Shown: positions 1 through 64,000 of the stretch, piece by piece | How positions within the stretch are numbered: position 1 is the first letter of the stretch | How the letters are laid out: each line of letters starts with the position of its first letter | Made by a program: the position numbers and the translations under genes | DNA from: Diphasiastrum complanatum | Lineage: Eukaryota; Streptophyta; Lycopodiopsida; Lycopodiales; Lycopodiaceae | Direction: 5' to 3' | Assembly: GCA_029204225.1 (NCBI GenBank) | Contig: CM055096.1 | Coordinates: forward strand, 36,388,954 to 36,452,953 | DNA: 64,000 nucleotides | Notes under the pieces: model-generated | The model's input: only the letters and a program-made list of their open reading frames with translations | What the model was told of the DNA's origin: nothing | The model's database searches: none

Positions 1-1211
1 GTAGCAGCAACAGGAGGAGGTAATCCTGATCCAGAAGATTGACGTGGGTTGCCTTGAGGTTTTGGTTGTGTATCATCTTCCTCGAACACATCCTCTTCTT
101 CAAACCCCTCGGGTAGGATCTGTCTGGAATGATGAATAAAAAATGGTACAGCTGTCATGGAACTGTTCGAATCCTTTTCCAGGGAATTGAGAATCAAAGG
201 GCTCTGGGCTTTTGGGCATTCTAAAAATTTCATCTAGCCCTAAGGGGTTGGAATCATCGAACATGTCCATGAAAGCTTGGGTGTTCGGTGAAATTGCTCG
301 GGTTTGTGGGGGTGAGGCGGCTCGGGCAGCTGTGATTAGAATGGTGACTCCAATGGTCACAGACTGACCGTGTGAGAAAACGGAGGTGAGGGAAGCATCG
401 ATGGATTGGAGGATGGGGAGTTCAGTGCGAATTGCAGCAGGGGGAGGAAGTGTAGCTGAAGAGGTTTGCCTAGCACGACGTCGTGACGCGGGAGGCGAGT
501 CAGGAATGACGACTTTCTGCGCATGCGACGGCGACTATGAGAACTAGAAGCCTGTTGTGTGGATTGGCCAGGTGTGTCTTCATACACAGATAAAACAACG
601 TTAGGAACAAACCCATGGATTTTATTATCAAGGTAGGAGACGAAAAGAAGGGACTTAAGTGGGCCGGCCGCAAATTGCTGTTTGGAATTGCTTTTAATGG
701 CCCGCTTGAGGTCACTAAAGACCGCGGGTTCTAGTGGCTTGCTATCAAGCTTGTAATTGGATTCTACTATGCGATGCATGATTTGAGAAGAGATGCGCTC
801 GTTCCTGAGGTTGCCAACCATCAGGAAGTTATTCAATAGCTGTGCAGCGGCATGGATAATAGGATCGCGGATGCATTCTAACAAATAGCCATCATTAGTC
901 CAATATAGTTCATCAGAGGTGTCAATAAAGGGTTTTATGACACTCTTGGCATGCTTATGATTGGGCGAGGGCTATTTGCCAAAAATTATGCCTATGGCTG
1001 CAAGGGCGGCCTCTGTCACATGCACCTTATGGGTAACAGTCTGGTAGGTGATGTAGAACTTAGACTTGGCCTCGGTCCATGTGCTAAAGGCCATGGTGAT
1101 GAAATCCATATTGATTGTGAAAAATTCAACTAGTTTGATCATATTTGCTATATTTCCATATTTGGCAAATTGAGGCCAACTTTGTTTTAGACTTAGAGTT
1201 TGACTTTTCAA
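1..1211 (-). pseudogene. unknown repeated ORF family, copy A (decayed, runs off left edge)
   Basis: I do not recognise this protein. The reading frame starts at an ATG at 1211 or 1109 (MDFITMAF), meets a TAG at 972-974, and continues in the same frame from 884 to about 515, where the frame shifts. It then reads through SPPASRRR and SVTIG to MDMFDDSNPLGLDEIF and MPKSPEPF near 180-360, and finally an acidic stretch (EEEDVFEEDD) that leaves the window. A homologous stretch on the + strand at 50640-51053 shares SPPASRRR, SVTIG, the DDSxP block and GFEQF, so this is a repeat family and not random ORFs. The content is a hydrophobic-helical N-terminal half, a Ser/Pro/Arg linker and an acidic tail. 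It could be an accessory ORF or a gag-like protein of an LTR element. No catalytic motif is visible. Confidence 0.5.
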
Positions 1212-1757
1212 AGTTCATTAGTCTAAATTTCATTTGAATAAACACTTTTTGAAAGTGTAGGAAAGTTAGAAGTCGAGTTTGAGTAGATTCAAATTTGAAT
1301 GTTGGGTACTTTGAATCTAGACCCAAAAATAATAGGGTTAGCATTTTGGTGGGAAAGCCAAGTGGCCAAATAGGGTTTGGACCTGCTATAAAAGGATGTA
1401 ACTCATGGAGAGACATATCTTCTCTCTTCTCTATCACATTTCATGCTTATACATGGTTCTCTTGAGTTCTATTATCCATTGGTGCACTATACTTGTGATG
1501 CAATTCTATGTGTAGAATGATCTATATTTGCTATTTTTGGATCCACACGTGTGAAATACAGTAGCTTGCTGGTTTTGTACGGACAACAACAGTACTTTAT
1601 CATTTGATTCATGTTTGATCAGATTTTATTAGAGTTTGCATCTCATTTTGTGTGTAGATGCTGATTTCTCTACATTGGTGAGATTGGTAGAGTAACTTCT
1701 TTTGTAACCCAAGATCGTTTTGTGGATTGGATCATAAATGATCTGAAATCCTTCACA
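1136..1757 (+). mobile_element. 5' LTR of a Copia-like element (left edge approximate)
   Basis: The right edge is clear: the sequence ends in CTTCACA and is followed at once by a primer-binding site matching initiator methionine tRNA. A TATA box (TATAAAAGG) lies at 1387-1395, as expected for U3/R. The left edge is my best guess, a TG at 1136, because no partner 3' LTR was found. The LTR overlaps the 5' part of the antisense unknown ORF, so the two may have been joined by insertion or deletion. Confidence 0.55.
1387..1395 (+). promoter_or_regulatory. TATA box of the LTR promoter
   Basis: TATAAAAGG lies about 370 bp before the LTR end, followed by a pyrimidine-rich start region (TCTTCTCTCTTCTC). 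This is the usual placement of an LTR-retrotransposon core promoter. Confidence 0.5.
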
Positions 1758-1769
1758 TGGTATCAGAGC
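1758..1769 (+). other. primer-binding site (initiator Met tRNA)
   Basis: TGGTATCAGAGC, the classical plant LTR-retrotransposon primer-binding site, directly follows the LTR end CA with no spacer. Confidence 0.8.
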
Positions 1770-2600
1770 TTGTGTTTCAAGTTATGAAGGAGAAAATCAT
1801 ATCTATCAATGATTTGGTGAAGATATCAAGGCTAGAGCATGCTAGAGAGGATTTTACCACAAAATCGAGTTTTTTGCTTTTGAGAGAATAGCATGCTAAA
1901 TTTTGAGTGATGTTAGTTGTATGAGAATGGGAGGGGTTACTCATTTCCAGGTTTGCTTGGTTGAGTGAGTAGAAGTGGTGGCTAATAGATTGCATATCAA
2001 ATTTTCAGCATTTGCATGTAGATTTGGAATAGTTAATTTTTTAAAGATTTTGTCAAAACCCTAATTTTGATTGGATCTCTAGATAGTGAGGTTGCTGGAC
2101 TTCATTTGAGTGTGTTTCAATCTTAGGAAGTGGCAAAAGTCATTAGATTGAGGATAGATCATAGGTTGATCAAGATTCCATGATTCTATGTGTTGATTTG
2201 CTTGGTATAAGTGCTAGAAGAGAATTATTGAGTAAAAAGCCAACTCTAAAAGATCTTAGAATCTTTGGATCTACTTGCTATATTTTTCATCATTAGATAC
2301 AAGAAAGAAGGATGATCCTACATCCATAAAAGGAGTCTTTGTTGGTTATGGTGAAAATAGCAAGGGATATAGAGTCTATGATCCCCAAAATTAGTCTATT
2401 GTTCATATAGTTTTTGTAGATGTTGGGCGACTGAATTTCTATTGGGTCATATAAAATCTCTAGGTTTTCTATTTGTAAAATCAGTTCTTTACCTCTGCTT
2501 AATTTAGTTTGATCATAGTTGCAGATCCCCGACAAGAAACTGCAGATGAGCTTTCTATGAGGAACAACTGCCAAATAAATAGTAGAGCTCCTACTTATGT
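1770..2600 (+). pseudogene. Copia internal remnant: gag start and integrase C-terminus
   Basis: Just after the primer-binding site a short frame starts at an ATG near 1785 (MKEKIISINDL) and stops after about 35 codons. At about 2220-2470, with frameshifts and stops, the + strand encodes KPTLKDLRIFGSTCY and then KGVFVGYGENSKGYRVYDP. This matches the end of Copia integrases (LRVFGC, FVGYSEESKGYKLYNP type). Everything between gag start and integrase end is missing, so the element is internally deleted and dead. No reverse transcriptase is left. Confidence 0.6.
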
Positions 2601-3036
2601 TCTTTTGTAGACTTTTAAGAGAACCTTGTGAGAAGCTATCAATATAGGGTTAAGGCTGACAACACCCTTACTGTTTAGGTGATTTGCAAGTCTCTAGCGT
2701 ATGATTGAATATAGTAAATGGGGCTCGTAAATCAATATAGTAAATGGAACTATGACCTAGGAATGTTTTAGGCTCCAAATTTAGGGCCCAATGAAATAAT
2801 GTTTGCAGAATATCTCGATAGATAATGGAAATGAAACTTATAAGCCACATGATTAAGGCTTTAATACTTGTGCAGGCTATGACCGAACAATAGCAGTGAG
2901 TGTTTGGTCCTGTAATTATGGAGTATGAGGAAGTACATCAATAGACTTCCTCCTTGATTGCAATGATTTTCAACGACTATTTCTGGCTATTACCAATTGA
3001 TCTTTGTTGCAGATACATTTTTTTTATTGATGCATT
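2601..3036. other. no recognisable feature
   Basis: I see no coding, RNA or repeat signature here. Short stop-rich frames and a small local duplication (AATATAGTAAATGG twice, near 2708 and 2736) are all that stands out. It is probably decayed transposon or original intron sequence. Confidence 0.3.
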
Positions 3037-3395
3037 GAGGTTTGTGACCCCCCATCATTGATTCCTTGGTGGGTTGTAGGGATTCTTACGTCCCATGAAT
3101 ATAGAGCTGTTGCCCATACATTATTCCAGTTGAGCCATGGAGGTTTGTGATCGCCCATCAACAATCCTATAGTAGATTGTCAAGATTCTCAAATTCATTG
3201 CTACAATGGTGCCGTCCATACATTGTTTCAGCTTATTTGTCGTGGTTGGTGATCCCCCCATCAATGATTTCTTAGTGGATGCGATGCTTACCTTTCATTG
3301 CTATGGAGGTGGTATTTACGAATTGTTGTCAGCTAATCTATTGAGGCTTGTGCTCCCCCATCAGTGATTGCTTGGTGAATTGTCACTAGTGATCC
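3037..3395. repeat. degenerate minisatellite, about 3.5 units of about 100 bp
   Basis: Units begin near 3043, 3142, 3245 and 3345 with the shared core GAGGTTTGTGATCCCCCATC followed by a TGATT...TGGTGGATTGT block. Each later contains a GCCxATACATT...CAG block. Units differ by substitutions and small indels. No coding potential is seen. Confidence 0.65.
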
Positions 3396-3889
3396 AATAC
3401 ATCAGGCCCACCACTTGTGCTTTAGTCAGTATTAATAGTACTGATAACTCCATGATGAAGCTCATTTAGCATATGCAACAGATGCTGGAAAAGCTATGAC
3501 AATCTTCCTGAGACATTCTTCATGCCATTCAATAGGTAGGCCAGCAGCCATCTTCAGCGGTGACCTTTACATTCATTCATAAATATTATTATATTTCTCT
3601 TGTTGATATAAAGTCTATACCGTACTTGCACTCCATGTTCTGGAATGTGTTCCGGATCGTGTTATTGTTTGGTTTTTAATTTTGATTTTTTGATGTTTTT
3701 GAATGTTATAATTACTATTTATCTTAACATAGAATTTTAGGCTTGAAAGGAAAAAATTTTAACTCTTAAAATTAACTTGTTATTGATTTTTGAGTTGACA
3801 ATAAAAAAAAAGCATTCCAGAATGCTCATTTCGGAACATAGATGCAGCGGAATGAGTGTTCCGGAACGTAGAATGTAGATGGTACAACC
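3396..3889. repeat. AT-rich segment with GGAAC/GTTCC motifs at both ends (possible MITE remnant)
   Basis: Around 3634-3660 the sequence has TTCTGGAATGTGTTCCGGA. Around 3812-3880 it has CATTCCAGAATG, TTTCGGAACA and GTTCCGGAACG. The AT-rich core between them carries an A9 run. A similar motif cluster next to a T-rich tract occurs at 11105-11152 (GGAACG, GGAACGTGTTCC). Inverted, motif-flanked AT-rich blocks suggest a small non-autonomous DNA transposon, but I cannot define terminal repeats or a target duplication. Confidence 0.3.
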
Positions 3890-4490
3890 GGTTTCACCAA
3901 GGTCTCAAGTAACAATCTTATTTTGTGCCATCTCAAAAGGTCTACCTTTTCATAGGAAGTTTCCATATCAAAGAAGGATATTTATCCTCCAGTGAGTTGC
4001 TTGAGCCTTGTTCGCTCAAGATTTTCATGTATGCAAGAATTTCAATGAAAATTATGTGAGACCTTCTTGCCCAAGTATTTCTATTCTTGTGTAACTTCAA
4101 TCTTAGCCCCATCATAAAGTAGATGAGGATCATCTATCCTCTTCAATCATGGTAACTTTTGTTTTGCTTAATTTGACTAAAAGACCTGAAGCCTCACAAA
4201 ATTTCTTGAGAACATCAAGATATAGTGTAGGTCTTATTGGCAAAAAAGAAGCAGTTCATCTGAAAAAGAAGAAGGCTGATAACAAAATGAAGGAACTTGG
4301 CACCCCCTTCACTTTCATTTTGAGGATAATCTTAAAGCTTTTCAATGTAAATACCAAAGAGGGTAGGGGAGAGAGGACAACCTTGCTTGCACCAATGCCG
4401 CTAAAAATTTCAGCTGTGAATCCTTTTGAAACACATCTTTGCTATCACTTTGATAGAACTCTAGTTTGACCTGCTTGAGCCTCTAGTGGG
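3890..4490 (-). pseudogene. LINE reverse-transcriptase fragment
   Basis: Read on the minus strand in shifting frames, 4400-4300 encodes a degraded QGCPLSPTLFGIYI-type block, and 4200-4150 encodes FCEASGLLVKL with a KTKV segment further on. These are the core and post-catalytic blocks of non-LTR reverse transcriptases. Several stops and frameshifts make it a dead fragment. It seems a different LINE lineage from the PIP-motif family that fills the rest of the window. Confidence 0.55.
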
Positions 4491-5023
4491 CCCTACTAGA
4501 CACTGAGTATGTGCCCGATATACAAAGTGTTAGATATAGTCATGTGTACGTTAGGAAGGTGAGATATGGTATCCCAAATGAGTCCAATACTCACAAACTG
4601 AGAGTGCCAACATGAGTAACACCCCTATTCCTAAACCCCAAGAGAGGATGTGAGTGTTTAAGCATGAGTATCTCTCGTCTCCCATATATGTATCCCCAAA
4701 CTTCAAGACTCTTTGTAGATTAATGATCAACTTGAAGATAGCCTCCACCTAAATAGGAGGCACAGCGAACTCGTCTAGAATAATGTGATGTGCCACCAAA
4801 AGCACGTGGAGTCATGATAGACTAGTCCAATCAGATTGAATAAGTTTTGTGCACCAGATCTCTGCTAAGGTGTAAAAAAAGGCGAGGCTGCCAACGTCTC
4901 GTATACGTCGCCTGAAACAAAATCACTCTAAGCTGGTTGGGGAAGGCTGTCCTTTCCTAATCAACTAGTGGTTGCACATCTCATACTAAAAATAGGACCT
5001 GTGAAAGGTACTCCAAGTAACGA
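4491..5023 (-). pseudogene. LINE ORF2 C-terminal fragment (window family)
   Basis: The minus strand carries the post-RT region of the same LINE family as the copies at 20781-31700. The stretch near 4755-4790 reads HHIILDEFAVPP, matching HEILLAEFxxPP in the other copies. 4960-5020 matches the 'STYTYLGVLFxGPIF' region. Frames are broken. Its right end abuts exactly the remaining 52 bp of an LTR. Confidence 0.5.
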
Positions 5024-7640
5024 CAATAGGAATCTTGTCTTGGGTTACTTGTATGATCAATTCGGTTTTCTAACATGGTATCAAAATGTGGTTCAAGATT
5101 TGAGAGAACGAGGAGGTACTTCAACCGATGGAATCAATTCATAAGGGATTGATTTGGCGATCATCTTCAAGGGAGAAAAGTAGGTGCCCCTAGCAAACCC
5201 TCAAGTTTGGTCTTCATCTACAAGGGTGGCAGCTTTGTGGAAGAAGGTTTGGCGGTACAAGGAGAGATCTATATTTCTGGAATCAGATCACTGGACTGCT
5301 GTTGGAAGCAGTTTGCTGGCTGTTTACAGGCTGATCGCTGATTGCAAAGAACCAGATTATTGAGGTGGATTTGATTTGGGGCTGATCGCTGCTGGATAAC
5401 TGCTGGTGCTGGATCAGACCTACAGTACCTGATCGCTGCAGATCTGATTCTGGATCGCTGAAGGAAGGACCTGAGTCTGTTTGCTGCTGACAGTGCGCAG
5501 GTTAACCACTGACTTGAGGTGTTAGATCGTTTGCAGGCCTTGAAAACGCTGGCTGTAGGGCGCCTGATCGCTGCTGGTTTTTGATCAGTACTGTTTGATC
5601 TTTGCCTGACAGACCTACACGCTGCTGCCTATTTAAAGCAAATTGCAAATCCACTGGATGCATCTATTTTGAATGGCATAGGTTGTGACAGCTTGATACA
5701 AATATCAAGCTCATTGCAGAGTAGCTGATGCAGCTTGATTCACGGAGATCAGCATACGCGCATAACAAGCTATTTTGTACATCGAAGGTGTCGACATAGC
5801 TTTCAAGAGTTTGAGTAAGTCAGTGCATATTATGAAGGTGCAACTAGCAGATGTGAATGGAGCCATCATTGTTGGATATTGTTCATCAAGGCAGCCAACA
5901 CAAGATTTACATCAGAACCAACGCACAGGTCAAAGGAGCCAAAGGGCATACAAGGAATCATGAAAGACAGTTTGCTGATCTAAGGCAGAAGAGTGAACAA
6001 CGAGTTGCAGTTGGAGCTTTTTGCATGCAAGTGAAAGTACAACAAGGCAATCACACAAGAGGGAGATGGTAGGGGAAGACAATCAGTGATCATGGTGTCG
6101 TTGAAGCTGCAAAAACGGCTACCAACAAGCATACTAAAGGAAGGTCAACTTCAGAAGCTCCAAGATTGGACAAGGCTTTGTCGAGGTTGGAATCGACAAA
6201 TCTGCAAACTCTTAAGAGGGAGTTGCATGAGAAGTATAGACTATGAGTCTATATAGGTAAATCGATATTTAAGAGGATGTTTCATTGATTCACAGTTTCT
6301 TATCATGGTGGCAAATGATAAGTTCATTGATTGTACATGTGGTGGTACCAAGTGAGATAAATTCTACTAGGAAGATCTGTTTTGAGTTGGAGACATTGTT
6401 CCTTCAATCTATTGAAGTTCATGTTTCGTCATGTGGTAGATTCTGTTATAAGATTTGGAAGCCAAGGTTGTTGATTAGCCGTTGAAAATCAACAGTATAG
6501 GTTGTTGTTTGGCCTGAAGAAAAACAACGTGGTTTATTTCTATTGACATGTTATTGATCATCCTTAGAAAATCAATGTGAAGTCTTCTTAAGTGAAGTAG
6601 GTTTTTTCAAGGAAGATGGACGTACACCAATTGGGAAGTTTGCATATGACAAAGTGTCAGGATAAATAGATGTCATGATGAGATGCTTTCTAAGTTGGAA
6701 AGTTGTTTGGAGCAAGTGACTCTATGTGTGAGATAGACGCAGGAAATTCCGTGGAAAAGATAATGTCAAGTAATTTGTGTGAGAAAGTATTTGAGGGGGA
6801 GTATTAGTTACTTTGTGTGAGGAATTGTATATGTTTTATCTTTCTATTGGGGATGCTCTATTACTTTCATATTGGTTTGGTTCATGTATGACATCCTATT
6901 TGTATCATTGTTGGAAAATGGTTGAAAACATGAATGCAAACATGAAGTGTACATCTAGGGGGAGTAGATAAACTAAGTTCATCAAGTCCGTCATAGGTGG
7001 TAACTTATGAAAGTACCAAGAGAATTGAAGCGGATTCAATTCAAGGAATCGACACAAGTGGAGCCAACTACTTATGAAGTATACGTTCCTAATGTGAGTG
7101 TTGATGTATGAGATTTGATGTTGATATTTGAAAATCTATTTTCTACTTATGATTGTCATCGTGGTGCTATGATAATCAAAGAGGATTATTTTTCCTTTAT
7201 GGATGTTGGTGAGAACCTTACATATTTGTGGTAGCTCGGAAGATGTTCAAAGAGACCAAGGTAGTCTTCAAGCAAAGTTCTCAAGATCAAGGCAAAGGTT
7301 ATCATGTCTACATTATTTGATTCAGGGGGAGTCAAAGTTCTTTGATTTAAAGGAAGTCAAGGAATCGGGTGATATGTTGCATGCATGGTGGTCACACATA
7401 TACACTAAAGGGACATGAGGACTAAAGCAAGACATTGGGAAGTCATATGAAGCAGGTTCATATGAAAAGGATCGACATTCAAAGGAATTCTACATCACCA
7501 TACAAAGGAAGTTCTACATCGAGTAATGAAGACATTGAGATCAGAGTTGATCGTGGATTCTACATCAGAGTTGAGGATCTTCGTTACATGGTCATCATGA
7601 AAGTTATACATTCATATTATAGCCTTGACAATGTAAACAT

Positions 7641-7650
7641 TAAGGGGGAG
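7641..7650 (+). other. polypurine tract
   Basis: TAAGGGGGAG immediately upstream of the 3' LTR start; this is the plus-strand primer site in LTR elements. Confidence 0.6.
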
Positions 7651-7989
7651 TGTTAGAGTTAATGTTAACATTAGTACCCCTAATGTTATCATCTAGGTTA
7701 ATTAGGATTATTGGGCCATGCCTGCGTGCTAATTCTAGGGGCCCTTACATTTATTTACTAAAAGTCTAGCTAGACTATAGTTAGACAAGTTTGAAATTCT
7801 AGTGCTTGATTTGGAGCGCAAGTTATTGCTATAGATGTCTATAAGAATGCAGTGTGCCCTACCTCATTTGCAATGGGACATAGTTGGAGTTTTCATCACT
7901 TGTGTTCTCTCTCACGTGTTTGGCTATTGTCTAACAAGAATAGGAATCTTGTCTTGGGTTACTTGTATGATCAAGTCAGTATCCTAACA
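7651..7989 (+). repeat. 3' LTR (339 bp)
   Basis: It starts TGTTAGAGTTAATG after the polypurine tract and ends GTATCCTAACA. The last about 50 bp match the 5' LTR remnant at 5024-5075 with a few substitutions. Confidence 0.7.
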
Positions 7990-8032
7990 GTCCTCCAAAG
8001 GAGAGAGTTACATATATACAGTAAATCTGTAT

Positions 8033-9375
8033 ATATATAGAGAGAGTAGTTGAACTACAAATGACTACTGGCTTCTAGAAAGTGGAAATGAACCACCAAC
8101 TCCCTAGAAGTGGAAATGAACCACCATCTAGCTAGAGAAGGGTCAAAGAGTTGCACCCCCCTACTAACAATGAGTCGGAAGGAGGCATCAACCAATGAGG
8201 GAGGAACCTCAAAAATATGGTGTGGAACTGAGGGCTTGGCTCGAATCAGCCTAGATATACTAGCCCAATTTGAGTCGAAAGCCTCATGTTCTAGACAAGC
8301 ACTGCATATAGTCCTATAGGAGTGACCATAGTATCGGAAAGGTGACGCTTACTGGCCCCGTCATTAATATACCACCTGAACCATAATCTGTGTAGCTGGA
8401 CCAGGCAAGCATGTCCCCCAAGTCGAGAGCTGAAGCTACATGCCTCAATTATGGAGCTAAGTGTAATGACATGTTCAATAGTGGAGTAATGTGCCCTAAA
8501 GCAGCTTGACCCATAACATAAAGTCTCCTGGTCTCTACCTCTGTACTCATTGCATACTAAAGTATAATGCCATAAAGCTTTGCAATGACATGCGCGATCA
8601 TGATGTTATGGTAATTATCAGACCTCACGGGATCACCACTCTTATGGATGGGATGTGTACATCAAGGAGGGAAGTCGGTAGTAACGGCACAGTTAAGGAC
8701 ATCAACAAGTAAAGTCGCAAGTGTATCAGGGCTAGAGCTCAGACTCTAAGTCTCGAATGTCCGGAGATATAAAGGGATGAAGGACTGAACAAAAGTGTAT
8801 CTTGGTGTCCAATTAGGGATAGACGTAGGGTGTGTGATAGGGCGTATGGTAGGGCATATGATATTTCCAAGATGAATAGAGAGGCATGAATGATCGGATA
8901 AGGTGGTGGTGGAAATATGAAAGTCAGAGATAATAGATATAAAAGAGTGTGACCCCATGAGATAATCCACAACATTGTGGCCACCACCATGAGGGTGACA
9001 AGTGAAACCTCCAAAGCCAGGCCAATAAGCTAAGCCATTAAGAATGGCTAAGTCATGGGCCTCCCCAAAATGCAACAAGTGCTCATCATAAGTTGTGTCC
9101 GGTCCCATCATATCAGTAGAGAAGCTGGTATTGCCCATATCCTCATCATCAATAGCCTGTATGCAAAGCAAATCAGAAACATCATGAAACATTGTTTGAC
9201 AAAAAGCAGTCTTGGGATTAAAATCGCAAGCCAGTAGTATATAATGAATAATACTTGGAGATAGGTCAACATATGGAGAATTAGCACACTCAAAGGAAGT
9301 CTCAAGAGGAAAATAACATGCTGCTATAAAGATATCCCTGTCCAATCCAATCCCTTGTCCAACGAGGCAAATCCT
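8033..9375 (-). pseudogene. LINE fragment: endonuclease, RT start, C-terminal piece
   Basis: The minus strand from 9345 to 8746 encodes an APE-type endonuclease middle part: IAACYF, ACDFN (GDFN in intact copies), HLLHFGEAHDLAILNGL, HPHGGGHNVVDY and LSDHSCLS. The DFN and SDH blocks hold catalytic Asp/Asn and His. From 8720 to 8560 it encodes the degraded HPIHKSGDP...IMIAH...KLYGTIL block that opens the RT. From 8330 to 8130 it encodes a broken AKPSVPH...EVPPS block downstream of the RT. The RT core is deleted. The left end has a TATA/GA microsatellite (8025-8047), the usual 3' flank of this family. Confidence 0.65.
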
Positions 9376-9504
9376 TATCTAACATGCATGTTCATCACGA
9401 CTAGTGAACTCAAGAACCAGCTGTAAGGACACATAAGTCGAAAACCATTTGAACCCAAGAAACTTAGGTGAACCTCTCACACTACTCTCATGTGTCTCAG
9501 TGAA

Positions 9505-9800
9505 TAAGAAGAAAGAAAGTTTTATTAACGTCTTGTCTATACCTGAGGGTTTGTAAGACAAAGAAATAAATCTCAAGTGTGTAGATAACTTGGGGAGCGT
9601 ATGAAAACATCTCTAAACTAAATAAAACAGTGAAACACGGGCTACAAAGAGCTATCTCAATCTCATAAATATAGTGTGATGAATACAATGATCTAATCCG
9701 GAAGGGATGAGGAAAACCATAGATAGACAACTCTTGTAAATGTGTCAAGTAGATAGCACTCTTAAGGAAGACGTGACGATGGTGGATTGCACTGGATGCA
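9505..9800 (-). mobile_element. LINE 3'-end fragment with terminal hairpin
   Basis: The + strand reads GAAAGAAAG, then TTTTATTAACGTCTT, then a short hairpin region and GTAAGAC. This is a diverged copy of the LINE 3' signature (hairpin between GTCTT and AAGAC, then TTAATAAA, then a CT-rich tail on the element strand). About 240 bp of 3' untranslated-like sequence follows to the right. No ORF was recognised. Confidence 0.5.
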
Positions 9801-10187
9801 CAATATGCCTTTGATACTGTCGTCTTTGTCTAGAAGGTGGACAAGATCGTTGATATCTAGGTCTGTAAGGATGTCTTCAAAAGATGGGATGTGTTTGTTT
9901 GGTACACTGCCATTTATCCCGCCAGGTGTCTATCTGTGACTGGTATGTCCAAAGGTCTCATCCTCTGACTCAACTCCGAAGTCCCAATCCGGTCTTTGTC
10001 GACATCTGGAGAAGGTAGTAATGCTAGGTTGAGACAAATTTTGTGTATGTCTCAGAGTCATCATCTCACGAATCATCAAAGCCACATATCTTGGATCCTC
10101 TTAAGTAACAAAAAAAGTGGAGTGTCATTGGTGACTTTCGATATAGGCAAAAATATTGCCTCTAATCTCATAGTATATAAGGCAGTT
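9801..10187. other. intron sequence, nothing recognised
   Basis: No coding block, repeat unit or splice-bounded exon of the host gene was found. The preceding exon of anthranilate synthase is not in the window. Confidence 0.3.

Positions 10188-10268
<81 letters not shown>
10188..10268 (+). repeat. (GA)n microsatellite 30 bp upstream of exon
   Basis: An uninterrupted (GA)n run of about 80 bp ends 29 bp before the exon start. Unlike the LINE-linked tracts it is not followed by the TTATTAATGTCTT hairpin signature. Its many AG dinucleotides lie close upstream of the real acceptor, so the branch point must sit in the short segment after the tract (CTCAC at 10282-10288 is a candidate). Confidence 0.9.
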
Positions 10269-10270
<2 letters not shown>

Positions 10271-10297
10271 CATTTGTTTTGGCTCACATGTCTTCAG

Positions 10298-10449
10298 GAG
10301 GTTGGGTAGGTTATCTCTCATATGATACAATAAGGTATGTGGAAAAGAAGAAACTTCCTTTCGAACGTGCCCCTGATGACGACAGAGGACTTCCTGACAT
10401 CCATTTGGGACTCTATAAGGATGTCGTTGTGTTTGATCATGTCTCAAAG
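10298..10449 (+). CDS. ASA: anthranilate synthase alpha subunit, exon (first seen here)
   Basis: This is part of the TrpE-type component I that makes anthranilate from chorismate, the committed step of tryptophan synthesis, in plastids. The exon encodes GGWVGYLSYDTIRYVEKKKL, then a PFERAPDDDRGLPDIHLGLY stretch and VVVFDHVSK. This is the conserved GGWVGYxSYDT core and the LPDIHLGLYxDVxVFDH block of plant ASA proteins. The acceptor is CTTCAG at 10292-10297; the exon starts with two bases of a split Gly codon. The donor AAG|GTATCA at 10450 leaves phase 0, which matches the next exon. The frame is open, with no stops. Upstream exons (transit peptide, N-terminal regulatory part) lie outside the window. 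The acceptor position is slightly uncertain; identity is secure. Confidence 0.93.
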
Positions 10450-10719
10450 GTATCATAAGACACTTAAACCTTTTTTGTGTTGAAGTGGCCATATATGCTT
10501 ACATTCTTGCATGATCCTTTTCCTAGTTGTGGGTAAAATTATCAATTGCTAAGTTATCCCAAAGATATAGGAATATATTGGCAACTTTCAATTTGATGCT
10601 CTTAGATGAAGGATAATACTGGAAGCTTTCAATTTCATGTGCTTAGTATTTCATTATAGACGTTTTGACCAAAAAACATTGTAAGAGAGCTAGTTATTGA
10701 TGCTTTTGGTATCTCTCAG

Positions 10720-10835
10720 ATTATCTACATCATTCATTGGGTACACCTCGAGAAGTACACTTCCATTGCTGAAGCTTATGATGGTGGAAAAAACAAGCTT
10801 GAACAACTAGTATCTCGTATACAATGCACAAAAGT
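10720..10835 (+). CDS. ASA: anthranilate synthase alpha subunit, next exon
   Basis: The exon encodes IIYIIHWVHLEKYTSIAEAY, then DGGKNKLEQLVSRIQCTK and a split Val codon. This matches the xxYVIHWVxL...A(Y/F)xxGxxxLxxLxSxxQ region that follows VFDHVxK in plant anthranilate synthases. The acceptor is TCTCTCAG|ATT at 10719. It starts in phase 0, as required by the previous donor. I chose the donor GT|GTATGT at 10836 over a weaker GT two bases earlier. It leaves two bases (GT) that combine with the C starting the next exon to give Val, restoring the conserved V-P-K-L-S linker. No stop is present. The intron to the left is only 270 bp, in contrast to the next one. Confidence 0.92.
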
Positions 10836-11794
10836 GTATGTTTCTCTTCTGTACTAGAGTACAAACTTAAGATCAAAGCAGTTACTGTGATACAAATAAT
10901 AGCATTTAACATCTAGAACTTTTACACTCTAGCTTGAATGGCCCTCAAATGCTAACAAACTGCCTCATATTTTTGTTGCATGCTTTGTTGTTTAGAAACT
11001 CGTTTCAACCCTTTTTGGTCAAAATGTACTAGGTCGGAATGGTTTTTTGTTGCATGAAGATACATTTTTTCTTTGTTAATAAAATACAATTTTTTTTTTT
11101 GGCCACGTCTTGGAACGGAATGCATTTTGGAACGTGTTCCATTCTAGAACGGGCAACTATGCTTTGTCTTATATGTCTATGTGTCGCTTAAAAATGCCAG
11201 TCAAGTTACTCTCAACAACATCAAGTTGTAAATAATGAGGGGTTGACCCTCCCTAGAGATGTAAGTAAAAAGGAGATTTTGAAGAAATAACATAAAGAAA
11301 ACCCACCCCTTCATTGGTTGTGATATTCTTCTTTAAACTTTTGTGATTGTGATGTTTTTATATTTTAGAAACTTTTGATTGTGCTCTCCCTTTGTGTCAT
11401 TTCAACAAATCCATGTAAAGGAATGTAAATGGGACTAGGAAAGGAACCCTAAATGCACAATTTAATCTTGGATTGCATCACATGGCCTGCTTAAGTAACA
11501 AACAATTCAGTTAAGTCTTAGTTAGATTTTGCTTTTGAAAAAATATAAAAAAGGGAACTTCTGGCGCGTAGGCATCTGTTTGTATGTCCTCCTATATGGT
11601 AATTTTGTGGGCACTTTCCTCCTTCACAATCTCCTTGGCTATATGAGAGTGATGTCAAACTCTTGCTACAAGGGTTATTGATTTGCAGTTAAATTATTCT
11701 CTTTAGATCAATGACAATGTCCATGGTTTCTTTGTTCTACTTTGTTTTCCCCCATGAATAATACTTGTGCTCTTTACATTTTGATGCTCATAGA
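10836..11794. other. intron start, no gene recognised
   Basis: Apparently original intron sequence. It has a T12 run near 11090 followed at 11105-11152 by GGAACG, GGAACGTGTTCC and AGAACGGG. These resemble the motif cluster at 3634-3880 and may mark a second remnant of the same small element. Nothing else was recognised. Confidence 0.35.
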
Positions 11795-13440
11795 GTGAAC
11801 ACATGATCATTAGTAGAGTGCTGTCCTAAAACCAACCTGACCATCTAGAGTTTGTGTTACTACTAATCACTGTCTGAAGAATGGTGCCATAAAGCGTAGT
11901 CATAACATGTCCAATCATAATGGTGCGATAGTTATCAAGCTTCATGGGATAACCGCTCGTATGGATAGGGTGAATGATAGTAGTGCACCTATGAAAACCT
12001 TAAATTTTTGTACCTTAATTGGATCTAATCAATCCACAAGAGGGATTGGATGCATTGCTACTTTCATTTCCATCAATATTGAAAGCTGGTATTGACACAA
12101 TGTAGATTAGCAAGCAAGAACAATAAAAAACAAGTGTTCAAATGACCAAAATAGCTTCACATGTGTGAAGTACAAGCTACTGTATGGATAGAGAGTTGAG
12201 AGCAAAGTAGTAATGATAATTAATGCATTGAACTCAAAAGATTTCTTGCAAAAAAGAGATTCACACAAGCTTGTATGCAAAGTCAACAAAATCTTCAACT
12301 CCCATTTCCAATGTGTAGAATGAGCTCCAAAAAGAGCATATACAAATAGTGATGAAGCTCATACTAGTCTACACGTGTGAGGTCATTCAATTTCTCAATG
12401 GCAAGAGAGACCATATCTGAGGTGCAAAAGGAGAAGGTGGAGGGATGAGAAGATATCATAATCAGATCTATGGACCGTGTATAGAGTGATGTGGCATACT
12501 CAGTCCAAAGCCACAGATCTCTTAGCAAAGGAGGTGGGGCACTGGGAATAAACCCACGCTAGAAAGCTCTAGAGGAGGAATTGTCAAGGAGATCAACAAG
12601 GTGCTTCCCTTGTGAGGTCTCATATGCACGCTTTTTGTAACGACAAGTATAGTCACATAGGTGTCTTACGAAGATTAGGAGAAAATGAAGATTTTGCATA
12701 AGCGACTTGTAGATGGAGTCGTTTATAGATATCATCATACTAACGTTTGTGATGGTGACGTATAGATGAGCATGAGGAGTATTTACGATGTTCACATGGG
12801 AAAGCCATGTAAGGCGCGGTACAAAGAGCTGACCGGCTATCATATGGGAAGCTTTGGAGTATGAAAGAGAAAGCTTTTTGATAAAGATGTTTGTATTCAC
12901 AACTAAACATATTTGGAAGCATGTTCCACCAGAGAGGGATGGGATGAAGGACATAACCTGGAGCCCAAGTGGATCGAAAGAAAGGAATGATCATATAATA
13001 TGGAGGGGAAAACGGTGGAAACAAATTAAAAGGGTATGAGAGATGGTGACCCCATGAAATACGCCACAACACTATGGCCACCACTGTGGGGGTGGCAAGT
13101 ATAGGCACCAGAACTCGGCCAACAAGAGAAGCCATTAAAGATGGCAAGCTCATGAGTCTCCCCTAGTAGAAGGAAATGCTCACCATATGTAGAGACCGGG
13201 CCATATGTAGAGACTGTGCCATCAACGTCAGCAGATATCCTGTCAATCCCCATATCCATACTATCCAAGGCATGTATCCTCAATGGGTCATCAATGGTAC
13301 ATGAAACTTTGTCTATCTAGAACATGTCCTGCCATTAAAACCCCCACAAGGAGTGTGTGACAACAGGGTAAAGGAGGATATCTGAAGAGAGATCAACATA
13401 TGCTATTTGCAAAAGCCGAAGACTCATGAAACTCGATCTC
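11795..13440 (-). pseudogene. LINE fragment: endonuclease to RT start, interrupted
   Basis: The minus strand from 13283 to 13026 encodes endonuclease blocks (LLLGETHELAIFNG, GGHSVVAYFMGSP). 12650-12560 encodes the linker YKKRAYETSQGKHLVDLL, which matches the same linker in the copy at 28732-31700. 12000-11860 encodes the RT-opening block around the NYRTIMIGH region. Between about 12010 and 12375 a roughly 360-bp foreign AT-rich piece interrupts it. That piece carries ATGTGTAGAATG and CACGTGTGA strings also found in the Copia LTR at 1495-1560, so it may be a related LTR fragment. Many frameshifts; dead. Confidence 0.6.
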
Positions 13441-13486
13441 AAAGCAGTACCTTGTTGTCGGTCTTGATAAAAGTCTTTAGGGGGTG

Positions 13487-13575
13487 GAGAGAGAGAGAGA
13501 GAGACAGAAAAAGCTTTATTAATGTCTTCCCCATGCCAAAAGGCATATAAGACCAAATGGAGTACATGTCAAGTA
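13487..13575 (-). mobile_element. LINE 3' end (left part of a copy split by Copia)
   Basis: The + strand reads (GA)n, AGCTTTATTAATGTCTT, then CATGCCAAAAGGCAT and AAGAC, which is the family 3' hairpin and tail. It ends in AAGTA, duplicated on the far side of the Copia element at 18589-18593, where the LINE resumes. Confidence 0.75.
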
Positions 13576-13973
13576 TGAAGAATTACAAGACCTAGCTATG
13601 GAGTATCTTAACTCAGATGCTAGATCAACTATGAAAGCTTGAGAAAACTTGGCTATGGAAATATCACACACAAGGAGAATTGCATGAGCATCTCACAAAC
13701 TCAAAAGTCTCAAGAAGAAATGAATTGCTAGAGAGAGAGAGGAGGGCGTGGGTCCTCCAAATCCCTTGTGAGGCAAGCACCTCCTTTACATGCATGGAAA
13801 GTCTAGGTGTCAACCATGGGAGTGAGCTACTTGGCCAAGTGGGCCACTTGCACTAATTTACATAACTTAACAAAAGGGGGGGTCATGCATTTAATTAAAA
13901 CATGCCCCATGAGTTATGTACAACTTAACTAATGCTTAGCCAAAAGGGGTAAAATAGGCATTACTCTTCAACA
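13576..13973 (-). repeat. 3' LTR of Copia (398 bp)
   Basis: On the element strand it begins TGTTGAAGAG just after the polypurine tract and ends ATTCTTCA. The first codons of the LTR supply the pol stop (TGA at 13968-13970). Confidence 0.95.
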
Positions 13974-16900
13974 CCCCCCCTTAATGGCAATTTTATTCAA
14001 ACTGACACCCAACAAAGTTCTGAACTTTTCAAACTTATCTTTACTAAGTGGTTTAGTAAAAATATCAGCTGTCTGGTCGTTGGTGTCGCAATAAACTAGC
14101 TCGATCTCCCCACTGTGCACTTTCTCTCGTATAAAATGCTGGTCCACCTCTATATGTTTTGTCCGTGCATGATAGACTGGATTCCTTGCAAGCTGAATGC
14201 AGCTTTGTTTATCACAATGTAACAATGTAGGTCTTACTTGAGCAATCTGCATGTCCTCAAGTAGACGGCGTAACCAAATGGCTTCACAGGCGGACCTCGT
14301 AGTCGCCCTGTACTCAGCTTCGGTAGACGATAGTGCAATAGTAGGCTGCTTCTTACTGCACCACGATATAGCCCCTGAACCTAGGCTGAAACAATAGCCT
14401 GTCGTCGATCTCCGATCGTCTCTATCACCTGCCCAATCAGAATCTGAATAGCCTTCCAGCTGAAGGTTCCCGTCATCCGTGTATCCAATCCCATAAGTCA
14501 CTGTCCCTCTCACATATCGTAGGATCCGCTTGGCTGCCTTCCAATGTGCTTCGGTAGGCTTACACATGTATTGACTTGCGATTCCAACCGCATAAGCAAT
14601 ATCTGGCCTGGTGGTAGTAAGGTAAATCAGGCTGCCCACTAACTGACGATAGAGCGTCTCATCTGCAAATGCTGGACCATCATCTTTTGATGGCTTGTTG
14701 CTTGCATCCATGGGTGTGCTGATTGGTTTGCTTTCTTGCATGTTAAACCTCTTCAATAATTTCTGTGCATACTTTGCCTGTGAGATAAAAAGACAACGCT
14801 TTCCTTTCCAAACTTCAACTCCTAGGCAATAGTGTAGCAAACCCAAATCTTTCATTTCAAACTCATTAGAAAGATTCTTCTTAACACAAGCAATAAGCTT
14901 CTTATTGCTTCCCGTGATGAGTAGATCATCCACATAGAGCACAACAACCACAAAGTCTTCTCCTTCCCTGAAGACATAAAGATTGCAATCAGACTTACTC
15001 TTCTCAAACCCTTGCCTTGCAAAGTACTCATCAATTCGGCTATACCAAGCCCTTGGTGCCTGTTTGAGCCCATACAAGGCTTTCCTAAGCCTGCAAACCA
15101 GATTCTCCTTGCTTGTTATTTCAAATCCCTGCGGTTGTTCCATGTAAACCTCCTCCTGTAGGTGCCCATTAAGAAAGGCACTCTTGACATCCATTTGATG
15201 GACATCCCAATCAAAATATGAGGCTATAGCCAAAACGGTCCTGATAGATGTCATTTTAGCAACAGGTGCGAATGTCTCATCATAGTCTAGCCCCTCTTGC
15301 TGAGCATAGCCTTTCGCCACCAACCTTGCCTTGTACTTGTCCAATGTTCCATTGGCATGAAACTTGGTCTTATAGACCCACTTGCAACCTATTGGTTGCT
15401 TCCCTTCTGGCAATGTAGTGAGCTCCCATGTGTCATTCTTGACAATGGAGTCGTACTCCTCCTGCATGGCATGTTGCCATACCTTTTCTCTCACGGCTTC
15501 GTGAAAGAATTGTGGCTCATCTGCATTCAGAATAGTGGACATAAGAGCAAAGTTAGTCTCTTGTCTCTCATGAGACCTAAGAGATCTTCTGACACCCTGT
15601 TCACTGCTCTCTCCTTCTTCAATCATTTGACCTTCTTTGATTGTTTCCCAATACCACCTAGGTAGCTTCTTCCTAGCAGTAGGTGATGTGGATGGTGACC
15701 ACGTATCCCATGGTACTGTTTTAGTCTTCCGTTTGTCCCCAACTTCTGCTTCTGGTACTTGGCCAAAAAGAGGTCTCGAACTAGTAGGTTCGGTTTCCTG
15801 TTGTTGCTCTTGCACTTGAGGTTTACAGGACTCTTGACTAGGATCCTCATCCGTGGAATCAATCAAGGGTATGAACTCAGTAATTCCTTCCTTCTCCTGC
15901 TCCTGTATCTTGGGTGCATGCTCTTCATCAAAGATGACATCTCGACTTAGGATCTTCCTCCTATTTTCGAGATCATATAGCACATAAGCTTTCTCACCTT
16001 CACTATACCCAAGAAAGACACACTTTACGGATTTTGCATCAAGTTTCTTCCGCAAGTCCTTTGGTATATGTGCATATGCTGTACACCCAAATACTCGAAG
16101 GCTGCCCACCTTGGGCTTGTTGCCACTATATGCCTCTTCTGGCGTGATTCCTTCAACTGCTTTGGTTGGACTTCTATTCAATAGAAAAACAGCAGTTGCT
16201 ACCGCTTCTGCCCAAAAGGAATTTGGCAACCTCTTTGCCTTGAGCATGCTCCTCGCACACTCAACTATAGACCTGTTTTTCCGCTCAGCCACGCCGTTTT
16301 GCTGCGGTGTATGTGGAGCAGTAAACTGTCTCTTTATCCCACATGCTTTGCAAAGATCTTCGAACTCATCAGAAATATACTCACCACCCTTATCTGACCT
16401 GAGAGTCTTTAACCTCTTTCCTGTGTGGTTTTCCACCATAGCTTTCCACTGTTTGAAGTATTTGAACGCTTCAGATTTCAGTTTCAGAAAATAGACCCAT
16501 ACCTTCCGAGAGAAATCATCTACGAAGGTCATGAGATAGTATGCCCCCCCTGCTGATTTGACCTGCATGGGACCGCATAAATCTGAATGCACAAGTTCAA
16601 GAATACCCTTGGCCCTGGTAGCTTTCTCCTTTGGAAATTTTTTCCTCTGTTGCTTCCCTAATGCACAAGCCTCACATGTATCTGAAGAAGACTTAATGCT
16701 AGGAAGATTTACTACCATTTTGTGCCTGTTCAAAACTTGCAAACTTTTGTAACTCAAATGACCATATCTCTCATGCCAAAGCTTGTCCCGATTAGTATCT
16801 CTTGCAGACAAAGCCTCTTGGCTAGGAATGGTTGTGAAAAGCTTGTAAAGACCTCCTTCTTGCATTCCCTTGGCTACCACTTTGAGGTTCTTCTCTTTGT

Positions 16901-17657
16901 CTTTTACCAAACATTTAGAATCATTAAACTCTACCACCATGTTCTGTTTGGTAATGGCACCAACAGATAACAAGTTCTTAGCCAACCCTGGTACATGCAA
17001 CACACTTTTAATTTCTTTCACCTCACCTGATGATAGCTGTATTGCAACTGTACCTTTGCCCCTCACCATACGTGTAGAATTATCTCCAAGGCAAACATGC
17101 TGGCCATCTTCTGTCTCCTCATAGGTGCTGAACCAATCTCTATGAGGTGTCATGTGCTTTGGGGCTCCAGAATCAATGTACCATCCACCAAATGTGGATT
17201 CAAATGATAGGGCTGCGGTGAATAGCTCAAGCACACCAGATTGCTCCTCCTCTGCAACTTTGTCAACAAAGTGACTCTGCTGGTTCTTTCCCTTCTTCTG
17301 ATCACTTTGCTTCTTCCTGCATTCAAAAGCAAAATGCCCATACTTACCACAATAGTTGCAGTTGCCCTTCCTCTTGGGTGTAGATGAGGAATTGGTGCTT
17401 GACTCCTCTCCAACCTGTAACTTGGACACCTGCTGCTCCAAGCTTTGCTTTGAGTTCTTCTTTTTGCCTTTGCCTTTCTTCTGAAGGTTTTGCTTCTTCT
17501 TAGAAGCAAATGCAAGCTCTGGATTATCTTCCCTTTCAGAAAGATTCTTCCTTCTCATCTCCTCCTGTAAAAGAAGACCGCATAACTCCCCAAAGGTTGG
17601 GAGTTTCTCCCTAGCAGAAAGGGACATCACATAGTCTTGATAGTCTTGAACTTCCAC
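13968..17657 (-). CDS. Copia Gag(C-terminal)-Pol polyprotein
   Basis: An open frame of 1229 codons with no ATG at its upstream edge (the listed start is a GTG). Domains in order: gag end with ExLPTFGELxxLLLQEE (about 17-32); zinc knuckle CNYCGKYGHFAFEC (about 100-113); aspartic protease IDSGAPKHMT (about 160); integrase His-Cys zinc site H-x-x-GH...CxxC (about 295-335) and DDE core with HSDLCGP, FVDDFSR, PQQNGVAER; RT with MDVKSAFLNG and YVDDLL; RNase H with SDSDWAGDRDDRRS and SSTEAEY. Length and order fit Copia. The gag N-terminus (SKLDGTNYRVWKFK) survives upstream at about 17645-17735, but in another frame. A deletion of roughly 130 codons at a CAAGACTAT direct repeat joined the parts out of frame. 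Enzymatic domains look intact; Gag does not. Confidence 0.95.
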   Translation of the reverse strand: MEVQDYQDYVMSLSAREKLPTFGELCGLLLQEEMRRKNLSEREDNPELAFASKKKQNLQKKGKGKKKNSKQSLEQQVSKLQVGEESSTNSSSTPKRKGNCNYCGKYGHFAFECRKKQSDQKKGKNQQSHFVDKVAEEEQSGVLELFTAALSFESTFGGWYIDSGAPKHMTPHRDWFSTYEETEDGQHVCLGDNSTRMVRGKGTVAIQLSSGEVKEIKSVLHVPGLAKNLLSVGAITKQNMVVEFNDSKCLVKDKEKNLKVVAKGMQEGGLYKLFTTIPSQEALSARDTNRDKLWHERYGHLSYKSLQVLNRHKMVVNLPSIKSSSDTCEACALGKQQRKKFPKEKATRAKGILELVHSDLCGPMQVKSAGGAYYLMTFVDDFSRKVWVYFLKLKSEAFKYFKQWKAMVENHTGKRLKTLRSDKGGEYISDEFEDLCKACGIKRQFTAPHTPQQNGVAERKNRSIVECARSMLKAKRLPNSFWAEAVATAVFLLNRSPTKAVEGITPEEAYSGNKPKVGSLRVFGCTAYAHIPKDLRKKLDAKSVKCVFLGYSEGEKAYVLYDLENRRKILSRDVIFDEEHAPKIQEQEKEGITEFIPLIDSTDEDPSQESCKPQVQEQQQETEPTSSRPLFGQVPEAEVGDKRKTKTVPWDTWSPSTSPTARKKLPRWYWETIKEGQMIEEGESSEQGVRRSLRSHERQETNFALMSTILNADEPQFFHEAVREKVWQHAMQEEYDSIVKNDTWELTTLPEGKQPIGCKWVYKTKFHANGTLDKYKARLVAKGYAQQEGLDYDETFAPVAKMTSIRTVLAIASYFDWDVHQMDVKSAFLNGHLQEEVYMEQPQGFEITSKENLVCRLRKALYGLKQAPRAWYSRIDEYFARQGFEKSKSDCNLYVFREGEDFVVVVLYVDDLLITGSNKKLIACVKKNLSNEFEMKDLGLLHYCLGVEVWKGKRCLFISQAKYAQKLLKRFNMQESKPISTPMDASNKPSKDDGPAFADETLYRQLVGSLIYLTTTRPDIAYAVGIASQYMCKPTEAHWKAAKRILRYVRGTVTYGIGYTDDGNLQLEGYSDSDWAGDRDDRRSTTGYCFSLGSGAISWCSKKQPTIALSSTEAEYRATTRSACEAIWLRRLLEDMQIAQVRPTLLHCDKQSCIQLARNPVYHARTKHIEVDQHFIREKVHSGEIELVYCDTNDQTADIFTKPLSKDKFEKFRTLLGVSLNKIAIKGGC
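13974..13982 (-). other. polypurine tract
   Basis: AAGGGGGGG on the element strand abuts the 3' LTR. It also encodes the last Lys-Gly-Gly of Pol. Confidence 0.85.
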
Positions 17658-18178
17658 ACTCTGTAGTTTGTGCCATCTAGTTTGCTAGATTCACCCAGCA
17701 AACTCTCCCCAAGACTTGATGCTAAAGTCTGTGCTTAAAAACAGAAGCTCAACTTGAAAGAGATCAGAAAAGAACAGCTTCCAGCAACAAGGGTTTAACC
17801 CCAAACTAGGGTATGTAGCCACTTCAAGGCAACCCTTCAGCTCCTGCTTTTGTCTTTGCCACTTGGTGTGGCCTCACTAGCACAAGCACTAGGCTCCACT
17901 GGAACAGAAACCAGAAGCCCCTACAGAAAGTGCGCCCTACTTTTGTGTAAGCTCCTCCAGAAAGACTCTCCAAAACTTAGCCAAATTTAGAAAGTTTTTG
18001 GATCATCCCACTCCCCTTGCCAATAGCTCTCCAACAGTGCAAGACTCCACCTGATCTGACACCTGTAGATCAAATGCTCCCTCTTTCAAGATTGAGGTGC
18101 TTGTAGAAGATAAGAATCTTCTCAAGAATCTAAGCACTGAAGTTTCTCTCACTCTCAGACTCACAGGCTAGACAACCT
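17658..18178 (-). other. Copia leader with gag N-terminal stub
   Basis: It lies between the primer-binding site and the pol frame. It contains the out-of-frame gag start (GESSKLDGTNYRVWKFK) at about 17645-17735, ending in a stop soon after the deletion junction. The rest is non-coding leader. Confidence 0.7.
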
Positions 18179-18190
18179 GCTCTGATACCA
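18179..18190 (-). other. primer-binding site
   Basis: TGGTATCAGAGC on the element strand, directly after the 5' LTR. Confidence 0.9.
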
Positions 18191-18588
18191 TGAAGAATTA
18201 CAAGACCTAGCTATGGAGTATCTTAACTCAGATGCTAGATCAACTATGAAAGCTTGAGAAAACTTGGCTATGGAAATATCACACACAAGGAGAATTGCAT
18301 GAGCATCTCACAAACTCAAAAGTCTCAAGAAGAAATGAATTGCTAGAGAGAGAGAGGAGGGCGTGGGTCCTCCAAATCCCTTGTGAGGCAAGCACCTCCT
18401 TTACATGCATGGAAAGTCTAGGTGTCAACCATGGGAGTGAGCTACTTGGCCAAGTGGGCCACTTGCACTAATTTACATAACTTAACAAAAGGGGGGGTCA
18501 TGCATTTAATTAAAACATGCCCCATGAGTTATGTACAACTTAACTAATGCTTAGCCAAAAGGGGTAAAATAGGCATTACTCTTCAACA
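18191..18588 (-). repeat. 5' LTR of Copia (398 bp)
   Basis: Same length and, by eye, same sequence as the 3' LTR. It directly abuts the primer-binding site at 18190. Confidence 0.95.
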
Positions 18589-18930
18589 AAGTATGTGAAA
18601 ACCAGCGTATATAAACGTCTCCAAGAAAAAACTATGCATAAAAGAGAAAGGAGCAACATAACTATAAACTTCAAATTGCCAACTGTCCATATAGCTGCCA
18701 GGAGTAGAGTAATATCATGTAGTGCTGCTGCTGAAGTAAGATGTGATACGGGCTGCAACATGAGGTAACATGGACCGTCGTTGACGTCGTCTAGGAGGGT
18801 GAAAACTGTGTGCTCTCGTAACATGGTGTGAAGTGCGAACTGCAGCATGACTATGAGTGATACAATGTCTCTGACATCGGTGAGGTGGTGTGTTGTCGTC
18901 ATCGTCATCAGACCGTGTCCGTCTCCTGGT

Positions 18931-18954
18931 GAAGAAAGACGTAATCTGAGCCTG
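18931..18954 (-). other. PIP-box motif of LINE ORF2
   Basis: QAQITSFF followed by TRRR matches the PCNA-interacting consensus Q-x-x-[ILM]-x-x-[FY]-[FY] and the basic residues that often follow it. Confidence 0.55.
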
Positions 18955-19412
18955 AGAGCTAGCATGTGGCTGGTGAGCTAACTGGTACATATCCTGGGCG
19001 CGAAGTGCTCCTCGGACTCTATCTCATGTAGGGGACATAGCAGGCATAGTTTCTGCTCTCGTGGTGTACCCTGGAATATGCTTGTCTCAATAGCCAACTG
19101 ATGTGAGGAGACTCTGAACTGTCCCAAAGTGAAACGGAGATCGTGTGATAGTCCAGAGAGGACAAAAAGCGAGGTAAAACTGGAAGACCAGTGGCATCCT
19201 GCTGCAGAAAGTGAGTCCGGTAGTAATTAGGCTTAACCCCCAGCTGGTGTCGCCAAATACGATCGAGATATGCTCTATATAAAAAACATCTAATGTATTG
19301 GTGTGTACCCTAAGGGAGATCAATGATAGTGATACCAAATGCGTCTATGAGGAAGTGTGATGCTTGAGAGAACCATGATAGGTGCAAGCCACGTATATCG
19401 CTGCTGTTGTAA

Positions 19413-20610
19413 AGCTACCTTTACAAGCTTTACTTCCGGCGCCATTGGCGCCAGCTATGTCCCCGGCGCCACTGTGACCAGAATCTAGCCGGCGCCAAGT
19501 TCCTATGGCTGAAAATCTTTGATCGGTTCTAGCGGAGTCCAGAGAGCTCAGATCGATGTGTAATCACCTCACACGATCTAGGCATGATTAAAGGAAGCCT
19601 GGGGATCAATAAAATCTAGAGAGAGAAAATGACTTTCTAGAAAGAGAAAATGCTAGAGAGAGAAAAACGTGCTTTACCAGCTTAGGTAGAGTGCTTGGTA
19701 TGAGGGGAGGTGCCGAATCACACCAATACTATAGGGGAGTGCGGGTTGCGACTCAGGGCGAGCTCCAACCAAGTCTCAGCCTCCCTTGCTGGAATGTTGT
19801 CATGGCTCTCGCCTTGGCATGCTAGCGCCCCGGAGACTAGGGTCGGTCACACACTTGAAATGTAACCTTCTCAGATTTATCAATAAAGTGGGATTTTCCT
19901 CAAACTGACTCTGATTACCTTCTGGGTTTCAGTGTTCGGTAAAAGCGCCAGTTGTAAGGCCGCTTTCAAAATTTTTAACTTGGCACATAGCTAAGGGTCA
20001 TATCCCGGGACGCCAGCGGTATGCCGTCGGGACCATTCGGTCCGTGGCGCCAGCGGTATGCTGTCGGGACCATTTGGTCCAAGAACTGGTTGTTTCCATA
20101 TCTGTCGCGGCTTGTGGTTCTGAGTGTTCCTTGCATGAACGTGAATGGGTTAAGCTCTTGGGGAACGGGCTCTAACCTGTCGGCTGAGTTGGATGGCTTG
20201 CTTGGGTGGATGTTACCTGTTTATGGCTGTCCAGTCTGGCGTGGCGCCAGGTTGGCTTCCAGCGCTCGTGACGAAGCTTTCAGTTGGTTACGTCTGATGT
20301 AAGTCAGACCGCTTACTTGGAATGGATGTTACTCGTTTGTAACGAAGCTTCGAATTGGTTAAGTTTGATGTATGTCGGGCGGCTTGCTTGGAGGGAAGTC
20401 ACCCACGTCGGGACCCCCGATCTGGCATGGCGTCAGGTTGGATCTCAATGTTGGTTTTCGGAACTTCAAGTTGGTTAAGTCTGATCGTTGTTGGCGAGTT
20501 GGCTGCTTGTATGTCAAGTGGGTTTGGATGGCAAGAGTTGAAGGCTGGGAAGCTAAGTCGTGGTTCCCGGCTCCCTTTGGGATGCCTGCGCTACAGCTGC
20601 TCTGTGTTAG
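19413..20610. mobile_element. unclassified GC-rich insertion in a LINE copy
   Basis: It begins TTGTAAAGCTACCTTTACAA, a near palindrome, and is richer in G+C than its surroundings, with repeated GGCGCC sites. A 37-bp unit (CGCCAGCGGTATGC...GGTCC) is repeated in tandem at about 20011-20083. Related blocks (GAAGCTT...TTGGTTA...TCTGATG...GCTTGCTTGG) recur at 20180-20500. An AATAAA lies at 19882. No transposase or RT was found, and no clear target duplication could be fixed. It could be a non-autonomous LTR element (TRIM-like) or a host-derived fragment. Confidence 0.4.
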
Positions 20611-20780
20611 GAAGTGCCTGAACTCTCTGGATGTATGTGTTAAGCTGGAAGGCTGCCTCAATCTGCATAGGGGGGGTGGCAAACTCCGCAAGGATGATCT
20701 CATGTGGAACCGAGGGCTTCGCTTGGATCATGCCAGCTAACATGGTGGTTTGTAAGCGTGAAATGCTGGACCAGTGTGAA

Positions 20781-23700
20781 GATGATAGTCCTGTACACAG
20801 AAAGAACCAAGCGTGAGTGGAGTGTCTCGATAGAGACAGTGGTATCTGTCTCTGATCTCATAGTAAGCTGGACATAAGAAAATAAAGTGAAACTCATTCT
20901 CAACCTCCTGTAATGTACAGCACCGACAGATCTGTAATGGTCGTGGCATGTCTGTGTATCTGCCGGTCTCAATAGCGAACTGATGAGAAGAGACCCAAAG
21001 CTGGCCTATGCGGTAGCGCAGGCCAAAAGACAATGGCTGAGAGAGATAACTCGGTCTAACGGGAAGCCCTGAAGCATCTAAGTGAAGAAAGTGAATGTGG
21101 TAGAACTGAAGCTTAACCTGTGAAGGATCACGGTGAGACGAAACCATATGTATGTATGCTCTGTAGATCTGTCTGCGAATGAACGCATGAGTCCCATTGG
21201 GGAGGTCAGACATAGATAATCCCCAGCTATGTAGAAAGTCCGAAGCATACTGAAACCATGAAGACTTAGCCCGCTGCCCAGCCAAAGTGCGAGAAGATGT
21301 AAAATCCGCTACCACCGTATCTGGAGGAATCAAGCTCTGAGATTCTGTGAATGAATGTGATAATCCTGAAAATAGCCTTGACAAGGAGAAGCAAACTCCG
21401 CCAGAATAATCTCATGAGGAACGAACTGCTTGGCCTGAATCATCCGGCTAAGCATGTGAATCTGCAAACGCGAGATATCACTCCGAGTGTCTCTAGATAA
21501 ACCTGGGCACCATGTCTCTGCTGAGTATAGTGCCACTGGAGAAACAGTCGAAGAAAAGAGGCGACATCGTGTGTCTGGGTCATGCACATAATAAGTAGAG
21601 GAAAACCTCTCCATCTGAACAAGAGCAGAGCGCCCCTTGCGGAGCCTAGCCAATGCAGCTGGTCTAAACGAAAGCAATGGGCCAGAAAAGAGAACACGCA
21701 GGTATGTGTAAGACGCCACTATCTCTAGAGGCTGTCCATCAAAATAGGACATAGTGTCTCTCATATGCTGTGTTAAACACCATAACCTTAGTCTTACCAA
21801 TGTTCACCATTAGCCCCCATATCTGATAGAAGTATACAAGGCATCCAGATGTCGCTGAAGTCCTGTAGCTGAACTAGATAGTAAAACCACATCATTTGCA
21901 TAAAGAAGGATAGGGATAACAATATCTGCTAGAGGACAGCCATCCCCACCTTCTTCCCGAATGATCCGCTCAAGGTCGTCAATGTATAAAGCAAAAAGGG
22001 TGGGTGATAAAGGACATCCCTGCTTTACTCCGACCGTACTATGAATATATGAAGACCATCCATCTCCATCACGAAATCTGGCCAAAACTCTCTCATATAA
22101 TGTGATGATAGCAGCAATGATCTCCTGTGAGAATCCAAGGGATGCCAGACGCTGGAGCAGCAAGTCTCGCGGAACTGAATCAAATGCTTTGCGGAAGTCC
22201 ACAAAGCAGCAATAGACTCTCTGTTTTCTGAACTTCGCTGCCTCAATGATACATCTCAGTATGAATATCTGGTCTGTTGTGGAGTAGCCTGCTCTAAAAC
22301 CTGCCTGTCCCATAGCATATGACTCCTCTGTCTCTGTGTGAGTGCTGATGATAGACTGCATAACCGAACCATAGAGCTTAGTGGCTGATCATAATAGTAC
22401 GATAGTTGTCTACATGCAGAGGATCACCAGCCTTGAGTATAGGGTGCAAAAGGTTAGTGCACCAAGGTGTGGGAAGGCCAAAAATAACAGATTGGTTAAA
22501 AACGTAGGAGATGTATGGAGCAACAATATGGGCGATAGGTTTTAGAAAGTCCGTACTTGGAGAGTCAACATCAATGGCTTTATGGTTTTGGCCATTTTTG
22601 ATGGCGTTTTCAATCATGGACGGAGTGAAAAGGGTGAATTCTGATGGTCATGCTGAGAGAGAGATGGAAGGAGAGTCAATTGTATAAAGTTTTGCGGCAT
22701 AGTCAATCCAAGATTCAATGGCAATAGGAGTTGGCATACATGAGTTTTTAGAGAACATCTTCCAAAAGAAGGTGGAAGAAGATGAGTCCAAGGAATGGAT
22801 GAGTTTTTGCACCAAAGACTGAAAGTATGTGGACCTCTTTCGCAAAGTCATTCTATGGTATTCTCTTTGTTTAGATGCTAAGTTGTCGGGAGAATGATAT
22901 TGAGCGTGAACAACCTGCTTGTGTAGAGAGAGGCACTCATCATCATACCATCTATTGTAAGTGCATTTATGAGATGAAATTTTTTTGGAGGATATGCAGT
23001 ATTGGCTGAACAAAGAAGCGACTGAGATGAAAAGGCGGCTTGTTGGTCTACTGAAGATGAGAAGGGGAAATCGGCGAGCATTGTGGCCAGAGAGGAAGTG
23101 TAAGTAGGAAGACCAATTGGAGAGAAAGAAGGACGATGGCGATGTGTGGAATGCAGAGTCGTAACAGTACCAAGAGTAGCATGGCCAAGAGATAGGAGCA
23201 ATAGAGAGTGATCAGAGATGGTAGGGTGCATAATACGAAAAGTATGAAGAAACAGGATTAAGGCTGGTGAGCCAATGAAGTAGTCAACAACGCTGTGTCC
23301 ACCACCGTGCGGAGGGCAAGTAAAAACTGATGATGATGGCCATCGAGAAAGGCCATTCAAAATGGCTAAAGAGTGAGCTTCTGCAAGTCCAATCAACTGT
23401 TTTCCAAATGTGTAGCTGGGGTATTTGCATCCTGAGAGGTCCTGTCCAAACCCACATCCAAAACCAAAATATGTAAGAAATCACTATCTGCATGAAACTC
23501 TTTCTGCTGGGTGTTGGTGCGAGCATTAAATTCGCCTGCTACTAAAATAAGGCCCTGCTGTGCAAAGCTGGCTATATCATCGGAAAGAGCCTGGAAGGGG
23601 TCACCACCATAATCTGCAAAAGTTGATGTCTGAGGTGCAAAATAACAAATTGCTATAAAGAGATCTTGAGGTAGCCCTAAGAAGTGACCAAAAAACTGTA

Positions 23701-24031
23701 ACCAAATAGATTGCGGAAATGGATCACTTTTGAGTAGCTTAAAATGAGTACAAAAAACTTCCTTGGTAAGATATGCAACACCACCAGAGCCACATGTGGT
23801 TTTTCCTCTTACGAAAGGCCTGTACGCTGAATACCATGAGTAATCCTGAATAGCTGGAAGAGGTCGATACAGTGATTCACGAGTCTCCGCTAAGAGCAAA
23901 ATATCACATTTTTGTAAAAAGGAGTGAAAATCCCATGCCGAAGAAGATGAAAGCACACCGTTACAATTCCAAAAACCAATTTGTAATGGCTGAGGGGATC
24001 TTGGGTTGTTGTGCCTGGGATCTCCGATTTC
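20781..24031 (-). pseudogene. LINE ORF2 (EN-RT), broken, 3' end missing
   Basis: The minus strand from 24031 carries the endonuclease in frame with ORF1 after a single TAG: FWNCNG (catalytic Asn), AETRESLY (catalytic Glu), GEFNARTNT, GGHSVVDYFIGSP, SDHSLL. Then the RT: GQAGFRAGYSTTDQIFIL, FVDFRKAFDSVPR, GVKQGCPLSPTLFALYIDDL and YANDVVL (Asn in place of the first catalytic Asp of YADD). The C-terminal CCHC follows (CRCCTLQEVENEFHFIFLC, near 20940-20880). There are several frameshifts and stops. The PIP tail and 3' hairpin are absent: the copy ends at 20781 against another LINE. No ATG lies near the ORF2 start. Confidence 0.85.
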
Positions 24032-24985
24032 CTATTGTGAAATCTTATCGTAGAATTTAGGCTTGCCTTCAATAAAGACCACTCTTTGATTTCTAGCATT
24101 GGCCTCCTGAATGACCAATTTCCTCGCTTGCCATTGTGTGTGTGTGTTAGATCTTCATCCATAAAAATAAAAGGTCCTTTGAGCTTGGCTCGAAGGCGTA
24201 AAGTAGCATTGCGTTGTTCAATGGAGCGAAACTTTATGAATAAGACCTTATCATCAAATTTGCTCCGCCAAGCAGTGTCAAATCCCTCCATATTATGTGC
24301 AAGTTTAGATACAAGAAGGTCTTTTGCCTCATCAAGTGCCTTGTTTCCATTAGGGATTCCCCTAACTCGTATATTAAGAGTCTTCTTGGCTCTTCTCTCT
24401 TGTTCTGTAAAAACATTCTCTAAGGTAGAATTCACTAACGAAGGCTGAACTTGGTTAGAGGAATTACCAACTTGCTTAAGACATGAAGCCCAAGTATGAG
24501 TGTCTTCCAATTCCTTTGCCAAAGATGAGATTCTACTTTCCACATCTTGCTATGAATGAGTATCCTGTATCCCTTTCTCTTTCGTCATGTCGATATTGCT
24601 TTGCAAATCCTTATTTTGAAGACTGACCTTGGTAAGTTCTCCATGAAGTGTTTGATTTTGTAGCTGCAATTTTCTGATAAATTGAAACACTTCTTTGAAC
24701 TGGTGTTGTAAGTAGCTGTTGAGAGATTCAAAGTCGGATAAGTTGCTAGGTTGTAATTGTTCAACAGGGATATGATAAGCAAGGCAGGAATTTGTTGAGA
24801 TAATATTGGAACCGGCGTATTGGCAATGTCTTGCAATGGAGAATGAGGTGATGAGAAAGACAGACCGGTAAATGAAGGGAAAGAGCCAGCGATGGCTGAC
24901 TGGCCATCAGAAGCCTGGTCAAGAAAAGCATGGGAAGAGGGGGGGTGAAGTGGCCCCATCACGTTTGGTAGAGGCCAGGGGTCAG
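24032..24985 (-). pseudogene. LINE ORF1 (nucleic-acid-binding protein), frameshifted
   Basis: It starts at an ATG at 24962 with a Pro/Ser-rich head, shifts frame near 24560, then reads through a coiled-coil-like segment (ISSLAKELEDTHTW). Next is an RRM-like domain, NIRVRGIPNGNKALDEAKDL and FDTAWRSKFDDKVLFIKF, and basic RNxxLRLRAKLKGPFIFMDEDLT. A further slip in an (AC)n run separates it from its last 35 codons. It ends at TAG 24032-24034 in the context CAA-TAG-GAA-ATC. Family role: binds LINE RNA as a trimeric or oligomeric chaperone. The right edge abuts the 3' tail of the next LINE. Confidence 0.75.
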
Positions 24986-25011
24986 ACCTGGGTGTGGACA
25001 GGAATGGACAG

Positions 25012-25073
<62 letters not shown>

Positions 25074-25110
25074 TTAATGTCTTTTCCATGCCAAAAGGCA
25101 TAGAAGACAA
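25012..25110 (-). repeat. LINE 3' hairpin and (CT)n tail
   Basis: On the + strand: about 58 bp of (GA)n, TTTATTAATGTCTTTTC, then CATGCCAAAAGGCAT and AGAAGAC. On the element strand this is GTCTT...hairpin...AAAAGACATTAATAAA and a (CT)n tail in place of poly(A). Confidence 0.85.
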
Positions 25111-27573
25111 AAAGTACTGTCAAGTATGTGGTAACCATGAGAGCCTCTAAAGCGTCTCCAAAGCTGTAATAAAGATAACGTCTAGTACAAACTAAGCTAA
25201 GTAGATAATTGAGAAAGCCTGTGCATGAAAGTCAAGTGTGTCCATGTCCAGATGTCAGGTCTGTGCTGGTGCTGTAGAAGGATGTAATGCGAGCTGTAAC
25301 ATCGGGAAGCACTGGGGCTCGCTGGCGTCGTCTATTGACCATGTGTAGTGTGTCTTTGTGTAGGAGGTCTGGTGGGACGTGTAACTCTCATGGTTGCCTG
25401 AGGCTGGGTGGTGCATCGTCTCTTCGTCCTGGGAATGTCGTCGTAATTACTGTCAGTCATGTCTGTATCAGGACGTGGTCTCCTTCGTGAGAAGAAGGAT
25501 GTAATCTGAGACTGTGTGCCTGGATAAGCATGCTGAGCTGATTGGCATGGGTCCTGTCGCAGGAGGGACATTCACGTATCATAAGTGCCACACAACGGGG
25601 GTCCTCGTATGAGATAAGGGACCGTAGTGTAGCTGGTGTTTGACGAAAAAGGCAATGATATCGTCCTCTGATCTCGTAGTAAACTGGACATGTGAATAAG
25701 AAATGCTTCTCTGACTCGACCATAGATAATGAGCGCAACTGGCAAATCCGCTCCTCCTGTGGGGTGCCCTGGAAGCGTCCAGTCTCAATAGCTAACTGGT
25801 GTGAAGATAATCATAACTGGCCCAATAAAAATCGAAGCCCATGAGATAGTCCCGAGGTGAGATAGCAAGGCAAAACCGGAAGTCCCCCTGTGTCTAGCTC
25901 CAGGAATTGTGTCCTATAATAGTCGTGTTTGACCTTGAGCGGTCCGTGTCATGTCCCTCTATGATATGCTCTATAAAGAAAGCATTTGATATACTCATGG
26001 GTGCCCGATGGAAGATCTGTGATGGATATGCCAAGTGTGTCTAGTATCTGGGAGGCCTGAGAGAACCATGATAGTCAATGCCCCTAGTCATGAAGGTGTC
26101 ATGATGAGGCAAGTGCCGTCTGTATGTATCTCTGCTCATCTGTGGGTAGCATCATGATACGCTGAATATACAGGATAAGCTGGAAGATGGCGGACAACTG
26201 TATGGGTGGAACCGCGAACTCTGTCAGTATAATCTGATGTGGGGCAGACGGCTTAGCCCATATCATCCGAGATAGCATGAGAACCTACAGTCATGAAATA
26301 CTGGCCCAATCAGATGATGTAAGACTCGTACACCATACCTCTGCTGCATATTGGGCGGTGGGGGTGACGAGAATATCAAAAAGCTGACATTTACTCGGGG
26401 CATCCCGAATAAATCGTCTGAAACATAAATGCTCTAGCTTGACAAGGGAGGCGTGCACCTTCCCAAGCCTGGCAGAAGCTGCCTGTCGCATACCAAATAT
26501 AGGGCTTGTAAAAAGTACGCCAAGGTAAGTGTAAGAAGATACAACCTCCAAGGGCTGCCTATCAAAGATGAGTGTCTGGCGCTGCATAAAAGCTCTCGAT
26601 GTGTTGAAAACCATAACTTTGGTTTTCAATATGTTAACACCCATCTATTGCAGAAGGCATGAAGACTGTCGAACTGTCGCTGTAATCCCTCTTTGGTAGG
26701 AGATACGAGAACCACGTCATCAGCATATAAAAGTATGGCAATCAAGATACCACCAATGACTCTCTCAAGCTCATCGATATATAGCCCAAACATGGTTGGA
26801 GATAGAGAACAACCCTGTTTCACGCCAATGGTACTCCAAATGTGATCTGAGATGCTGATGTCACTCCGAAAACAGCCAAGGACTCTCTCGTAGAGTGCTA
26901 TCACTGCCAAGATCGTGTCAGTAGAAAATCCAAGATCACGTAGCCGCTATATGAGAAGGGATAGTGGAACAGAGTCGAAGACTTTCCTGAAGTCAACAAA
27001 ACAACAGTAGATCCGCTCTTTCCTGTGTCTGGCCTCTTCGATAATGGTCCGAAGGGTGAAGACGTGATCTGTGGTGGAGTAGTGTGCTCTGAAACCCGCC
27101 TGGCCCAGCATGTAATCTTCTAGATTCTGCCTCAGAGCTGACTGCTGATTGGAGGATGGTGCCATATAGCTTAGCAATGATATGCCCAACCATAATGGTG
27201 CGATAATTACCAGGGTCCATGGGATCACCAGTTTTGTGAATGGGATGGATAATTGAGCAAAGTGGCTAGGGTAGGTGATAGTGTGTCTGCAACATGGATA
27301 AGGAGTTCGGATTCGAGGTCATCAATATCGCGGGTGCGACGGGTTTTCAGTCTATTGATGGCCGTTAGGACCATGTCTGAGGTGAAGAAAGTGAAAGTGG
27401 TCGGCCGGGGCTCTCGTGTGTCTCATAAAAAAAAGTATGTCTTTGTCTGTGATGAAATCGGAAAGATCTCCGGCCGTGGATGATAAGTGTATGCCATTAC
27501 AATTCCATATTCCTAGATGTAGGTGGTGTGGAAGGGGTCCCGGGATGCGCCCATGCCCGGGTACCCCAATTTC
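25111..27573 (-). pseudogene. LINE ORF2 with endonuclease deleted
   Basis: After the ORF1 TAG the same frame reads GIWNCNGIHLSS and reaches the ETHES catalytic block at about 27425. It then jumps directly to the EN-RT linker (FFTSDMVLTAI near 27390), so most of the endonuclease is deleted. The RT follows: FRAHYSTTDHVFTLR, FVDFRKVFDSVP, IGVKQGCSLSPTMFGLYIDEL and YADDVVL, with a broken CCHC near 25740-25690. The C-terminus keeps QSQITSFFSRRR (25491-25514) and a distal ARITSFYS (about 25271-25293). It is adjacent to the copy at 20781-24985 on its left and to the copy at 28732 on its right. Confidence 0.8.
25491..25514 (-). other. PIP-box motif of LINE ORF2
   Basis: QSQITSFF followed by SRRR: a full match to the PCNA-interacting consensus, near the end of ORF2. 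Confidence 0.6.
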
Positions 27574-28729
27574 CTATAGGCTGTTTCCGGATGCAGTACC
27601 ATCGAGGTACCGAACAGCTCCATCTCGATAGATCACCCTTCTTCAGGTAGCTTTGGCGGTTTGGAATGGTTGACGTCTTTCTTCAACTTGGATATAGGTA
27701 AGGTCATCATCCATGAAGATTTTGGTGCTTTTCAATTTGGCTCTTTGTTGCCAGGTTTCTTTACGATACGTATGTGACATAAAGCGGAGGATCAAAGTAG
27801 TGGTGTCCTTCTTAGTGCGCCATGCTGTATACAAACCACTTGCATTATGTCCTAGGGTAGTACATAAAAATCTTTTTGCTTCTTCTATGGCGTTTTGGGT
27901 GTCAGCGATGCCTCGTACCCTGATATTGAGAGCCTTGGAATCTCGAAGTTTTTCTTCCGTAAGAGTAGTGGAAATGAATGATGAGAAGGGGGCAGACTTA
28001 CTTCCGCCATCGGCTGTCCAAGGTGGGCTTGTACTTTTGTCCTTAGTGAGGATGGAAGCCCATGATTGGTCGATTCTTTGTGTTGACTCAGCTGCTGTTC
28101 CAGATCTTGTAGCTTTGTCATTGTCTCTTTTTGCGGCTGGGAAACATGTTTGTTATCCATCTCTGTCTGAAGCTGTTGGCTCTCTGTACGTAAGTGGATG
28201 ACTTCCAATTTCAAGGCTTGGACGTCTGCTGTCAGTTCTTTCAGTTGGTAGGCTAGGAAATTTTCAAAAGATTTGGAGCTAGTGTAGTCGGCATGAGATA
28301 AGAAGGGCGTGTCTGGATCTGCGATGGTAGAGATGGGAGTGGAGGGGACAGGGGGTGAAGGAGGGCCAGAGTGGGAGGCGTGAAGAGAGAGAGAGGGGGG
28401 GTGTTGCGCAACAGTAGGAGGGTGGGCGACAAGTTGGCCAGCAGGAGGTTGGGCACCAGGTGGAGCAGAATATGGAGCAGGTGGGGTGGCAGCAGGTGGA
28501 GCAGCAGACGGAGCGGCGGGTAAGGCGGCAACAAGTGGAGCGGCAGCAGGTGGAGCTGCGGGTAGGGCAGTAGGTGGAGCTGCGGGTAGGCTATAGATTC
28601 TTTACTTTTTGGAGCTTGTAAGGGTTGTAGTTTTTCTTGCCATAGAGGTGGAGGGGGGGGCGATGGAGGAGGGGGGAGGGGAGCTCAGATCTCCATGGAG
28701 CAGCGATGGAGGAGGAGCAGCGATGAGGA

Positions 28730-28730
<1 letters not shown>
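27574..28730 (-). pseudogene. LINE ORF1, broken, with Ala/Pro/Leu-rich head
   Basis: The end (27834-27577) encodes the RRM tail and basic region: TAWRTKKDTTTLILRF, RAKLKSTKIFMDDDLTYIQV and RRVIYRDGAV. A TGA at 27640-27642 interrupts it, and it ends at TAG 27574-27576 (context TAG-GAA-ATT-GGG). 28214-27885 holds a Gln/Glu-rich coiled-coil segment. 28400-28590 on the + strand is a GC-rich imperfect repeat (GGTGGAGC(A/T)GCGGG units). The right edge meets the (GA)n of the next copy. Confidence 0.65.
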
Positions 28731-28731
<1 letters not shown>

Positions 28732-28798
<67 letters not shown>

Positions 28799-28838
28799 TT
28801 TATTAATGTCTTTTCCATGCCAAAAGGCATATAAGACT
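28732..28838 (-). repeat. LINE 3' hairpin and (CT)n tail
   Basis: (GA)n of about 60 bp, AAAGCTTTATTAATGTCTTTT, then CATGCCAAAAGGCAT and ATAAGAC on the + strand. Confidence 0.85.
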
Positions 28839-31700
28839 AGTAAATGTACATGTCAAGTTTGTGGTAACAATGGGAGTGTATGAAACGTCTCCAAAACGAT
28901 AACAGAAATAACAAATCTAAAGCTATGAACTGAAATAGATGTGATGATATATGAAACATGTGGGAGCATGTATACTGCTAAAAGTCATGAGTGGGGTATG
29001 ACACTATCATCCAATCCTGTCCTGCTGATGCTATAAAAGGATGTAATACGGGCCGCATGGAGGGCCATTGGTGGTCGCTAACGTCGTCTAGGAGGGTGAA
29101 GAAGTCTCCTCGTGATAAGTCGAGTAGCTCGTGCTGCAACATGGCTATGTGTGGGACACTGTCTCCGATCTCTATGGGCAGGTAAGTCATCATCCCCATC
29201 ATCATCATCATCAAATACTAGGTCTCGTCCTCTCCTCCTGGAGAAGAAAGAAGTGCTCTGAGGCTGAGAAACATGACTCTGCTGGGCTGTCTGACACATG
29301 TCCTGTCGCAATATAAACATCTCTCGTATCATGAGTGCAACGCATCGGGAGTCCTTATAGGCTAGGAGGGATCGTAGGGTGATAGGTGTGTCATGGAACA
29401 AATAGTGGTATCTCCCTCTGATCTCGTAATATGTCGGGCACCTAAAGATAAAGTGCTCCTCTGACTCCACCTCATCCAAGGAGCATAAGTGACAAATCCA
29501 CTCCTCTCTCGGGATACCTTGGAATCTCCCAGTCTCAATAGCCAATTGATGTGATGATACGCGGAGCTGTCCCAATGTAAATATGAAGCAGTATGATAAC
29601 CCTGAGTCCAAATAGTGTGGCAAAATTGGGAACCCTGCTATGTCAAGCTCAATAAAGTGAGTCTAGTAATAGTTGGATTTAACCCCACGCTGTCGCCTCC
29701 TAGTACGATCGAGATATGCCCGATATAAGACGCGCCTGGTATACTGATGAGTACCTGAGGGGACCTCTGTAATGGAGATACCAAATGACTCGGAGGAAAT
29801 GGGATGCCTGGGAGAACCACGACAGTCGCCACAACAGTCGATAGCCCTGGTCATGAAGTGAGTGTGAGGAAACAAGTGCTGTATGTGTATATCTCGTATC
29901 TGCATATCTGCATTGGGTAGAGCCTGGACTCTCTGAATATATGCGATAAGCTGTAAAGCGGCATCTATCTGAATGGGTGGAACGACAAACTCTGCAAGAA
30001 GGATCTCATGTGGAACCGAGGGCTTCGCCCGAATCATACGAGCTAACATGGTGGTCTGTATTCGTGAAATGCTGGCCCAGTGTGATGAAGAGAGACAAGT
30101 ACACCATGTCTCTGCTGCATGCATGGCACTGGGGGTGACAATGGTATCAAAAAGTCTACACTTACTGCGAGCATCTCGGATGAGCTTCCTGAAGCAGAAC
30201 CGCTCAAGCTGAACAAGAGAGGAGTGCCCCTTCCCAAGCCGGGTAGTGGCAGCCTGTCGCATGCTGAAGGTAGGACCAGAAAAGAGTATCTCCAAATAAG
30301 TGTTAGAGGAAACTACCTCTAAGGCCTGTCCATCTAGGGTGAGCTCCTGGCACTGCATGAAAGGTCGAGAAGCGTTGAAGACCATAACCTTGGTCTTCGC
30401 AGTGTTCACCCCCAATCCCCATCTGGTACAAAATCCTTGTAAACAATTCAGCTGCCTCTGTAATCCCTCTCTGGTCGGGGATACTAGTACCACATCATCC
30501 GCATAGAAGAGAATAACAATCAGAATGGTGCCAAGTCTACATCCATCCCCGCCACACTTTGAGATGACTCACTCTAACTCATCATGTACAATCCAAAGAG
30601 AACCGGTGAAAGAGAACATCCCTGTTTCACCCCAATGGTGCTCCAAATGTGATCAGATAGGCCACTGTCATGTCGGAAACATCCCAAGACCTTCTCATAA
30701 AGAGCCATCACTGCTAGAACAATATTTGTGGAGAAACCAAGGTCACGAAGTCTGTGAATGAGTAGGGAGCGTGGTACAGAATCAAAGGCTTTCTTGAAGT
30801 CCATAAAACAACAATAAACCCTCTCTTCCCAGTACTTAGCTTCCTCAATCAAAGCTCGGAGTGTGAAGATATGGTCAGTGGTAGAATAATGAGATCTAAA
30901 ACTTGTCTGCCCCAATGCATGTAATCTCCTGTTTTCCACCTCTGATCTCACTGCAGACTGGAGTATGGTGCCATAGAGCTTCGTGAGAGCATGCCCAATC
31001 ATGATGGTGCGGTAATTACCAGGAATCATGGGATCACCATTTTTATGAATAGGATGGATGATGTTGTGCACCAGGATGAAGGGAAGCCAGAAACAACGCG
31101 GAATTGAGGAGAGTAGCTAGTGTGGGAGCAAGGAGGTCGGAAGCATGGGTTAGGAGTTCAGATTCGAGGTCTTCAATATCTCTTGCCTTATGGGACTTCA
31201 TTCTCTTGATGATCGCAAGTACCATGTCAGAGGTGAAGAAGGTGAACTCTGAAGGGCGTGGAGAGATAGAGATGGGTGTGTCCGTGGGTATGGTATATAG
31301 GCTGGTAGCGTAGTCGGTCCATATGCGGAGGTCATCTAGGAGAGGTGGTGGAGCACGAGGGATAAATTCATGCCAAAAGGCGCCTGAAGAGGAACTGAAG
31401 AGAAGGTCAACAAGACGCTTTCCTTCAGAGTCATCATAGGCACGCTTTTTCCAGCGGAGTGTGCCATGACGAGCGTCTGGCGGAGCGGAGGAGGTGAGGA
31501 TCATGAGTACGGGCATGGTTGACAAGGTGATGGAGAGAGCGACATTCGACATCATACCACGGGGGGTGTAGAGGCCGTAGCGATGAGGAACGTGTGCATC
31601 TGCCTTTATAGGGCTTAGATGGAAAAACTAGGGAAGCAGCGGTATGAAGAGAGGTGCTAAGGAAGGCAGCTTGAGTCTCGACTGTACTATCTGTGGAAAG
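28839..31700 (-). pseudogene. LINE ORF2, 5' truncated (EN-RT linker, RT, CCHC, tail)
   Basis: The minus strand from 31700 holds the linker (KKRAYDDSEGKRLVDLL, FFTSDMVLAIIKRMKSHK), the RT start (NYRTIMIGHALTKLYGTIL) and RT core (FMDFKKAFDSVPR, GVKQGCSLSPVLFGLY). Next come post-RT blocks (MLARMIRAKPSVPHEILLAEF) and a CCHC motif CHLCSLDEVESEEHFIFRC (near 29490-29435). The tail has QPQSTSFFSRRR (the Ile of the PIP box is Ser here), an Asp-rich run, and a distal ARITSFYS that follows an in-frame TAG. The endonuclease is missing. The left side of a hAT remnant starts at about 31704. Confidence 0.8.
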
Positions 31701-31703
31701 GAA

Positions 31704-32068
31704 TGGAGTTTGTGGCTAGTAGTGTTTATGGCTCAACTTTCCGTGTAGTGTGGATGCTAGTGGCCTCACTGAAATTGGAGAATACCTTTATCAACACCTA
31801 AAGAAAGTCATTGATAATGTGGGGGTTGCAAAGTGTTGTATAGGTTGTCATGGATAATGCCTTCAATCGTATGTTGAAGGAAGAGTTTTCCAAGATCCTT
31901 TTCACCTTGACCTATTGTTTGAGGACATGGGCAGTTTGGATTGGGTTGATCCTATTCTTCAAACAACACATAAGATCGTCACATTTATTGCTTTTCGTTC
32001 TGGACTGTTGGCCTTGTTTCGTAAGTTGAGCTCTTACGAGCTTATAAAACTTTTTGAAACTAGGTTTG
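31704..32068 (+). pseudogene. hAT transposase remnant, DUF659-like part
   Basis: The + strand, with frameshifts, encodes SVDASGLTEIGEYLYQHLKK, then VVMDNAFNRMLKEEF and LLFEDMGSLDWVDPILQTTH, followed by KIVTFIAFRSGLLALFRKL and LIKLFETRF. These correspond to the DUF659 catalytic region of plant hAT-type transposases (SVDAS, VVTDNA, LEDIGKLDWI and KxTRF blocks). It stops at the GTTTG target site of the Gypsy insertion and resumes after it at 36703. Sense to the host gene. Confidence 0.7.
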
Positions 32069-32486
32069 AGTTACGAATAGAGCCACAGCTGATCTAGAAT
32101 TAAGCTATGAAAGCATCACATAAGCAAGACTTAACCCTAGAAAGCAGGAAAGAGAGAGATTAAGGAGGCTAAAGAGAGAGATCAATATCATCACCTGAAT
32201 GACAAATGACACAGTTTCCCTAGTTATAGCCAAGAGGAAGCCCTAAAAGGAAGCTTCCAGTGGCTAGGGCCCAACTGGGAGGGATAATAGTGCGCCCTCC
32301 AAGAAGGCCCCCACTCTCCAGTAATATGTCCAAATGGCCTAATAATGAATAATAAGGCCAAAGGCCAACCATATAGTCTGAATGTCACTAATGAATAAAG
32401 AAGGACCCAAGGCCTGCTTATGCATAAAGTAAAGTAACTGTAAATGTAAATGGACGCGGCGAATGTAATGAGCCGAGTCCATAACT
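32069..32486 (-). repeat. 3' LTR of Gypsy (418 bp)
   Basis: Preceded on the element strand by the purine-rich CGGGGAG. Its outer edge touches the GTTTG duplication. Confidence 0.92.
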
Positions 32487-32532
32487 CTCCCCGACACAAA
32501 AAAAAGACCCAACTGCCGAAAAGATAACTGGA

Positions 32533-35500
32533 TCAAGTAGCAGCAAGCCCTGGTGCATCAACAGCTAGAGGAACATTTGATGTAGAGGAATCAACAAGTG
32601 CAGCAAGAGCACGAGCCTGATCCGCAAGTAATGGTGTATGATAAAACACATCAATAGGCTCCCATGTGGCCTCCTCAATAGGACGACCATCCCACTGGAC
32701 CAAAAACTGAATCTACCGGCGGCGTCGACTATGCTATAGACGGACCTGTAATATAGCAGCAGGTAAAAATGGAAATAACTCTGGAGCAGTAGGAAACTCA
32801 GCATCACAAGGAGCGTCATCCTCAATAGCAGCACATAAACTGACATGGAATACATCACAGGCGCGTGTGGAAGCAGGAAGCTGTAAGCGATATGTAACTG
32901 GACCATGAACCTCCACAATGCGATAAGGCCCATAATAACGTGGTGCAAGCTTCTCAGTAGAAGCATGGCCCTGGACAAAATGATGACGTGCAAACCGTAA
33001 GCGCAGATAAACCATATCTCCAAGCTGAAACTCAACATGGCGGCGGTGACGATCAACTGAGGTCTGATAACGCTGCTGAACATGCTGTAAATGAGAACTG
33101 GCCCGAATAATAAGCTCTCGAGCACCTGATAGAAAAGATGCAAGTGTAACAGGTGTATCCTCAGGAGGAAGAGGAATGCCAGCTAAAAGAGGTGCATAGC
33201 CATGAGATAATAAAAAAGAAAAGACACCTGTGCTGGTACTAACAGAGCTATTATAGCTATACTCTGCTAAACATAAATGCTGTTCCCAATCCTTCCCTGA
33301 AGGAGTAACAAAATGGCGTAAATAATCCTCAAGGATCCTGTTAAGGACCTCAGACTGCCCATCAAAAGTAGAATGATAAGTAGAACCCATAAAAAGCTGA
33401 ACATCCAAAATACGCATAAGCTCTGTCCAGAATATAGATGTAAACTTACTATCCCGATCAGAAAGGATAGTACGAGGAAATCCATGCAGGCGGAAAATCT
33501 CTGATAGGAACAAACGTGCACACTGCTTTGCTGTGATAGTACTGTGAACTGGGATAAAATGTGCCTGTTTCGAGAACGTGTCAACTACCACCATACATGA
33601 ATCGTGACCACGCTGGGTATGGGGAAGGCCAAGGATAAAGTCCATAGATATATCAATCCACTGGCGATGAGGAATAGGCCAACTCTGGAGCAAACCAGCA
33701 GATTTAGAACGGGAGTACTTATTACGAAGACAGAAAGGGCAGGTACGAATAAGTACAGCAAGCTCAGATCGAAGAGAGGGCCAATAGAAATGGTCTTTGA
33801 GACGAGCATAAGACTTCTGAAAACCAAAGTGACCCCCAACAGGAGAGGAATGAGCATCCGACAACAACTGGGAACGGATACCCAAAGAACTAGGGATACA
33901 AAGAGAATCATAATGATAAAGACGATTGTCAATAATGGAGTAAACCTGATGAGGACTGGACGAAACAGGTGGGGCAGAAAAATAAACATCACGAAAATCA
34001 GAACATGTAAGGTATGCTGCAGGTAGAGCATCAAACCATGGAGGAATAGTAGAAACGAGTGTATTTAACAAAGCTGGAAGACGAGATAATGCATCAGCAG
34101 CAGTGTTAGCACGACCAGGACGATACAATATGGAGAAATTAAAAGACTGTAAAAACTGCAACCAACGAAATTGACGATCACTAAGGTCACGTTGAGAAAA
34201 CAGATAACGTAAAGACTGGTGATCAGTAATAATGTCAAATGGGACTCGATACAGATAATGACGCCACTTCTTAAGAGCATAGATAATAGCAAGAAGCTCT
34301 TTCTCATGCACAGAATAACGTTGCTCATAAGAGCGAAGACGACGCGACTCATAAGCAATAATACATTGTGACTGGCGAAGTAAAGCACCCAAACCAACAT
34401 TACTAGCATCAATCTCAACAAGAAACTTCTGATCAAACTGTGGTAAACACATAACGGCAGCATCAACAACAGCACGACGAAGAGTATCAAACGCTGTCTG
34501 ACAATCAGGAGTCCACAGAAAAGTACTAGACTTCTTCAAAAGTGCATGAAGAGGAGCTGCGATAGTGGCAAAATGAGGAACTGGACGACGAAGGTGAGTG
34601 GCTAACCCAAGAAACATACGAACATGATGAATATCACTAGGTATAGGCCAATCCTGGATGGCCTGAACCTTATGAGGGTCCAGACGAATGTGACCATTAC
34701 AAATAAGAAAACCAAGAAACTTGATCTCAGAAACAACAAAAGAACATTTAGACAGCTTAGCAAATAACTAGTGGTGTACAAGTAACTGAAAGACAGAGGA
34801 AAGATGGGCAACATGCTCAGCAAGAAACTGACTAAAAATAAGAATATCATCAAAATAAACCAAGACACAATGACCAAGAAGCGGACATAAGACGTTAGTC
34901 ATCACATTCTGGAACGTAGGAGGGCCATTAGTAACACCAAAAGGAAGCACACAAAATTCATATAAACCAAGATGAGTACGGAAAGCAGTCTTATGTTCGT
35001 CAGAAGGGTGCATCCTGATTTGGTGATATCCAGAACGAAGGTCTATCTTGGAAAAGATTTTAGAGGTACCGAGCTGGTCAAAGAGGTCATCCATGTGTAC
35101 TGATTACGAATAGTCAACTTATTTAAAGCACGGTAATCAATACAAAGGCGTTTGGTACCATCTTTCTTATTAATAAGGAGAACAGGAGCACCAAAAGGGC
35201 TGTGACTAGGAACAATGAGACCCTGATCTAACAAGGCAGTAATATGGAGCTCAAGCTCATCACGCTCAGATTGAGACATACGATAAGGGGGACGGGAGGG
35301 AGGAGCAGAACTAGGACGCAAATCAATATGATGGTTCACGTCACGTAATGGTGGTAGCGTCGTAGGTTCTGAAAAGACAAAAGCATACTGATGTAATAAG
35401 TCAGAAGTCACCTGAGGAACAGTTGCTGGTGTAGAAACTGGAGGAACTGGTACTGCCCGCTGAACACATAATAAGGCAACACAATGAGCCTTCGGCAGGC

Positions 35501-35960
35501 TGCGAATAAACTGCTTCCCAGTAATCAACAGGAAGTCTCCCTGAGAATCAATGCCCACAAGTGAGTGTGTAACTGCATCATGTACAAATGTCAATGTCTG
35601 CTGTGTCAAGTCCAGTGTAACGGCTCCAAGAGATGCAAACCAATCAGCACCAAGGATAAGATCATAACGCTCCATAGGAATAATGTAAAGATCTGCATGT
35701 CCAAAAAAATCTCCAATGCGGTATGGTAAACGCTGAAACATTTGAGAACTAGGAAAAGAATGGGAACTGGCAACCTCAACTGTGAGAGGCTGGGAAGCAG
35801 GAACAGGTGAAGCACGGATCCGACTAGTGATATAACTGCTAATAAAAGAATGAGTGCTACCAGTATCAACTAAAGCAATATACTCTCGACCTGTAATACG
35901 CACACGTAACCGAATGGAGTGAGGACCAGGACGCCCTGTCCAAGTAGCATAGGCAAGCTG
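32533..35960 (-). pseudogene. Gypsy Pol: protease, RT, RNase H, integrase, chromodomain
   Basis: In order: aspartic protease with [12 protein letters not shown] (about 35890-35855); RT with [48 protein letters not shown] and VYFDDIL (about 34850); RNase H with VEIDASNVGLGALL and ITDHQSLRYLF; integrase with H-x-x-x-GHFGF...CPFCLRNK zinc site and DISMDFILGLP, DRDSKF catalytic blocks; LAPRYYGPYRIVE and DVFHVSL; chromodomain FLVQWDGRPIEEATWEP ending at TGA 32533-32535. Breaks: a frameshift at about 35090 in RT, TAG at 34768-34770, and TAG at 32734-32736 and 32713-32715 before the chromodomain. The chromodomain identifies a chromovirus. Despite young-looking LTRs, this copy cannot make a full Pol. 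Confidence 0.9.
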
Positions 35961-36272
35961 AGATTGGGTAGTTTTTGGATGAGGATGGGCGCTGGACTGT
36001 CAGGGAACTAACTGTGGAAGATGGCTGCAAACTGGAAAAATATCAGACAAAAGTGATAGGTCGGAAGGCATGGACAACGATGGAAAGGAAGAGGAGGAGC
36101 GCTGGGCAGCAAAGAAAAGAGGGGACAAAACAGGGGGAACGCTGGGCAGGAAGGAGTGGAAGGAGGCAGCGATGGAACAGGGCTGTCAAAACGGTAATGG
36201 AGCTGTAGGAACAGCGATGGAGGAGCAAGGCAAGGCAGCAAAGAAAAAATTCCAGATTGTGCTCAGAAAAGT

Positions 36273-36284
36273 GCTCTGATACCA
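36273..36284 (-). other. primer-binding site of Gypsy
   Basis: TGGTATCAGAGC on the element strand, complementary to the 3' end of initiator Met tRNA, with no spacer after the LTR. Confidence 0.9.
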
Positions 36285-36702
36285 AGTTACGAATAAAGCC
36301 ACAACTGATCTAGAATTAAGCTATGAAAGCATCACATAAGCAAGACTTAACCCTAGAAAGCAGGAAAGAGAGAGATTAAGGAGGCTAAAGAGAGAGATCA
36401 ATATCATCACCTGAATGACAAATGACACAGTTTCCCTACTTATAGCTAAGAGGAAGCCCTAAAAGGAAGCTTCCAGTGGCTAGGGCCCAACTGGGAGGGA
36501 TAATAGTGCGCCCTCCAAGAAGGTCCCCACTCTCCAGTAATATGTCCAAATGGCCTAATAATGAATAATAAGGCCAAAGGCCAACCATATAGTCTGAATG
36601 TCACTAATGAATAAAAAAGGGCCCAAGGCCTGCTTATGCATAAAGTAAAGTAACTGTAAATGTAAATGGACGCGGCGAATGTAATGAGCCGAGTCCATAA
36701 CT
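36285..36702 (-). repeat. 5' LTR of Gypsy (418 bp)
   Basis: Same length as the 3' LTR; it is followed directly by the primer-binding site at 36273-36284 on the element strand. Confidence 0.92.
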
Positions 36703-37500
36703 GTTTGGCTACATCTACATTGTGTTGGGAAATTTGTTGGATGTGAGGGCAGCTCTCTGTCGCTTTGTGGTTAGCAAAGAGCGGCATCACTTGCCATCAT
36801 GCAGGTCTGAGCTTGGGCATGACATCGAGAGCATTATACTAGGGCCTGCTTTTTGGGAAGGCGCTGAGAAGACCTCTTGAGACATGTGCTGAGATTGCTA
36901 TAGATTGTGGATAGAGAGGGAGCCACCATGGGATTTATATATGAACTCATGGATCGACTAGTGAAGGGCTGGAGGGAAAATCTTGCCATAGAGCCATCAT
37001 TGAGGACACTTGTGGAGAAGTTTTTCATGGCACAATGGGAGATGATGCACTCCCCGTTGCATGCAGCAAGATATATTTTGCATCCGTAGTGGCATGGCAT
37101 GGGGCAAGAAGCTGATCCATAAGTTATGGCTGGCTCGATAATAGTTTTGGAGAGGTACACAAGTGGGACACAAATGAGATAGGTAAGATTGTTGACCAGT
37201 TGGATATATAATATAAGAATAAGGATGGATCGTTTGGACGGACAGTAGCAAGATTGCCATCACAGAAGGTTGTAGGGTTGAAGTGGTGGGAGTCATATGG
37301 GGCATCTACACTTGAGCTCCAGCGGCTTGCCATAGGATTCTCAGTCAGGATAGTATAGCCTCTCCATGTGAGAGGAATTGGTGACACAAAAGGAAGGAAT
37401 AGGTTGAAGCCAGCCACCATGGAGAAGTTGGTTTATATCCATTTCAAATTGAGGTTACTTGCAAAGATCAAAAGTTGTGACCTTCAAAAGTTAGAACTAT
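36703..37500 (+). pseudogene. hAT transposase remnant, C-terminal dimerisation part
   Basis: It continues the frame broken by Gypsy. It encodes GYIYIVLGNLLDVRAALCRF, ILGPAFWEGAEK and MGFIYELMDRLVKGW, then MMHSPLHAARYIL, and, in another frame near 37270-37380, VVGLKWWESYGASTLELQRL and ASPCERNW. A final LKPATMEKLVYIHFKLRL block is near 37410-37465. The order HSPLHAAGYFL, WW..G...LQ.LA..ILSQ..SS..CERNW is the usual C-terminus of plant hAT transposases. Several stops; dead. Confidence 0.75.
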
Positions 37501-38068
37501 AACTGCAAAACCTCGATAGTGAGAGAGATTCACAAGACTCACGAGGATGCTTAGTCTTTAGTTTACTTAGTTCTTGAATCAATTAGACACTTTTCTTAAT
37601 TAGTTAGAATGTAGAACTCCTTTTTTAAGAGTTGTATTGCAGACTAGTAAACGAAACCTGTTACTCGGAAATTGCAACTATTTGTTTATGTAAATCTTAG
37701 AGTTCTATAAATCACTAGAGGCTGAAGTTTGAATGTGCAATCTCCATTCTCTTGATATCATATGAGGTATGTTTTTTGAGTTAAATCTTTAGGTTTTATA
37801 TAAATTTAAGCATTGTGACATCTTTGATGTACATCGCATGTTTATAGTGATATTGTAGTCTCGTGCATTGTCCTATGCTCTTTAATTCTATCCTATTTTA
37901 CTGTATAACAGCTAATGAGCATCTTTTTGCACAAACTTGCATTTTTTTTCAAAACCTTAATTAAGGAATTTGGGAAAAAGTTCCAAACATTTGGTCAAAT
38001 TTCTAGAGGTTTGAAACGTTTGGTTGCTACATTGATCATGGATCATTAGCGTAAGAAATGTTGTCAGC

Positions 38069-38070
<2 letters not shown>
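37501..38070. other. intron end, nothing recognised
   Basis: AT-rich intron sequence without ORFs, repeat units or splice-bounded exons that I can identify. Confidence 0.4.

Positions 38071-38126
<56 letters not shown>
38071..38126 (+). repeat. (GA)n microsatellite upstream of exon 3
   Basis: A 56-bp (GA)n run ends 47 bp before the exon acceptor. It is not linked to the LINE hairpin. Confidence 0.9.
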
Positions 38127-38128
<2 letters not shown>

Positions 38129-38173
38129 TTCTCTTTGAGGGCTATGCTGTACAATCATCTGGTGGCATTGCAG

Positions 38174-38420
38174 CCCAAAGCTATCTTCAGGATCTGTGGA
38201 CTTATCTCTTGGAAAATATGGTTTGACTACTCGACAATCCAACATGACGAAGGAGGAATATATGAAGGCTATTTCAAAGGCAAAGGAGCATATTTTGGCT
38301 GGAGATATATTCCAAGTTGTGCTAAGCCAGAGGTTTGAACGACGAACATTTGCAGATCCATTTGAGGTTTATCGAGCGTTACGAATAGTGAACCCAAGTC
38401 CATACATGATCTATCTACAG
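38174..38420 (+). CDS. ASA: anthranilate synthase alpha subunit, exon after the giant intron
   Basis: The exon encodes (V)PKLSSGSVDLSLGKYG, then MTKEEYMKAISKAKEHILAG, DIFQVVLSQRFERRTFADPF and EVYRALRIVNPSPYMIYLQ. This is the chorismate-binding core start of TrpE/ASA. The AGDIFQxVLSQRFER and NPSPYM blocks are near-invariant, and in TrpE the NPSPYM segment contributes to the tryptophan feedback site. The acceptor GCATTGCAG|C at 38173 was chosen over CTTCAG at 38190. It restores the VPKLS linker found in plant ASA proteins and fits the phase-2 donor of exon 2. The donor is CAG|GTTTGC at 38421, phase 0. The next exon (normally (A/V)RGCILVASSPE) is not found before the window end. Confidence 0.93.
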
Positions 38421-38635
38421 GTTTGCAAGGGATTCCCCCTATTTAAAAATGCTTCTGCTTGCATGGGACACTATCTTGAGATGGAGTATTGATTAAAACC
38501 TAGCATGATAGTGATTGTTTGCGTATAGTAGTGCTAAAAAATGGCCAAAATGATTCTAGATTGTGTAGGGACATAGTGGACATTTACCTCCTTTGTTCCA
38601 AAGATATTTTATGGAATTTAGAACATGTCATAGAC
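38421..38635. other. start of the next ASA intron
   Basis: No further exon was recognised from here to 64000, so this intron is at least 25.6 kb, assuming a small exon has not been missed. Confidence 0.5.
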
Positions 38636-39030
38636 CTATTGGAAGGGCGCACTATTATCCCTCATAGAGATTGGTCTCCTCAGTCTTATCCATTTAGGGT
38701 TCCTCTATGACTAAGTAGGAGACATTGTCATTCATTATTCAGCTTATGATAATGATTCTCTTTAGTCTCCTTAAGCACGCTATCGCTTTCTAGGGTTAGT
38801 TCCTGCTTATATGCTGCTTTCTTAGCTTAGCTATTGATCTGCTGTGAATCACTTCATATCTTGGTATCGGAGCACTTTTCTGGCCGGGAATCTTTGTAGC
38901 TCTTTGTTGTTATCTTTGGTGGCAGTTTTAATCGATAGTTAGCAGCAGTACTTCCGTTAAACTTAGCAGCCGCTTTTGCGGAAAAAAAATTTCTGGAATT
39001 TTTTTAAGCGAAATTTTTGGTGGCAGTTCC
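38636..39030 (+). mobile_element. partial LTR and leader of a Gypsy related to the one at 32069
   Basis: 38645-38860 (GGGCGCACTATTATCCCTC ... TTTCTAGGGTTA ... CTGTG) resembles the last half of the Gypsy LTR on its element strand. A primer-binding-like TGGTATCGGAGC at 38862 follows, continued by ACTTTTCTG exactly as in that Gypsy leader. Orientation is sense to the host gene. The rest of the element is absent. Confidence 0.6.
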
Positions 39031-39500
39031 AACGGATCTCCACTACATTTGGAAACACTTCTATTGGCTAGTTTGGCGGCATTTCTAGCAGATTTTAGTC
39101 TCCTATTTGTTAAAAATTTATCAAGGAGAATATGTGATAGACTATTTTGTAGTCTATGAAATGATCAATCAAACAATGGTCTAATGACACATAGCAGTTG
39201 TCAAATATAGATCTGAAATTATTGAATGAAGATTCAGATGTGATTTTAATCATAAAAATCATTACAGAATACTGTGTACTGACCTTTGGTCAGTTTTCTG
39301 TTTCTATATCAGGTTATCCACGTTGGACAAGTATCATATTGACATGTGGCATGACCTATGTGACTCAAAACAGTCCTAGTAGTGTAGAAATCGCTTTATC
39401 TCCACTTTACAAAACTTGTTTTGGATCATTCATCGAAAAGTTATGGATAAAAATGTGAAATCCCTCACAAAGTCTTGTAAAAAGTAAAATGATGATTCAT
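39031..39500. other. nothing recognised
   Basis: AT-rich sequence with no ORF homology. It may include the outer part of the Copia LTR that ends at 40077, but I cannot place the boundary. Confidence 0.3.
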
Positions 39501-40077
39501 TCTCATTCATGTGAGATAAGTATTGATGTTTGAATATCATTTACATACTATTGGGATAGTACTTATGAAATGAATCAAACAGAAACATTAGATATAAATC
39601 TTCATTTTTTGAAAATACAAAGAAAATAGAAGAACGTGATGGAAACTCAAATGTACTGAACATCTAAATGAAGTCTATAGCTTCTGTAGAGCGATTTACT
39701 GATCTGAACCTTTCTCCATTCAGTTTTGATCATTCTCCACTCAAGAACTGTTAGTTCTCCTAATAGACTGCACACAGAAAATTTCTCCTCTCTACGTTCA
39801 CTCTCTCTCTTGGAGTGGTATTCAAAAAGTAGATCCTACTCTCTATTTTAAAAAAAATCAGAAAAGTCTAGAAGCTAAACATTCTAGATTATTCTACTCT
39901 AATAGGAATTTCTAAAATCTTCTACTACTATGTAAAGTTAACATAGAGTGTATTATTAAGTAGGACCCTTGAATTTAATTCAATTTATAATAGGGGTCTA
40001 CTTAATTATTTTGGTATTAATTATTGACCCTTATGAGGGCCTCATAATTAATTTACCAACATTTTATATATGTGACA
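39501..40077 (-). repeat. 3' LTR of an antisense Copia (left edge undefined)
   Basis: The inner edge is clear: on the element strand AAGAGGGAGC is followed by TGTCACATATATAAAATG. The outer edge and target duplication could not be identified because the 5' LTR is missing. Confidence 0.5.
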
Positions 40078-43000
40078 GCTCCCTCTTAAAACTTGGTAAT
40101 TTAATTACTCCAAGACTGGTTCTGTGTTTCTCAAATGTGTCTTTGTCCAATGCCTTGGTGAATATATCTGCCACCATCTCTTTCGTTGAAATGAAGCTGG
40201 TATAGATTAGCTCTTTGTCTATGAGATCTCTTATGTGATGATATCTCACAGCAATATGTTTGGTTCTAGCATGACACATTGGATCCTTGGTCTTCATCTT
40301 GAGTGATGCCCAAACTTTCAAGCATATATATGATCCATATCACTTCATTTGCCACCTTGGATGCAACAATGTATTCAGATTTGCAGGATGATTGAGCAAC
40401 TATCGATTGCTTCTTACATGTCCAACTAATAGCACCTCCTGCTATAATGCTGCATCCCCCAGGCTAGCTTTTAGAGTCTTCTTTGAAGGTCAGCCAACTG
40501 GCATCACTATAGGATAGAAGAATGAAATTTTTATTCTTTGAATATTTTATCCCATAGTCATTTGTGTATTTCAGGTACTGTAAAATTCTCTTAGCTGCTC
40601 TCCAATGTTTTATTCCTGGATTAGAACAATATTGACTAAGAGTGAATACTCCATATGCTATATCTGGACGTGTACATATAGCAAGATACATTAATGATCC
40701 AATAAGAGTGTGATAATGATATTTCTTCATGTCTTCTTTTTCTTCATTTGATATTGGACAATCCTCCTTTGAAATAATAGCTCCAACAGGTACTGGTGTA
40801 GCTTTGTCTTTACATTCTTCCATTCGAAAGTTCTTCAACAGCTTCTTAATATATCTTTGCTTACTTCCATTCATTTTGTCTCTTTCAATTTGTATTCCCA
40901 AGTAGCATTTTGCCACTTCAAGATCAGTAATTTCAAATAGAGAAGATATCTCTCTCTTAACCTGTAAAATATCTTCATTCCTCTTGGAAATAATGAGTGA
41001 GTCATCAACATACACAACAATTATAACAAGTTCTTCATTAATTATTTTTATATAGACATTAGAATCAGCTCTTATGGGGTTAAAACCAAGATACTTCAAT
41101 GCTTGGTCCTTCTTCTTATACCAGGCCCTGGCTGATTGCTTTAATCCATATATATTTCTTTTCATTTTGTAGGCATAGGAAGGAAACTTTTCTAAAATGA
41201 AACCAACAGGCTGCTCCATGTTCAAAAAAACCGTGAGGGCGGAAATAATGGAAGTTCTAAATCACCATATAAGAAAGCAGTCTTTTCATCTACTTGGTGA
41301 ACTTCATAATCAAAGTATGCTGCAAGAGCAAGAAGTAGCCGAATACTTGTATGTTCACTATAGGAGAGAAAGATGTAGTCTATGCCATATTTTTGCGAAA
41401 AACCTTTAGCTACAAGTCTGGCCTTATATCTTGCAATCTTACCATCCGATCCGTATTTGTACCTGTATATCCATTGGCACTTGATTGCTTTTCTGTCCTC
41501 AGGTAAAGGTTGCAGCTCCCATACTTTGTTCTTTTCCATGGATTTTATCTCCTCTTTCATTGCTTCTTTCCACTTTTTTGCCTCTTGACACTCTATGGCT
41601 TCTTCATAATTTTGTGGTTCAGTAGTAAAGCCACAAAATTCATCAGCTATTAGATTATATTGCTGATCATACCTTTCTGGTTCCTTTCTTGTTCTTGTTG
41701 ATCTTCTCAGTAATTCATCAGGGATCTGCATCTCTTTGAGAGGTGTTCTCTTACTTCTTGGTGATTGAACATGTTGCTGTTCACCTTCTTGTTGATGCTG
41801 ATCCTGTTGTTGGTTCATATCCTGAATTTCCTGTTCTTGGGCTCCCTCTTGATTATTCTCAAGAGTAGTATTAGGTAAATCACCATAGAAAGTAGAATAT
41901 TCATTCATGACCTTTTGGGTCAAGATCATGAATAAGCTTTGTTTCATCAAACAACACATCTCAAGCAAAAATAATATCATTCTTTGAGGGAATGTATATT
42001 CTATAATAGCTGGAAATACTGTCAAAGCCAACCAGAATGCCTTTTGTTGCATTTTCATCTAGCTTAGTTCTTAGTTGCTTAGGTTTAAGAACATAAGCTG
42101 TACATCCAAATATTTTTATGTGAGATAGGTCAGGCCTTCTACCCCACCAAACTTCATGAGGTGTTTTTCCATCACATGAAGTCTTCAATGTCTTGTTCAA
42201 CATGTAGTTTGCAGCTGCTATAGATTCAGCCTAGAATTTTCTAGGAAGCTTAGCTTGAGCAAGCATGCATTTACCTACTTCAATTAATGTCCTATTTCTT
42301 CTTTCTGCTGTCCCATTATGTTGCGGTGTGTATGATACAGTCTTATGGTGATATATGCCATTGGACCTGTAGAAATTTTCACATTCCTTGGACATATACT
42401 CTCCTCCTCTGTCAGTCCTGAGTTGCCTCAACTTCTTGTTTGTGGCTTTTTCAGCAAAATACAAATATTCTTTGAAAAATTCGAAAGCTTCTGATTTATA
42501 CTTCAAGAAATATATCAGTGTGAATCTTGAAAAATCATCAATGAGAGTAATGAAGTATTTTGCACCTCCAATCGATTCAGTAGATATAGGATCACATAAA
42601 TCAAAGTGTACAATTTCCAATATATCTCTGGCTCTGTAACCTTCTTCATTAAAAGGCTGTCTGTGCATTTTCCCCAAGCAACAAGCTTCACATGGAATGA
42701 AAGATTTCATATAAGCAGATTGTATACCTGATATGTATCCTTCTTGGCAAAGCTCTACCAGTCTCTTATGGCTGATGTGGTACAACCTTTGATGCCATAA
42801 ATTATTCATAGTCTCTAAAGACCTATGAATCTCATCTTCATCTGCATGTACTTTCAAGATATAGATTCTGCCACTGCCATAATGCTGGTGGTTTTTGTAT
42901 CAATCACTTTGCATAGGTCATTAGCAAATGACACTTTCATGCCATCATCAATTATCTTGGCTACAGAAAGCAAATCTTTCTTTATTGATGGAACAAAGAG

Positions 43001-43312
43001 TGCGTCCTCAAGGACTTTTATGCCTTTAATAGTTTTCAGATTGATGTTGCCTAGACCAATAACTCTGTTTCTGTTTCCATCACCTAAGATTACATGTCTT
43101 TGGTCATTCGTGTATTGGAAGTTGGACAGTAAACTTCTATCTAAAATAATATGTGAAGTAGCGCTTGAGTCTAGTACAACATCAATGTCTCTGTTAGAAG
43201 ATATATAACAAGAGTCATCAGTACAAATAAAGGCTGAAGTTCTCCCTCTTAGTTCTCCATCTTTGGAGCATTCTGCATAATCTTCTTGTGCTTCTTCTTC
43301 TTGTTCCTTTAC
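40078..43312 (-). pseudogene. Copia Pol, broken (protease to RNase H)
   Basis: Minus strand in order: protease VVLDSSATSHII (about 43175-43140; Asp-Ser-Ser replaces the usual DSG); integrase NLWHQRLYHISHKRL...CEACCLGK zinc site and VHFDLCDPI, LIDDFSRF, YTPQHNGTAERRNRT catalytic blocks; then VWWGRRPDLSHIKIFGCTAY. RT follows with KARLVAKGFSQKYGIDY, VDEKTAFLYGDL and YVDDSLI, and RNase H with LLSYSDASWLT and a final CHARTKHIAVRYHHIRD, ADIFTKAL. Frameshifts or stops lie near 42230, 41960, 41225 and 40460-40320. Gag and the 5' LTR were cut off by the sense Copia inserted at 43313. Confidence 0.88.
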
Positions 43313-43576
43313 TGTTAGAAGTCAATGATAATCTTCATTGTTACACTTCCTAGTTACTGTTTACGATGTACTTTATTACTAGCTGTAACTAGCCGTAGGC
43401 TAGTCTAGTAGTCTACTCCTAGGTTCTCCCTCTCTATTAGGGTTCAGGGTTTATATGTACATTTTACATTCAGTAAGTGTTAGTGTGATAGAGTGATATT
43501 GTGTGTTCTTCTTCCGCCTCCCTACTTGGTGATTGCTTATGGTGAATGCTTGATGTTGCATATCTGATTCTTGACA
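43313..43576 (+). repeat. 5' LTR of a sense Copia (264 bp)
   Basis: TGTTAGAAGTC...GATTCTTGACA, with canonical TG...CA ends, followed at once by a primer-binding-like TGGTATCAGCGT at 43577. The left flank TTTAC (43308-43312) would be the target duplication, but its partner is not seen. Confidence 0.75.
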
Positions 43577-44458
43577 TGGTATCAGCGTGCCCTGATCAGT
43601 GGATACAACTTGTCACAGGCTCCGCAACGAAGTGAGAAAGTCCTTCACGAGAGGTGAAAGCTTGGAGAGATAAAAACGGCTGGAAGAAATCCTTCTTTGG
43701 TGTATTTTGCAGGTTTGGAGCTCAGAATCATCAGTGGGGAACGAAGACACAGTCCCGAAGGCATCAGAAAGGCCAGGGCAACATCAAAGAAGTTGAAAAT
43801 CTGTTGAGTGGGAAAATTTTTACAATACTTCCTAGTTGTTGTGAAAAGCACAGTTCCGGAGGCATCCAAAAGTCCAGGGTAGCATCAGACAGATTGAAAT
43901 TGAGTGGGGGAGATTCTTACAATACTTCCTAGTTGTTGTGGAAAGTGCCATTTGTGTGAGAGGTTTGCCAAGAAATCTCTCATTTGTCTGTTTGGAGTAC
44001 CACAAATCACACTAGATAGTGTCTAGTACTGTCATTCAGAGTTAGGAAGTTTCATACTTTTCACATTACTGATCTCTGTCTTTTGAACGATCACTCGTTT
44101 CGAAATCTAGAATATTCCCTCTGGAAGTTCTTATATTCTTTTTTTTTTCCGTACCAATATCGGATCCAAGCGCGCTAGCTGAAGAGAAACCCGAGCAGTC
44201 GTACATCCGCGCTCCAGTCCGAAATTGTCCGTACCGATATCGGATCCAAGCGCACGAGCTAAAGAAAATTCTGAGCAGTTGTACATTCGCGCTCCAGTCC
44301 AATATCGCATGCTCCAATATCGGATCCATGCGCACGAGTTAAAGAGGATCCTGAGCAGCCGTACTTCCGCGCTCCATTCCGATATCAGGTGTATAACCAG
44401 AAAAATATACAGTTCTGTGGTGTGATAAATTACTTGATCCGAACTCATCTGTTCAGTA
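43577..44458 (+). other. Copia leader with two sets of tandem repeats
   Basis: Primer-binding-like site at 43577-43588. About 43755-43935 holds two units of roughly 105 bp (each with GGCATC...CAGGG...CAACATC/AGCATC and TACAATACTTCCTAGTTGTT). 44152-44392 holds three units of about 75-80 bp, each with AATATCGGATCCAAGCGC-type start and GAGCAGxCGTACxTxCGCGC end. Such leaders often hold packaging signals; that role is inference here. Confidence 0.65.
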
Positions 44459-45440
44459 ATGGCAACTCTAAGCGAGAGTGTTCTCAATGAGTCAAGCAAA
44501 TTGGAAGGAGCCGACAACTATGCAGTTTGGAAATTCAAACTGAAAAACATTTTGATGGAAAAAGAGCTATGGGAGATCGTGACAGGTGAAGAGACAAGGC
44601 CAGTGATTGAAGAAGATCAGTGGGCATTTGACAGGATAAAACGGAAAGCACAAAATGTCATCAACTCATCAGTTAGAGATGCAATTATTCCCTACATTTC
44701 AGATTCAGAAGGACCAAAAGAAGCATGGGATACGTTGAAGGCATTGTTTGAGACCACAAACACATCTCGAGTGCTATTTCTGAAGACGAAGCTGCACACG
44801 TTGCGGATGATTGATGGTGCAACTGTTGCTGATCACCTACTGAAGATCAAAGAGATTCGTGACCAACTAGCAGCAGTTGGAGAGCGAGTACAGGATCGTG
44901 AGATCGTGCAGTTGACATTGAATAGTTTGAGTGAGTCACATCAAATGTTTGTGACAAGTATAGCCACACGAGAAAATCTTCCAACCTATGAAGAGTTAGG
45001 TGGATTGCTTTTGCAGGAAGAACAACGTCAAGAGAACTTGAGTCATCGCAACAGGGGATTCAATCAAGCTCTTGCAGTGAGAGGACGTGTTGGCAGATTT
45101 CGTGGAAGACACCAATCAAGAGGTGGAAAGTCATATCATGGATCGTTTCAATAATTTCAAGAACAATCCAATGATGGCCCAAATCGAGGCAATCGAAATC
45201 AAGGCCGAGGTCAAGGACGCGGCTATTCCAAGCAAAATAAACCTGGAAATTGTAGGTATTGCAACAAACCTGGCCATTGGGAGCGTGAATGCTTCAAGAA
45301 ACAGAAGGAGATAGAACAAAGAAAAGGCAAATGGCAAGCGGGCAATTATGCTGATCAACATCAATTTGATGATGATTATTATGAACACAATTATGCTGAT
45401 CAACATCAATACGATTGTAAAGATCACCCAAATGAGATCT
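44459..45440 (+). pseudogene. Copia Gag
   Basis: It starts at ATG 44459 (MATLSESVLNESSKLEGADN) and shows the UBN2/retrotran_gag type fold: YAVWKFKLKNILMEKELWEI, DAIIPYISD, EAWDTLKALFE and LPTYEELGGLLLQEE. After an in-frame TAA at 45152-45154 the same frame continues with a Gly/Arg/Asn/Gln-rich segment and a zinc knuckle CRYCNKPGHWEREC (CX2CX4HX4C), ending at TAA 45440. The RNA-binding part is thus cut off unless the stop is read through. It resembles the gag stub of the Copia at 13576. Pol is lost where the next element begins at 45451. Confidence 0.85.
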
Positions 45441-45450
45441 AATTAGATCC

Positions 45451-45902
45451 TGTTGCAAAACAACCAAAAGGACACCTGTGGAGCAAAACCACCCATCCAA
45501 ACCTAGATCCCTCCTGGAGTTCCCTCCTGGACCTAGCCCCCAAGCCATAGTGAAGAACCTAAGAGAGAGGAGGAGAAACAGGCTCAAGAAACTGAATTTC
45601 CAATAGGAAGATGGGCGAGTTTCCACTAGACTTATTCTCCTCAAGAGAGAGAATATTCCCTTTAGGATCCCCACGCAACCCATATTGAGCTATTGACCTC
45701 CTATTCTTGCATGAAAGCAGTCATTCACTATGCATGTGCTCCTATGTCCAATTATAGGTCTGGGTCCTCATATGATTATTAATTACCTTACAAGCCAAGC
45801 CCGGAATGACGAGGCATAACCAATAACCATATACACCTGGAGTGACCGGCTATCCACGTCAGGAATTATTCCGATTCCCTTGTACAGGACATGGACGTAA
45901 CA
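45451..45902 (-). repeat. 3' LTR of decayed chromovirus copy 1 (452 bp)
   Basis: TG...CA ends on both strands with TGTT/AACA inverted termini. It shares the block around TGTGGAGCAAAACCACCC and CCCCCAAGCCAT with the LTR at 57721-58179. Confidence 0.7.
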
Positions 45903-48900
45903 TTCTTCCCCTCTTAAACCAGTTCTGTCCTCAGAACGAGTAACTAGGGAAAATCCAATTTGTATGCTTTTAACTCTTCCAATGAATCATTATCCTCAAT
46001 TTGACCAACCTACCTAAACAAGCACACAGAGATAGAACAATTTCTCAATTGTTTATCTCTGATCCTGAGTACTCATTCAGGGTCCAAAGGTACATTGAGC
46101 GATAAATCTTCCAAATGGGCAAAATCTTCAATACATCAAACTGTCATCATCATATAAACTAAATTTACATGATACACCGGATGAGCAGTCGACCAAATCA
46201 GAAGATTAAGTTCAAAAGCTAACAAATCAGTCATTTAACTTTCACAATTACCCTGAAAATCAATCTTTAGTCTGACTTCAATATCAAATAAGTATTTAGA
46301 GATGGGATAATTCTCAAATTATCTGTCTCTACACTGAAATACTATATCGACCTTTTAGAAGTACACTAAAAGATAAATTTTTCTATTGGGTTTGATTCTC
46401 TCCAATCTAATAACATCACCTTCATGTACCTCAATCTACATGAATCACTGGGTGAGTCCTCACCTTATATTGGAAATCAATGTTCAAAAGTTAAAGATTC
46501 AAAACAATTATAGTCCAAGACTATCCACAATTACTTGTAGACCTGTCATAAATGCTTCTTGGTACAAAACTCATCCCACCAAAATCTCTTAGGAGATCCA
46601 TCAAGATAAAAATGACTTCAACTCAGTCCTGAGTACCCCAGATACTCTCCTAAGATAAGTGCTTTATCCCTAGCATCACATATGCCAGAAAAAAATCGCA
46701 ACCATTTAATCTTGATAGACTTAAATTGCTCCTAATTAACGGAAGATTTTAGGCTGAAAAACAGTACACAAGCATTCCTTGACTACAATCTGTAAAGGTA
46801 AGCAAATTCCTCATAAGTAAACAATCACTTAATGAAAATGCCTGTGAGATCCAAACAATCTCAAGTTTGTACACAAATTTAGAGTTCAAATAACAAATCT
46901 AAATTTTAACTCCACCAATTGATCAAGAATTACTCATCATCTTAAGAATCATCATATTTCCCATATAATCATCTAATGACCTTTAAGTATCAATTTATGA
47001 TCCGTCAATCATAAACATTTAGAATCTTATGATTCGTCAATCATAATCTATCGGATTCTAAACCCATACTTAATCATTTAGAGATACCGGAGTATATGCA
47101 CAACATACCACTTAGGAAATATAAGAAACATTCTGAAATCTTTTCCACAAGGAAAATTACTAGATTCCAAGAATATTCTTCCATCTCGATTCTTAACCAG
47201 ATTATGAGTTCCAAATTCTACAATCAACCAAGTGATTAAAGACCATTATAACATTTGTCTTTAACAAATAATAAACTTTATACAATCACCTAGAACCACA
47301 TCTAGAGATTATAAAGTTCTGTTGAATTCCAACTGAATTCATTGGTTATCCTTGACATTAGTTAGACTCTGTCATCCAATGTATGTATATGAGCTCACTG
47401 GGATGTAGTCAATAACTTAGGATATTTCTCCTTCAAGAAATATTCTATATTAAGAATCTTCTATATTCTATGCACAGTTCTCATAAATGAATCCAAATGA
47501 CTCACTAATCATGTGACTTACAAGCAATATAGATCGAAATAAACAGTTCCTGGTGAATTCTCTTCACACTGCTTATTTATCCAATTAACTTCTAATCAAG
47601 AGTAATCCAATTACTCAAGTCAGTTGTAAATGATTCAGAAATCTTAAATGTCTAGGTGCAGATCTCAATTATACATGTATAACACCACATTTAGATCTTC
47701 TTCCAAACCATAAATAAGTTAATGAATTATCCTTTCCACAGAAAGAGACATTAACCTGCAAGTAATTGTTCCACACATTACTTGTTCATATGTCTATGCA
47801 CTCTGACTAGTTTAAGTATACGATATAAACTCAGTACATAGGAAACACATAGTAGATCCACAAGATTAAGATGTGCATAAGCAACTTATCCAACTATGTT
47901 TGTATACATAAACATAGGCTATAAACTGACAGATATCCACAATCTGCATATGTTACTCACATAATTCACTGAGAATCTTGCAACTCAGCTATCAAAGAAC
48001 CCTATTTCTCATGAGTAAATAACATATTCGGGAAATCTTTTAAGTGAATAACTCCACATCACAAGTTTTCCAACCATCTGACTCTTCTTAACAAAATTCC
48101 TTCTACCAATCAACCTACAACAGATCTTAGCGTACAAACCAAGATTAGGCTAACTCATACAAACATCTTTGGACATAGAATTAAGATTAAATCTTTATTC
48201 CACTGATCCAATTCATAACAAAATGGTACTTGGTTACAATCAGTGAATCTTAATTTAATCTTTACCATTACTTCCCACATTAATGAATATCACACAGCTC
48301 AATAACCCCAAAACTCATCTAGTTCCAGATTACTCAAAATAATCACTTAGAGAGTTTGTCTATTTCAAACTGGATAGTTCTACCATTGCACACATACAAG
48401 ATTTTTTGTCAAAATCAATTCAATTGGCTGATTCCTCGAAAGACTTATCCCTATCTTTTCTTCCCCCCTTTTAAAAAAGAAATTCCATAATTTTGATTTA
48501 AAAGTTCCCAGGAGACAACGTATAAGATATCAAAGATTCGAAAAAGCCAGTAATGAGTATCCAATACTATTACAAACAGGACTTTTTCCTCAGAATCATA
48601 GAATATCTTATCCCGAATGATAGAAATATTAACTCTCGATAATCAACTATCAAAATAGAGACTAACGTTAGGGTTCAGGAAACCTAAGTTCCGAGCCATA
48701 TTCAAAAATCTCATATGGAAGTACAATTTCATATAATTTAACGATCCTTCAGAACAGAGTTCTACACTGGAAGGAATTATAGGAATCTCAATCCAATTGT
48801 CATGTAATAAGAAATTTTTAAAGAGTAGAGGTCTAATAAAATAGAGAAATAGATGTAAGGGCATCCATATTTTGTAATTAATGAGATACCATAAGGGATT

Positions 48901-49900
48901 GATCTATATCTCATAATTCCCAAAATACCCTTAACAAAAACCAATGGACTCTGTTAGTATTACCATTACAGCAATCCCTAACCATCGGTCTACAGATCAT
49001 TCTACCCAAGAAATCCCCTTTAGAATCACTGATGTCCCATACCACCAGCTTTTCCTCCAAGACTCCTCTGCATCCAGATCTGTTTTGCCCAAAAAGTCAA
49101 AAAAGACGATTTGGCATTCCTATACCCAGATATAGGATCAAATTCACAACCAATCCAGGAGATAGTTCTAACAATTGAAATCTCTCATGCTTCTTTAGTG
49201 TTACTCAAAGAATACCATTTCATATTGTACCCAACATGGACAAACAGAATGTATCATCCAGTACAATAGAATGTATTACTAACCCAAAGAACCATAGATT
49301 TCAACAAAAACCGAATCTCATACTGTCCTAGATATCCAATATCTATTCCAGAATCGGTAAAAAGAACTTAATTCTTTTAACAAGTTAGAACTCTCTTGGT
49401 TGTTACTGTCATTACAGAGAAATACTCTATAACTGAAAAGAATCCAAATTACTAGATTCCTGTATGGAACACCTTCTATCTGCATTACTTTGCAAGATCC
49501 AAATCCAATTGCAAAATAGAGATGGTTCCATAAATGGATTATCAGTCTTGCCACTACTTTTCCCTTAGAATCCTCAAATTCTAATTCACCCTGGGGAAAA
49601 GGAATCCAAATTCCTAGAGGCAGTCTTCTTAAATAATTCCAATTTTATTCTCACTTGCAATTAGTTATACTTCAGGAATTGAATGTAAATTAAATAACTG
49701 GATCACTAAGACCAGCAATCATGTACATATCAGACTTCCACTTTTTTCCCCCCTTCCAAAAATGGTTCCGGTTAACAAAACCCCAAATTTGTACTAGGAA
49801 AAAGTTCAATTTGGTATCGTTAACTTTATCACTATCCCCTTGACAATTTTGATTTGTTCATTAAGTGCCGCACTTAATCCCTGGCAAATCCCCTTATAGA
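45451..49900 (-). mobile_element. decayed Gypsy chromovirus, copy 1 (right end approximate)
   Basis: 3' LTR 45451-45902; on the element strand it starts TGTTACGTCC after the tract TTAAGAGGGGAAGAA. Upstream of it the minus strand still shows HPVYHVN (near 46195-46175; integrase C-terminal HPVFHVS), and an in-frame tail EDNDSLEELKAYKLDFP in the chromodomain position. The remaining 4 kb has no ORF over about 78 codons but aligns throughout with the copy at 57721. The + strand is very poor in G relative to C. No 5' LTR was found; it cuts into the sense Copia at GATCC. Confidence 0.6.
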
Positions 49901-50105
49901 CCAACATAAAACTGTTCTACTGGATTTACATTATTCTTGGTCCTTATTGATCCTTAAAACTTTTATTAGCTTTTTACTAATCAAATAACTATGTGATCAT
50001 CGGGTTGGACTTACACCGCAGGGTGCCTAATCCCTCTCACTTATTAATTGCTAATAAATGAATAATCTAATTAGGGTTGCCTCAATATCTGCAAACCCTC
50101 CAACA
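49901..50105 (-). repeat. possible 3' LTR edge of another antisense element
   Basis: On the element strand TTTTGGTGGGGGATAT (polypurine-like) is followed by TGTTGGAGGGTTTGC at 50105. This has the form of a polypurine tract plus LTR start. The outer end was not located. Confidence 0.4.
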
Positions 50106-50577
50106 ATATCCCCCACCAAAACTGGTGGCGGTCCCATGACACCTCGCGAGATTTATTATTTAGGACTTTGTATAGCTTCAAGCCTAAGCTTTATTAAATG
50201 ATATTGGACTTTTTCTATGAATTCAAGGCGCGGCTCATTGAAATCTCTGTCGTGTGAAAAAAAAACACTTATTGATCACGGACAACCAATTGTAAGTTGT
50301 CCATGTAACGAATTTCTTATCCCATGAGCCACCCATCATTGCCGCACGATAGTACAGTCTTGCTAATGGTAGATGATCCCGGGACTTTGTCTGATGCCAT
50401 TGGAATATTAGGATCGAAACATAAGGCAGGCAAACAGTTGTCCCAATTGATGCCAAAGTAGCCAAATCTTTAGCAAAAATGGCTGATTGTCTAACCGTAG
50501 GAGCTGGTGAAAATAGATATTCTTGGGCATAGGATTGAAGCGCTTGATGGAAGTCCACTCGATGGAAGTCCATTGAT
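50106..50577 (-). other. unrecognised antisense ORF next to an LTR edge
   Basis: The minus strand keeps a 129-codon frame (50624-50235) with SYAQEYLFSPAPTVRQSAIF and MMGGSWDKKFVTWTTYNWL stretches. I do not recognise it. A local duplication GATGGAAGTCCA occurs twice at 50552-50575. It may be an internal part of the LTR element whose edge is at 50105. Confidence 0.3.
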
Positions 50578-50639
50578 ATGTTCCAACTGAACGTCTTATG
50601 GATGATTGGCCAATTCGTACGCAACGAGATAGTTTCACC

Positions 50640-51053
50640 CCACTCGCCTCCTGCGTCTCGTCGACGTACTCAACAACCACTACCAGCTGCGGAACCGCTT
50701 CCTGCCGCAAGTCACTTTGAACTACCCATCCCCCCATCCTCTGCCACCACCCTCGCCATTGACTCCTCAGTAGTGCCTTCTGTGACAATTGGCTCCACAA
50801 TTCAAGTCGCAGAAGTGCATGCCAGCTCACCCCCACACCCTACAGCCATGTCGCCGGCTACCAAAGGTTCATGGAACCGTTCGATGATTCTAGTCCCATT
50901 GATATAGAAGAACAATTCATCCTGCCACAGAGCCCTGTGCCGTTTAATCCAAACTCCCTTGGAATGGGATTCGAGCAGTTCCTAGACGCCTCACAAACTA
51001 TGGATTCTAGGGGAGCAATGGTCAAACTAGCGTTTTGCCTCCTAGAAGTGTAG
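50640..51053 (+). pseudogene. unknown repeated ORF family, copy B
   Basis: The + strand encodes SPPASRRRTQQPLPAAEP, SVTIGSTIQVAEV, SSPPHPTAMSPATKG. After a one-base slip near 50870 it continues MEPFDDSSPIDIEEQF, LPQSPVPFNPNSLGMGFEQF, ending at a TAG at 51051. It aligns with copy A (1-1211, opposite strand) over SPPASRRR, SVTIG, the DDSxP block and GFEQF. Only the C-terminal half of copy A is represented; the N-terminal half is absent. Function unknown. Confidence 0.5.
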
Positions 51054-51601
51054 TAGAAAGGGCACAAACAGATCTTATTTTCAGTAGCTAGTTGAATTTG
51101 CTTTGGTTCTCAGTAATTGTTAATGCTACACAGTTTGGGCTATCAACTCTATGGATGATGATCACTTTTGCAATCATTTCATCGGAGATTTTTAGCGCAA
51201 TGTGCATACAGTTGCGGGCATAAATATTGGGCCATAGAGTTGGGGCATAAATATTGGGGCCTTATTTACGTGCATTTAAACCCCCATTTTTATCTACGGG
51301 GGGGTGTAGGGGGAGCAAGGCCCCCCCGAAGCAAAAAGCGAGGTACAATTGCTCTACAGTTCTCTGTCTTTATCCCACTGGAATCATCTGTGATCGTAAC
51401 GAACAGGCTAGAGTTAGTTTTGAATTTTTATCCTTGACAGAACCCAACATGGATTAATGCACCTAAACTTGACTGAATTGTACCAGAAATGCTCGACAAA
51501 CTACACAATAATAATGCTCCTAATTGGAGCTTTCATCCGATACCCATATTGCCCACAAAAAAAAAAAAACAGAAAACACGTTTCTACCCGAAACCCGAAA
51601 C
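51054..51601. other. no gene; short duplications and G/C runs
   Basis: GGGCATAAATATTGGG occurs twice at 51218-51262. A G7 run near 51299 and a C7 run near 51329 lie 30 bp apart and could pair. An A12 run lies near 51558. No coding signature. Confidence 0.4.
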
Positions 51602-51840
<239 letters not shown>

Positions 51841-52018
51841 AGAGAGTACAAAATGTGAGAAGCATTGTCCGCATAAGGACTTATTTACCAATGAAAAGAC
51901 AGTAAAACTAAAACTAAAGTATCGATCTCTCTGTCTCTAAGAGAAAAAGTATCCAAGCTTGACCACCAGCTGGTGAGGGTACAAAGCAAGAGCTTAACCA
52001 CCTGCTCCGCGGAGGAAA

Positions 52019-55000
52019 CTAGCTACGAGCAAGCCGAAAGTAATGAGTGATGGTAGTAGTGGGTCGTGATGTAGGCTGGTGGGAGGCGTATGAAGATCTA
52101 GTAGCACTGGATCGAGCCGAAACTCTCTGTGTCTTCGATCTTCGGACGGGGACGTCAAAATCCGCAACCGAAATATCCACTCTGTCTCGCTTCTGGAAGA
52201 ACTGAGTAATGTGAGCCTGACTGGAATCCATATCTGAGAGCTTAGGTAGAAGTGAAGCTCGTAAAATATACATCTCTCTCAAAAGAAGACCCACGCATCT
52301 AGCATCTGGATACTCGAGGAAGGAGCTCAACGTGAGGGGAATATCTCGGTATAAACAATGGTATCGTCCTCTAATCTCATGGGCAGCGAAAGATGAAATG
52401 AAACTCATCTTCCACCTCTTGAAGAGAACAGAGCTGACATATCCGCTGCAATCTGGGAGTGTCTGTGTATCTACCTGTCTCGATAGCAAGCTGATGAGAA
52501 GAGACTCGAAGCTGTCCTATACGATATCTCAGACCAAAAGATAGCGTCTGTGTAAGATAAACTGGAAGAATAGGCAAGCCCGAAACGTCCAGCCGTAAAA
52601 GATGTGTGCCATAATAATGTAGCTTGACCCTATCTGGATCAGGATGTGACCATATAGTGCGTATGTAGCTCCGGTAGATCTGCTGTCTGATATAAGCATG
52701 GGTTCCATTCGGAAGATCAAGTGCGGATAAACCCCAAGTCTGAAGAAGGGCTGAGACACTGCGATACCAAGAGTGCTTGGCTCCCTGATCCGCAATGGTA
52801 CGAGATGAAGTGAGAGCAGCAACAATGTATCTGGAGGTATCTAGATCTGATACCCTGTGAAGAAAGGTGATGATCTGAAACATAGCACCAACAACTAATG
52901 GAGGAGAAGCAAACTCGGCTAGTATGATATCATGTGGTACTGAGGGCTTAGCCCGGATTATCCTACTGAGCATGAGAATCTGGATACGAGTAAGATCTCT
53001 CCATGTATCGCGTGATAAATCAGGGCACCAAGTCTCAGCCGAATATAGCACAACTGGGGAGACAGTAGCAGAAAATAGTAGGCATCTGGTAGCAGGATCC
53101 TGCACATAATAAGTAGAGCAAAATCTCTCCATATGCACAAGAGCGGTATGCCCCTTGCGGAGCCTGGCGGTGGCTGCTGGTCGAAAAGTGAGTAGCGGAC
53201 CAGAGAAAAGAACTCCCAAATAGGTGTAGGAGGTCACGATCTCAATCGGTAGCCCGTCATAGTAGAAAATCACATCTCTCATATGCTGTCTGTTGGTGTT
53301 AAACACCATAATCTTAGTCTTCTTAAGGTTAACCGTCAATCCCCAACGCTGGCAAAAGTGATGTAAAGCAGAAAGGTGACTTTGTAAACCAGCTGCAGAG
53401 GATGAGAGGAGAACCACATCATCAGCGTACAAGAGAATGGGGATAATAATGTCTGCTAGGGGACAGCCCTCTCCACCTTCCTCGCGAATAATCCGCTCGA
53501 GGTCATCTATATATAGTGCAAAAAGAGTGGGTGATAAGGGGCAACCCTGCTTCACACCAATGGTAGAATGTATCTGTGAGGACCAGCCACTACCATCTCT
53601 GAAACGTGCCAAGACTCGCTCATATAAAGTAATGATCGCAGCAATAGTATCCTCTGAAAAGCCAAGTGAAGATAGTCTCTGGAAAAGAAGATGTCGTGGA
53701 ACAGAGTCAAAAGCTTTGCGAAAATCCACAAAGCAACAGTAAATTCTCTGTTTCCGATGTCGAGCCTCCTCAATAATGCATCTCAAAATGAAGATCTGGT
53801 CTGAAGTAGAATATCCCGGTCTGAAACCAGCTTGACCCATAGCGTGTAAACCCTCAGTCTCAGCAAAAGATCCAGTAACTGTCTGTAGTATAGAGCCATA
53901 TATCTTAGCCAGAGTGTGGCCAATCATAATGGTGCGGTAGTTTCCTACATTCATGGGATCACCTGCCTTGAGGATGGGGTGAAGGATATTAGTACACCAA
54001 GCCGTAGGAAAACCAGAAGTAACAGCTGTGTTAAAAACATGAGCAATGTAAGGGGAGATGAGATGTGCTACGGGCTTTAGGAAGTTTACACTTAAGGAGT
54101 CATAGTCAGTGGCTTTATTTAGTTTGGCATGTTTAATGGCGTTTTCAACCATGTCAGGGGTGAAAAGTGAGCAGTGGTCAGGTCTTGGTGAGAGTGAGGT
54201 AGGAGGAGAGTCCGTGGTATATAACTCCGTGGCATACTCGATCCAGGATTCGATGGCTATGGGGGCCAATGTTGAAGAGTGTCTGGTGAAATGTTTCCAG
54301 AAAAAAGAGGAGGAGGGTGAATCTAAAGAGTTGATCATTTTTTGGCAGAGTGATTGTAGGTACTTGATCTTCTTTGTTCTGGTGGTTCTATGATATTCTT
54401 TCTGGCATTGTTTGAGTGTGGCAGGGGAGTGTGACCTGGCATATGTCACATGATTGTGAAGAGAGCGGCATTCTGCATCATACCATCTGTTGTGAACACT
54501 TCTGTGAGATGATGTCGTTTTGGTGGGGAAGGATGAGGAAGCAGCAGCTAAGAGGGATGTAGAGAGAAAAGTGGCTTGCTGGTCAATTGGTGCCATGAAC
54601 GGGAAGTTAGCGAGTAGTTGGGATAAGATTGTGGTGTAATTAGTGAATCCAGATTGGGTGAAAGGAATACGTTTATGAGTGGGAAGAGAGCAAGAAACTT
54701 GCAAAGAAGAGGTTATGTGACCAAGTGAGATGTGTAAGAGTGAGTGATCGGAAATGGTAGGGGGTGTAATGGAGAAATCAGAAATGTGAGAGATCAAAGC
54801 AGGTGATCCAATAAAGTAGTCGACCACACTATGTCCTCCACCATGAGGATAGCATGTATATGCTGATGAGGAAGGCCACTGTGTGAGGCCATTCAAAATG
54901 GCAAGAGCGTGTGTCTCTGCTAGAGTGATCAACTGCTCCCCGAAAGATGTAGCTGGAGTGTCTGCATCCTGTGATACCCGGTCTAGCCCCATATCCAAAG

Positions 55001-55562
55001 GGTAAAGCCTGAGAAGATCCGTAGCTGCATGAAATTCGGTTTGTCTAGAACTTGTGCGGGCGTTGAAATCACCTGCTAGTAAAATGGAACCCTGCTGAGA
55101 AAAGATAGCAATATCATCTGAGAGAGCCTGAAAAGGGTCCCCGCCAAACTCAGCAAACACTGAGGTCTGTGGAGCAAAATAGCATACAACTATATAGATG
55201 TCCTGAGGTAATCCCAATAGTGAGCCAATAATGTGTAACCAAATATAGCGAGCGTATGGATCTTGTTTAACCATCTGAACTGTGGTGTCTTTGTATAAAC
55301 AAGCTACTCCTCCAGATCCTCGACAAGTTTTTCCCCTAACAAATGGACGAAAAGCAGAATGCCAAGAGTACTCCTGTATATTTGGAAGAGGATGATATAA
55401 GGACTCATGAGTTTCAGCCAACAACAAAATGTCGCATTTTCTAATAAAATCAGCAAAGTCTCCGGCTGATGACGAAGATAAAAAACCATTACAATTCCAG
55501 AAGCCAAGTCTCAAATTGGTAGGGGATCTCAGGTAGCTTCTATATCTGGGGGCCCCTAGTTC
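52019..55562 (-). pseudogene. LINE ORF2: endonuclease-RT-CCHC-PIP tail (one late frameshift)
   Basis: The frame continues from ORF1 past TAG 55563-55565 and has no ATG before about codon 80. Endonuclease: GFWNCNGF, LLAETHESLY, LLAGDFNARTSS, HGGGHSVVDYFIGSP, TISDHSLL, carrying the catalytic Asn, Glu, Asp/Asn and His of APE-type nucleases. RT: AGFRPGYSTSDQIFILR, FVDFRKAFDSVPR, GVKQGCPLSPTLFALYIDDL and YADDVVLL (about 53410-53430). Post-RT: MLSRIIRAKPSVPHDIILAEF. Zinc site: CQLCSLQEVEDEFHFIFRC. Immediately after the last Cys (near 52380) a small deletion shifts the frame; the shifted frame then gives EIRGRYHCLYRD, QAHITQFFQKR (52196-52219) and a C-terminal TITHYFRLARS. It cuts target DNA and reverse-transcribes its own RNA; the PIP motif suggests PCNA binding. 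Confidence 0.9.
52196..52219 (-). other. PIP-box motif of LINE ORF2
   Basis: QAHITQFF followed by QKR: a full match to the PCNA-interacting consensus Q-x-x-[ILM]-x-x-[FY]-[FY]. It sits at the same place as the motifs at 25491 and 18931. Confidence 0.6.
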
Positions 55563-55565
55563 CTA
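55563..55565 (-). promoter_or_regulatory. conserved in-frame UAG between ORF1 and ORF2
   Basis: Context CAA-TAG-GAA-CTA. ORF1 upstream and ORF2 downstream are in the same frame. The same arrangement is seen at 24032 (CAA-TAG-GAA-ATC) and 27574 (CTA-TAG-GAA-ATT). A candidate readthrough site. Confidence 0.55.
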
Positions 55566-56482
55566 TTGTGGAAGGTCGAAAAATCTCGGTTTCCCGTCAA
55601 TAAAAACAACCCTTTGCCCTTTCTCTTTCGCTTCAAGGATAATCTTTTTTCTTGCCAACCATTGAGTATTTGTTAAGTCATCATCCATATAAATGAAAGT
55701 ACCTTTAAGCTTTGCCCTAAGCCGAAGGGCAGCATTGCGTTGTGAAAGCGAGCGGAACTTGATAAACAAAACATTGTCATCAAATTTACTACGCCAAGCA
55801 GTATCAAAACCATCAGCCACATGAGATAACTTGGAAATGAGCAAATCCGTAACTTCTTCCAACGGTTTTCCACCATTGGCAATGCCTCTTACTCTAATGT
55901 TAAAGGCTTTGTTGGCCCTTCTGGCTTGTTCACCCAAAACTGTCTCCAAATCGTTTTCCTTCGGAAAAGATGAAATCTGAGAGTGATTACCTTGCTTAAG
56001 GATCGATGTCGTTTCTTCAACCTGTTTTGCGAGTGATGAGAGTTTGCTGCCCATATCATCCGGTTTGAAGAGTGCTGCCCATGTTTTCGTCTCCTCGACT
56101 TGTTTCTCCAAGCTATTGATCTTGTTGGAAGTCTCCTCCCAAACACTTTTTCTGCAATTCGTTGCTTAAGATATATATTTTCTTGCTCAAGCTGCTCCAC
56201 ACGTTCCGTGACACCAAAAAGATCCTTAGCTAACTTGCTATTTTCAGCTTCAAAGAGGTGTAGTTGCTTCTTAAGTCCAAGAATTTCTTGTCGGATAAAA
56301 CTAAGATCATAAGCAAAAAGACTTTCGGTAGGTTTGGAAGGAGTGTAGTCAATGGCAGCCATGTTGACAGGAATGTCACTAGTTTCTATCACCGAAGACG
56401 GCTCCTCCATCACTACCGGTGATGGGGGGGTGTCCAACAGGGAGGGGGCTGTAAGAACACCCCCCTTTTTCTTAGGTGCCAT
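55566..56482 (-). pseudogene. LINE ORF1 (coiled coil plus RRM-like), one-base frameshift
   Basis: It starts at ATG 56482 (MAPKKKGG) with a Lys-rich and Pro/Ser-rich head. A long coiled coil follows: EILGLKKQLHLFEAENSKL, RVEQLEQENIYLKQRIAEK. A one-base slip in an A5 run near 56150 breaks the frame; the next frame resumes with VEETKTWAALF, an RRM-like domain NIRVRGIANGGKPLEEVTDL, DTAWRSKFDDNVLFIKFRSL, and a basic RLRAKLKGTFIYMDDDLT tail ending KPRFFDLPQ-stop. The layout (coiled coil, RRM, basic C-terminus) is that of LINE ORF1 RNA chaperones. The slip is the only break seen. Confidence 0.85.
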
Positions 56483-56518
56483 AGGAGGCGGTAAGCAGAT
56501 GGAGGACAGTGTAGACAA

Positions 56519-56733
56519 ACGGCCAGGCGTAGCAGCGCAATAGCGCAGGGCAGCGTAGGGCAGGTGCGAAGGTCAGCACTGCAGCGCCAGCAGGGCGGAC
56601 AGCAGCGCCAGCAGGGCGGGTGGGTGCGCAAGAGAGAGAGAGGGCAGCAGCGCTAGCAGGGCGGGCAGCGCACCAGCAGGGCGGGCAGCGCACCAGCAGG
56701 CGGGCAGCGCACTAGCAGGGCGGAGGGCGCGCA

Positions 56734-56765
<32 letters not shown>

Positions 56766-56788
56766 GGGGAGGGAGGGAGGGAGGGAGA
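56519..56788 (-). promoter_or_regulatory. GC-rich repeated 5' region of the LINE
   Basis: About 56570-56740 is built from imperfect copies of CAGCAGGGCGGGCAGCGCAC (period about 20-22 bp, at least seven copies), broken by short GA runs. The outermost part is a G run and (GGGA)n. A repeated GC-rich 5' region is a plausible internal promoter, by analogy with monomer-type LINE promoters. Confidence 0.5.
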
Positions 56789-56832
56789 GCGTTTTGAGAA
56801 TCGTAGTGCGACTATGTGTGTATATATGCTAC

Positions 56833-56858
<26 letters not shown>
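56789..56858 (+). repeat. right target-site duplication of the full-length LINE
   Basis: Copy of 51602-51668 with G for A in TATATATxCTACT and a longer TA run, followed by (GA)n as at the left copy. Confidence 0.8.
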
Positions 56859-56903
<45 letters not shown>

Positions 56904-56942
56904 AGGGAGGGAGGGAGGGAGGGAGGGAGGGAGGGAGGGAGG

Positions 56943-56998
<56 letters not shown>
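56859..56998. repeat. (GA)n-(GGGA)n-(GA)n microsatellite
   Basis: About 40 bp (GA)n, then about 13 GGGA units (56897-56948), then about 50 bp (GA)n. It forms the tail of the LINE piece at 56999. Confidence 0.9.
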
Positions 56999-57001
<3 letters not shown>

Positions 57002-57127
57002 AATTTTGATTTAGTTATGTTGTTGACGGCATTGCTCCGTCTTAAACGTTTTTTCCATGCCAAAAGGCGTATAAGACTAACCAAGACGGAGCAATGCCGT
57101 CAACAACATAACTAAATCAAAATTAAC
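56999..57127. repeat. perfect 45-bp inverted repeat around a LINE hairpin
   Basis: The left arm 56999-57043 and right arm 57083-57127 are exact reverse complements (45 bp; one further pair at 56998/57128). The 39-nt spacer holds the LINE 3' hairpin (CATGCC...GGCGT, ATAAGAC). The right arm lies in the 3' UTR side and the left arm lies where the other copies have AAAAGACATTAATAAA. It looks like a snap-back copy of the UTR appended at the 3' end. Confidence 0.9.
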
Positions 57128-57720
57128 TAAGAAGAGGATAATGTCCAGGATTATATGGTACGTAGACCATTTACAGACTCAACTGGCATCTCGTCAGTGC
57201 TCTAACTCTCTCACTACCTCTGAACAATCTCAAATATCTCATTAATAGCAGCAGGTTTAATATCTACAGAATGAATGATACCATCCCTGTAGATCAACCG
57301 CTTTTCATTCGTTAGAGCCTCCTGTTTTGCCTTCTTCCGTTCTTGAACCTGAATGAAAGTAAGGTCTTCATCCAGGTATATCGTGGTGCCCCGCAGTGTA
57401 GATCTCTTCCCTAGCACTGCATGACGACCAGGGGCAGATGCAAAGCGTATAACAAGAGTACCTGGATCTCTCTTAGGCCGCCATGCAGTGGTGTTGAAGA
57501 CTCTCTTCAAGAAACTTTTTAGCTTAACCAACAACATCATGGGAGTTCGTAATACCTCTAACTCAGACATTAAGAGCCTTTTGCTCTCGCAAATGGTTCT
57601 CGGTGAACGTAGCTGAGATAAAAGGTGGAGGTGGTAGAACAGTAGTATTAGGACCTTTAAGCACATCTGTCCAGGATCGGACAGCAATATTGTAAAGACC
57701 ACTAGGGAAAACCCCTAAGA
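57128..57720 (-). pseudogene. ORF1-only LINE (half-LINE), cut by Gypsy
   Basis: Minus strand 57702-57214 encodes the C-terminal part of an ORF1: RTPMMLLVKLKSFLKRVF, NTTAWRPKRDPGTLVIRFA, GRHAVLGKRSTLRGTTIYLD and EDLTFIQVQERKK, then KRLIYRDGIIHSVDIKP. It ends at TAG 57214, closely followed by TGA. Only about 85 bp of 3' UTR separates it from the inverted-repeat 3' end; no ORF2 is present. It resembles the ORF1 at 27574 (YRDG, TTLILRF, DDLTYIQV). The upstream part is replaced at 57721 by the LTR of a Gypsy element. Internal deletion is the simplest origin. Confidence 0.7.
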
Positions 57721-58179
57721 TGAGGATAGGAAAACACAAGAGAGACTGTGGAGCAAAACCACCCAACCAATCCTAGATCCCTCCTGGAGAATCCTCTTGG
57801 ATCTAGCCCCCAAGCCATGCCAATGTGACAGCAAGAGGAGAAGAGCTCATCAGGTAACCTAGACCAAGTCGTCGACGGGATAATCTCTACCTCAATATAT
57901 AGAGAGTAGGATCCAACGCATGAGCACATGCAATCCCCATGCAGGTCAACTATAAATAGGTCACAGCTCTACATGCATACCTCCTGCCTATAACAGTCAC
58001 ACGCACATGCACTACTCCATATGTCTCAATTAGAGTGTCTGGGTCCTCTCAAGGTCATTAGTCACCAACAGGCCTTGACTTGGAATAAAATCTAGGCATG
58101 ACCAATAATCTCGAACAGTGGAGGGCCGGTCTACCATATTAGGACTATTCCAGGTCCTTAACCGAATATGGCCGTAACA
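57721..58179 (-). repeat. 3' LTR of decayed chromovirus copy 2 (459 bp)
   Basis: The inner edge CGTAACA is followed by the tract TTAAGGGAGGAAGAA on the element strand. The outer edge TGAGGATAGG was placed by alignment with the 452-bp LTR of copy 1. Confidence 0.65.
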
Positions 58180-58229
58180 TTCTTCCTCCCTTAAACAGGT
58201 TTTGTCCTCAGAACGGGAAAAAGAAAACA

Positions 58230-58377
58230 TGAAACTATTTCTTAAGCTTTCAAATCTTACCCATGAACCATTATTCTTAGTCTGATCTTTCCATCTGAAT
58301 AAGTACTCAGAGATGCAACAATTCTTTAATTGCTTGCTTCTACTCATGAATACCAATTCAAATTCCAAAAGATACAC
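58230..58377 (-). pseudogene. chromodomain remnant of Gypsy copy 2
   Basis: Reading LLEFELVFMSRSKQLKNCC, then ISEYLFRWKDQTKNNGSWV. The order (L/I)LE...R..(Q/R)LxN..I.EYLxxWK....x.W is that of plant chromovirus integrase tails and chromodomains (RxRQLRNRxISEYLIKWK..PxExATW). No longer part of an open Pol. Confidence 0.5.
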
Positions 58378-61300
58378 TAAGCTATAAATCCTTCAAATGG
58401 GTAGATCTTATCTAAAATAAATACTTATCACCTTCATATAATCCCAATTACATGAAATTTTGGGTGATTTTACTTTATTTCAAAAATCAAATCCAAAAGC
58501 TAAAGAAATTTCATTTCAATTTCTTGCACTAAATAAGGCTTCTTGGTACAAATATTCTTAGAATATCCAAATATTCTAAAATACCACAATTTAGTCATCT
58601 AAAATCTCTAGGAGATCCATCAATTCTCAGACGATCATAACTCCAACCAGAGTACTGCAGTTACTCTAATGAATTAACAGCCCCATTTCTAGCATCATAT
58701 GCAATTAATCAGCATCTATCTGTATCTTAATAGATTTATCTGTCTCCTACAAAACTGGAGATTTAGACTGAACTTTGTACACAAGCACTTATAGACTACA
58801 ATCTGTCAAGAAAGCAATTACTCATAAGTAAACAATTACTTAATGGAAAGGCTTGTGATCCATACAATCTCAAGTGTGTATGAGAGTAAAGCAATTTACA
58901 GTTCAAATAACATATCTAAATCCTCGACTCATCCAATTGATCAAGAATTTCTCATTATCTTAAGAATTTTTACATTTCCATATAATCTTCAAATGACTTT
59001 TAAGTATCAATTTATGATCCGTCAATCATAAACATTTAGAATCTTATGATTTGTCAATCATAATTTACAGGAGTCCAAAATCATACTTAATCATTGAAAG
59101 ATATTGGAGTATATGTACAACATACAAATATAAGAATCATTCTGAAATCTTTTCCATAAGGAAAATCGCTGGATTCCAAGAGTATTCTTCCAAACCAATT
59201 CTTATCAGATTATGAGTTTCAAATTCTACAATCAACCAAGAAATTAAAGACTATTATAACATTCATCTTTAACAATATAAACTTTATACAATCTCCTAGA
59301 ACAACATCTAGATATTTCAAAGTTCTGCTGAAGTCCCAAAATTCAGTTTACCATTCTTGGCACCATTAGGATCCGGTATCCACTTGAGCTCTCTGGGATA
59401 CTATCACTAATGAATCAAGTCTATTTCTCAACTGAGAAATACTCATCCAAGAAATCAGTATCCTATGCACATAATTTTCCCAGATGAATCCAAATGACTC
59501 ACAAATTATGTGTCTTACAAGCAATACACACATAACAAACAGTTTCCGGTGAATTCTCTTCACACTGTCCGTTTTACCAATTAACTTCCACAGGAGTAAA
59601 TCAACTACCCAAGTTAATTGCTCATGATTTAGAAATCTTAAATGTCTAGGTGCAGATCTTAATTGTACATGTACAACACCACATTTAGACCCATATCCAA
59701 ATCACTTTAAGTTAACCAATAGATCTATCAGAATAGATCTGTTAACTCTGCAAGTAATTGTCAAACACAATACTTGATCACGTGTTTATGTTCAACAACT
59801 AGGTTAAGTGCATCAAATAACCTTAGTAACCAGGAATACATAGTAGATCCACACAAGATTAATCGTGCACATATGAGAATAATCTCACTATGACCCAGTA
59901 CATAAACACATATGTCATTATCTGGAAGATTCCTCTCAAAATCCGCATATGTTACTCACATATATCACTGAGAATCTCGTAACTCAGCTACAGAAAATTC
60001 TATTTCTCTTGAGTAAATAACATATTTGGGAAATCTCTGAAGTGAATAATTCCACATCATAAGTTTTCCAACTATCATACTTTTATCAACAAAATTCCTT
60101 CAATCATTCAACCTACTTCAGATCTTAGTGTGCAAACCAAGACTAGGCTGACTTATACAGACATCTTTGGACAAAAGGTTCAGATTAAAGCTTTATTCCA
60201 CTGATCCAATCCATAACTAAATGGTACTTGGTAGCCAATCAGCGAATCTTAATTCAATCTTTAACATTACTTCCCATATTCATGAATATCTCATAGCTCA
60301 AAAACCTCCAAATCTCCTCTAGTTCCACATTATTCAAAATAATCACTAGAGATTTCCTCTATTCACACATGATAGTTCCACCAATGCACACAAACTGGAT
60401 TCCATAAAAGAAATCTATGCGACTGGTTGATCCCATGAAAGTCTGATTCCTATCATTTTCTTCTCCCCCTTTTTAAAAGAAATTTCACAATTTCGATTAA
60501 AAAGTTCCTAGGAGACAACGTATAAGATATCAAAGATTCGAAAAAGTCAGTAATGACTATTCAATACTATTACAAATCGGACTTTCTCCTTAAAATCATA
60601 AAATATCTTATCTCGAGTGATAGAAACATTACTCTCAATAATCAACTATCAAATAGCGATAATAATTTGGGCTCAGGAAGTCTAAATTCCACTTAATCAA
60701 TTGGAAACATCAATTGATTCTGAGCTATATTCACAAACCTGAAATGGAAGCATGAATTCATATAACTTAAACAATCCTTCAGAACCAAGTTCTACACTAG
60801 AAGGAATTATATAAATCTCAGTGCAATTATCTCGTATATAAGAAATTTCTAAAAAGTAGAGGTTTAAAATTAATAGAGAAATAGCTTTTAAGGGTTTCTG
60901 ATTTGGAATTTATGAGATACCACTGAGGGATCCGGATCTGTATCTCATAACCTCTCCAAATACCCTGAATAGGCTTTACCAATGGTTTCAACTGTTAGCA
61001 TTATCGTTAATGTAAATACTAACCACTGGCCTACAGATCATTTTCACACAAGAATTTCCTCTTTGAAATTACGGATGTCCCATACCACCAGTTTTCTCTC
61101 CAAGAAAGTCCTTTGCTTTTAGATCCGACCTTCAGAAAATCAAAAGACTATCTGAACATCCTATACCTAATATAGGACCCGATCGTCAAAAAGATCTTTA
61201 ACCACATTATCTGATAATCCAGAGATCTCATAACTTCATCTGGATTTCCAATACCAGATATGCACATATCTATTCCACCAAGTACTGGAGTACCCCCAAA

Positions 61301-62400
61301 TTTGTTCCAAATGAATTGCAATAATCCATTAACAAAATTGTGATTTAACAAGAATCTGCGCATGGCTTTACCGTCACATAAACAACCCATCTGGCTGGTA
61401 CTATCCATCCCGAATTCCTACCATCTGAGAGTTACAACTCTTAGGAATAAGGTTCATTACAGTACAAATGTGAACCAAGTGTCATTCTCGTTCCATGTCA
61501 CAATTTTCCGTAACAAAATAGGGTCAATTCATGGTCCTATAGATATTCAAAAGAAATTCAACTTAATGAATTCAAAAAACCGGTGTTATGCAATTTCCTT
61601 ACAGGGATTCTCAATCAACCCAAATTACACAACACTATCACATTTACCTACTCAGGTGCCTCATTTTCTTCCTCCCTTAGATTTTTCGGTCACCCGAAAA
61701 TTCTTTTAGCGAAGGTCCCCGCAAATTCCATTGAAAATGCTAGGTACTTACCTTTTGACCACACCAGTTCATTTCCATTACTTCGTTAAAGTTGCCATAA
61801 TCAATGAAAAATCAATAAAATTTGGTTCCGGGTATATTTTACTATATTCAATACACTTATTTTTTTAATTGAATATAGAACTACCTCCCAAAAATTACGA
61901 CCTTATTCCATTTATTCACTTTAATAAGTATCTGAAAAGCTTTAGTTTCCACTATCCTGAAGATCATAATCTTTTAGGATAACGTATTGGTGTAACACCG
62001 AAGTCAAAAAAGGAAGAATCGAAAATATCTTTTAACTCAATTAACTGGGAATATTGCTATTCCAGAGTTAAACCGATAAAAGCACAGTACCAGGAACCAA
62101 AAATTCCCACTAACTGGGTACTTGCCTGGAGAACTAATCCACTACCATTATTTTGTCAAGATCGGTTCAGAAAAATTCAAACCGATTGATACAGCTTGAC
62201 ACAAAAACAACAATATTGAGTTTTCAAAACTAGGCTTATAGTTGACTGACAAGTTGATAAGGCCTCAATCATGCATATTGCTCTTGGAGAAGAAGAAAAA
62301 TTAAATTTCTCCTGCCAAGACCGGGAAACAATATCCAAAAACCAAGGTTCTAGCATTGACAACCAAGCACCAAGAAACCGAAATTTATCTTACTGGGTGC

Positions 62401-64000
62401 TGGTAACTTAAATTCACCGAGTCGATTTTGCAACCCATTTTGGAATCAATTATCAAGTTACCGATCGTCAAGCCCATAGAAAACCTCAATCAACCGGCAT
62501 GCAAAAGCATCGATACGGACGTTCATGCAATTCAACCAACTGCCGTCCTACTCCATTCAACAGAATCAACTAAGCACCAAAAACCATGCAAAAGCCAAAA
62601 GCCTAGTCCCACATGCAAAAACCCTAATAGGTTATGCAAAAACCAAGGGGAGGCCAGCTGCATCAGCCGCCATCAGCATCGTGGGAGAAAAGGCTACCTG
62701 AAGCGAGAGAGAGAGAAGAAGATAGCCCGCAGGCAGGGACTACACACATCGTGCATCACTCAGCCCTCTTCAGCGCTACAGCAACTCGCTTTCAGACCCA
62801 TTTCGAGCTCCACAAAACAAGACAATGATTCATCATCACAAAAAACAGATTACCAGGAGAGCGAGAGAGAGATTTAGCAGGCTCGCGCCCCATTCTGGGC
62901 CATCTGCCATCCCATCTCAGTTCGTTTTGCCACAGTTGCCTCTGCTACAAAAAAAATCAGTCATCTCTTTCCTCCTTGCAGTCGCTCTTCCTTCTGAATT
63001 TAGAAGTATGCAGGTTCGCGACTCTTCACACGAGTAAGAGAGAGTTTATTTCAAGCAGAAACAGAGAAAGATCATGCCATGCAGCTATTTTCAACTACCG
63101 AGAACCCTCTTTCTTCGCTAAGAGAATAGACAGAAAGGTGCGCCCCTCTGATTGCCATCAGTGAGTTGCCTGAGCTGATCCTTTGCAGAATCAATATCCA
63201 AAAGGAATCCATCAGCTTTACAGCTGTTTCAACCAGGAAGCTGATCAATCCAAGCAACACTGACAGCCAATAGCTCAGCTAATCAAGGCAATCACGGGTT
63301 TCCTTAATGCCCTCATTCAGAACAGTTTATGCTTTGAAAAAGCGTCCAATAGCCGCTCAACTCATCTACCAGTCAGGGTGTTCAACACCTCATTTCAATC
63401 ATCTATCCAGTACCCAGAAAAGGTGATAAACACACCTTTGTACTGCTGATATTTTTGCAGGAACTCTAGTTCAGATACTCAGAACTGACTCTCATTCATG
63501 CATTAATCCCAAAAGGAAATGATTGAACCAATCTGGCAGAAACAACTGAAACAGGGTTCTACTGCATGCAATCCTTAATCCAAATCCTTATCTGTTTTTT
63601 CTAGAAGAACGACAATTTCCAAATCCATTCCATGTTTACAGTTTTTCAGTTTGCATAAAATACAAGAGGATTAGTTTTACAAAACCAGAAATCCTCACAT
63701 GCAACCAAAAAATTCAAGATTTCCTGTAACAATCTGTTTATTTATGCAGGATAAATCGATTCCTCATCAATCCATCAATAAACATCTTGCTGCCAAATCT
63801 GAATCAAACTGTCCAAAACATTATGGACTTATGCAATCATTCATCTAAAAAGAAACAGATTTAAAACAAGAAAGTGGATCTATTCAAGCAGATCGTCAAC
63901 TTCAAATGGAAATTTTTCCAAGGCTTCAGAAAATAAGAATGAATTCCTCACTAATTGACAGCATCTCTAACAAAATCAAACAAGGAGAAGTGCACTCTAC
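62401..64000. other. window end, no gene recognised
   Basis: Probably the gag/leader side of the decayed Gypsy copy 2, judged only from continuing base skew. An open + strand frame of about 150 codons (62428-62877) is Lys/Ser/Gln-rich with no recognisable domain, and I do not call it a gene. No ASA exon was found here. Confidence 0.3.

Follow-up and report, generated by a model that had tools for sequence, protein, structure and literature searches.

It has long been asked how LINEs produce their second protein, and the reviewed cases, L1 and SART1, use reinitiation (available part of PMC5972666). The locus analysed here raises this question in a form of its own: can the ORF2 of a plant LINE be reached by reading through the UAG codon that ends ORF1, as a preliminary description of this DNA had proposed? 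The window (the whole stretch of 64,000 nucleotides under analysis) is plant-like DNA of 41.5% G+C, rich in retroelements, and several LINE copies lie on its minus strand, with an ORF2 that encodes an endonuclease and a reverse transcriptase. The parts of three of these copies, named A, B and C, are as follows.

55563..56482, minus strand: ORF1 of copy A, which starts with the ATG at 56482-56480, ends at the UAG and changes frame once near 56150
55563..55565, minus strand: proposed readthrough codon, the UAG at the end of ORF1 in copy A (CAA-UAG-GAA)
55503..55562, minus strand: leader of copy A, 20 codons without AUG, from the UAG to FWNCNG
55521..55557, minus strand: predicted RNA hairpin 3′ of the UAG of copy A, weak (-9.6 kcal/mol, z -0.8)
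52019..55562, minus strand: ORF2 of copy A, with Pfam matches to Exo_endo_phos (1.9e-14) and RVT_1 (1.3e-33)
24032..24034, minus strand: UAG of copy B, context CAA-UAG-GAA
23994..24025, minus strand: predicted RNA hairpin 3′ of the UAG of copy B (-7.2 kcal/mol, z -2.0)
23393..24031, minus strand: 5′ part of ORF2 of copy B (endonuclease), Exo_endo_phos 4.6e-07
27574..27576, minus strand: UAG of copy C, context CUA-UAG-GAA
27534..27567, minus strand: predicted RNA hairpin 3′ of the UAG of copy C (-25.9 kcal/mol, z -3.4)
27427..27573, minus strand: start of ORF2 of copy C
56789..56966, no strand: likely target-site duplication flanking copy A, 5′ copy, matching 51602-51781 at 89% over 180 bp
51602..51781, no strand: likely target-site duplication flanking copy A, 3′ copy

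With both Exo_endo_phos and RVT_1 in ORF2, these elements class as APE-type LINEs, and the best PDB sequence matches of ORF2 include the R2 and L1 ORF2 proteins. No protease family was present among the Pfam matches, and a C-terminal Cys/His motif was recognized by eye in the ORF2 of copy A. As previously described, all three copies carry a TAG on the minus strand followed by GAA and by ORF2 in the same frame. The distance from this stop to the FWNCNG or IWNCNG motif, earlier put at about 25 codons, is actually 19-21 codons. The reported lack of a nearby in-frame AUG was borne out: the first one is codon 97 after the stop in copy A, codon 226 in copy B, behind three further stops, and codon 50 in copy C. 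Copy A had also been called full-length. It is flanked by a long direct repeat that is probably a long target-site duplication, but ORF1 and ORF2 each change frame, the ORF2 frame being lost near 52380 and resuming in 52516-52019. Much of the direct repeat is microsatellite, and its two copies share a non-repeat stretch of ~45 bp. Copies B and C are more broken than A, and because none of the three is intact, the window by itself presents conserved anatomy and no working element. Since the ORF1 proteins of copies A and C are only 38-43% identical, the arrangement of ORF1, UAG and ORF2 must be old.

The host genome (1.745 Gb) was surveyed with the FWNCNG motif written as a degenerate 17-mer, which gave 1017 exact sites (control, 0), and with its V/I/L/M-WNCNG form, which gave 758 (control, 7). 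The sample comprised 143 places: the first 100 of the 1017 FWNCNG sites, the first 40 of the 758 others, and the three window copies; all 140 fetched places lie on contigs C1 and C2. At the first 100 FWNCNG places the nearest upstream in-frame stop was TAG in 92, TAA in 6 and TGA in 2. Across the sample, it was an in-frame TAG situated 17-29 codons upstream of the motif at 113 of 143 places (one of which, L148, is mis-anchored), so that its presence there goes beyond chance. This UAG was followed by G in 111 cases, the exceptions being L024 and the mis-anchored L148. The next codon was GAA in 79 cases and GGA in 27 (106 of 113 together), and the codon before the UAG was CAA in 65 of 113. Six of the remaining 30 places had an in-frame TAGG lying further up, with another stop intervening, 11 had a TAGG out of frame and 13 had none within 45-100 nt, including L122 and L128, which by eye are not LINE-like.

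The preliminary description had named three observations that would speak against readthrough: ORF2 lying in another frame in most copies, a sense codon in the place of the stop, and a conserved AUG upstream of WNCNG. At the 113 of 143 places given above, ORF2 follows the stop in the same frame. In the four large clusters TAG was kept in frame in 53 of 55, 9 of 11, 7 of 10 and 8 of 9 copies, and by eye the stop was replaced in single copies by CAG (L053) and TAA (L055). The expectation about the AUG largely held. An in-frame AUG between UAG and WNCNG is absent from most copies, nine of the 113 carrying one (L022, L034, L050, L059, L060 and L074, and also L068, L107 and L118), but six of these nine fall into a single ten-copy cluster, in which six of the seven in-frame copies have the AUG six codons before FWNCNG. 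This cluster still keeps UAG-G and the leader sequence, and four of the five multi-copy clusters have no in-frame AUG before the endonuclease. An AUG of the L1/SART1 type, at or near the ORF1 stop, was missing from most copies and present in that one cluster and in the locus L003 described below. In the four large clusters and in most representatives of this sample, a single frame contains ORF1, one UAG and ORF2. The proposal thus came through these sampled tests largely intact and was supported by them, readthrough itself being what we infer.

Thirty-five of the first 100 places form a young cluster, with a median pairwise identity of 99.7% over ~700 nt. UAG-GAA was found in all 35, within the context CAA-UAG-GAA in 34 and UAA-UAG-GAA in one, and in 28 the ORF1 frame ran without a stop over the 300 codons or more that precede the UAG. 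No in-frame AUG was detected within the leader of any of the 35 copies; in 33 the next one is codon 97, beyond the first endonuclease motifs. Because the cluster has recently spread as near-identical copies, elements with this layout have been copied recently, and the layout appears to have been mobile without a nearby AUG. The young cluster is the strongest functional argument, since its ORF2 must have been made somehow.

Folding 3′ of the UAG was analysed in 34 junction representatives that are less than 88% alike. The mean z was -1.76, with p<0.05 in 17 of the 34. When 70 windows of 42 nt between -420 and +546 were compared in 24 representatives (all but copies A, B and C of the window, the mis-anchored L148 and six whose flanks are short), the lowest mean z, -1.90, was found directly after the UAG, and the next lowest was -0.88. 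The predicted fold is not uniform, as the first pair after the UAG is located at 5-8 nt in 19 of the 34 representatives, at 1-3 nt in 13, and at 4 and 9 nt in one each. In L107, L115, L118, L126 and L148 folding was no better than in shuffles, and in copies A and B taken singly some windows elsewhere fall below the z of the junction. Copy C, L114, L130 and L136 have predicted stems of ~11-13 pairs made of different letters at nearly the same place. Covariation was weak, the 3′ structure being visible in folding energy only: in a 12-sequence group three pairs were changed on both sides, a score that 51 of 500 shuffles reached, and nothing rose above shuffles in a 15-sequence group. Alignment A4 held 33 of the 34 representatives (L148 was left out, as it was from one frame count), and A5 and A6 held 27 of these 33; L085, L105, L107, L115, L118 and L150 were set aside because of deletions, their length or their register, exclusions that were chosen after A4 and the folds had been seen, and L136 was kept in A5 despite its stem in another register. 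A pseudoknot pairing GCUCC with GGAGC was considered and dropped, the pattern fitting only 4 of 34 representatives.

The leader is also conserved at silent sites. In six families with open frames (43 open-frame copies reduced to 6), four-fold site identity was 0.71 in the leader (n=102), compared to 0.33 in the ORF1 tail (n=180) and 0.38 in ORF2 (n=384). In 15 diverged representatives (83 of 97 reduced to 15) it was 371/590 (63%) in the leader, 147/414 (36%) in ORF1 and 411/1057 (39%) in ORF2, and the leader exceeded its flanks in 81 of 98 pairs. Both tests were done on copies outside the window and exclude the 277-nt loci. In the six families the leader codon positions 1, 2 and 3 are conserved alike (0.71, 0.73 and 0.70), a pattern that argues for a constraint on the RNA more than on coding; in the 15 representatives identity was 0.70 at positions 1 and 2 together and 0.57 at position 3. 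As far as such comparisons tell, the leader looks constrained as RNA, and perhaps as protein too. Folding potential and silent-site conservation 3′ of the stop, neither of which the preliminary description had mentioned, are the stronger evidence. The identity of the stop as UAG was dropped as an argument, because two readable ORF2 ends in the window (52019 and 29078) are also TAG; by eye, these are followed by T and C.

A scan of prokaryote genomes revealed relatives of the LINE on three contigs (L001, L002 and L003) of a metagenome-assembled genome labelled as uncultured Trichormus. Because the fern Azolla has Trichormus azollae as its cyanobiont, we regard these contigs as probable fern contaminants in a cyanobacterial assembly, probably from Azolla. 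No junction between ORF1 and ORF2 was seen in L001. In L003 an open ORF1 of 367 codons is followed by UGA-CGG and, in the same frame, by ORF2, with an in-frame AUG 27 nt after the stop (codon 10); its local fold gave nothing significant (z 0.3 over 42 nt, -0.9 over 90 nt). UGA-CGG is a type II readthrough context (PMC3542737), found here at this one locus. Two predicted proteins, P0001 and P0005, are 45-51% identical to pieces of L003. A search with the ORF1 protein of L003 retrieved 11 ORF1 relatives of 327-428 aa; none of them is fused to ORF2, within a search range of ~320-1010 aa that excludes full-length fusions. In nine of the 11 the C-terminal ends agree to within a few residues, and these ends may reflect a stop codon or the end of a contig; P0035 has a different end, and P0039 is shorter by about three residues. 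With the ORF1 of copy A as query within a joined frame, candidates of ~690-2200 aa yielded no match at all; within these search ranges no ORF1-ORF2 gene lacking the stop was seen. Of ten aligned ORF2 relatives, six have their initial Met at the WN motif or immediately ahead of it, P0001, P0005, P0007 and P0015 start further inside, and so do other predicted proteins. With protein starts so mixed, the idea that a start without AUG marks this lineage only finds no support in the protein search. No relatives were found in viral contigs, nor relatives of the L003 ORF1 protein in plasmids. In the PDB, three matches to the ORF1 alignment were obtained up to E 0.067, with apolipoprotein A-IV at the top; we read this as coiled-coil likeness.

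We propose that these APE-type LINEs make ORF2 mainly by programmed readthrough of the UAG, which would yield an ORF1-ORF2 fusion as a small fraction of ORF1 output; from the sequence comparisons above we put the probability of this reading at roughly 80%. Ribosomes would insert an amino acid at the UAG ending ORF1, the predicted hairpin 3′ of it may stimulate this event, and the fusion would be made at a low ratio relative to ORF1, as in gammaretroviral Gag-Pol, and would itself be the working enzyme. Readthrough is proposed because it explains together the single stop, the single frame, the G at +4, the folded and silently conserved stretch, and the usual lack of an AUG. With somewhat less assurance, we think it rather probable that an old plant LINE lineage makes its reverse transcriptase only as a Gag-Pol-like fusion through UAG-GRA and a folded RNA, whereby the enzyme would stay attached to a protein that binds its own RNA; the signal is kept across highly diverged families, and the layout with a single in-frame stop recurs in the probable Azolla relative. 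LINE proteins mostly act on their own RNA, and programmed readthrough, if true, would provide a simple physical basis for this cis preference. It would also represent a retrovirus-like solution in a non-LTR element, in which an RNA signal sets the ratio of ORF1 to ORF2, and a plant nuclear readthrough signal, represented by many natural variants, would be added to those known.

Known readthrough signals offer a frame for this candidate. In type III signals the UAG is followed by G or by a purine-rich stretch, with some RNA structure on the 3′ side; type II contexts are UGA-CGG or UGA-CUA, often with an extended stem-loop; more generally, 3′ structures typically start ~8 nt downstream of the stop, and A at -1 and -2 stimulates readthrough (PMC3542737). 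The preliminary description had compared the junction with the type I context of plant viruses (UAG-CAR-YYA). This comparison did not stand, since no CAR codon follows any of the 113 in-frame UAGs; judged by its letters and predicted folding, with UAG followed by G in 111 of 113, the putative signal fits type III best. Among plant viruses, Tombusviridae use UAG-GGR (type III), tobamoviruses type I and tobraviruses type II (PMC3542737). The LINE junction shares with type III the UAG-G and the 3′ folding potential, and L003 shares the type II context; however, a LINE is not a virus, and its next codon is GAA or GGA instead of GGR or CAR. Gammaretroviral Gag-Pol (UAG-G plus pseudoknot, PMC3542737) is similar in its UAG followed by G, its nearby 3′ structure and its polymerase in frame behind the first protein. 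In contrast, the element described here is a LINE without LTRs, has a hairpin as its predicted 3′ structure, and shows no protease among its Pfam matches. Plant Sirevirus LTR elements carry a conserved 11-bp stem near the gag-pol junction, but their pol is in the +1 frame or non-overlapping, with no single in-frame stop, and for other retroelements the questions raised are those of frameshifting or bypassing (available part of PMC5009743). LINEs and readthrough are thus each known, and on the open-licence PMC matches listed, among which no LINE with programmed readthrough was found, their combination would be new; the passages of PMC8226300 that were examined contain nothing on LINE readthrough.

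Other routes to ORF2 have to be weighed against this evidence. Termination at the UAG could be followed by reinitiation, aided by the downstream structure, with the restart on a non-AUG codon or, in families that possess one, on the AUG. L1 and SART1 are likewise two-ORF LINEs whose ORF2 is coupled to ORF1 translation, SART1 by stop-restart with a downstream structure and L1 by a proposed unconventional reinitiation, but they restart at the ORF2 AUG or at an overlapping stop-restart site (available part of PMC5972666), whereas most sampled copies of the plant LINE have no in-frame AUG, and ORF1, stop and ORF2 lie in one frame, which reinitiation would not need. Start codons do occur near the junction: in frame at codon 15 after the stop in one cluster and at codon 10 in L003, 20 nt downstream of the UAG in copy C, and, in 38 of 110 copies, in some frame between -50 and +60 relative to the UAG, mostly outside the ORF2 frame. 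On the other hand, 33 of the 35 young copies run for 96 codons after the UAG without an in-frame AUG, the first AUG in any frame lies 74 nt downstream in copy A, and no common near-cognate codon could be discerned by eye in six aligned leaders. Taken together, these data make reinitiation unlikely.

The nearly invariant UAG-G also has the bases of a splice acceptor, and a conserved 3′ splice site at this position might give ORF2 the AUG of an upstream exon. We hold this to be very improbable, because the UGA-CGG of L003 offers no AG acceptor and splicing needs neither folding nor a shared ORF1 frame. In addition, all 35 young copies keep the codon before the UAG, and hence the end of ORF1, so that no spliced retrocopies are seen among them. 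The conserved silent sites of the leader could reflect internal ribosome entry at this stretch, or another role such as RNA binding or packaging, with ORF2 started from a non-AUG codon; this explanation, to which we attach just as little weight, leaves the single in-frame stop and the near-constant distance and frame unexplained. Even smaller is the chance that U-to-C RNA editing removes the stop (UAG to CAG, UGA to CGA), or that the UAG is an ordinary one with chance readthrough only. U-to-C editing occurs in fern organelles, but we know of no nuclear case. For human L1 constructs that mobilise Alu at a low level, readthrough of premature stops was considered by the authors of that study to be the likely cause (available part of PMC4176336); chance readthrough, however, would not be expected to place the fold and the silent sites behind the stop under selection, as programmed readthrough would.

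The 3′ ends of the LINEs in the window showed some regularities of their own. Four of five reach a (CT)n tract within ~40 nt, while the fifth, that of element D, does so after an inverted-repeat arm. Separately, a conserved hairpin-like motif at the 3′ terminus, TATRYGCC..GGCAYGG, was recognized by eye together with a short A/T tail behind it. The locations are as follows.

25016-25069, 28733-28794, 51669-51781, 56858-56999 and just 3′ of 13527-13550: (CT)n-associated LINE 3′ ends
13527-13550, 25082-25105, 28811-28834 and 57051-57074: 3′-terminal hairpin-like motif, with a variant near 51811-51850

Copies B and C are arranged head to tail behind (CT)n tracts, and it is possible that the LINE targets microsatellites. 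In the 3′-terminal motif of copy A both arms are changed in a way that, by eye, still permits pairing. Element D (57051-57676) is a half-LINE, composed of a broken piece of ORF1 and a LINE 3′ tail without ORF2, and is associated with an inverted repeat at 56998-57128.
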